Of a stretch of DNA of 29,629 nucleotides, positions 1 through 29,629 are shown piece by piece. Both the position numbers and the translations under genes were made by a program. The stretch covers positions 1-29,629 of the IMG/VR virus record IMGVR_UViG_3300027917_000135. One strand, given 5' to 3'. The DNA comes from a virus. The notes beneath the pieces are model-generated. The model searched no databases. It had not been told where the DNA came from and saw only the letters and a program-made list of their open reading frames with translations. How positions within the stretch are numbered: the stretch's first letter is position 1; the number at the start of each line of letters is the position of its first letter.

Positions 1-1
1 A

Positions 2-82
2 GTATCTGGTCGTTATGGTACAGTTCCCGGAGGCCGTGGTACAAATATAAGTAGAAGTGGTGGGCGGTTAGGTGGCCGGTAG
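2..82 (+). CDS. C-terminal tail of an upstream protein (partial)
   Basis: An open frame enters from the left edge and ends at TAG (80-82), giving the last 26 residues of a protein rich in glycine, arginine and serine (ending ...GGRLGGR). Such basic glycine-rich tails are common but not diagnostic, so no function is proposed. The gene lies on the same strand as everything that follows, 81 nt before the next start. Confidence 0.5.
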   Translation, partial: VSGRYGTVPGGRGTNISRSGGRLGGR

Positions 83-163
83 TTCAGTTTAGAAACTGTC
101 CACTGACATACATTAGCTTGAAAATTTGATGTACTCTAATATGAGTACGATATTTTGTGATAC

Positions 164-2488
164 ATGAGCGTAAGTTTTGAAATGAATGGTCTTCTTGCCC
201 GTTTGCTTGCAGAAGAAAAGATCATCGTTCAGCATAAGAAGGTAGATGAGCCTTTTTACGATTTGCAGAATCGCTGTTTGACTCTTCCTATTTGGTCAAA
301 TGCTACTGAAAACGTATATAAGGCTATGGTTTTGCATGAGATTTCCCATGCAATTTGGACTCCACTTGACGAGTGGAAGAAAATGATTAATGGAAATTAT
401 AACGGAATTCCTTCCAATATTATTATGGTAATGGAAGATATTCGTGTAGAAAATCTATGTAAGCTTAAGTACCCCGGTACTCCAAGGATTTTTAATCTTG
501 GGTATGCTGAAATCTACGGAATGGAACAGTTTATGCTGTCTATGGAGCCACAAAAGTATAACTTCCTAGATAGACTTTGCCTGTACTTCAAAGGCAATAA
601 TATTTTTGGCATCAAGTTTTCCAAAGAGGAAAAAAGTATTGTAGAAGCCACTAAGAAGATGACCTCATTTAAGGAAATGATTACCTTAAGTGGAGTGGTG
701 TATGTTCAATGTATGAAAAATATGAGGAATCTTGATAAGACCCCTCGATATAGCTATAATGGATATGATGGTGGAGCTGGAAATTTTTACAATCCAGGAC
801 TCTATACCAAAGATAATACTTTAAAGACTCCTCAAAATAGGTCTTCAATTCCTTTAGTTAATCATGATTTAGATTATGGATTGAATTACGAACGCAGTGT
901 CGCTCCTGAGGAAAAAACATTTGAAATCATGGAATTGGAAGAAGAATTAAATAATGCTATAAATCCATTTTCTATTGATGATTTTGAAGATTTTGATGAA
1001 TCTGATGAATCTGATGAAACTGAAGAATGGGATGATGGTATTGATTTTGATATCAGTTCGGATTTTTGTCCAGAACAAGAAATTAAAAAGTATTATGACG
1101 ACGATGAATACATTGAAAGTGCAAGGGATAAGATTATTTCCTATGTTCTTCAAAGTCTTCAAGATTGTAGTCGAGTATTGACTAATACTAATAGTGATAA
1201 GACTTACGAGTACATTGAAATTCCTCAAATTGATTCAAATGTAATTATTCCGCCAGATATTTATTATGCCCCATTAAAGGAAAAATTCTTTGAATATACA
1301 CACATTGAGCAGAGATACCAGGAGTTTAAATCTAATTCTAAAAAGGATGTAAATTACATGGTAAAAGAGTTTGAAACTAAAAAATCAGCTCGACTATACT
1401 CTAAGATCAAAGAAAGTAAGACCGGAGTTCTTGACTGTGATAAGCTTCATTCTTATCTCTACAATGACGATATTTTCAAGAGAAATCTTATTGTTAAAGA
1501 AGGAAAGAGTCATGGTTTGGTCATTTTCCTAGATTGGTCTGGATCTATGTCCAAAGTAATTGAATCTACAGTTAAACAGTTGTATAAAATTCTCTGGTTC
1601 TGTAGACGACAAAACATTCCATTCAAGGTTTATACTTTTGGGCAAAGTTCTACAAATTATCATTATCAGGATGCTCCAGTTGATCGACTAGACAATAAGA
1701 TGTTTATCTCTCATGATTTTACTTTGTGTGAAATTTTTAATAGTGAAACTAAGAGTTATGAATTTGAAGAACAACTTAAACTGTTCTATTATCTGGCATC
1801 TAGAGTATTAAATTCTGGTTATCCTATGCATTGTATGGGATGGACACCACTATATGAGTCTCTTTTGACACTCAATACTATTATTCCCCAGTTCAAGAAA
1901 AAGTATAATGTTCAAAAGTTAAATTGCATTGTACTTACTGATGGTGAGCCCAACGAGCTTCGTTATATTAGACACGATAAAAAATATCATCAGACTTCTG
2001 TAGAGTATACATATGCGGATATTATTTGCAGTAATGTTAACAGGGATGTTTATCTTATAGATCCAAAAACTAAAGAAACTCATTTCTTGTCATACTTAGG
2101 AAATCGGTATAGTTCATATACTGAAAGTCAGCTTAATGCCATTCTCAATGTTGTGCGATCAAATAATCCAGATTTAAGTATTTCAGCTATTCGCATTCTA
2201 GAATCCCGAGATTTGGGCAGTTTTATTAGTAGATTTATTGCATATGATGATGATGAACTGCGTGGAGAAGTACGATCTAAATGGGAAGCTGAACGTTGGT
2301 TTGTTATTGAGAATGGTGCGTTTGATAAGTTCTTTGCGGTTTCCGAAAAGCTCTTGTACAACACTGTGTTTCCAAAATTCAATAAAGATGATACAAAATC
2401 TGTCATTACTAAGAAGTTTAAACTGATGATGAAAATCAAGACAATGAATAATAAGTTCCTTTCTGATTTTATTGGTATGATCTCGTAA
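164..2488 (+). CDS. VWA-domain protein with HEXXH motif (CobT-like / putative metallopeptidase)
   Basis: A 774-residue protein with three visible parts. Near the N-terminus HEISH (residues 58-62) is a zincin-type HEXXH motif. The middle (about 265-300) is strongly acidic, a run of D/E/S like the acidic linker of cobaltochelatase CobT. From about 450 there is a von Willebrand A domain with a complete-looking MIDAS: D457-W-S459-G-S461 and TDG at 592-594. It sits 90 nt upstream of a CobS/MoxR AAA+ ATPase, the classic partner of VWA proteins; such pairs act as metal-insertion or remodelling machines (family knowledge). Whether it helps a cobaltochelatase, loads another metal, or is a protease is not shown by the sequence. 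No clear Shine-Dalgarno precedes the ATG. Confidence 0.8.
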   Translation: MSVSFEMNGLLARLLAEEKIIVQHKKVDEPFYDLQNRCLTLPIWSNATENVYKAMVLHEISHAIWTPLDEWKKMINGNYNGIPSNIIMVMEDIRVENLCKLKYPGTPRIFNLGYAEIYGMEQFMLSMEPQKYNFLDRLCLYFKGNNIFGIKFSKEEKSIVEATKKMTSFKEMITLSGVVYVQCMKNMRNLDKTPRYSYNGYDGGAGNFYNPGLYTKDNTLKTPQNRSSIPLVNHDLDYGLNYERSVAPEEKTFEIMELEEELNNAINPFSIDDFEDFDESDESDETEEWDDGIDFDISSDFCPEQEIKKYYDDDEYIESARDKIISYVLQSLQDCSRVLTNTNSDKTYEYIEIPQIDSNVIIPPDIYYAPLKEKFFEYTHIEQRYQEFKSNSKKDVNYMVKEFETKKSARLYSKIKESKTGVLDCDKLHSYLYNDDIFKRNLIVKEGKSHGLVIFLDWSGSMSKVIESTVKQLYKILWFCRRQNIPFKVYTFGQSSTNYHYQDAPVDRLDNKMFISHDFTLCEIFNSETKSYEFEEQLKLFYYLASRVLNSGYPMHCMGWTPLYESLLTLNTIIPQFKKKYNVQKLNCIVLTDGEPNELRYIRHDKKYHQTSVEYTYADIICSNVNRDVYLIDPKTKETHFLSYLGNRYSSYTESQLNAILNVVRSNNPDLSISAIRILESRDLGSFISRFIAYDDDELRGEVRSKWEAERWFVIENGAFDKFFAVSEKLLYNTVFPKFNKDDTKSVITKKFKLMMKIKTMNNKFLSDFIGMIS

Positions 2489-2496
2489 CCAATAAA

Positions 2497-2522
2497 CATG
2501 GACGGTAAAAAAACTGTCCATG
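2497..2522 (+). terminator. intergenic hairpin after the VWA gene
   Basis: The arms catggacgg (2497-2505) and ctgtccatg (2514-2522) pair over 9 bp with one G-U, around an A-rich 8-nt loop. No T-run follows, so it may be a transcript-end stabiliser or processing site rather than a classical intrinsic terminator. Similar hairpins occur after other genes of this window. Confidence 0.45.
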
Positions 2523-2578
2523 CTTACCTCCCTTCCTTCAATATTCTGTTAAATTGTACTGTACCCTAATTTTTTATT

Positions 2579-3484
2579 ATGACTTCTAAAAACAAAATTG
2601 AACATCTTGATTCTGAAAATCTGGATGTGCCCGAAATTACCGAAACCTTTGTTCGATATGGTAATTATAATGATTTGAAGAAAATCGTATCCTCTCGTAA
2701 ATTTTTCCCTACATTTATCTCTGGTCCTTCTGGTTGTGGAAAAACTCTTTCGGTAAAGCAAGCATGTGCTGAGCTTCATCGGGAACTTGTTCGTGTAAAC
2801 ATTACTGTAGAAACTGATGAAGACGATCTGATCGGGGGATTCCGTCTGAAAGATGGTGACACTATTTGGCATGATGGTCCTGTAGTTCAGGCTCTCCAAC
2901 GTGGAGCCATTTTGCTCCTGGACGAAATTGACCTGGCATCTAATAAGATCATGTGTCTTCAATCTATTCTTGAAGGTGATGGAGTATTCCTTAAAAAGCT
3001 CGGACATCATGTTTATCCTGCTCCCGGATTCAATGTCATTGCTACTGCAAATACTAAAGGTAAAGGGTCTGAGGACGGTCGCTACATTGGAACTAATGTT
3101 TTGAATGAAGCATTCCTTGATCGGTTTGCTATCACCTTTGATCAAACCTATCCAACAGTTGCCACAGAGTCTAAGATTCTTCGTTCTGTTGCAGAAACTC
3201 TGTCTATTACTGATGATCAGTTCATTACCAACCTTTGTGAATGGGCTTCTCGTATTCGTAAGACTTTTGAGCAGGATCAAGTAGACGAAGTTATTGCTAC
3301 TCGTAGGCTTGTTAATCTTCTTGTTGCGTATTCAATCTATGGCAACAAGGAAAAGGCCCTTAAGCTTGCTGTAAACCGTTTCGATGATTATATTCAAAAA
3401 TCATTTCTTACTCTATACGAAACTCTTGATAAAGATATTCAGTTTGGAGATTCAGTTGATACTGATCCTATGGTATCTCCCTGA
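2579..3484 (+). CDS. cobS: CobS-like MoxR-family AAA+ ATPase
   Basis: A 301-residue AAA+ ATPase with Walker A GPSGCGKT (49-56) and Walker B ILLLDEID (111-118), followed by a sensor-like ATANTKG stretch and the lid helices. The spacing and the GGF..KDGDTIWHDGPV region match the cobaltochelatase CobS/MoxR branch. CobS is widespread in T4-like cyanophages; in bacteria CobS works with CobT and CobN to insert cobalt into the corrin ring. Only CobS and a CobT-like VWA protein are visible here, so the phage pair may boost host cobalamin synthesis (relevant if the reductase or host enzymes need B12) or remodel another complex. A terminator follows, making these two genes a unit. Confidence 0.85.
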   Translation: MTSKNKIEHLDSENLDVPEITETFVRYGNYNDLKKIVSSRKFFPTFISGPSGCGKTLSVKQACAELHRELVRVNITVETDEDDLIGGFRLKDGDTIWHDGPVVQALQRGAILLLDEIDLASNKIMCLQSILEGDGVFLKKLGHHVYPAPGFNVIATANTKGKGSEDGRYIGTNVLNEAFLDRFAITFDQTYPTVATESKILRSVAETLSITDDQFITNLCEWASRIRKTFEQDQVDEVIATRRLVNLLVAYSIYGNKEKALKLAVNRFDDYIQKSFLTLYETLDKDIQFGDSVDTDPMVSP

Positions 3485-3516
3485 GTGTTGACATAAAACT
3501 GAATAGGTAGTAAGAT

Positions 3517-3544
3517 GCAAGGGGCACTGCCTCTTGCCTCTTTT
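3517..3544 (+). terminator. rho-independent terminator after cobS
   Basis: Nine-pair stem gcaaggggc (3517-3525) with gcctcttgc (3529-3537), one G-U, loop ACT, followed by CTC and TTTT (3541-3544). It closes the VWA/cobS unit. Confidence 0.7.
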
Positions 3545-3567
3545 ATTCTATAGAAAATAATACAATT

Positions 3568-4017
3568 ATGTCATTTATTGGAGATATCCCATTATATCAT
3601 AATGGTGATACCGTATATACAAATGAAATTAGTGAACTTGATCAAGAACATCGAGAATTGAAAAATCAAGGTTATGACAATGATGCCCCATGTATTTGCG
3701 ACATCTCAGAAGAGGGTCATGTAAAAGATGAACCATGGGAGCATGACGAAGGAGCAATTCTTGAGTTTGTTAGAGATTATTTGAGAAATACATATTCTCA
3801 ACACTATGCTCCCACAGGACAAAATAGAATAGACCATCATATCCAGCCAGTAGATTTAATGGCTGCTTCTGGTGTAATATCTGATTATGCTTCTGCGAAT
3901 ATAATCAAATATGCTTCTCGATATGGTAAAAAAGATGGAAAGAATATTAAAGATTTACTAAAGATCATACATTATGCTATGCTCCTTATGTATTACGATA
4001 ACCACGACTATACCTAA
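3568..4017 (+). CDS. DUF3310 domain protein
   Basis: A 149-residue soluble protein. The C-terminal half (from about residue 88) carries HHIQPVDLMAA, then N..KYASRYGKKDGKN and DLLKIIHYAMLL, the pattern of the DUF3310 / SaV-like family found in many phages (often labelled nucleotide kinase-like, function unproven). The N-terminal 85 residues are acidic, with one C-x-C, and look unrelated to that domain. It ends one base before the sliding clamp ATG and so is probably co-transcribed with the replication genes. Confidence 0.65.
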   Translation: MSFIGDIPLYHNGDTVYTNEISELDQEHRELKNQGYDNDAPCICDISEEGHVKDEPWEHDEGAILEFVRDYLRNTYSQHYAPTGQNRIDHHIQPVDLMAASGVISDYASANIIKYASRYGKKDGKNIKDLLKIIHYAMLLMYYDNHDYT

Positions 4018-4018
4018 T

Positions 4019-4687
4019 ATGAAATTATCACAAAAAACATTGACTATATTAAAGAACTTTGCCTCTATTAAACCAACTCTTATGATTAAAGAGGGGAAGT
4101 CAATTAACACTCTTTCTACTAGTGAAAATATATTAGCAGAAGCTCAAATAGAAGAATATATTCCTAGGGATGTTGCTATTTACGAGTTGGGAAAGTTTCT
4201 TAGTTCTTTAGATTTATATTCTGACCCTGATATTGACTTCACCAGTGATCGGTATATGACTATCAGTGAAGGGCCGAATAAACTTAAGTATTTTTACGCA
4301 GACCCTAAGCTAGTTCCATATAATGAACTGACTGTAGTATTACCTGATGAGTATATTAAGTTTACACTTAATCCTAAAGTATTAGATAAACTTGTTAAAG
4401 CGTCTTATGTCTGCAAATTACCTGATGTGTCAGTTGTAGGGAAGGATGGGCAGGTTAAAATTCTGGTCAGGAACAAGAAGGACACCAACACCTCCAACGA
4501 ATACTGTGTTATACTAGGGGAGACGGACCTGGATTTTGCCGCAAACTTCAAGGTAGAGCACCTTGGGCGCCTGCTAAGCAGTTCTTATGAGGTAAAGCTA
4601 TCTAAGTATACTATCTCCGAATTTACGAGTAGTGAGTACAATATTAGATATGCTATATCATTAGAGCCAGATTCTTATTTTAACTGA
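4019..4687 (+). CDS. 45: DNA polymerase sliding clamp gp45
   Basis: A 222-residue protein starting MKLSQKTLTILKNFASI, the typical start of T4-like gp45 clamps (T4 gp45 is 228 residues). It forms the ring that tethers gp43 to DNA and, in T4, also activates late transcription with gp55 and gp33. The frame is open further upstream, but the ATG at 4019, one base after the preceding stop, gives the family N-terminus. Position immediately before the loader genes agrees. Bases about 4440-4575 are clearly richer in G+C than the rest of the gene while the frame stays intact. Confidence 0.88.
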   Translation: MKLSQKTLTILKNFASIKPTLMIKEGKSINTLSTSENILAEAQIEEYIPRDVAIYELGKFLSSLDLYSDPDIDFTSDRYMTISEGPNKLKYFYADPKLVPYNELTVVLPDEYIKFTLNPKVLDKLVKASYVCKLPDVSVVGKDGQVKILVRNKKDTNTSNEYCVILGETDLDFAANFKVEHLGRLLSSSYEVKLSKYTISEFTSSEYNIRYAISLEPDSYFN

Positions 4688-4703
4688 TGTTTACTAATTT
4701 GTT

Positions 4704-5150
4704 ATGTTTGAATTTCTTCTTTATTTAAATTCTTCTTCTACTGACATTTATAATTTGGTTTCTCGTACTCATACATATTATGAGAATTCATATATGTGTA
4801 AGAAGCATCCGAATTATTTTGGTCTAACTAACTCTAATGATAATTCTGTTCATATATGTACAGATACCATTAAGAAATATGTTCCTACAATGTATCGGTA
4901 TTATTTGAATGAAACAATCATTCATGAAGCTGTACACGTTGCTCAAGATTGTAAAAGTCCTCATCTTGGGCATTATGAACCATTCAATATAGATCCTAAA
5001 ACTATGCAACTTAATGAGTCTCGCAGAGGTAGTTTGTCTAGGTCTATGAATGTAGATAATCCAATTATGAATAAAATCGAGCATGAAGCGTTCTGGTTAG
5101 AAGATAAACCACATATAGTGAAATATGTACTTAAAAAATATTGTATGTAA
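4704..5150 (+). CDS. small HEXXH protein, putative zinc metallopeptidase
   Basis: A 148-residue protein with H74-E-A-V-H78 in a predicted helix (NETIIHEAVHVAQDC), the standard zinc-binding active-site helix of metallopeptidases; a downstream IEHEAFWLED segment could supply the third ligand. No signal peptide or membrane segment is evident, so it would act in the cytoplasm. It lies between the clamp and the clamp loader and overlaps the next gene by 26 nt, so it is translated with the replisome genes. Its substrate is unknown; it could equally be a non-proteolytic zinc fold. Confidence 0.55.
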   Translation: MFEFLLYLNSSSTDIYNLVSRTHTYYENSYMCKKHPNYFGLTNSNDNSVHICTDTIKKYVPTMYRYYLNETIIHEAVHVAQDCKSPHLGHYEPFNIDPKTMQLNESRRGSLSRSMNVDNPIMNKIEHEAFWLEDKPHIVKYVLKKYCM

Positions 5151-5370
5151 CATTGATATTGATTTTATCAGAATACTGGGAAGTGTTTTGTTAATTATTG
5201 GATATTTTTTATTACTATACATTGATGTAACATTAGGATGCATTTTAAGATTGCTTGGCAATTTTTTAATGATACCCTTTTCTGTAAAGATTAAAACTTG
5301 GGATGTACTAGCCATTCAAGGCTTTTTTTCTTTTATGGATTTGTCTAAAATTATTGAGATATTAATATGA
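5125..5370 (+). CDS. small hydrophobic membrane protein
   Basis: 81 residues, strongly hydrophobic, with two likely membrane spans (about residues 12-32 and 33-53) and a third weaker hydrophobic stretch near the C-terminus. It begins inside the end of the HEXXH gene (26-nt overlap) and its TGA overlaps the ATG of gp44 (ATGA), so it is part of the operon. I do not recognise the family. Coupling to gp44 suggests it is real and not a chance frame. Confidence 0.55.
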   Translation: MYLKNIVCNIDIDFIRILGSVLLIIGYFLLLYIDVTLGCILRLLGNFLMIPFSVKIKTWDVLAIQGFFSFMDLSKIIEILI

Positions 5371-6323
5371 ATGAAAATGCACTTGACATATGGGTAGAGA
5401 AATGGGCACCTACTAAGTTTGAGGATCTTATTTTACCTGATGCGATAAACAAGTTCTTTAGTGAGGTTATAAACCAAGGAGCATTTAATCAAAGTCTTAT
5501 TCTAAACGGGACTAAAGGATGCGGTAAAACTCAGACAATTAAGACTATTAGCTCAATAACTGGTCAAGATGTTTTGTTTTTGAATGGATCGTCAGAAGGA
5601 AGATACTTAGATACAATCAGGAACCAAGTTATAGAATTTGGGTCAACTGTCTCATTATTTCATGATAAAAAGAAAATAGTATTCTTTGACGAGTTTGAGG
5701 GTACAACTAACGATGTGATGTTATGCCTTAGGGGTGTAATGGAACAACTACACAACAATGTGTGTTTTGTTTTTACATGTAACAATTTATCTAGAATTAT
5801 CGATCCTATCAAGTCTCGGTGTGTAGTTCTAAATTACACCCCAATACCAAAAAAAGAAAAGCCAAAGTTAATGGCAAATATCTATAAGAGACTTGTATAT
5901 ATACTTGAACAAGAAGGTATTAAATATATCCCAGAGGTATTGGTAGAGTTGGTTAAGAATAATTTTCCTGACACTAGACAGCTAATTAATATCTTACAAT
6001 CTTATTCTATGTCTGGTGAAATTAACACAGGCATACTTGTAAATCAATCAGAGTCTTCTATAGATGCGCTTATTAAGAGTCTTAAAGAGAAAAATTATAA
6101 GGATGTTACTAAGTGGGTCTTCTCCAACATCGATAACGATAGTTCTGTTGTGTTACGTCGCTTATATGATCGTATCAATACTTGTTTGGTCCCAAGTACA
6201 TTACCCTCTGCTGTTCTTATTATTGCTAAGTATGATTATCAGGCTGCTTTTGCCTCGGATAAAGAGATAAATCTATTAGCAGCATTGACTGAAATTATGT
6301 GTGAATGTGAATTTGCCGAGTGA
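5367..6323 (+). CDS. 44: sliding clamp loader large subunit gp44
   Basis: A 318-residue AAA+ protein (T4 gp44: 319). It opens with the ...VEKWAPTKFEDLILP motif of clamp-loader ATPases, then Walker A NGTKGCGKT (47-55), Walker B VFFDEFEG (105-112), and the SRC arginine-finger motif (150-152). Four gp44 subunits with one gp62 open gp45 and load it at primer ends. The start overlaps the preceding stop by four bases. Confidence 0.93.
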   Translation: MNENALDIWVEKWAPTKFEDLILPDAINKFFSEVINQGAFNQSLILNGTKGCGKTQTIKTISSITGQDVLFLNGSSEGRYLDTIRNQVIEFGSTVSLFHDKKKIVFFDEFEGTTNDVMLCLRGVMEQLHNNVCFVFTCNNLSRIIDPIKSRCVVLNYTPIPKKEKPKLMANIYKRLVYILEQEGIKYIPEVLVELVKNNFPDTRQLINILQSYSMSGEINTGILVNQSESSIDALIKSLKEKNYKDVTKWVFSNIDNDSSVVLRRLYDRINTCLVPSTLPSAVLIIAKYDYQAAFASDKEINLLAALTEIMCECEFAE

Positions 6324-6324
6324 T

Positions 6325-6708
6325 ATGAAATATGAATTGAAAGATTGGTTAGCCTCTATTAACCATACCAAGAAGAATTTAATTGAAGATATCTCTGATG
6401 AATCTAGCTATAATCCCTACGTTATTAATCGTTGTTTAGCTGGACATGAAGATTGTATTTTTTATGTGAATGAGATGAATATTTTTCCAAATACTTCAAA
6501 AAGAATGCAATATTCATTTTACCTAAATACTCTCAGGAAAAGAAAAAGATTCTCTCCTTGGGTCAAAAAAGACTCTATAACAGATCTTGATTATGTCAAA
6601 CGTTATTATAATTATAGTAATGAAAAGGCAATACAGGCTCTAAAATTATTAACAAAAGAACAACTTGATCTTATTAAATTGAAATTTGAAGAAGGAGGCA
6701 CAATATGA
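6325..6708 (+). CDS. 62: sliding clamp loader small subunit gp62
   Basis: 127 residues from the ATG at 6325, one base after the gp44 stop. The internal segments INRCLAGHEDCIFYVNEMN, LRKRKRFSPWVKK and YYNYSNEKAIQALKLLT match cyanophage gp62 proteins, which are shorter than T4 gp62 (187 residues). An ATG at 6301 in the same frame would add eight residues inside gp44; the 6325 start is preferred because relatives begin just before the W-L-x-S-I-N segment. It pairs with gp44 in the loader; the stop overlaps the regA start as ATGA. Confidence 0.85.
   Translation: MKYELKDWLASINHTKKNLIEDISDESSYNPYVINRCLAGHEDCIFYVNEMNIFPNTSKRMQYSFYLNTLRKRKRFSPWVKKDSITDLDYVKRYYNYSNEKAIQALKLLTKEQLDLIKLKFEEGGTI
6692..6698 (+). 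promoter_or_regulatory. strong Shine-Dalgarno of regA
   Basis: AAGGAGG lies six bases before the regA ATG at 6705. It is one of the few full-length ribosome sites in this window, most genes here having weak or no match. In T4 RegA represses its own translation by binding near its start, so the region 6692-6715 is a likely autoregulatory target. Confidence 0.6.
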
Positions 6709-7136
6709 GTGTTATTCAAGAACCACAGGTGAATTGGTCACCTAATATGATGATAGAAGTCATCTTAAATGAACCAGATGATTTCCTAAAAGTAAGAGAA
6801 ACTCTAACAAGAATTGGGGTAGCTTCTAGGAAAGAGAAAAAGATCTATCAGTCTTGTCATATCTTACACAAGCAAGGTAAATATTATATCGTTAGCTTTA
6901 AGGAGCTATTTGCGTTAGATGGAAAACATGCTAATCTAACGGTAAATGACATACAACGAAGAAATAGAATTTGTCAACTTTTAGCTGACTGGGGTTTAAT
7001 TACTATTGTTGATCCAAAGAGTATTGTAGATATTGCTCCATTAAATCAGATTAAAGTTCTTTCATATAAAGAAAAAGACGAGTGGCAGCTAGAAACTAAA
7101 TACAATATTGGCGCTAAGAAAAAGCCAGTATCCTAG
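6705..7136 (+). CDS. regA: RegA translational repressor of early genes
   Basis: A 143-residue protein. From residue 15 it follows T4 RegA (122 residues) closely: MMIEVILNEPDDFLKVRETL, then YQSCHILHKQGKYYIV and ...LADWGLI. RegA binds AU-rich initiation regions of early phage mRNAs, including clamp-loader messages and its own, blocking ribosome entry. This copy has about 14 extra N-terminal residues and a longer basic C-terminus than T4. It ends the replication operon and is followed by a hairpin. Confidence 0.93.
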   Translation: MSVIQEPQVNWSPNMMIEVILNEPDDFLKVRETLTRIGVASRKEKKIYQSCHILHKQGKYYIVSFKELFALDGKHANLTVNDIQRRNRICQLLADWGLITIVDPKSIVDIAPLNQIKVLSYKEKDEWQLETKYNIGAKKKPVS

Positions 7137-7141
7137 AAATA

Positions 7142-7174
7142 AGGACAGCCGAACCCCAGCGGTACGGCTGTCCT
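7142..7174 (+). terminator. hairpin after regA
   Basis: A perfect 10-bp stem, aggacagccg (7142-7151) with cggctgtcct (7165-7174), and a 13-nt loop. It lacks a T-run, as do the hairpins at 2497 and 11758. It lies between the regA operon and the separately controlled hsp20. Confidence 0.55.
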
Positions 7175-7177
7175 CCC

Positions 7178-7207
7178 TTGCAATAACTACCTTCTTGACT
7201 ATATAGT
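7178..7207 (+). promoter_or_regulatory. candidate sigma70-type promoter for hsp20
   Basis: TTGCAA (7178-7183) and TATAGT (7202-7207) are separated by 18 bp; the -10 matches TATAAT at five of six positions. It lies between the regA hairpin and hsp20, where a separate promoter would be expected, and predicts a transcript start near 7214, at the edge of the next hairpin. Confidence 0.35.
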
Positions 7208-7213
7208 ATTAAG

Positions 7214-7234
7214 AGAGTTCGGAAAGAGAACTCT
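7214..7234 (+). promoter_or_regulatory. 5' UTR hairpin of hsp20
   Basis: agagttc (7214-7220) pairs with gaactct (7228-7234) around a 7-nt purine-rich loop. A second weak all-A/U stem, tattat (7245-7250) with ataata (7259-7264), would put the ribosome site GGAG (7255-7258) in its loop. Leader hairpins of small heat-shock genes can act as RNA thermometers; that is only a suggestion here. Confidence 0.35.
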
Positions 7235-7267
7235 TATCCTAATCTATTATTCACGGAGATAATAAAA

Positions 7268-7714
7268 ATGACAATTACCCGTTATAGAACATCTGATATG
7301 GAACAATTTGTTAATGAAGCGTTAAGCACATCTGAAAGTCTCTTTAAAGGACTTTATGATGTTCTTGGAAAACAACCGTATAGTGGAAAAATTATTTCCA
7401 ACGTATCTGCCCCTCCATATAACATATATAGGCCAAATAAGAATACAGAAATACTAGAAGTTTCTCTTGCTGGATTTAGCAAAGAACAAGTGAATGTCTA
7501 TACTAAAGAGAATATCGTTCACGTTGAGGCTGACACTAAAATTAATAAGACCAATGAATATCTGAATCATGGATTTGCCACAAACAAGGTAACTGCCTGG
7601 TATACATTGAATGAAGGGATGGAAGTAAAGGCCGTTAAATATGAAAATGGGTTACTAACTGTTACGATAAACAAAGTCGTGCCTGATCCGCCAGATAAAA
7701 AAGTTTGGCTGTGA
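7268..7714 (+). CDS. hsp20: small heat shock protein Hsp20
   Basis: A 148-residue alpha-crystallin/Hsp20 chaperone. The domain spans about residues 48-140, with PPYNIYRP, the LAGFSKEQVNV strand, and the closing KYENGLLTVTINK motif (the A-x-x-x-n-G-x-L region of the family). Hsp20 is a core cyanophage gene thought to stabilise host or phage proteins during infection. GGAG at 7255-7258 lies nine bases before the ATG. It stands alone, between a hairpin and a good terminator. Confidence 0.9.
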   Translation: MTITRYRTSDMEQFVNEALSTSESLFKGLYDVLGKQPYSGKIISNVSAPPYNIYRPNKNTEILEVSLAGFSKEQVNVYTKENIVHVEADTKINKTNEYLNHGFATNKVTAWYTLNEGMEVKAVKYENGLLTVTINKVVPDPPDKKVWL

Positions 7715-7718
7715 CTCA

Positions 7719-7746
7719 ATGGGAGGGTTGACCCCCTCCCATTTTT
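7719..7746 (+). terminator. rho-independent terminator after hsp20
   Basis: Stem aatgggaggg (7719-7728) with ccctcccatt (7734-7743), 10 bp, 5-nt loop TGACC, ending in a TTTTT run (7742-7746). Confidence 0.85.
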
Positions 7747-7773
7747 ATGTTAAGATGGTATTTTAAGAAATAG

Positions 7774-8100
7774 ATGACTATAAAAATACTAGTAATGGTA
7801 AATGGGGATCAGGTTATTTCACAAGTTAAAGAAATATCTGAGTCTGTGGTAAATGACTCCTATTATGTACTTTTTAGTCCATGGAAAGTTACACCTTTAA
7901 TGGATGAGCCTTTGTTACTGCAAGAAGAAGTCATAGCAGAAACAGATGACGATATAAAAGTTCAGATTGAACCGTGGATTAGATTATCGGGAAGCAAAAA
8001 TATAATTGTTAAGCCTACCTCGGTCCTTGCAATTACTGATCCTATTGTTTCATTAATGGAACTATATAAAGAAAAAACACAAACTACAATTAAAGACTAA
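7774..8100 (+). CDS. small protein of unknown function, paralogue of the next gene
   Basis: 108 residues, not recognised. It opens with short strands and a VNGDQVISQVKEI segment, ends with EPWIRLSG..., then TSVLAITDPIVSLMELYKE. The size and 'K-I-x-V-x-x-N-G-d-x-V-I' opening resemble Sm/LSm-like small beta-barrels, but this is impression only. The next gene (8102-8353) has the same layout, so the two look like a tandem duplication. Both lie directly upstream of gp43 with almost no spacing, so co-expression with the polymerase is likely. Confidence 0.65.
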   Translation: MTIKILVMVNGDQVISQVKEISESVVNDSYYVLFSPWKVTPLMDEPLLLQEEVIAETDDDIKVQIEPWIRLSGSKNIIVKPTSVLAITDPIVSLMELYKEKTQTTIKD

Positions 8101-8101
8101 T

Positions 8102-8353
8102 ATGAACATTCAGTGCATAGTTTTATCAAATAAAGTATTAATTAGTACAGTAGAAGAAGTAGCCAGTGAACTTGGAGAACCTGATTGTAAGTTAATAAAT
8201 CCATATGAGATTAAAAGTTGCAATCCAATTGAACTTGTGCCTTGGTTAGATTGTACATTCGATACTGAATTCATGATACACTCTACGAATATACTAACAA
8301 TAGCAAAACCAACAGATAAACTTATAGAATCATACAAACAAATTATTAAGTAA
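8102..8353 (+). CDS. small protein of unknown function, tandem paralogue
   Basis: 83 residues. It shares with the preceding protein a hydrophobic N-terminal strand followed by S-T-V-E-E-V, a V-P-W-L position, and the C-terminal pattern S-T-N-I-L-T-I-A-K-P-x-D-K-L-I-E-S-Y-K. The middle is shorter. Only one base separates it from the preceding stop, and the gp43 N-terminal gene starts one base after its own stop. Function unknown. Confidence 0.62.
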   Translation: MNIQCIVLSNKVLISTVEEVASELGEPDCKLINPYEIKSCNPIELVPWLDCTFDTEFMIHSTNILTIAKPTDKLIESYKQIIK

Positions 8354-8354
8354 C

Positions 8355-9878
8355 ATGAGTACAAAGTTTTATACCAATGTAAAACAATATGGAAATAACT
8401 TTTTAGTCAGGGGATATGAGGATGGCCAGGAATTTAGAATCAAAGAAAAGTTTAGTCCAAAGCTTTATGTGGCGACAAAGAATAAAACCCCATTCAAGAC
8501 TCTAGATGAAAAGTATGTCAAAGAGATACAGCCAGGGTCAGTCAGAGAATGTAAAGATTTCATGGCCAAATATAAAGATGTAGAAGGATTTGAGATTTAT
8601 GGTAATGACAGGTTTACTTATCAGTACATTTCTGAAACTTATCCAGAAGAAACAATTAATTTTGATATTAAAGAGATTAAATTATATACAATAGACATTG
8701 AAGTTGCATCTGAAAATGGATTTCCCGATCAAGTAGAATGTATTGAAGAAGTTCTTTTAATTACCATACAGGATTACAACACTAAAAAGATTATTACATG
8801 GGGAGTACGACCATTTTATACCGATAAGCCCAATGTTACTTTTATTCACTGTACGGACGAATACGATCTTTTAAATAGATTCTTAGCATATTGGGTAGAT
8901 AATACTCCTGATGTAATTACTGGATGGAATTGTACCTATTATGATATTCCGTATATTTGTGGAAGAATTGAAAAAATTCTGGGTGAAAAAAAACTAAATA
9001 GCTTATCTCCTTGGAAGTCGGTATATTCTAAAGAAGTTATAGATAATAACAAAGTCAACGTTTATTATGATATTGGTGGAGTATCTCAGTTAGACTATAT
9101 GTTGCTTTATAAGAAGTTTACATATGTGACTAGAGAATCGTATAGTTTAGATCATATTGCAAGTGTTGAGTTAGGGGAAACTAAACTAGACCACACACAA
9201 TTTGAAACATTTAAAGAGTTTTATAGTGGAGACTTTATTGTTTCACCTGATGAAGATATAGATCCAACTACTATTAGGTATCTAGGAAAGCTTCGGTCAA
9301 TGATATATCAAAGACTAGAAGGCAAAGATCTAATTGAACCTGTAAAAATTAAGGTAAATTTTGCCTCACAAAAACAGATTAAATTTCTTGAAGAAAATAT
9401 TAAGAAATTAGATCTAGGAATCTTAAAATACATTTATGTAATACTTGATGGATACATAAAAAAACAGTGCTGGGATCTATTTACCAATTACAACATCATT
9501 GACGTTGAGCTAGTAGATAAGCTTGAGGATAAATTAAAGTTGGTTGAGCTGGCGATTACTATGGCATATGACGCCAAAGTAAATTATGAAGATGTATTCT
9601 ATCAAGTTAGGATGTGGGACGTAATCATTTACAATTACCTAAAGAAAAGGAATGTTGTAGTACCAAAATCACAGAGTACAGTCAAGAAAGAAAAGTATCC
9701 GGGAGCTTATGTAAAGGAGCCAATACCTGGAAAATATGATTACGTTGTGAACTTTGACTTAGACTCTCTGTATCCTCACATTATTATGCAATATAGCATT
9801 AGTCCAGAGACTCTTGTTCCTATTGATGAAATAAACGATAGAATATCTCAACTTGAAGCACAGTTGGCAAATGCCTGA
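8355..9878 (+). CDS. 43: DNA polymerase gp43, N-terminal fragment (exonuclease + motif A)
   Basis: 507 residues covering the first half of a T4-type family B polymerase. The 3'-5' exonuclease motifs are present: Exo I TIDIEV (D114, E116), Exo II GWNCTYYDIPY (D197), Exo III NYNIIDVELVD (D383). Palm motif A FDLDSLYP (467-474) is followed by SISPETL, after which the protein leaves the family pattern: about 20 residues (VPIDEINDRISQLEAQLANA) and a stop. Motifs B and C are encoded 3 kb downstream (12920-14305). Residues about 294-370 are an insertion relative to T4 gp43 between Exo II and Exo III. A terminator follows immediately. The frame is not simply damaged: the tail has a regular heptad pattern (I-I-I-L-L spaced 3,4,3,4). 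Confidence 0.92.
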   Translation: MSTKFYTNVKQYGNNFLVRGYEDGQEFRIKEKFSPKLYVATKNKTPFKTLDEKYVKEIQPGSVRECKDFMAKYKDVEGFEIYGNDRFTYQYISETYPEETINFDIKEIKLYTIDIEVASENGFPDQVECIEEVLLITIQDYNTKKIITWGVRPFYTDKPNVTFIHCTDEYDLLNRFLAYWVDNTPDVITGWNCTYYDIPYICGRIEKILGEKKLNSLSPWKSVYSKEVIDNNKVNVYYDIGGVSQLDYMLLYKKFTYVTRESYSLDHIASVELGETKLDHTQFETFKEFYSGDFIVSPDEDIDPTTIRYLGKLRSMIYQRLEGKDLIEPVKIKVNFASQKQIKFLEENIKKLDLGILKYIYVILDGYIKKQCWDLFTNYNIIDVELVDKLEDKLKLVELAITMAYDAKVNYEDVFYQVRMWDVIIYNYLKKRNVVVPKSQSTVKKEKYPGAYVKEPIPGKYDYVVNFDLDSLYPHIIMQYSISPETLVPIDEINDRISQLEAQLANA

Positions 9879-9882
9879 CTGT

Positions 9883-9909
9883 GCCACTTTTTTAAGTGGC
9901 CATTTTTTT
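9883..9909 (+). terminator. rho-independent terminator after the gp43 N-terminal fragment
   Basis: gccactt (9883-9889) pairs with aagtggc (9894-9900), TTTT loop, followed by a T-run (9903-9909). It separates the N-terminal fragment's transcript from the inserted genes. Confidence 0.75.
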
Positions 9910-9959
9910 CTCCACTTCCCTTTGGGGTTGATATTCTTGTGTTGTTAATGGAGTTAATT

Positions 9960-10094
9960 ATGAAAACCGGATTTGCTATTACTTTTATAGTTGGACTGGC
10001 CAGTGTCGCCATTTTTTGGTGGCTTCCTCAAAAATGGGAAGCATGTTCTAACCAATTTGATAACATTATTCTTCGTCTCGCTTGCATGGATTAA
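9960..10094 (+). CDS. 44-residue membrane protein
   Basis: A short frame, ATG 9960 to TAA 10092-10094, with a ribosome site GGAG (9950-9953) six bases upstream. Residues 5-23 form one hydrophobic span ending in FWWLP, followed by a polar tail with two cysteines. It is the first gene of the segment separating the two gp43 fragments. Not recognised; the good ribosome site and single clean transmembrane helix support it being real. Confidence 0.5.
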   Translation: MKTGFAITFIVGLASVAIFWWLPQKWEACSNQFDNIILRLACMD

Positions 10095-10096
10095 TC

Positions 10097-10162
10097 ATGA
10101 AAATTATCTTTGACTCTAACGGAAAACCAAAAGTTTAATTTGAATTTGATGTAAAGGATTAG
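10097..10162 (+). pseudogene. possible mini-gene with an in-frame stop
   Basis: ATG at 10097 reads MKIIFDSNGKPKV then TAA (10136-10138); the same frame continues FEFDVKD to TAG at 10160-10162. The continuation looks protein-like, as if a CAA codon had become TAA. It is too short to be sure, and may be non-coding spacer. The remainder to 10217 is AT-rich with no further feature seen. Confidence 0.2.
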
Positions 10163-10217
10163 GTTTTTTTAAAGACTCTCCTGAATTATTAAACTCTACT
10201 ATTAGGTACTTAACCCC

Positions 10218-11249
10218 ATGACAAGAAAATTAGCTACTATTAGAAAAATTAAAGATATTAGAGAAATCCCAACAGCAGATAAGATTTGTTCTTATCTTGT
10301 AGATGGATGGTGGGTAGTGGATTCAATCAATAAGTATAAAATAGATGAAGAGGTAATTTATGTAGAAATTGACTCCTGGGTGCCTCATAGTATTGCCCCA
10401 TTTCTTTCTAAAGGCAGAGAGCCAAGAGAGTATAATGGAATTTTAGGAGAAAGACTAAAAACTCAAAAATTCTTGAATACCCTTTCTCAAGGTCTTCTGC
10501 TTCCTATTTCTGTATTAAATGAAGATATTGATAAACATGTTAATGGCGATTATTCTTCCGTTTTGAATATCCAAAAATGGGAAGCCCCTATTCCTGCACA
10601 ACTGAGCGGAAAGGTAAAAGGCAATTTCCCTGGATACATTCCTAAGACAGACCAAGAACGTTGCCAGAATCTTTATGTTGAAATCTTTGGTGATCATGCA
10701 GTAGAGTATTTTGAGGTTACTGAAAAGCTTGAAGGATCCAGCATGACTGTATATGTCAAAGATGGAGAAGTTGGTGTTTGCAGTCGTAACTGGGATCTTA
10801 CTGAGGATGATAGAAATACTCTCTGGAAAGTTGCCAGGGATATTGGTCTTGTCGATTATCTTAAGAACTATTATAATCGCAATATTGCCATTCAAGGAGA
10901 ACTTATTGGTGAAGGCATCCAGAAAAATTACTACGGAATCAAAGGTCATCAATTTCATGTATTTGATGTTTATGACATTGATGCTGGAGGATACTGGAAT
11001 CCTGTCACTCGGAAAAACTGGATCGGTTCTCTTCCCCTCCAGGGGCTGCACCACGTCCCTGTGGTCGATCCCTGCTATGATATGACCGGAATGGCTAAAG
11101 GCGGCATAGACGGGCTCCTGGTCATGGCTGAGGGTAAGTCCGTCCTGAACCCCCAGAAGCAAAGGGAAGGGATTGTGTTTAAGTCCTATGACACGGATTT
11201 TCACTTCAAATCCATTTCCAATAGGTATCTTCTTAAGCAAAAGGATTAA
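10218..11249 (+). CDS. RNA ligase, DRB0094 (Rnl5)-type
   Basis: 343 residues. An N-terminal domain of about 150 residues, OB-like in this family, precedes a nucleotidyltransferase domain with motif I E-K170-L-E-G, the lysine that takes AMP. Downstream are SRNWDL (motif Ia/III region), QGELIGEG, REGIVFKS (motif IV) and FKSISNRYLLK (motif V). The layout matches the Deinococcus DRB0094 ligase family, which seals 3'-OH/5'-phosphate ends in nicked duplex RNA; T4-like phages use RNA ligases to repair tRNA cut by host defences. It sits inside the gp43 split. Bases about 11020-11180 are much richer in G+C than the rest although the frame is intact. Confidence 0.85.
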   Translation: MTRKLATIRKIKDIREIPTADKICSYLVDGWWVVDSINKYKIDEEVIYVEIDSWVPHSIAPFLSKGREPREYNGILGERLKTQKFLNTLSQGLLLPISVLNEDIDKHVNGDYSSVLNIQKWEAPIPAQLSGKVKGNFPGYIPKTDQERCQNLYVEIFGDHAVEYFEVTEKLEGSSMTVYVKDGEVGVCSRNWDLTEDDRNTLWKVARDIGLVDYLKNYYNRNIAIQGELIGEGIQKNYYGIKGHQFHVFDVYDIDAGGYWNPVTRKNWIGSLPLQGLHHVPVVDPCYDMTGMAKGGIDGLLVMAEGKSVLNPQKQREGIVFKSYDTDFHFKSISNRYLLKQKD

Positions 11250-11252
11250 ATT

Positions 11253-11753
11253 ATGATCATATTTTTTATCTTTCCATTAATTGTTTTTATTTTATTTGAC
11301 ATTATGGTACTACAGTGTGCCGTTAGAGACTCTATATTGACTTTTTTCTCTTTTGCAAAGAGAGGATTTAGTAATCAAACATCTGTGAAGTTTTTTGTAA
11401 ATGAGCAAATAACTCTGGGTGGGGATTCATCTTATTACATTACTCAGAATACTTATTTGGGGACATCTAAGAAGCCCACTTGTGTCTTATATTATTCTCG
11501 ATATGAAGATTCACATTTAAGAGATTTGTATCTTATACATGGTTTAAAATACAAAGAACAACTAGAATCATCTGCTAGATTTAGGTTTAATCACAATATG
11601 ACACATCTTGCAATGTATGATAGTTACTCCGAAGTAATGGAAGTGTGTCTTGAATTGAGAACAAAGTATGAAGAGAGGGAACAAGAGCAACTCCAGAAAG
11701 AAGAGAATCAAAGTTTAAAGCAAGTCATAAAAGTGAATACTTATGAGGTATAA
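11253..11753 (+). CDS. membrane-anchored protein of unknown function
   Basis: 166 residues. The first 22 are very hydrophobic (MIIFFIFPLIVFILFDIMVL), a signal anchor without an obvious cleavage site. The remainder is soluble and ends in a charged, glutamine/glutamate-rich helical tail (about 135-156), probably a coiled coil. It starts three bases after the RNA ligase stop, so the two are likely co-transcribed. No family recognised. Confidence 0.6.
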   Translation: MIIFFIFPLIVFILFDIMVLQCAVRDSILTFFSFAKRGFSNQTSVKFFVNEQITLGGDSSYYITQNTYLGTSKKPTCVLYYSRYEDSHLRDLYLIHGLKYKEQLESSARFRFNHNMTHLAMYDSYSEVMEVCLELRTKYEEREQEQLQKEENQSLKQVIKVNTYEV

Positions 11754-11757
11754 TAAT

Positions 11758-11783
11758 AGTGGACACTTTCTGTAGCGTCCACT
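11758..11783 (+). terminator. hairpin between the unknown gene and clpS
   Basis: agtggac (11758-11764) pairs with gtccact (11777-11783), 7 bp, 12-nt loop, no T-run. Same style as the hairpins at 2497 and 7142, each followed by a C/T-rich stretch and a new gene. Confidence 0.4.
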
Positions 11784-11788
11784 TGACC

Positions 11789-11817
11789 TTGCCTCCACTG
11801 CCGTTTCGGATTATTGT
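11789..11817 (+). promoter_or_regulatory. weak promoter-like pair upstream of clpS
   Basis: TTGCCT (11789-11794) and TATTGT (11812-11817), 17 bp apart, each matching the sigma70 consensus at only four of six positions. Placement after a hairpin and before an isolated gene is the main support. Confidence 0.22.
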
Positions 11818-11841
11818 AAATTCATTACTGCCATTTTAATC

Positions 11842-12147
11842 ATGCCTACTATTGAAGCACCTAAAGTAGTTGAAACCGCTGACGTTCAAGCTAAGCCTAA
11901 ATTTTATCCAAATTATCGTGTGTTGCTGCACAATGATGATGAAGTGTTTGCTGGGCTAGTTATTGAGGCTCTTATGAAGCATATTCCCAAGATGAACGAA
12001 CAGAAAGCCGTTGCTATAATGATGCAAGCGCATCAAACTGGCGTCGGTGAGGTTATTGTATGTAACCAAGAACATGCTGAAATGTACCAAATGCTTCTGC
12101 AAAACGAGGGCCTTACCATCACGATTGAGCCTGTAGATGTTGGGTGA
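11842..12147 (+). CDS. clpS: ClpS-like Clp protease adaptor
   Basis: 101 residues with the ClpS hallmark YRVLLHNDDEVF (25-36), the N-D-D being the motif that contacts the alpha-amino group of N-degron substrates, and a conserved histidine in AHQTGVGEV (H64). A flexible N-terminal extension (1-22), present in all ClpS proteins, contacts ClpC/ClpA. ClpS delivers proteins with destabilising N-terminal residues to the Clp protease. A phage copy could redirect host proteolysis. It is flanked by hairpins and lies inside the gp43 split, like an independently acquired cassette. Confidence 0.82.
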   Translation: MPTIEAPKVVETADVQAKPKFYPNYRVLLHNDDEVFAGLVIEALMKHIPKMNEQKAVAIMMQAHQTGVGEVIVCNQEHAEMYQMLLQNEGLTITIEPVDVG

Positions 12148-12149
12148 TA

Positions 12150-12167
12150 GACAGTTTTTTATCTGTC
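12150..12167 (+). terminator. small hairpin after clpS
   Basis: gacag (12150-12154) with ctgtc (12163-12167), five pairs, T-rich loop, overlapping the clpS stop region. Weak on its own; noted because it repeats the CTGTCC 3' arm seen elsewhere. Confidence 0.3.
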
Positions 12168-12227
12168 CATTTCACTCTAGAGTAGATCGCCAAGACTGAT
12201 AGGATACCCACATCTGAAAAGAAAAAA

Positions 12228-12917
12228 ATGACTCCAAATTTTGCTTTCGTCTCCGATGTCCACTCGCAGGCTGACAAGCTTCGACATGCTCTTGATTTCT
12301 GTAAAGAAAACAATCTGACTCCTATTTTTCTTGGTGATCTTTTTGATTCTAAGTGTGATGTTTCTGATAGCTTTGGAACTTACACTTTAGTTCGCAAAGC
12401 ACAAGATGAAATGAATGCCATCGTACTTCAATCTAACCATCAGAACAAGCTTATTCGATACCTCCATGGTAATGATGTAGTTCAAAATTGTGGACTTGAT
12501 GTGACTATCAGGCAACTGTTTGAAGAAAATGATCTTGATAGGGTTGAAATCTGCAATTGGCTAGAATCTTTCCCGTATGGTATTGCTTTTAGGTCAGTGG
12601 ATGGTGTAGAATACCGAGCAGCTCATGCATACTTTTCATCTAAGCTCCTTGTAGATTCTTATGATGATTATTTTCTTATTAAAGATGTAAATAAGAAGTT
12701 CAAAAATCAAATTCTCTATGGGATCTTTAGTAGCCGTAATAGAATTGAGTGGTGGAAAAGTGATCGAAATCATGGGGTAAACTGGATCAGGGTCTCTGGT
12801 CATTATCACACTCTACATATTGATTCTCAATCGTTGGTATTGGATGGATGTTGTGGAGAAGAATATGGGAATCTTCTTGTCTACGACGTAAATAGTTTAA
12901 AGTTACATGCATTTTAA
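12228..12917 (+). CDS. calcineurin-like metallophosphoesterase
   Basis: 229 residues with the metallophosphoesterase motifs in order: SDVHSQ (D10, H12), GDLFDS (D37), QSNHQN (N70, H71, in place of GNHE), AAHAYF, and GHYHT near the end. These ligate two metals and hydrolyse phosphomono- or diesters; related phage enzymes act on phosphoproteins, nucleotides or RNA ends. It is the last gene before the C-terminal gp43 fragment, two bases apart, so that fragment is probably translated by coupling from this message. Context near an RNA ligase makes RNA end healing one possibility. Confidence 0.83.
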   Translation: MTPNFAFVSDVHSQADKLRHALDFCKENNLTPIFLGDLFDSKCDVSDSFGTYTLVRKAQDEMNAIVLQSNHQNKLIRYLHGNDVVQNCGLDVTIRQLFEENDLDRVEICNWLESFPYGIAFRSVDGVEYRAAHAYFSSKLLVDSYDDYFLIKDVNKKFKNQILYGIFSSRNRIEWWKSDRNHGVNWIRVSGHYHTLHIDSQSLVLDGCCGEEYGNLLVYDVNSLKLHAF

Positions 12918-12919
12918 AT

Positions 12920-14305
12920 ATGAGTTGGAAAGATCCAAATGAAATGACAAAAGAAGAGATTCTATCGGAGATAGAGTCTCTTAAAAAAATAAGAAAGATA
13001 TCATCTGAAATAACAGTTGAAGGACTTTTGAATAAAGTATATGATCTAAGTCCCCTTCGGGACTTAGATTTTACTATTGCGCCTAATGGAGCAATCTACA
13101 GGCGGGTCAATGGGGTTCTTCCTGCACTTATGGAAAAGATGTACAATGAAAGAGTCATCTATAAGACTAAGATGATCGAAGAAAAGAAGAAACTAGAAAG
13201 ACTGGAGAATGATAAAAATGTAGATGCTTCAATCATAACAAAAACTAAAAAAGAGATTTCTAGATGCCATAATATTCAGATGGCAAAAAAGATTTCTTTA
13301 AATTCCGCCTATGGATCTTGTGGCAATGAATACTTTAGGTATTATAAGTTAGATAATGCAAAAGCCATTACATACTCAGGGAAGTGTGTAATTCAGTGGA
13401 TTGAAAGGAAATTTAATCAGTATCTTAATACAATAGTAAAGACAGAAGGTGTTGACTATGTAATTGCATCCGACACTGATAGTATTTACTTGAATATTGG
13501 TCCTCTTGTAGATTTGGTTTATCAAGGTAAAGAACGAAACGAAGAGTCAATTATCAACTTCTTAGACAAAGTATGTAAGACAAAGTTTGATGAATTTATT
13601 AAGAAGTCCTTTAATGAGCTTGGTGAATATATGAATGTTCATAAACAGAAAATGTCTATGAAAAGAGAAAATATTGCTAGCACAGGGATTTGGACTTCTA
13701 AAAAACATTATATTTTGAATGTTTGGGATAGTGAAGGGGTTAGGTATCAGCATCCTAAGTTAAAAATGATTGGCATTGAAGCAGTTAAGTCATCTACTCC
13801 TGCTATATGTCGCAAAATGATGAAGGAAACTATAGAACTTATTGTTTCTGGGGCAACTGAAAATGAAGTTATAGATTTTATCGAACAGAAAAAAGAACAA
13901 TTTAAACAGATGCCTATTAATCAAATATCATTTCCTAGAAGTGTTAATAACATAAAAAAATATCATTCATCAGTATCCATATACGCAAAGAGTTGTCCCG
14001 TGCATGTACGGGGTGCATTGTTATACAACAATTACGTTAAGAAGAAAAATTTAACGAACAAATACCCCCTAATAAATAGTGGAGATAAGATTAAATACAT
14101 TTATCTATCCGTTCCTAATCCGATCCATGAGAATATAATTACATATATTCAGAGGTTCCCTAAGGAGCTAGAGCTTGACAGATACATTGATTATGAGCTA
14201 CAATTTGAAAAGAGTTTCCTCAAGCCAATCGAAAGTATATTAAATGTAATTGGATGGAAATCGCAAAAAACAAACACATTAAGTCAATTTTTAGTATCAA
14301 GATAA
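12920..14305 (+). CDS. 43: DNA polymerase gp43, C-terminal fragment (motifs B and C, thumb)
   Basis: 461 residues completing gp43. Family sequence resumes at about residue 31 (ITVEGLLNKV, then IAPNGAIYRR). Motif B is KKISLNSAYGSCGNEY (123-138), motif C ASDTDSIYL (D185, D187), followed by the KKHYILNVWD segment and the thumb. The first 30 residues do not belong to the polymerase core; they are charged and helical (EEILSEIESLKKI) and could pair with the tail of the N-terminal fragment. There is no intein C-terminus (no H-N junction). Neither fragment alone can polymerise because catalytic aspartates are divided between motif A and motif C. No Shine-Dalgarno is visible. Confidence 0.92.
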   Translation: MSWKDPNEMTKEEILSEIESLKKIRKISSEITVEGLLNKVYDLSPLRDLDFTIAPNGAIYRRVNGVLPALMEKMYNERVIYKTKMIEEKKKLERLENDKNVDASIITKTKKEISRCHNIQMAKKISLNSAYGSCGNEYFRYYKLDNAKAITYSGKCVIQWIERKFNQYLNTIVKTEGVDYVIASDTDSIYLNIGPLVDLVYQGKERNEESIINFLDKVCKTKFDEFIKKSFNELGEYMNVHKQKMSMKRENIASTGIWTSKKHYILNVWDSEGVRYQHPKLKMIGIEAVKSSTPAICRKMMKETIELIVSGATENEVIDFIEQKKEQFKQMPINQISFPRSVNNIKKYHSSVSIYAKSCPVHVRGALLYNNYVKKKNLTNKYPLINSGDKIKYIYLSVPNPIHENIITYIQRFPKELELDRYIDYELQFEKSFLKPIESILNVIGWKSQKTNTLSQFLVSR

Positions 14306-14308
14306 CAT

Positions 14309-15310
14309 ATGGATTTTTTAAAGGACATTATAAAGGAAGTAGGTGGAGAATATACGAAAATAGCATCAGACATTGTTGAAGAAGAACGGTTTATAGATAC
14401 AGGATCGTTAATATTCAATGCTTTACTATCAGGATCATTATATGATGGTGTTTCTGAAAATAAAATTACTGCATTAGCGGGAAAACAAAGTACAGGTAAG
14501 ACTTATTTTGCTTTAGCTATTGTAAAGCATTTCTTGGATCAAAATCCAGGATCTTGCTGCATATATTTTGATACAGAGTCTGCTGTAACAAAATCACTAC
14601 TTTCAAGTAGGGGTATCGAGTTAGACCGAGTTTTGGTTATCAATGTAGTAACAATCGAAGAGTTTAGAATTAAGTCTTTGAAGCTTCTTTCTCACTACTT
14701 AAAAAAGCCAGAAGATGAAAGACCAAAGATGCTCATGGTATTAGACTCTCTAGGTATGTTATCCTCAAATAAAGAGATTGAAGATACCCTAGGTGAAAAG
14801 AACACTAAGGACATGACAAAAGCGGCATTAATCAAAGGAGCATTTAGGATGCTGACTCTTAAATTAGGAGTGGCTAACGTTCCAATGATTGTGACCAACC
14901 ACACATATGAAACTATGAGTCTCTATTCAACAGAGGAAATGTCTGGTGGTTCAGGTCTCAAATACGCTGCATCAACTATTATCTACTTAAGCAAAAAGAA
15001 GGAGAAAGAAGGAACTGAAATTATTGGAAACATCATTAAAGCAAAAACAAACAAGTCCAGATTTAGTAAGGAAAATCAAGAAGTAGAGGTTCGTCTATTC
15101 TATGATGACCGAGGATTAGATCGTTATTATGGTCTTTTAGAATTAGGAGAAATGGGAGGGTTATGGCAAAATAAAGCCGGTAGATATGAGATCGATGGGA
15201 AGAAAGTATTCGGCAAAGAGATACTTAGAAATCCTCAAGATTATTTCACCGAAGAAATAATGGAAAAACTCAATAATCTCGCTAAGTTATATTATAGTTA
15301 TGGTCAATGA
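14309..15310 (+). CDS. uvsX: UvsX recombinase (RecA-like)
   Basis: 333 residues with Walker A GKQSTGKT (58-65), Walker B MLMVLDS (141-147) and the RecA-core glycine-rich GGSGLKYAASTI segment. It forms filaments on single-stranded DNA and drives recombination-dependent replication and repair. It is shorter than T4 UvsX (391) but typical of cyanophages. It starts three bases after gp43's C-terminal fragment, and its TGA overlaps the gp41 ATG. Confidence 0.92.
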   Translation: MDFLKDIIKEVGGEYTKIASDIVEEERFIDTGSLIFNALLSGSLYDGVSENKITALAGKQSTGKTYFALAIVKHFLDQNPGSCCIYFDTESAVTKSLLSSRGIELDRVLVINVVTIEEFRIKSLKLLSHYLKKPEDERPKMLMVLDSLGMLSSNKEIEDTLGEKNTKDMTKAALIKGAFRMLTLKLGVANVPMIVTNHTYETMSLYSTEEMSGGSGLKYAASTIIYLSKKKEKEGTEIIGNIIKAKTNKSRFSKENQEVEVRLFYDDRGLDRYYGLLELGEMGGLWQNKAGRYEIDGKKVFGKEILRNPQDYFTEEIMEKLNNLAKLYYSYGQ

Positions 15311-16710
15311 GAATCAATAAGAGCCGTATACAATATACAATTTTAAAAAATTTACTATACAATGAAGAATACTCTAGAAAAGTTATTCCTTACTTATATA
15401 CAGACTACTTTGAACAGAAAGAAGATTTAGTATTATTTGAAGAGATAACAAAATTCATCATAAAGTACAACTCTAATATTACTAAAGAGGCTCTTTTAAT
15501 TGAGGCTGTGAATCGAAGAGATTTAACAGAAGATCAAATTAAAATCATCAAAGAAATGGTGAATAGCTTTAATGATGATGAAAGTGTAGATTTAAAATGG
15601 TTAATTGACATTACTGAAAAATGGTGTAAAGATCGTGCAATTTATAATGCATTAACTGAGTCTTTAGAGATTGCTGATGGAAACGATCCTAAGAAAACGA
15701 GGGAAGCAATTCCCTCTATTCTGTCGGATGCCTTATCTGTTTCATTCAATAATAATATCGGTCACGACTATTTTGAAAACTTTGAGGAAAGATATGAGTT
15801 CTATCATAAAGTAGAGGATAGGATTCCGTTTGACATTGAGTTATTAAACGTAATTACAAAAAATGGGTTACCTAAGAAGACCTTGAATATTTTCTTAGGG
15901 GGGACAGGTGCTGGTAAGACTTTGGTTATGTGTCACCTTGCAAGTGCGGCTATTTCGTCAGGCAAGAATGTTCTCTATATTACGTTGGAAATGGCAGAAG
16001 AACGAATTGCAGAAAGAATTGATGCAAATCTTCTTAATGTCACACTTGATACTCTAGGTAAAATATCTAAGAGTATATTTACTAGTAAATTATCACATTT
16101 AGCTAAGAAAACTACAGGAAAACTAATTATAAAAGAATATCCAACTGCAACCGCACATTCTGGACACTTTAAATCACTTCTCAGTGAACTTTCTTTAAAG
16201 AAATCGTTTACCCCAGATCTTATTATTATTGACTATCTGAATATCTGTGCTTCTTCTAGATATAAAGCCAACAATACAATCAATTCATATTCTTATGTTA
16301 AGGCAATTGCGGAAGAACTGAGAGGATTAGCTGTAGAGTATGATGTTCCTGTTGTTAGCGCAACTCAGACTACAAGAAGTGGTTATGGTAGTTCTGATCC
16401 AGATTTAACTGATACATCAGAATCTTTTGGTTTGCCTGCAACTGCTGACTTTATGATAGCATTAATTACAAGCGACGAGCTTGAAGAAATGGGTCAAATT
16501 ATGTTTAAACAACTAAAGAACCGATACGGTCCAGCAGACTATAAGAAGAGATTCACTGTTGGAATTGATAGATCTAAAATGAGATTGTTCGATTGTGAAC
16601 AAAAAGCCCAAGCCGGGATTATAGATGCCGGAAAAGATTATGACGTAGAAGATGATGTAACCACATCAAAGAATACTAGAAAAATCTTTGATAATTTTAA
16701 ATTTAACTGA
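15307..16710 (+). CDS. 41: replicative DNA helicase gp41
   Basis: 467 residues (T4 gp41: 475), DnaB-like. An N-terminal helical domain leads to the RecA-type core with Walker A GGTGAGKT (198-205) and Walker B LIIIDYLNI. It forms the hexamer that unwinds the fork and partners gp61 primase. The frame runs through the Walker region without an intein, unlike gp41 genes in some related phages. ATGA overlap with uvsX. Confidence 0.93.
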   Translation: MRINKSRIQYTILKNLLYNEEYSRKVIPYLYTDYFEQKEDLVLFEEITKFIIKYNSNITKEALLIEAVNRRDLTEDQIKIIKEMVNSFNDDESVDLKWLIDITEKWCKDRAIYNALTESLEIADGNDPKKTREAIPSILSDALSVSFNNNIGHDYFENFEERYEFYHKVEDRIPFDIELLNVITKNGLPKKTLNIFLGGTGAGKTLVMCHLASAAISSGKNVLYITLEMAEERIAERIDANLLNVTLDTLGKISKSIFTSKLSHLAKKTTGKLIIKEYPTATAHSGHFKSLLSELSLKKSFTPDLIIIDYLNICASSRYKANNTINSYSYVKAIAEELRGLAVEYDVPVVSATQTTRSGYGSSDPDLTDTSESFGLPATADFMIALITSDELEEMGQIMFKQLKNRYGPADYKKRFTVGIDRSKMRLFDCEQKAQAGIIDAGKDYDVEDDVTTSKNTRKIFDNFKFN

Positions 16711-16718
16711 GGTAAATT

Positions 16719-17135
16719 ATGTCAGAAAAAAGAATTGACTTTAACAAATATGTACAATTCGTAGATGGAGTAACATCTAAGGAATCTAAGTGCTCTGAAT
16801 CTTTTATGGAAAGGTTAAATGCACTTTCTGTTAATGATAAGGTAAAAATTGAAAGACTTTTAACTGGAGCAGTTGGATTAAGTGCTGAGAGTGGAGAACT
16901 TCTAGAGATTGTTAAGAAATTAATATTCCAAGGCAAACCGTGGAATGATGAAACAGTGTTCCATATTAAGAGAGAGCTTGGTGACATTGTGTGGTATATT
17001 ATGCAAGTTCTAATGGCTATAGATTGCTCTCTAGATGAAATTGTAGAGATGAACATCGAAAAGTTAGTTAAGCGTTATCCTGGTGGTGAGTTTGATGCAT
17101 ATTATTCAGAAAACCGAAAAACCAACGATTTGTAA
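16719..17135 (+). CDS. mazG: MazG-like nucleotide pyrophosphohydrolase
   Basis: 138 residues, an all-alpha NTP pyrophosphatase. The metal-binding helices are visible as E57-S-G-E60 and E86-L-G-D89, followed by NIEKLVKRYPGGEF. MazG enzymes hydrolyse dNTPs or (p)ppGpp-like substrates; the cyanophage version has been proposed to favour dGTP/dCTP removal or alter stringent signalling. AGGT precedes the ATG. It ends the early/replication block; the next genes look like particle genes. Confidence 0.88.
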   Translation: MSEKRIDFNKYVQFVDGVTSKESKCSESFMERLNALSVNDKVKIERLLTGAVGLSAESGELLEIVKKLIFQGKPWNDETVFHIKRELGDIVWYIMQVLMAIDCSLDEIVEMNIEKLVKRYPGGEFDAYYSENRKTNDL

Positions 17136-17150
17136 TAAATACTACTAAAA

Positions 17151-18536
17151 ATGATTACATATAACAGGGGAAATTTAATTGAGATTATTATAGTATGTGC
17201 TATTGCTGCAAGATTCAATAAGCGATTAAATACTCTTACCACTAAATTAAAGTCTTCTCCTGTTGTTTTTGGTTCTTTACCACCAGTAAATATCCAAGAT
17301 GTAAAAGAAGTTTTGTCTTCCTTGATATCTAATAACACTACTTTAGTTGTTTATGATACTGATCCAGAGACAAAATCTACAGTATATGTTACTGATAGTA
17401 TTGCGATATACACTTCTTTTACTCAGTTGTCTCAGATGTTCTTGTTTCAGAAAGAAAATTGGACCAAGCTATCAAATATTTTCCTGTTTGCTATCTCAAA
17501 AGTTAATTCAGACTATAAGTTAAACGCAGCGGCATATAAAGCTCAATTTAATATGAGCAATGACTACATTATAATATCTAGCAACTCTGCAAATTTGTAT
17601 AAGACTTCATCCATTGATGTTTCTGTAGTTATTAAAGGCCAAAAAGAACTGAGAACCAGGAGTAAAAATACCATAAAACTAAAATATACATCCTCGCAAT
17701 TAAACCAAAGTTTAACTATTAACACTTTGTATTTTGCGGGGATTTTTTCGTCTTTAAATATACCTACTGATTATTCTCAAATATTTGATGGGCAGATGCT
17801 TAAAGTAAAGCCTAATCTATTATCGTATAATTTTTCTAGTATTTCTTCCATATCAGAGTCTAATGAAATAAAGTCTATTTTTTCATCCTTACGGATTGTA
17901 TATAAGCAAATAGCTTATATTATGAATAATAATTTTAGACTTCCTAATTATAAGCAAATCTTTGTTAATTTTTGCAATTTTGTTTCAAGAGAAAATAATA
18001 GTGGATATAACGGTATTTCTTTTTATACTAAGGGTTCGATATCAATTGATAATCTAGATTCTAAATTTTTAGCATTACTTGGAGATACTCAATTTGAAGC
18101 AGTTTATGTTGATAATCCACGATCACCAGTGATTAAAATATATGAGAAGAATAAAAGAGGTGAACAAAATATACTATTGACATTCAAATGTAAAGTGGAA
18201 AACACTTCACTTGGAACAGGAAGTTATCAGTTTAGATTAATAACTTATGTAAATTCTGGGCCATTATTTTATTCACTATCTGAGTCTAAGATCGTTGAAG
18301 AAACAGTCAAAGAAACTATTAACAGCTTTACTCCACAATCTCAACCTCAAGATGAAGAGTATTTGTTTGTCGAATATAGAACTTATTTTGACATGCTGAT
18401 GCGAGAAAGAATCGATAATTCATCTACATACTTTGAATCTAATAAATATAATATGATTAGAACATATGGCTTAACCTATATAAGTCAGAATAGAAATTTA
18501 ATTATGCTAAAGTTAAGAATGAAATTACTTCAATGA
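17151..18536 (+). CDS. conserved-looking cyanophage protein of unknown function
   Basis: 461 residues, no recognised domain. The N-terminus (RGNLIEIIIVCAIAARF) resembles the start of a family of large uncharacterised cyanophage proteins that begin with R-G-N followed by a hydrophobic A/I-rich helix; it may be a helix at a subunit interface rather than a membrane span. The rest is rich in S, N, I and K with a mixed alpha/beta look, and the end is basic. Its stop overlaps the start of the capsid-targeted nucleotidyltransferase gene (ATGA), so the two are translationally linked. Position within the late block makes a virion role plausible but unproven. Confidence 0.6.
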   Translation: MITYNRGNLIEIIIVCAIAARFNKRLNTLTTKLKSSPVVFGSLPPVNIQDVKEVLSSLISNNTTLVVYDTDPETKSTVYVTDSIAIYTSFTQLSQMFLFQKENWTKLSNIFLFAISKVNSDYKLNAAAYKAQFNMSNDYIIISSNSANLYKTSSIDVSVVIKGQKELRTRSKNTIKLKYTSSQLNQSLTINTLYFAGIFSSLNIPTDYSQIFDGQMLKVKPNLLSYNFSSISSISESNEIKSIFSSLRIVYKQIAYIMNNNFRLPNYKQIFVNFCNFVSRENNSGYNGISFYTKGSISIDNLDSKFLALLGDTQFEAVYVDNPRSPVIKIYEKNKRGEQNILLTFKCKVENTSLGTGSYQFRLITYVNSGPLFYSLSESKIVEETVKETINSFTPQSQPQDEEYLFVEYRTYFDMLMRERIDNSSTYFESNKYNMIRTYGLTYISQNRNLIMLKLRMKLLQ

Positions 18537-19708
18537 AATCATTTTCTACATTTATATCGGAAGCAAGAACAGAAGCATCCATTCAAGCTAAAAAATTAGG
18601 ATTCACTGGAGATAATCATGGTGGATGGTATAAGAATGGAGAATTTGTTGCAAAAACAGTAAACGGGGAATTAAAGTATTTCAATAAAAGGCAAGTTACC
18701 GGAAGGAGAGATCCTAACCAGACTGCAAAGGAAAGAAAGGTCCCATCTTCTGAATGGAACGACCCTGAGGCTCTCCAGGGGCAACCTCAGCCTCAATCTC
18801 AGCCACAGGAACAGCCTCCAGAAAAAACACAGGGAATTCTTACATTGGCCTTTGGTAGATTTAATCCACCAACAATTGGGCATCAGAAATTAATGGATGT
18901 TGCTGCTGATGCAGCAGCTCAGGTAAAGGGTGATTATTTAATTTTTCCTTCCCGGTCTCAGGACAATAACAAAAATCCATTAGATCCTGATACTAAGATT
19001 GAATTCATGCAAAAGTTGTTTCCACAACATGCAGAAAGAATTATAAATGATCCAAATATAGTTACAATTTTTGATGCATTGAAGTTAGCCGATCAAGAGG
19101 GGTATTCTGGGGTTCAAATTATTGCTGGCTCAGATAGAGTAAAGGAGTTTGAAAGATTAGCTACAAATTATAATGGTCAACTTTACAATTTCGATACTAT
19201 TGAGGTAATATCTTCTGGGGATAGAGACACTGATACCAATGGAGTTTCTGCATCTAGAATGAGATTAGCTGCGGCTGAGGGAGACTACAGAAAGTTTAGA
19301 GAAGGATTACCAGACGGTTACTCTAGATCAGATGCTATGCAGTTATTTGATATTCTTAGATCCTCAATGGATGTAAGGGAATCTAATATGTGGAAGATAT
19401 CCCCCAAGGATTATCCTAAGACACTAAGAGAAAGCTATATTAATAAGGAGATATTTAATATAGGAGAAACTGTTCAAAATTTAAATACAGGATTGACTGG
19501 AAAAATTATTAGACGTGGAGCAAACCATTTAATTTGCGTTACAGAAAATGAACAGATGTTTAAGTCTTGGATTTCTGATGTTTCTGATATTGAAAATAAA
19601 CCCACATTACTACCAAAAGCCCCTTCTAAAAATAGTTTAAATATTGCAACTATTAAACACATTGAGAATATTATAAATAATAGAAGGACTAAATCCAAGA
19701 AAATATAG
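18533..19708 (+). CDS. nucleotidyltransferase (cytidylyltransferase/NMNAT fold) with capsid-targeting-like N-terminus
   Basis: 391 residues in four parts. (1) MKSFSTFISEA resembles the T4 capsid targeting sequence (M-K-T-Y-Q-E-F-I-A-E-A), with an I-x-E site for the gp21 prohead protease after E10. (2) Residues 17-55 hold a GDNHGGWYKNGEFVAK module seen in phage virion proteins. (3) After a glutamine/proline linker (82-98), a Rossmann nucleotidyltransferase core with AFGRFNPPTIGHQKL (T114-x-G-H117) and SASRMR (239-244), the two signature motifs of the fold. (4) A C-terminal KOW/SH3-like module (about 312-357: NIGETVQNLNTGLTGKI... FKSWISDV). It probably transfers a nucleotidyl group (NAD- or phospholipid-type substrates are usual); the substrate here is unknown. 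Packaging and injection are inferred. Confidence 0.8.
   Translation: MKSFSTFISEARTEASIQAKKLGFTGDNHGGWYKNGEFVAKTVNGELKYFNKRQVTGRRDPNQTAKERKVPSSEWNDPEALQGQPQPQSQPQEQPPEKTQGILTLAFGRFNPPTIGHQKLMDVAADAAAQVKGDYLIFPSRSQDNNKNPLDPDTKIEFMQKLFPQHAERIINDPNIVTIFDALKLADQEGYSGVQIIAGSDRVKEFERLATNYNGQLYNFDTIEVISSGDRDTDTNGVSASRMRLAAAEGDYRKFREGLPDGYSRSDAMQLFDILRSSMDVRESNMWKISPKDYPKTLRESYINKEIFNIGETVQNLNTGLTGKIIRRGANHLICVTENEQMFKSWISDVSDIENKPTLLPKAPSKNSLNIATIKHIENIINNRRTKSKKI
19672..19679 (+). promoter_or_regulatory. T4-type late promoter candidate
   Basis: A full match to TATAAATA lies 33 bases before the ATG at 19713, within the last codons of the preceding gene. Late transcription by a gp55-modified polymerase fits the virion-like downstream gene. 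Confidence 0.45.
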
Positions 19709-19712
19709 GCAA

Positions 19713-20888
19713 ATGACACAAAGAATTTTTGAAGAATTACCTCAAAGAAAATTTCAGGGACCTGCTACACCCCCACCTGCTTCAAATGATGGAGAGAGTA
19801 GAGAAAATCAACCAAAAGATGAAAGTTCTGAGAAGAAAATTCGTCAAGCAGTGTATGACATTAGATATAGGGCTAGAAGAGAAGATATCCCATTGATGAC
19901 TGCATTCTCACAGTATATGCAGAATAGTAGTCTTTCTGGACCAGAACAGATTGCAGTTAAACAAAAATTAGCAGGAAAATCTAGTGTAACTGAAGGTCAA
20001 GAGTTTGATACTTTTGTTGCGGATTCTGTTTCTAATGCTTTACGTCGAGTTTTTGTTGACAAGATTCCTTCTTTTAGAGAAGAAGATATAGAAGAGTTGA
20101 CTCCATTGTTTTCTGAGGAAATAGTAAAAAACTCTAAAGGTGAAGTTAAATATAAAGTTAGAGTTAATGATAAGAATGGCACTTCATATGTTAGATATGC
20201 TACTAGAGAAAAAATTAGTCAGTTAAGATCTAACCCACAAATTTTAAGTGTGGAATTAACTGATTATGGTACACCATATGAGGGGGAGAAGGGCAAGAAG
20301 AAACTTGACCCAGTTGGTAAAGAAGATTCTGATGTGAATAATGATGGGAAGGTTAATAACCAAGATGCATACATTAAGAATAAAAGAACAGTTATTTCTA
20401 AAGAAATAGCAAAAGAAGGATATGTTATTGAAGCATCTAAAACTAAAAAAGACAAGTCAAATGAACCTATTGATGTAATGCCACCAAATAAGAAAAATAT
20501 AATCAATATTAACCCAATAGAGACTGAATTATCTAACGCAACTCATTCTGAGTCTAGAGGTTATTATAAATTCATTAATGATCTTCAAGAAGCCGCAGTA
20601 AGTAAAAATCAAAGAAGACTTGCTGGCCAGGCACTAGCTTACTTAAGAGGGGAAAATCCCGATGCTAGTGATGAAGTTAAGGAAATGTCAAAAATGGGAG
20701 AAGCTGAATTAAGAAAATTTGCGGGAACACCTGAGAAAGGTCTTCCTGAAAAAGTAGAAGAAAACTGTGATTCTACTATGAGTAAAGATAAAGATGATCG
20801 TGATAAGTATGCAAAAAGAAACTTAATTAAAAATAGATTAAGAGCAGCTACTGGAATTAAAGATCCAATTGTTATAGAAGCTCCATAA
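19713..20888 (+). CDS. probable virion protein with dockerin-like and DUF3008-like segments
   Basis: 391 residues, highly charged and low in aromatics. Residues about 207-225 (SDVNNDGKVNNQDAYIKNKR) read like one half of a type I dockerin calcium loop (D207, N209, D211, D218). Residues about 285-349 contain FINDLQEAAVSKNQRRLAGQ... and FAGTPEKGLPEKV, the layout of DUF3008 proteins found as separate small proteins in T4-like phages; LQE/A could also be a gp21 cleavage site. It starts four bases after the nucleotidyltransferase. Relatives in cyanophages are, as I recall, structural; the exact place in the particle is unknown. Confidence 0.65.
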   Translation: MTQRIFEELPQRKFQGPATPPPASNDGESRENQPKDESSEKKIRQAVYDIRYRARREDIPLMTAFSQYMQNSSLSGPEQIAVKQKLAGKSSVTEGQEFDTFVADSVSNALRRVFVDKIPSFREEDIEELTPLFSEEIVKNSKGEVKYKVRVNDKNGTSYVRYATREKISQLRSNPQILSVELTDYGTPYEGEKGKKKLDPVGKEDSDVNNDGKVNNQDAYIKNKRTVISKEIAKEGYVIEASKTKKDKSNEPIDVMPPNKKNIININPIETELSNATHSESRGYYKFINDLQEAAVSKNQRRLAGQALAYLRGENPDASDEVKEMSKMGEAELRKFAGTPEKGLPEKVEENCDSTMSKDKDDRDKYAKRNLIKNRLRAATGIKDPIVIEAP

Positions 20889-20909
20889 TAGATTTGAAAA
20901 TAATTATTG

Positions 20910-20917
20910 TATAAATA
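20910..20917 (+). promoter_or_regulatory. T4-type late promoter
   Basis: TATAAATA in a true intergenic gap, 36 bases before the ATG at 20954 and ahead of a strong ribosome site. Best-placed late promoter of the window together with 21196. Confidence 0.65.
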
Positions 20918-20942
20918 ATTGTAGTCTATTATGTTTACCAAC

Positions 20943-20948
20943 AGGAGG
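20943..20948 (+). promoter_or_regulatory. strong Shine-Dalgarno
   Basis: AGGAGG five bases before the ATG at 20954; fixes the start of the small membrane protein. Confidence 0.75.
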
Positions 20949-20953
20949 TAAAA

Positions 20954-21139
20954 ATGTCTCTAGCAGCACTATGGGCGTTTGTTACAGCTAATCAGGCCGC
21001 AGTTTATACACTTTTACTGATTGTTTCTGAACTGCTTGGCGCCATCCCCGCATTCAAATCAAATGGAATTGTTTCCTTTGTGATTATGCAAGTAAGAAAG
21101 CTTGCAGAAGAAAAAGGTGGTGTTGATCCAACTCCCTGA
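20954..21139 (+). CDS. small membrane protein
   Basis: 61 residues: a hydrophobic span (LLLIVSELLGAIPAF region, about 19-34) preceded by an alanine-rich helix (LAALWAFVTANQAAVY) and a basic/acidic tail. Similar short proteins starting L-x-A-L-W-A-F-V-T-A-N occur in cyanophages. It has its own late promoter, strong ribosome site and terminator, so it should be abundantly made late. A holin-like or virion membrane role is possible; nothing proves it. Confidence 0.72.
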   Translation: MSLAALWAFVTANQAAVYTLLLIVSELLGAIPAFKSNGIVSFVIMQVRKLAEEKGGVDPTP

Positions 21140-21157
21140 CAATATTCTATAAAATAT

Positions 21158-21190
21158 AAAAGACCCTTAATAGTTAAGGGTCTTTTTTTT
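21158..21190 (+). terminator. rho-independent terminator
   Basis: aaaagacccttaa (21158-21170) pairs with ttaagggtctttt (21174-21186), loop TAG, followed by a run of T to 21190. Symmetric A and T tracts would allow function in both directions. Confidence 0.9.
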
Positions 21191-21195
21191 GTTTT

Positions 21196-21203
21196 TATAA
21201 ATA
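21196..21203 (+). promoter_or_regulatory. T4-type late promoter
   Basis: TATAAATA directly after the terminator and 32 bases before the ATG at 21236, the ideal arrangement for a separately expressed late gene. Confidence 0.7.
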
Positions 21204-21235
21204 GTAACATAAGTACATTTTAGAAGGTAACAAAT

Positions 21236-21763
21236 ATGTCTCTTTGGGGCAATAACGACAATATAGAATCTGCGGGAACAGTTAGCCTGAATTATGAAAC
21301 CCTGCAAGTGGATGGAAGCGGAACCACCTTCACTAACTTTGAAGTAGGTCAAGTAGTACGTTTCGGAGATAGATCCGGTGATTATTATGGAGATGCAGTG
21401 ATCTCTGGAATCACTAGTGATACTGTCTTGTCTATCGCATCAACATCTGGACTAAGTGGGGCTGCGATTGCATCAACCGATTTCTATGTGTCTGAACTTC
21501 CTGTTTATACAATTGGAGATTCAACATATAGTGAGTCTGCATCAGGAACTAATGACAAGATTGTTTATGGTATTTCAACCAGTTCTGTAAGTGATTATGG
21601 AACTAGTGGATTAGCTCTAAATTATCATGTTGCACACCATGGGTGGGTTGGTATTTTAACTTATACCGATAATCATGGAAATTTAAGAGTTAAGAGTGAA
21701 GTTCTCGTAGCTGCATCTGGAATTCAGACCGGAGCTAATGGAATTGAATATCCAACTCCATAA
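21236..21763 (+). CDS. probable structural protein, beta-rich
   Basis: 175 residues rich in G, S, T and V, with alternating strand patterns and almost no long helix. The opening MSLWGNND...GTVSLNYETLQVDGSG resembles short cyanophage proteins beginning M-S-L-W-G-x-x-D that appear near structural genes; the histidine-containing stretch YHVAHHGWV is a notable local feature. It has its own late promoter (21196) and GAAGG ribosome site (21222-21226). A decoration, tail or fibre-associated role fits, but is inferred from composition and regulation only. Confidence 0.6.
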   Translation: MSLWGNNDNIESAGTVSLNYETLQVDGSGTTFTNFEVGQVVRFGDRSGDYYGDAVISGITSDTVLSIASTSGLSGAAIASTDFYVSELPVYTIGDSTYSESASGTNDKIVYGISTSSVSDYGTSGLALNYHVAHHGWVGILTYTDNHGNLRVKSEVLVAASGIQTGANGIEYPTP

Positions 21764-21784
21764 TATTAAAATTATATAATTAAT

Positions 21785-22156
21785 ATGAAATTTAATGAAT
21801 TAAATGAGGACAATTATCTTCTTTTTGCTATCAAAAATTATGATAATCCTCAAGCAGTCACGATGTCAGATTTTGAAGATGATTTGAAAAGAATTAAATA
21901 CATAAAAAGACTGCTTAAAAGATACAAAAATAATGGGATAATTAAAACACATTTAATTATTAACCATTTGATTGTTCTATTTAATGTTTTTGACGACGCC
22001 ACAGTTCCACTCTTGTTTTATAACTTAGAGTTGGATTTGTGGCCTTCTATTAAGAGCTTTTTGTTATTTTTAAATAGAATACCAGAATATCCACGAAATT
22101 ACATTCATGATATTATTGAAGATGATTACTGTCTAGAAATGTTAGAAAAAATCTAA
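21785..22156 (+). CDS. DUF7207-like T4-phage protein of unknown function
   Basis: 123 residues, helical. The pattern LNEDNYLLFAIKNYDNP, then DFEDDLKRIKYIKRLLKRY and LIINHLIVLFNVFDDA matches a small family found widely in T4-like phages (I believe catalogued as DUF7207). Function unknown. Its TAA overlaps the next ATG (TAATGA). Confidence 0.7.
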   Translation: MKFNELNEDNYLLFAIKNYDNPQAVTMSDFEDDLKRIKYIKRLLKRYKNNGIIKTHLIINHLIVLFNVFDDATVPLLFYNLELDLWPSIKSFLLFLNRIPEYPRNYIHDIIEDDYCLEMLEKI

Positions 22157-22380
22157 TGACAAATAAAGTAGATCGTTTAATTGAGTCTATTCGTCACTTT
22201 AAAGAAGAAGCAATGGCTGCTCCTACTAATAGTGTAAGTGGTGGTGGAATTGCTGGAACTGAGTTTACTGGAGATCACCCACCAGTAATAAAGAAAAAGA
22301 AGAAGAAGAAGAAGAAGAAGAAGAAGACTGGTCGTGGCTTTAGAAAATTATGGATGCAATTTTTTAAAAGAAAAATTTAA
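22156..22380 (+). CDS. small basic protein with a 12-lysine run
   Basis: 74 residues: an amphipathic start (VDRLIESIRHFKEEAM), a GGGIAGTEFTGDHPPV segment, then twelve consecutive lysines (46-57) encoded mostly by AAG, and a basic RGFRKLWMQFFKRK tail. Short cyanophage proteins with an I-A-G-T...D-x-P-P-V region followed by a lysine-rich stretch exist; the uninterrupted AAG tract here looks like an expanded microsatellite. The charge suggests DNA or RNA contact, perhaps inside the capsid. Confidence 0.65.
   Translation: MTNKVDRLIESIRHFKEEAMAAPTNSVSGGGIAGTEFTGDHPPVIKKKKKKKKKKKKTGRGFRKLWMQFFKRKI
22291..22326 (+). repeat. AAG trinucleotide microsatellite
   Basis: Twelve lysine codons in a row, all AAG except one AAA near the 5' end. 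The tract is in frame and length changes would not disrupt the protein. Confidence 0.9.
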
Positions 22381-22447
22381 TATTTATTAATAAATTATTA
22401 TACATTGTACTATATAATTTCTAAATAGTTATTGAATATTTTTCTAA

Positions 22448-22455
22448 AATAAATA
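22448..22455 (+). promoter_or_regulatory. late promoter-like box
   Basis: AATAAATA, 16 bases before the GTG at 22472, in the AT-rich gap 22381-22471. A transcript from it would have a very short leader starting at the GGAG ribosome site, so support is moderate. A TATAAT (22413-22418) lies in the same gap without a clear -35. Confidence 0.35.
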
Positions 22456-22471
22456 CAACTTTGGAGTTAAA

Positions 22472-22957
22472 GTGCTTAGACAAAATAATCCAAATGTTAC
22501 GTCAAATGAAGCTAGGCTAGCCATAATTGAGGAGCGTATATCAAATTATGAAGCTGTTATTAGTAAGATGGATGAAGCTATAGAAATTATGGTAAAAACT
22601 AGTTATAATATTTCTAAGATGTTGGCTGTTCATGAGGAAAAGATGAACACCACAAGTAAGAATGAGGAAATATTGCTTGAAAGAGTAAAGGATAATGAGA
22701 AGAGGTATGATAAATTGGATGATAAAATAGAAGAAGTTAAAGAAGAACTTAAAAAATATATTGACACTAAAGTATCTAAGATAGATGGTAAGTTAGATAC
22801 AGTTAATTCTAAAATAGGAAATGTCATTAGTTTTAAAGACTTAATTTATGGTGGAGTAATGATATTTGTATTTGCTGTTAGTAATCCAACATTCTTTAGT
22901 GGCCTCTTGACGCCTTCCCATAAACCTGCTACAATAGAGAGGTCTGTCAGCAAGTAA
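22472..22957 (+). CDS. coiled-coil protein with C-terminal membrane anchor
   Basis: 161 residues starting at GTG with GGAG (22462-22465) upstream. Residues 12-120 form a long charged coiled coil (repeating I/L/V with K/E, for example KLDDKIEEVKEELKKYI). Residues about 124-146 are hydrophobic and followed by a short polar tail. The plan recalls XhlA-like phage lysis accessories, but similarity is only architectural. It precedes the primase by three bases. Confidence 0.62.
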   Translation: MLRQNNPNVTSNEARLAIIEERISNYEAVISKMDEAIEIMVKTSYNISKMLAVHEEKMNTTSKNEEILLERVKDNEKRYDKLDDKIEEVKEELKKYIDTKVSKIDGKLDTVNSKIGNVISFKDLIYGGVMIFVFAVSNPTFFSGLLTPSHKPATIERSVSK

Positions 22958-22960
22958 ATA

Positions 22961-23956
22961 ATGTATATTGATGAAAAATACATTGATTTATTATCCCCAC
23001 AACTTAATAAATTCAAAAAGGTAAAGTCTGGTCTATACAATTTTAGATGTCCTTTTTGTGGTGACTCTAAAAAGAATAAAAATAGGGCAAGAGGTTACTT
23101 ATATACAGTTGAGAATAAAATAAACTTTAAGTGTCATAACTGTGAAGCTAGTATGTCACTCAAAAACTTCATGAGGGAAGTAGATGAAACTCTATACAAA
23201 AGTTATGCTTTAGAGTTGTTTAAAGAGCGAAGTAATTCAGATTCTGTAGAAAGAGATAGTTCAACTTCTTTAGAGTTACCTACTCCGGTGTTTAAAAAAA
23301 AACTCAATCTCCCATTAGCTAGTGAAGTAGAAGTTGCCAATCAATACTTACTTAAGAGGCATATTGATCCAAGTAAGTTTTATTATTCTGAAGGGTTTAA
23401 GTCTTGGATTAATAAGTTAACTAATACTCAAAAGTTTAGTGAAAAGAGTTTGTATTATGATGATGAAAGAATTGTAATACCTATGTATGATGTAAATAAA
23501 AATTTGATTGGAGTGCAGGGTAGATGCATTACCTCCAATCAGGTGAAATACATCACAATTATGTTGAATGAAAAACATCCTAAAGTTTATGGGTTAGAAA
23601 CAATAAATAAAGAGGAAACAATCTATATTGCGGAAGGTCCATTTGATTCTACATTTATACCTAATTCAATCGCAATGTGTGGATCTGATATTTCGCTTGA
23701 TTCATTAAAATTAAAATCAAAATTAGTCTATGTCCTAGACAATGAACCTAGGAATAGGGAAATTTTGTCTAAAATTCTAAAATTAATCAATAATAATGAA
23801 TATGTAGTTATTTGGCCGGATACTATAATTGAAAAAGATATTAATAAAATGATACAAGAAGGAATGTCTAAAGAACAAGTTCTAGCTATCATTAAAGAAA
23901 ATACTTTTTCGGGACTGACCGCAAAATTAAAATTTAATCAATGGAAAAAAGTTTAA
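22961..23956 (+). CDS. 61: DNA primase gp61
   Basis: 331 residues (T4 gp61: 342). The N-terminal zinc ribbon is C30-P-F-C33 ... C58-H-N-C61, and a Toprim-like core shows YIAEGPFDSTF (catalytic glutamate) and VLDNEPRN. It makes the RNA primers for lagging-strand synthesis together with gp41. It is separated from gp41 by the virion-like block. Confidence 0.9.
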   Translation: MYIDEKYIDLLSPQLNKFKKVKSGLYNFRCPFCGDSKKNKNRARGYLYTVENKINFKCHNCEASMSLKNFMREVDETLYKSYALELFKERSNSDSVERDSSTSLELPTPVFKKKLNLPLASEVEVANQYLLKRHIDPSKFYYSEGFKSWINKLTNTQKFSEKSLYYDDERIVIPMYDVNKNLIGVQGRCITSNQVKYITIMLNEKHPKVYGLETINKEETIYIAEGPFDSTFIPNSIAMCGSDISLDSLKLKSKLVYVLDNEPRNREILSKILKLINNNEYVVIWPDTIIEKDINKMIQEGMSKEQVLAIIKENTFSGLTAKLKFNQWKKV

Positions 23957-23970
23957 GTAGGGTTTAATTT

Positions 23971-25023
23971 ATGAACAAAGATACTAAAGTAGTAAAGAGA
24001 TCTGGAAATCAAGAATATCTAGATCTGAATAAATTACATATAATGGTAGAAGAAGCATGTAAAGATTTAGCTGGGGTATCTGCTTCACAAGTTGAGATAA
24101 CTTCTGGAATTCAGTTTTATGATGGTATTACAACAAAAGAAATTCAAGAGATTTTAATTCGTTCTGCATCAGATTTAATCAGTCTTGAGCATCCAAACTA
24201 TCAATATGTTGCTGCAAGACTTCTTTTGTTTTCAATTCGTAAACAGATTTATGGTCGTCAAAGAGACCTTCCTGATCTAGAAACACATATTATTAATTGT
24301 GTTCAATCTAAAGTATATGATGAAGAAATCCTCTCAAATTATTCTAAAGAAGAGATTGAAAAAGCTAACACTTACATCGATCATGAACGGGACATGCTAT
24401 TCACTTACGCAGGTTTACGTCAGGTCGTTGATAAATACCTTGTGCAAGATCGAAGCAGTGGTGGAGTATATGAAACTCCACAGTTTATGTACATGATGAT
24501 TGCTTTGACTAAGTTCTCAAGATACCCTAAAGAAATTAGATTATCTTATGTTAAGAGGTATTACGATGCGATTTCCAAACACAAAATCAACATTCCTACA
24601 CCAATCATGGCAGGGGTTAGAACCTCACTTCGTCAATTTGCAAGTTGCGTTCTTGTTGATGTTGATGACACCCTCCCTAGTATTGAGTCTAGTGATTCTG
24701 CAATCTTTAGGTATGTTGCGCAAAGAGCAGGAATTGGTATCAACCCAGGCAGAATCCGTGGCATCAACAGTAAAATCAGAGGTGGAGAAGTTATTCACAC
24801 AGGTGTTATTCCATTCCTCAAAAAGTTTGAAGCAACTGTCAGATCTTGCACTCAAAATGGCATCAGAGGTGGATGTTTTGACTCAGAATCTGAAGTTTTG
24901 ATAGTAGAATCTATTGAAATTGATGGAAAAACATATGATATGGATGATGAGATTGATGGGGTTAAAGTTATTGATATTATAAATAATCATAACGGAAATA
25001 ATACCATTATGCATAAAGAATAA
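23971..25023 (+). CDS. nrdA: ribonucleotide reductase NrdA, part 1, fused to intein-1 N-fragment
   Basis: 350 residues. Residues 1-301 are NrdA: an ATP-cone (VVKRSGNQEYLDLNKL onward), then the ten-stranded barrel start with the catalytic-pair cysteine in FASCVLVDVDD, ending CTQNGIRGG. Residue C302 begins an intein: CFDSESEVLIVES is block A, then 49 residues in all to the stop (24874-25020). The extein resumes as SATVHFPIWHQE at 26414. A homing endonuclease gene starts on the very next base after the stop (TAAATG). Class I alpha subunits reduce NDPs to dNDPs. Confidence 0.93.
   Translation: MNKDTKVVKRSGNQEYLDLNKLHIMVEEACKDLAGVSASQVEITSGIQFYDGITTKEIQEILIRSASDLISLEHPNYQYVAARLLLFSIRKQIYGRQRDLPDLETHIINCVQSKVYDEEILSNYSKEEIEKANTYIDHERDMLFTYAGLRQVVDKYLVQDRSSGGVYETPQFMYMMIALTKFSRYPKEIRLSYVKRYYDAISKHKINIPTPIMAGVRTSLRQFASCVLVDVDDTLPSIESSDSAIFRYVAQRAGIGINPGRIRGINSKIRGGEVIHTGVIPFLKKFEATVRSCTQNGIRGGCFDSESEVLIVESIEIDGKTYDMDDEIDGVKVIDIINNHNGNNTIMHKE
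24874..25020 (+). mobile_element. split intein 1, N-fragment (49 residues)
   Basis: Begins with the nucleophilic cysteine after RGG and contains only block A. Block B is not here but on the C-fragment, so the break is much earlier than the usual site between blocks B and F. Confidence 0.85.
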
Positions 25024-26019
25024 ATGGAAAACTTAATTTGGACCTCGGAAAATCTTAAAAAAAGTAAGTCTCCATTTAGTATATACTTTTATCTTAAAAA
25101 AACGGATGGAGATTATAATAGTGCTAAAAAACTTTATGATGATTTTTTAGAAAAAAAATCTCCATTTAGGGATCCAAAAAATAGACCCAATACTATTGAT
25201 TATTGGGTCTTTAGGGGTTATTCCGAAGATGATGCTAAACTAAAAGTTAGTGAGGTTCAATCAAAACCTATTGATTTGAATGAATATATCAAAAAATATG
25301 GAGAAGAAGAAGGATTAGAAAAATACAATAAAAGAAAAGAGAATCTACAAAATAGATTTGAAGTAGAAATTAAGAATACGCAAACAAAAATACAATGTGA
25401 TTATGATACTGCCTATGATATTGTGTGCAACAAAAAACGAAAATGTTCTCCAAGAACTCTTGACTATTGGATGTCTAAGGGATTTTCAATGGAAGAATCC
25501 AAAGAATTAGTATCTAAACATCAAAAAGAAAATAGTCCAAGATCTGTTTATTATTGGGTTAAAATCGGATATAGTGAAGATGATGCATTAATTAAAGTTA
25601 GAGAATATCAAGATAATATATCAATAGAATCTATTTCAAAAAGATATTCTTGTGATAAAATGACTGCACTTGATATACAAGAATCTATTCTTGAAAAGGT
25701 AAAATTTACAAGAATCAAAAAGAATATGAATATTGATATTGCTAATGATTATGAATATTTTGTTTATAAGAAATTGGTAAATAAAGAAACTCAAAAAACT
25801 TTAAGACTGAATAAAAAAACATTTGTTAAAAAAAATAAATCAGATTCTTTAGATCATAAGTATAGTATTTTTTGGGGGTTTTATAATGACGTTCCTGCAA
25901 AAATAATTGGTTCAATTCATAATTTAGAATATATTTCTTTATCTGAAAATTGTAAAAAACAAACAAATTGCTCTATAGATCTTAAAACTTTATTGGAAAG
26001 GTATGAAAATGGAAATTAA
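25024..26019 (+). CDS. free-standing homing endonuclease inside split intein 1
   Basis: 331 residues. Three copies of a module of about 23 residues, T-[IL]-D-Y-W-x-x-x-G-[YF]-S-[EM]-[DE]-[DE], at about 57-79, 145-167 and 174-196, look like DNA-reading helices. A KYGEEEGLEKYNKR segment lies between them. The C-terminus has an HNH-like nuclease signature: D277-H278-K, then N300-L-E and N309-x-x-K. No LAGLIDADG motif is seen. The composition is very A-rich compared with the flanking NrdA coding sequence. It would cut intein-free nrdA alleles to spread the whole arrangement. Confidence 0.82.
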   Translation: MENLIWTSENLKKSKSPFSIYFYLKKTDGDYNSAKKLYDDFLEKKSPFRDPKNRPNTIDYWVFRGYSEDDAKLKVSEVQSKPIDLNEYIKKYGEEEGLEKYNKRKENLQNRFEVEIKNTQTKIQCDYDTAYDIVCNKKRKCSPRTLDYWMSKGFSMEESKELVSKHQKENSPRSVYYWVKIGYSEDDALIKVREYQDNISIESISKRYSCDKMTALDIQESILEKVKFTRIKKNMNIDIANDYEYFVYKKLVNKETQKTLRLNKKTFVKKNKSDSLDHKYSIFWGFYNDVPAKIIGSIHNLEYISLSENCKKQTNCSIDLKTLLERYENGN

Positions 26020-26413
26020 AATAAATCTCACAAAGAAAAAAATCTCTAATATTTCTGTGGGAGATAATGTTTATTGTTATGATGAATTTAATGACTTGTT
26101 TTGTGTAAATAAAGTTTCTAATACTTTTACACCAACTATCAAAAAGAATTATCAAGAAAAAATCATTATTGGTGATAAAGAAACATTGTATACTTCAAGT
26201 ATTCATCCTTTTTATGATTCTAAAAATAAAGTATGGAAGGAAGCACAGGAAATTGAAGATATTTATGGAATAGATGAAACTGGTAAAGAAGTGATTGTTA
26301 AAAACGATCATTCTTATACTTCACAAATTGATGAAACTTTTTATGATTTTACTGTAGATCATTATCATAATTATTTTGTTGGTAAAAATAATACTTTTGT
26401 TTTAACTCATAAT
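26003..26413 (+). mobile_element. split intein 1, C-fragment (about 137 residues)
   Basis: Carries blocks B, F and G. The final residues VLTHN followed by S are a canonical intein C-terminus and +1 nucleophile. Confidence 0.85.
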
Positions 26414-27715
26414 TCTGCAACTGTCCATTTTCCAATATGGCATCAAGAAATAGAAGATATTTTAGTTCTTAAAAACAATAAAGGAACTGAAGATAATCGT
26501 GTTCGTAAATTAGACTATTCAATTCAATTAAGTAAAATATTCTATGAAAGGTTTATTCAAGACGGTGAAATTACACTTTTCTCCCCGCATGATGTACCTG
26601 GATTATATGATTCTTTTGGAACGGACAAGTTTGACGATCTCTATGTTTCATATGAGAAAGATCCGACCATTAAGAAAAAGACTGTTAAGGCACAAGAACT
26701 TATTCTTACTCTCCTCAAAGAACGTGCTGAAACGGGTCGTATCTATATTATGAACATTGACCATTGTAATTCTCATAGTTCATTTAAGGATCAGATTACA
26801 ATGTCAAACCTTTGCGCCGAAATAACTTTGCCGTCTACACCACTTCAACACATTGATGATGACAATGAATCCGAAATCGCAACGTGCATTCTATCTGCAA
26901 TCAACGTTGGTAAAGTGAAGTCTGATGAAGAATTGGAAGAACTTTGTGATCTTGCAGTTCGTTCTTTAGATGAACTGATTGACTATCAAGATTATCCAGT
27001 TAAGGCAGCAGAAAACTTCACAAAACGTCGTCGTGCTCTTGGAATTGGTTATATTGGTCTTGCTCATTACCTCGCAAAACTTGGATTTAATTACGATTCT
27101 CAAGAAGCATGGGATGCTGTTCATAGTCTTTCTGAAAGTTTTCAGTATTACCTATTAAAGGCATCTAATCAACTTGCAAAAGAAAAGGGTCATTGTGAAT
27201 ACTTTAGTCGTACTAAGTATGCTGAAGGAATTCTTCCAATTGATACCTATAAAAAAGAAGTAGACAAAATTTCATCAATTCCATTACAGCATGATTGGGA
27301 ATCTCTTAGGGCATCTATCCTACAATACGGTCTTAGGAACTCAACATTGTCCGCACAAATGCCAAGTGAATCTTGTCTTTTTTGGGAACATAAAATAATG
27401 ACTTCAGAAGGTGAATTTGATTTTCACCAAATTTGCGAAATGAATAATATTGATTGGAAAACAATTGAAATGAAGGATCTTGTTGGGTGGCATAATTTGA
27501 TTAATCCAATTCAAGTACCAACTTTAGATGGTCGTAAACAAGTTGATAAAATTTATTATAACGGTATGAAAGAGGTTATTACTTTAGTTATGGAAAATGG
27601 GAAGGAAATTAAATGTACTCCTACTCATAAGTTTTTGGTTAAAGGTGAATTTGAGAATGAAATTTGGAAATGTGCTTGTGATTTGACTGAGGATGATGAT
27701 ATAATGGAGTTCTGA
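26003..27715 (+). CDS. nrdA: NrdA middle part flanked by intein-1 C-fragment and intein-2 N-fragment
   Basis: 570 residues in three segments. Residues 1-137 (26003-26413) are the C-part of intein 1: ISVGDNVYCYDE, block B-like LYTSSIHPFYD, block F FYDFTVDHYHNYFVG, and the H-N end, with Ser at +1. Residues 138-457 (26414-27373) are NrdA extein, including NLCAEITLPSTP and ATCILSAINVG, which carry the catalytic cysteines, ending AQMPSES. Residues 458-570 (27374-27712) are the N-part of intein 2, starting CLFWEHKIM. The start overlaps the endonuclease gene by 17 nt; an ATG at 26009 is also possible and better spaced from AAAGG. This ORF must splice at both ends. Confidence 0.92.
   Translation: MKMEIKINLTKKKISNISVGDNVYCYDEFNDLFCVNKVSNTFTPTIKKNYQEKIIIGDKETLYTSSIHPFYDSKNKVWKEAQEIEDIYGIDETGKEVIVKNDHSYTSQIDETFYDFTVDHYHNYFVGKNNTFVLTHNSATVHFPIWHQEIEDILVLKNNKGTEDNRVRKLDYSIQLSKIFYERFIQDGEITLFSPHDVPGLYDSFGTDKFDDLYVSYEKDPTIKKKTVKAQELILTLLKERAETGRIYIMNIDHCNSHSSFKDQITMSNLCAEITLPSTPLQHIDDDNESEIATCILSAINVGKVKSDEELEELCDLAVRSLDELIDYQDYPVKAAENFTKRRRALGIGYIGLAHYLAKLGFNYDSQEAWDAVHSLSESFQYYLLKASNQLAKEKGHCEYFSRTKYAEGILPIDTYKKEVDKISSIPLQHDWESLRASILQYGLRNSTLSAQMPSESCLFWEHKIMTSEGEFDFHQICEMNNIDWKTIEMKDLVGWHNLINPIQVPTLDGRKQVDKIYYNGMKEVITLVMENGKEIKCTPTHKFLVKGEFENEIWKCACDLTEDDDIMEF
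27374..27712 (+). mobile_element. split intein 2, N-fragment (113 residues)
   Basis: Starts with Cys after MPSES and contains block A plus block B (IKCTPTHKFLV), ending LTEDDDIMEF: a conventional N-intein length. Confidence 0.87.
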
Positions 27716-27721
27716 TTATAA

Positions 27722-27769
27722 AGCGTAAATGCCTAAAAACACAAATAAAATATAGAGGGCATCTACGCT
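27722..27769 (+). repeat. inverted repeat / stem-loop before the second homing endonuclease
   Basis: agcgtaaatgcc (27722-27733) pairs with ggcatctacgct (27758-27769), 11 of 12 positions, with a 24-nt loop. It fills the only gap between intein-2 N-fragment and the endonuclease gene, and ends 10 bases before the ATG. Confidence 0.75.
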
Positions 27770-27779
27770 ATTTACACTT

Positions 27780-28856
27780 ATGCAAAAAATATGCAAAATT
27801 CTTACTAATAAATTTAATGTTACAGATCCGAAAAGTTTTATTCAAGAAATAAAAAAAACTGGATATGTAACAAAGAACTATCGTTTTCTTGAAAATATTT
27901 TTTTAGAACTTCCTCCTGAAAAATTTAACCAAAAAATTATATTAAAATTAGTTAAATTTGTCTCTGAGTATAAAAAATCAAAAATTTCATTATCATACGA
28001 ACCTATGTATTGGTCTTTGCGAAAAAATATTCCATTAGATGAATCGCAAAAAATTGTAGATGATTACAAATCAAACAAATCAACTTCTAAAAATGGATTT
28101 ATAAAAAGACACGGAAAAAATAAAGGAAGTGAGATGTATCAAACTTTTCAAAAAAGTAGTGCATATTCATCTTCCGATGAGTGGTTTATTAAAAAATATG
28201 GAGAAAAGTGGAAAGAACAAAAAGAATACGATATGCGTCGTAAATCAAAAAGGTGTTTAGAATACTGGACTTATCGTGGTTATACCTTAGAAGAATCCAA
28301 AATAAAAGTATGCGAATATCAAATATCCACATCCGGTGTTCATAAAAAATATTATGAAGAAAGAGGTTATAGTGATGAAGAAATTAATGTGATTTTAACT
28401 CATATTAATCATAAGAAGAAAAATCATATAAGAAATACTAATTATCTAAAAGAAAAATATCCAGATTCTTGGAAGGAAATATATTTAGAATCTTCTGAGA
28501 AATATAGAAAAAGAATGGAAGAATTAGGAGTTTGGATTGAAAAAAGTATTATTGATGATTTTAAGAAATATAAAAGTCTTGTAAATAGATATACGAATGA
28601 AAGTTTATTATTTTATGGTAAACTTGTTGAAAAGTTAGAAATGAGATCTAAAGATTTCCATTTAGATCATAAGTATTCAATTAAAATGGGATTTATTAAC
28701 GACATTGATCCTAAAATTATAGGATCGGTGATTAATGTGGAAATCATTCCATCAAAAATTAATTCTTCTAAAAAAGAAAAATGTTCAATCACAAAACAAC
28801 AATTAATTAAAGAATACACCAAATTTAAGGAGAAAAATGAAAGTAAAGCAAATTAA
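27780..28856 (+). CDS. free-standing homing endonuclease inside split intein 2
   Basis: 358 residues, paralogous to the endonuclease at 25024. The C-terminal nuclease signature is D296-H297-K, then N319-V-E and N328-x-x-K-K. The modules CLEYWTYRGYTLEESKIKV (about 159-177) and a looser EPMYWSLRK...DESQKIV (about 74-93) recur, with FIKRHGKNKGSEMY and FIKKYGEKWKEQ between them. The N-terminal 70 residues are unique. Very A-rich. The stop lies 20 nt inside the next ORF. Confidence 0.82.
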   Translation: MQKICKILTNKFNVTDPKSFIQEIKKTGYVTKNYRFLENIFLELPPEKFNQKIILKLVKFVSEYKKSKISLSYEPMYWSLRKNIPLDESQKIVDDYKSNKSTSKNGFIKRHGKNKGSEMYQTFQKSSAYSSSDEWFIKKYGEKWKEQKEYDMRRKSKRCLEYWTYRGYTLEESKIKVCEYQISTSGVHKKYYEERGYSDEEINVILTHINHKKKNHIRNTNYLKEKYPDSWKEIYLESSEKYRKRMEELGVWIEKSIIDDFKKYKSLVNRYTNESLLFYGKLVEKLEMRSKDFHLDHKYSIKMGFINDIDPKIIGSVINVEIIPSKINSSKKEKCSITKQQLIKEYTKFKEKNESKAN

Positions 28857-28941
28857 ATTTACAGGAGAAGCACTTCCAACCTATGATATAGAAGTTCCTG
28901 ATGTTCATCACTATAATTGTGAGGGACTAGTTTCTCATAAC
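28837..28941 (+). mobile_element. split intein 2, C-fragment (35 residues)
   Basis: A 35-residue C-intein ending in H-N before Ser, the standard length for naturally split inteins. Confidence 0.88.
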
Positions 28942-29382
28942 AGTTCAGTAGTATCAAACGCAACCAATGGAATTGAACCCCCCAGAGACTTCTTGTCCAT
29001 TAAGAAATCCAAAAAAGGTCCTCTTAAGCAAATTGTTCCACAGTATCAATCTCTTAAGAACCATTATACGCTTCTTTGGGATATGCCTAGCAATCATGGT
29101 TATATCAATATTGTTGCTGTGATGCAGAAGTTCTTTGACCAAGCAATTTCTGCTAATACCAGTTATAATCCAGAGAACTACCCAAATAATGAGGTTCCTG
29201 TGAGTGTTCTTGCACATGATTTACTGTATTATTATTCAGTTGGTGCAAAAACACTTTATTATCAAAATACTTATGATATTAAATCTGATGAGGTAGTAGA
29301 TGACCCAAAACAAGAACTTCAATCTTTACTAAATGACATGTCAAAATCTGATCAAGAAAATTGTGAGAGTTGCACTGTTTAA
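28837..29382 (+). CDS. nrdA: intein-2 C-fragment fused to NrdA C-terminal part
   Basis: 181 residues. Residues 1-35 (28837-28941) are the C-intein with block F YDIEVPDVHHYNCEG and the end LVSHN, +1 Ser. The extein then runs SSVVSNATNGIEPPR to the C-terminus, which ends in NCESCTV: the redox cysteine pair that reloads the active site. AAGGAG lies just before the ATG. Joined with the other parts, NrdA would be 301+320+146 = 767 residues, close to the usual size (T4 NrdA 754). Confidence 0.92.
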   Translation: MKVKQIKFTGEALPTYDIEVPDVHHYNCEGLVSHNSSVVSNATNGIEPPRDFLSIKKSKKGPLKQIVPQYQSLKNHYTLLWDMPSNHGYINIVAVMQKFFDQAISANTSYNPENYPNNEVPVSVLAHDLLYYYSVGAKTLYYQNTYDIKSDEVVDDPKQELQSLLNDMSKSDQENCESCTV

Positions 29383-29385
29383 ATT

Positions 29386-29629
29386 ATGTTAAATAAAACT
29401 ACGCAGAAAGAAACAAGTATGGAATTTAAGGTATCTTCTATAGAGCATTCCACCGAAATCAAAGGAATGACCGTATTTAATCCAGAAAAAGTAGATACCA
29501 AAAAGTCACCTATGTTTTTTGGAAAACCTTTAGGAATTCAAAGGTATGATTCTTATAAGTATCCAATTTTTGATAAACTTACAACGCAACAACTAGGCTA
29601 TTTCTGGAGACCTGAAGAGGTCTCCCTCC
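29386..29629 (+). CDS. nrdB: ribonucleotide reductase beta subunit NrdB (partial, runs off the window)
   Basis: 81 codons are visible from ATG 29386; an in-frame ATG at 29419 is an alternative start. FFGKPLGIQRYD, YPIFDKLTTQQLGYFW and RPEEVSL match the N-terminal region of class Ia NrdB. The diiron ligands and radical tyrosine lie beyond the window. It follows nrdA by three bases. Confidence 0.9.
   Translation, partial: MLNKTTQKETSMEFKVSSIEHSTEIKGMTVFNPEKVDTKKSPMFFGKPLGIQRYDSYKYPIFDKLTTQQLGYFWRPEEVSL

Follow-up and report, generated by a model that had tools for sequence, protein, structure and literature searches.

The usual view is that homing endonucleases depend on an intron, an intein or an intergenic site to spare the gene of their host, and few cases of genes split by them are on record. 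Fractured essential phage genes with split inteins and a homing-endonuclease gene between the halves were reportedly described in metagenomic data by Dassa et al. 2009. In Aeromonas phage Aeh1 the free-standing mobE splits nrdA, and the two polypeptides form an active enzyme with no splicing involved (PMC2988022). In Aeromonas phage 25 the two parts of gp43, 43A and 43B, purify together and have activity (PMC2988022). For the site reported here, searches of the open-licence literature yielded no account of a gp43 split.

The window, i.e. the whole stretch of 29,629 nucleotides that was analysed, belongs to a T4-like cyanophage-type virus, and its DNA polymerase gp43 is encoded as two separate ORFs (all features of the gp43 region given below lie on the + strand). 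The N-half (8355..9878, 507 aa) comprises the exonuclease domain and the first part of the palm, through motif A (DLDSLYP, about 9756-9776), with Pfam matches to the exo domain and to DNA_pol_B. The C-half (12920..14305, 461 aa) comprises the remainder of the palm, the fingers, motif B (NIQMAKKISLNSAYG, about 13271-13318), motif C (SDTDS, about 13469-13483) and the thumb; motifs A, B and C were read directly. The N-half matched positions 7-429 of the 856 of phrog_262, the T4-type DNA polymerase (E 7e-158), and the C-half the adjoining positions 435-851 (E 7e-159). The structure model of the C-half matched RB69 gp43 (Foldseek E 5e-30; TM 0.80 by query). The Exo motifs and motifs A, B and C are all kept across the two halves, which together display the exonuclease, palm motifs A and C, motif B and the RB69 gp43 fold of a T4-type family B DNA polymerase. 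Between them lie 3,041 nt of unrelated genes. The sequence-only reading had placed the split between motifs A and B, with the N-half ending after SISPETL, 30 extra residues ahead of ITVEGLL in the C-half and no intein, and this description was borne out. No intein domain was detected by Pfam in either half, no Rfam match to an intron at the break was obtained within the window, and split-intein ends (a Cys/Ser start of an N-intein, HN of a C-intein before the extein) are absent from the tail and the head. The split is real and is neither intein nor intron based.

The breaks were also backed by two independently assembled contigs with 99.9% identity to the window. One of them (L082) covers the N-half side and continues to 10104, and the other (L002) covers the C-half side from 11300 onwards; the RNA-ligase stretch from 10104 to 11300 is present in one assembly only. 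The N-half carries in addition an insertion of ~78 residues (9234..9467) just before the ExoIII region, which is missing in the relatives: these align to N-half residues 3-293 and 372-506 and skip the residues in the middle.

The intervening genes were examined individually. Three terminator-like hairpins are located at or just past the stop of the N-half (9858..9927), the strongest at 9883-9900 and followed by CATTTTTTTC; 8 terminator-like sites were observed in the region, compared with 2.8 expected from shuffles. They are followed by an RNA ligase (10218..11249; Pfam RNA_ligase 5e-26, PHA02142 OB-fold, phrog_968), an ORF with no assigned function and no Pfam or PHROG match (11253..11753), a ClpS-type protease adaptor (11842..12147; Pfam ClpS 7e-15) and a phosphoesterase-like protein (12228..12917; NinI-like phosphatase phrog_246 7e-5, phrog_8238 4.5e-9, no Pfam match). 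The ClpS gene has a G+C content of 0.43, against 0.33 for the window. The relatives of the RNA ligase are 41-51% identical to it and occur in unrelated contexts; they gave no lead on where the cargo came from, as 15 of the 16 loci contain no other gene of the window (the exception is L323). A homing-endonuclease gene or a remnant of one was sought in the window and none was found. A promoter scan of 8000-14500 was uninformative (23 sites, 28 expected by chance). Elsewhere in the window, the NrdA gene is fractured by two split inteins.

Each broken end of gp43 carries an extra sequence. The N tail VPIDEINDRISQLEAQLANA (9816..9875) comes right after SISPETL and is homologous to the VSMDDINNRIAELEKML tails of the relatives, as found by alignment and shuffles, while the C head MSWKDPNEMTKEEILSEIESLKKIRKISSE (12920..13009) is homologous to their MWKDVRKMSREEIVEELEALKQVRELSNK heads. 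For both N tail and C head, the score against the relatives was above all 2,000 shuffles (0/2000 as good). The window thus shows the break after SPETL and the homologous N tail and C head that define a split at site 1. A helix was predicted at residues 11-30 of the C head, with pLDDT 92-95 in the structure model. The earlier proposal of amphipathic helical tails at both broken ends was therefore upheld in part: the tails are extra and helical (C head pLDDT above 90), but about 3% of shuffles equalled the amphipathic spacing of the N tail, which is weak by itself, and the amphipathicity of the C head was no better than that of shuffled sequence. For this last reason, the term coiled coil is a structural guess. 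In the relatives, pN/pS was 0.31 for the tail and 0.30 for the head, with 0.23-0.25 for the gp43 bodies, values indicating that purifying selection acts on the tails. The helical extra tails probably hold the two gp43 subunits together non-covalently. From this selection and the precedent of phage 25, we infer that the two halves associate as a two-subunit polymerase.

The same break and tails were found in at least 78 other viral contigs by a pattern scan, in which relatives were collected with one 24-nt pattern (78 gp43-bearing loci among the 80 listed). Wherever the N-half was on the contig, the polymerase was split (69/69) and never fused, and the five relatives on contigs of 60-114 kb have a single N-half each. 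L047 was left out, because its gene is intact but for a lone in-frame stop. The gap of the same-break relatives contains a full HNH gene in 45 cases, a full GIY-YIG gene in 14 and a short remnant in 11; two have no nuclease and a gap of 47 nt (splits with neither a homing-endonuclease gene nor a remnant in the spacer are L371 and L375). Pfam scores were 2e-8 for HNH and 1.5e-4, below the cut-off, for GIY-YIG. Both types have an HTH-like module in common, at opposite ends, and would be active nucleases, although at least one HNH copy (HEVYH, in L023) looks damaged. Given these gap contents, the 3-kb gene cassette of the window, previously proposed as the cause of the split, is not supported as such; the RNA ligase/ClpS set looks like later cargo.

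Both tail helices were also encountered in an intact polymerase. The gp43 of Synechococcus phage S-CAM7 (867 aa) holds them in the loop past motif A, and in the model of a near-identical polymerase (L237) helices were obtained at 415-426 and 433-448 with pLDDT about 96, so that the fused tails of S-CAM7 are predicted to form a helical hairpin at the break position. When the S-CAM7 loop was compared with the window's own tails by shuffles, the N tail was not significant and the head was marginal; the link therefore goes via the relatives. S-CAM7 has the same gene neighbourhood as the window and differs in having one intact polymerase with no nuclease gene.

Pairs of closely related alleles were informative on how the split spreads. 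The split L016 and the intact L177 are 97-100% identical in DNA up to 61 nt before SLYP, 77-87% in the motif A region, 83% at nt 161-220 of the C-half and 96-100% beyond. The same pattern was seen on the right side in the pairs L009/L188 and L004/L057. In these relatives the unit and sharply bounded flanks, which mark conversion tracts, differ from an otherwise near-identical empty allele, as in a homing cassette. A single clade of split polymerases was rejected (p 8e-15), and the split state is polyphyletic. It is probable that the window descends from such a mobile homing-endonuclease splitting cassette in gene 43.

An unlikely alternative is that the split arose once and was inherited vertically, with intact relatives produced by repeated re-fusions or by replacement with intact alleles through ordinary recombination and with the nuclease as a passenger. 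To explain the split state, 14 changes are required on the backbone tree, a number that counts gains and losses alike and may include reversions to the intact allele; since such counts do not separate gain from loss, a single origin is compatible with them. S-CAM7 could likewise be a re-fused allele, and an old split would agree with the deep position of the window, though its place on the tree is unsure and its branch long. On the other hand, L023 and L185 are 99.0% identical in the spacer, 98% in the tail and 100% in the head, while their gp43 bodies are only 69% and 76% identical, which requires a recent horizontal transfer of the unit. Nucleases also occupy the gap in most copies, and on these comparisons the tails travel with the nuclease as a unit.

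The remaining explanations are much less probable. The sequence-only reading, by which the 3-kb cassette split this gp43 and a small coiled coil was then gained independently, agrees with a gap cassette that is unlike that of any relative and differs in G+C (0.37 against 0.32), but is very improbable: the tails and break are common to many contigs lacking the cargo genes of the window, and both helices are fused in S-CAM7, so that the tails are not an acquisition of this phage. Rejoining of the halves by a split intein or a trans-splicing intron is hardly to be expected either. The split inteins of NrdA do mean that this phage hosts such elements, yet the tail (20 aa) and head (30 aa) of gp43 are too short for an intein, the tail does not start with Cys, the C extein is not preceded by HN, the head was modelled as a simple helix, and no Rfam intron was found. 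Finally, an assembly error or a decaying pseudogene is scarcely credible. Although 10104-11300 was seen in one assembly only, independent contigs back both broken ends and the same break occurs in many samples; the catalytic motifs are all kept, and the gp43 bodies of the relatives show pN/pS of 0.23-0.25.

In the favoured reading, descent from a homing cassette, the cassette would be a free-standing homing-endonuclease gene flanked by DNA coding for a pair of short helices, one closing the N-half as its tail and the other opening the C-half as its head. The nuclease would cut the intact gp43 allele of a co-infecting phage, and repair from the cassette-bearing copy would replace the short loop between motif A and the fingers by tail, stop codon, nuclease, start codon and head, giving two proteins. 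The two helices, which may form an intramolecular hairpin in S-CAM7, would in all likelihood associate across the two proteins and keep the palm assembled; the split enzyme would thereby stay active with neither intron nor intein, and the assembled two-part gp43 is expected to be an active polymerase by analogy. After the split, the nuclease could be lost while tails and break stay, and the gap could take in other genes, which in the window are the RNA ligase, the ORF, ClpS and the phosphoesterase-like gene. The window seems to represent a deep lineage in which the tails were retained, the nuclease disappeared and cargo came in; its passage through a nuclease-bearing stage is suggested by tail homology, since no nuclease remnant is left there. 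With moderate confidence, we propose more generally that a homing cassette with paired-helix 'handles' splits an essential enzyme into self-assembling subunits, spreads repeatedly, swaps its nuclease domain, HNH or GIY-YIG, on an HTH-like module common to both and, once the nuclease is lost, leaves polymerases that stay two-subunit for good.

An essential enzyme can accordingly be divided into two proteins with neither an intron nor an intein to repair the break. The comparisons point to a reusable unit, which would have introduced helices of its own for re-assembly into the core of the polymerase on many occasions among T4-like cyanophage-type viruses. The re-assembly of split phage enzymes becomes directly testable, as natural matched sets are available: the fused hairpin of S-CAM7, the near-identical split and intact alleles L016/L177, the nuclease-free splits L371/L375 and the extreme form in the window. 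For the engineering of polymerases in two parts, the site-1 break provides a split site of natural origin.

Compared with known systems, gene 43 of Aeromonas phage 25 and 44RR is alike in that a T4-type gp43 is encoded as two ORFs (43A, 43B; seg43 or IC-UTS). Phage 25 has a homing-endonuclease gene between 43A and 43B, as do most relatives with the window's break; the window itself has neither this gene between its halves nor a break at the fingers tip, where 43A ends (AIKKILASRGIKTDH), about 70 residues downstream of the window break. Furthermore, 43B also carries a group I intron, and paired helical tails moving with the nuclease were not reported in the literature examined. The earlier statement that no cyanophage example was known has to be corrected: in Synechococcus phage ACG-2014f, a cyanophage isolate, two CDS that each bear the annotation gp43 occupy the same regA-hsp20-gp43-uvsX neighbourhood, and the gene is split at the Aeromonas-type site 2, with short ORFs between, and not at the motif A site. 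The fractured genes of Dassa et al. 2009 differ in that their halves reportedly carry split-intein pieces and are spliced, while gp43 is split with no intein. The nrdA of Aeh1 resembles the gp43 cassette in that a free-standing homing endonuclease cuts an essential gene in two; it is another gene, and the gp43 unit would carry its own helical tails and hop between alleles at one site.

The sequence-only reading that gp43, the DNA polymerase, is encoded by two ORFs, at 8355-9878 (N-half) and 12920-14305 (C-half), both on the + strand, was borne out by ORF reading. Both ORFs matched the T4-type DNA polymerase family phrog_262, at profile positions 7-429 and 435-851, respectively, and since these ranges adjoin, the catalytic core lacks no part. 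Each broken end was matched in a separate assembly at 99.9% identity: contig L082 covers the N-half end and stops at window position 10104, while contig L002 covers the C-half end and starts at 11300, so that the RNA-ligase stretch is known from one assembly. Terminator-like hairpins were located at the N-half stop and just 3' of it, suggesting that the C-half is probably transcribed independently. The window gave no Rfam match and contains no tRNA. Inside the coding sequence of the C-half, some 120 nt past its start, lies a hairpin of 12 pairs capped by a TTCG loop (13043-13070). The N-half has about 78 inserted residues (9234-9467), directly before the ExoIII region, that were seen in no relative examined.

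The break follows SISPETL and separates motif A from the fingers; an intact relative matches RB69 as far as RB69 residue 431. The N-half ends in an extra, putatively helical segment (tail) and the C-half opens with 30 extra residues (head). About 47 residues are present in split polymerases where intact tail-less relatives have about 9. The pN/pS values of tail and head (0.31 and 0.30) were close to those of the polymerase bodies (0.25 and 0.23), indicating that the tails are retained by selection. The window tails are homologous to those of the relatives (0 of 2,000 shuffles as good). Intact gp43 of Synechococcus phage S-CAM7 carries a loop that corresponds to tail and head fused (2 and 0 of 2,000 shuffles), and the near-identical polymerase of contig L237 has two confidently predicted helices in this loop (residues 415-426 and 433-448). 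A helix was also predicted in the window head (residues 11-30). Based on this, the tails most likely derive from a hairpin within a single protein that was severed at the tip; its former arms most likely now pair across two proteins.

Scanning viral contigs at the protein level revealed about 20 with the same break. A DNA pattern for the head start gave 84 stretches, 80 of which were listed; among these, 78 were gp43 C-halves, and all 69 listed loci with the N-half on the contig had the split form and not a fused one. In 45 listed loci a full HNH nuclease gene occupied the spacer (Pfam-level assignment, 2e-8), accompanied by a small zinc-ribbon-like ORF in 8 and a Dam-type methylase in 4; in 14 it was a full GIY-YIG-type gene (assigned below the Pfam cut-off). 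A short piece of a nuclease gene remained in 11 loci, 2 had a 47-nt spacer without recognisable content, and in 6 the contig begins inside the spacer; these tallies count contigs, not events, as several loci come from the same or near-identical phages. An HTH-like module is common to both nuclease types, but sits at the N-terminus of one and at the C-terminus of the other. The remnants retain the 3' end of the gene, adjoining the C-half start, which suggests that this end contains the C-half translation signals. A Dam-type methylase lies between nuclease and C-half in L351, L362, L368, L372, L231 and L012, and a small zinc-ribbon-like ORF at the same place in L003, L008 and L238. Cargo genes seem to accumulate at the split site.

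On a polymerase backbone tree built without the tract around the break, the split state requires 14 changes, at least 12 of them forced by well supported branches; gains and losses are not distinguished in this count, and some changes may be reversions. A single grouping of split rows was rejected by the AU test (p 8e-15 including the window, smaller excluding it). Split L016 and intact L177 share 97-100% DNA identity until 61 nt before the SLYP codons, then 77-87%, after which the unit of tail, spacer and head is the difference; 3' of the unit, identity is 83% at first and has recovered to 100% at nt 221 of the C-half. In L023 and L185, spacer (99.0%), tail (98%) and head (100%) are nearly or fully identical, whereas the gp43 bodies share 69% and 76%. 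At the sequence level, both patterns bear the marks of homing with co-conversion.

The window itself is a deep branch of this tree (0.74 changes per site), with tails present, nuclease absent and new cargo. Its 3,041-nt gap encodes an RNA ligase, an ORF of unknown function, a ClpS-type adaptor and a phosphoesterase-like protein, with a higher G+C (0.37 vs 0.32). The window most plausibly represents an ancient split allele that would since have lost its nuclease. The ClpS protease adaptor gene (11842-12147), in a T4-like cyanophage-type genome, has only a weak PHROG counterpart (phrog_27368). Two apparent split inteins (Pfam PT-HINT 3e-11, Intein_splicing 4e-10) also divide NrdA (23971-29382) into three ORFs; each intein has a homing-endonuclease-like ORF between its halves (25024-26019 and 27780-28856, both phrog_5104). 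The first is an atypical split (N and C pieces of about 49 and 137 aa, the latter with a VLTHN end) and the second a normal one (about 112 and 35 aa, VSHN end).

The break of Aeromonas phage 25 gp43 differs in lying at the fingers tip, about 70 residues downstream, and this second site is also broken in several environmental contigs. The sequence-only reading knew of no split gp43 in cyanophages; this is contradicted by Synechococcus phage ACG-2014f, in which two CDS annotated as gp43 (491 and 325 aa; NC_026927 125217-128233), with two small ORFs between them, apparently reflect a break at the Aeromonas-type site. That the window halves would assemble as two subunits is suggested by the conservation of the catalytic motifs, by selection acting on both halves and by the example of phage 25, whose 43A and 43B purify together and have DNA polymerase activity (PMC2988022). 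Splitting of gp43 and nrdA by homing endonucleases was already known; as far as database searches and the open literature show, the position of the break found here, the homologous helical tails travelling with the nuclease, their recurrent transfer from allele to allele and the counterpart with a fused hairpin are new.

What the first reader, a model, noticed from the sequence alone, without database searches (positions are those of the whole stretch)
24874..26413. Intein 1 is split at an atypical position, before block B
The N-fragment is only 49 residues with block A. The C-fragment of about 137 residues carries ISVGDNVYCYDE, block B (TSSIHPFY), F and G. Most natural split inteins break between B and F (about 100 + 35 residues), as intein 2 does here. 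Early-split inteins are rare (the AceL-TerL type is the known comparison). An endonuclease gene inserted at this early position implies a separate breakage event from intein 2.
Basis: partly seen in the sequence, partly recalled or inferred. Interest (0 to 1): 0.85.

Follow-up and report, generated by a model that had tools for sequence, protein, structure and literature searches.

The report
Early-split phage intein carrying homing endonuclease
A marine T4-like phage carries, in its ribonucleotide reductase gene, a self-splicing protein element broken in two at an unusually early point by a DNA-cutting enzyme gene; relatives show the same element unbroken and suggest the break can be undone, which points to how such rare 'early-split' elements arise.

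Summary
In nrdA of a T4-like cyanophage, Int-N is 49 aa (24874-25020) and Int-C 135 or 137 aa (26009 or 26003 to 26413). Int-C holds block B, F and G; no family model hits Int-N. An unbroken 169-aa intein at the same nrdA site in Campylobacter phage IBB_35 aligns with Int-N over residues 1-38 and with Int-C over the rest, so nothing is missing. The break lies in the loop between the first two hairpin strands, the place engineers call S1. The gene in the break encodes an HNH-type homing endonuclease of a family without a Pfam model. Three further phage lineages share the arrangement, and inteins 1 and 2 occur alone or together, so the breaks are separate events. Related endonuclease genes sit at the same early position in terminase (AceL/GOS-TerL type) inteins. 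New points: one relative (L007) has the intein re-joined in frame and appears to derive from the split form; a T4-type late promoter motif is embedded in Int-N, 39 bases before the endonuclease. Trans-splicing is inferred, not tested; the Hint model was too poor to use. New variant of a known kind.

The parts
23971..24873 (+). NrdA N-extein (ATP cone and first part of the catalytic domain), ends ...NGIRGG
   Evidence: 80.7% identical to Synechococcus phage S-SM2 NrdA up to residue 301
24874..25023 (+). Int-N of intein 1, 49 aa plus stop; residues 1-21 are Hint core (block A, first hairpin strand), residues 22-49 a loop extension
   Evidence: aligns to residues 1-38 of the unbroken IBB_35 intein; the L007 intein needs only the first 21 residues
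24978..24985 (+). TATAAATA, T4-type late promoter motif inside Int-N, 39 nt before the endonuclease ATG
   Evidence: all four TATAAATA in the window lie 33-39 nt before an ORF; conserved in all four split lineages
24988..25011 (+). conserved small hairpin CATAACGG/CC[A/G]TTATG; late transcripts would start within its 5' arm
   Evidence: 87.5% of cells paired, no covariation; suggestive only
25024..26019 (+). HNH-type homing endonuclease gene, 331 aa, starts directly after the Int-N stop in the same frame; helical YW..GYSE.EA repeats, then HNH core (residues about 274-317, 25843-25974)
   Evidence: invariant D277 H278, G296, N300, N309, K312; the HNH domains 4h9d and Nme Cas9 match this part; phrog_5104
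26009..26413 (+). Int-C of intein 1 (ATG 26009 preferred, 26003 possible): strand motif ISNISVGD, block B TSSIHPFY 26192-26215, blocks F and G 26339-26413 ending THN; overlaps the end of the endonuclease gene by 11 nt
26414..27373 (+). NrdA middle extein, begins with the +1 Ser (SATVHFPIWH...)
27374..27715 (+). Int-N of intein 2 (113 aa, canonical split, contains block B)
   Evidence: TIGR01445
27780..28856 (+). second homing endonuclease, 358 aa, same family, 28% identical to the first
28837..28941 (+). Int-C of intein 2 (35 aa)
28942..29382 (+). NrdA C-extein (SSVVSNATNGIEPPR...)

Best explanation
Intein 1 is a naturally split class-1-type intein. It descends from an unbroken intein at the same nrdA site that had a long loop after the first Hint hairpin strand. 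A gene for an HNH homing endonuclease, with its own stop, start and late promoter, was inserted in that loop, so that the gene now makes NrdA-N fused to Int-N (49 aa), a free endonuclease, and Int-C (135 aa) fused to the next NrdA part. Int-N is expected to thread into the nearly complete Hint of Int-C and splice NrdA together in trans. The endonuclease would be made late and would spread the whole cassette (Int-N, endonuclease, Int-C) into nrdA genes with an empty site. Shown by sequence: anatomy, complementarity of the two pieces, conservation, empty and unbroken alleles, separate spread from intein 2. Inferred: trans-splicing, cleavage of the empty site, late expression, and the order of events (loop, then insertion, then at least one re-fusion, in L007).
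For: Int-N and Int-C together cover the unbroken IBB_35 intein at the same site, with only about 11 + 4 extra residues at the break. L007 carries the same intein unbroken, 82-90% identical in its C part. Catalytic residues are kept in all copies: Cys1, TxxH of block B, D and H of block F, HN|S. Four split lineages are under purifying selection (dN/dS 0.1-0.3 in intein and endonuclease). dS of intein and endonuclease is mostly 0.6-1.2 against about 1.4 to saturation in the exteins, as expected for horizontal spread. Presence/absence of inteins 1 and 2 is independent.
Against: No splicing or cleavage assay exists. The AlphaFold model of the Hint domain is unusable (pLDDT 41), so the position in the loop rests on sequence alignment with Hint families. 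The whole endonuclease has no significant sequence or Foldseek match to a solved structure.
Confidence: 0.86

Rival explanations
1. The intein halves no longer splice: NrdA works as three separate chains held together without splicing, as in Aeromonas phage Aeh1 NrdA-a/NrdA-b, and the Hint pieces are remnants.
For: Genes-in-pieces NrdA that works without splicing is known in T4-like phages (PMC3653736); L007 has a further nrdA interruption that shows no intein motifs.
Against: All catalytic blocks are intact in four lineages, with dN/dS about 0.1-0.3 in the intein, which is not expected of remnants; the insertion is at an exact intein junction (Cys1 ... HN|Ser).
Confidence: 0.08
2. L007 is the ancestral unbroken form and the endonuclease came later, so that no re-fusion took place.
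For: The tree with the distant IBB_35 outgroup does not reject the split forms as one clade without L007 (p-AU 0.40). L007 is a single contig.
Against: L007 is 90% and 82% identical to split L004 and the window, which are only 63-66% identical to split L010 and L011; UPGMA bootstrap puts L007 inside in 100% of replicates. No residue links L007 alone with IBB_35, while six link L011 alone. The unbroken IBB_35 intein has the long loop that L007 lacks.
Confidence: 0.2
3. The conserved Int-N tail (residues 22-49) is kept as a docking segment that helps the two fragments find each other, rather than as the carrier of a promoter.
For: The tail is conserved as protein (DEIDGVKVIDIINNHNGNKTIM) in four lineages and is absent where the intein is unbroken (L007).
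Against: Conservation peaks at the TATAAATA and hairpin bases; IBB_35 has a similar first half of the loop without being split.
Confidence: 0.35

Closest known systems
AceL-TerL and GOS-TerL split inteins (atypically split, Int-N 25 and 37 aa; PMC11766414)
   Same: Natural phage split inteins broken shortly after block A, with block B in Int-C. IMG/VR relatives of this terminase type carry a related HNH endonuclease gene at the same early position (L053, L067, L069).
   Different: Other host gene (NrdA, not terminase), other intein lineage (Int-C is closest to PT-HINT/BIL Hint domains), longer Int-N with an embedded late promoter motif. The papers I could read do not describe an endonuclease gene at that position; the primary papers were not held.
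PolB16 OarG split intein (Int-N 15 aa, Int-C 168 aa; PMC10189870)
   Same: Early natural split.
   Different: Ser1/Ser+1 cysteine-less type; here Cys1/Ser+1 with a usual block B histidine.
Fractured genes: split inteins with an intervening endonuclease gene (Dassa et al. 2009, cited; paper not held)
   Same: Split intein halves in phage genes such as nrdA with an endonuclease gene between them.
   Different: To my knowledge those inteins are split at the canonical place and the endonuclease family is the Vsr-like EDxHD type; here the split is before block B and the enzyme is HNH-type.
[quoted passage not shown] PMC3322345)
   Same: Same insertion site in NrdA, about 34-36% identical in the Int-C part, same long loop.
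   Different: Unbroken and without an endonuclease.
Engineered S1 split inteins (PMC3620165)
   Same: Same break position, between the second and third strands of the Hint fold.
   Different: Engineered, with a 10-12 aa Int-N; here natural.

Membership tests
Class 1 intein (Hint fold) | Cys/Ser/Thr at position 1 (block A) | tested here: met
   Cys1 in the window and all relatives
Class 1 intein (Hint fold) | Block B TxxH | tested here: met
   TSSIHPFY in Int-C of the window, L004 and L011; TSNIHPFY in L010; the same histidine is aligned in 2lwy and 8w20
Class 1 intein (Hint fold) | Block F D and H, block G HN followed by C/S/T | tested here: met
   FYDFTVDHYHNYFV...LTHN|S; TIGR01443 above cut-off
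Class 1 intein (Hint fold) | Complete Hint fold when the fragments combine | tested here: inconclusive
   Sequence alignment to unbroken relatives is complete; the structure model is unusable
Natural split intein (trans-splicing) | Two separate ORFs, each fused to a part of the host protein | tested here: met
   the same in four lineages
Natural split intein (trans-splicing) | Splicing in trans | not testable with these tools
   needs an experiment
Early-split (AceL-TerL / S1 type) | Break between block A and block B, block B in Int-C | tested here: met
AceL-TerL family proper | Insertion in terminase and closest sequence kinship to AceL/GOS-TerL inteins | tested here: not met
   Host gene is nrdA; Int-C matches PT-HINT and the BIL structure 2lwy best
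HNH homing endonuclease | HNH motif with the beta-beta-alpha metal fold | tested here: inconclusive
   Invariant DH...N...N..K; best structural matches of residues 240-326 are HNH domains but only at Z 5.2 and 2.8; no family model hit
HNH homing endonuclease | Cuts the intein-less site | not testable with these tools
   Indirect only: empty sites exist (L022-L024) and the cassette is younger than the host gene by dS

The most novel reading that the evidence does not exclude
Splitting of an intein by an endonuclease gene is reversible in nature: L007 lost the endonuclease, the loop and the stop by one in-frame deletion and turned a trans-splicing intein back into a cis-splicing one. More broadly, this HNH endonuclease superfamily has repeatedly created early-split inteins (nrdA and terminase) by entering a loop where a fused endonuclease domain could not sit.
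Probability: 0.6. Interest if true: 0.75.

Novelty: new variant of a known kind. Interest (0 to 1): 0.66.

Why it matters
Early-split inteins are rare and valued for protein labelling because one half is short, and their origin is not well explained. Here an unbroken relative, split forms, empty sites and an apparently re-joined form are all found at one nrdA site, with the endonuclease gene in the break, so the origin and reversal of a split can be tested directly. It also bears on the statement that all endonuclease domains within inteins sit at one conserved place because other loops would clash with the host protein (PMC6801210): an endonuclease encoded as a separate chain avoids that clash. 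The pair adds a Cys1/Ser+1 early-split candidate and a matched natural cis control (L007).

Tried and rejected
AlphaFold of the unbroken L007 intein with nine rows gave pLDDT 41 and was not used. Sequence search of the endonuclease profile against solved structures and Pfam found nothing convincing, and Foldseek alone found nothing; only the VIA second look points to HNH domains. A maximum-likelihood tree rooted on IBB_35 could not decide whether L007 is nested, because the outgroup branch is too long; I relied on distances, outgroup-shared residues and loop length instead. Covariation of the hairpin before the endonuclease start: none, only four sequences. Excess codon conservation of the Int-N tail over the rest of the intein is small (8 of 13 against 5 of 12 and 39 of 70), so I do not claim strong DNA-level constraint beyond the promoter and hairpin bases. 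A search for further unbroken alleles by the junction pattern found only L007 itself. The intein of IBB_35 has no relatives in viral contigs by its own patterns. Scan of bacterial genomes found only distant Hint domains. That TATAAATA is over-represented was rejected (4 found, 5.4 expected); only its placement is striking.

Full report
What is there. The window is a 29.6-kb fragment of a T4-like cyanophage (NrdA N part 80.7% identical to Synechococcus phage S-SM2). Its nrdA is in three pieces, separated by two split inteins that each have an endonuclease gene in the break. Intein 1: Int-N 24874-25020 (49 aa), stop TAA, endonuclease 25024-26019 starting with the very next codon, Int-C from 26009 (or 26003) to 26413. 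The Int-C start lies within the last codons of the endonuclease gene. Intein 2: Int-N 27374-27712 (113 aa), endonuclease 27780-28856, Int-C 28837-28941 (35 aa).

Is the split really before block B? Yes. Int-C alone matches PT-HINT (PF07591) from position 9 to 136 of 137 and intein_Cterm above its cut-off; Int-N matches no model. By phmmer Int-C aligns to residues 20-137 of the 138-residue bacterial intein-like domain 2lwy. [quoted passage not shown]). Int-N of the window aligns to its residues 1-38 without gaps (E 2e-5), and Int-C aligns to the rest, from the I.L.KKK segment on. No Hint segment is missing; at the break there are only about 11 extra residues on Int-N and 4 on Int-C. The break falls in the loop between the second and third strands of the Hint fold, the position used for engineered S1 split inteins (PMC3620165). 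This mapping rests on sequence; the structure model failed (pLDDT 41).

Relatives. IMG/VR holds the same split arrangement in three more lineages: L004 (endonuclease 84% identical), L010 (72%) and L011-L015 (64%, including a contig of about 250 kb). All have a 49-aa Int-N, the stop, the endonuclease and the overlapping Int-C. Of 4048 phage records with an nrdA match only the two entries of IBB_35 have a relative of Int-C. L004 and L010 have intein 1 but an empty intein-2 site; L022-L024 have intein 2 but an empty intein-1 site (RGGSATV.FPIWH); the window and L011-L015 have both. In Campylobacter phage WX1 the intein-2 site carries a split intein with an endonuclease of the same family, and IBB_35 has an unbroken intein there.

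Mobility. Synonymous divergence between lineages is about 1.4 to saturated in the exteins but mostly 0.6-1.2 (one pair 1.4) in intein core and endonuclease; dN/dS is mostly 0.1-0.3 in both. The cassette is thus younger than the host genes it sits in and is maintained by selection, as expected for a homing element that still works.

The endonuclease. Pfam and NCBIfam have no convincing hit; the nearest group is phrog_5104, of unknown function. The family alignment has invariant D277 H278, G296, N300, N309, K312, an HNH-like signature. The model (pLDDT 76) is helical with a C-terminal part whose best structural matches are HNH domains: Gme HNH, Z 5.2, and Nme Cas9 HNH, Z 2.8. I call it HNH-type with fair confidence. 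It occurs free-standing, in canonically split inteins (NrdA intein 2 in L016-L018, L022-L024, L037, L045; C-terminal intein pieces also follow it in L029 and L056), and at the early position in terminase inteins: L053 (Int-N 31 aa, endonuclease, Int-C 109 aa), L067 and L069, where the endonuclease and the C part of the terminase share one frame; in L068 an early Int-N is followed by the endonuclease, but the C part is not adjacent. An early split next to such an endonuclease gene is therefore recurrent, not a single accident.

Re-joined form. L007 carries the same intein at the same site as one open frame (150 aa...VESVEINGTNY-LSKKKISNISVGD...). What is missing compared with the window is the Int-N tail, the stop, the endonuclease and the Int-C start. 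Its C part is 90% identical to split L004 and 82% to the window, while split lineages are down to 63-66% identical to each other. UPGMA bootstrap nests it in 100% of replicates; no residue links L007 alone with IBB_35, against six for L011 alone; and IBB_35 has the long loop that L007 lacks. The likeliest history is therefore: unbroken with long loop, then split by insertion, then re-joined by an in-frame deletion. Against this: a likelihood tree with the very distant outgroup does not decide (p-AU 0.40), and the junction is seen in one contig only. A contig from another sample (L064) is 97.6% identical over 5 kb but begins inside the intein, after the junction.

Control of the endonuclease. 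TATAAATA, the T4 late promoter motif, occurs four times in the window, always on the + strand and 33-39 nt before an ORF (19713, 20954, 21236 and the endonuclease 25024); a random position meets a comparable criterion (25-45 nt before an ORF of 60 aa or more) in 2% of cases, a similar A/T 8-mer in 4%. The copy at 24978 lies inside Int-N and is kept in all four split lineages. It is followed by a short conserved hairpin whose 5' arm would contain the late transcript start. In T4, I-TevI, segB and mobE of Aeh1 use a late promoter combined with a hairpin that only early transcripts can form (PMC2988022). The same logic is plausible here but untested; no covariation supports the hairpin.

How it most likely works. 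NrdA-N-Int-N and Int-C-NrdA-M associate, Int-N filling the place of the first hairpin in Int-C, and splice through Cys1 and Ser+1; intein 2 does the same downstream, giving intact NrdA. The endonuclease cuts intein-less nrdA and repair copies the cassette. Splicing and cutting are inferred.

Comparison. It works like AceL-TerL/GOS-TerL (early split) and like the 'fractured gene' split inteins with an endonuclease between the halves (Dassa et al. 2009, not held; cited), combining the two. It is not a member of the AceL-TerL family proper (other gene, other Hint lineage). The published view that endonuclease domains sit at one conserved intein position because others would clash with the host protein (PMC6801210) concerns fused domains; here the endonuclease is a separate chain, which may be why this loop is open to it.

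Verdict. Observation confirmed, interpretation supported and extended. New variant of a known kind. Interest 0.66, mainly for the natural series of unbroken, split, empty and apparently re-joined alleles and for the recurrence in terminase inteins.

Noticed in passing
L007:2300-3400: A further interruption of nrdA in L007: the N part ends ...PIQHIDQKPNTMKMKVKVEKDEVNDYKKYIQNNGGVLYDHE, then an ORF that looks GIY-YIG-like (2472-3245), then an ORF with extra residues before CILSAINVGK; no intein motifs. It resembles the Aeh1 genes-in-pieces NrdA.
   Followed up: no
L012:4974-7139: A third, unbroken intein at the MSNLC site of NrdA (CVAGDTKIEIEIFVKD...NGVLVSN|C), resembling NrdA-1 type inteins; L011 lacks it.
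   Followed up: no
L067:2790-4330: Early-split terminase intein whose Int-C ends NIRNKN|C, without the usual penultimate histidine.
   Followed up: no
L069:2971-5214: Endonuclease, terminase Int-C and terminase C part in one open frame after an early-split terminase Int-N: the endonuclease appears fused to Int-C.
   Followed up: partly
window 27716-27779: Inverted repeat GCGTAAATGCC ... GGCATCTACGC in the leader of the second endonuclease gene, which has no TATAAATA; possibly a translation-blocking hairpin.
   Followed up: no
window 8355-9878 and 12920-14305: The DNA polymerase gp43 homolog appears as two ORFs separated by about 3 kb of other genes; no intein motifs seen by eye.
   Followed up: no
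window 25024-26019: The endonuclease holds three repeats of the form YW..(R/K)G(Y/F)S.(D/E)(D/E)(A/S)k..V...Q before the HNH part, probably DNA-binding modules; no Pfam model covers them.
   Followed up: partly
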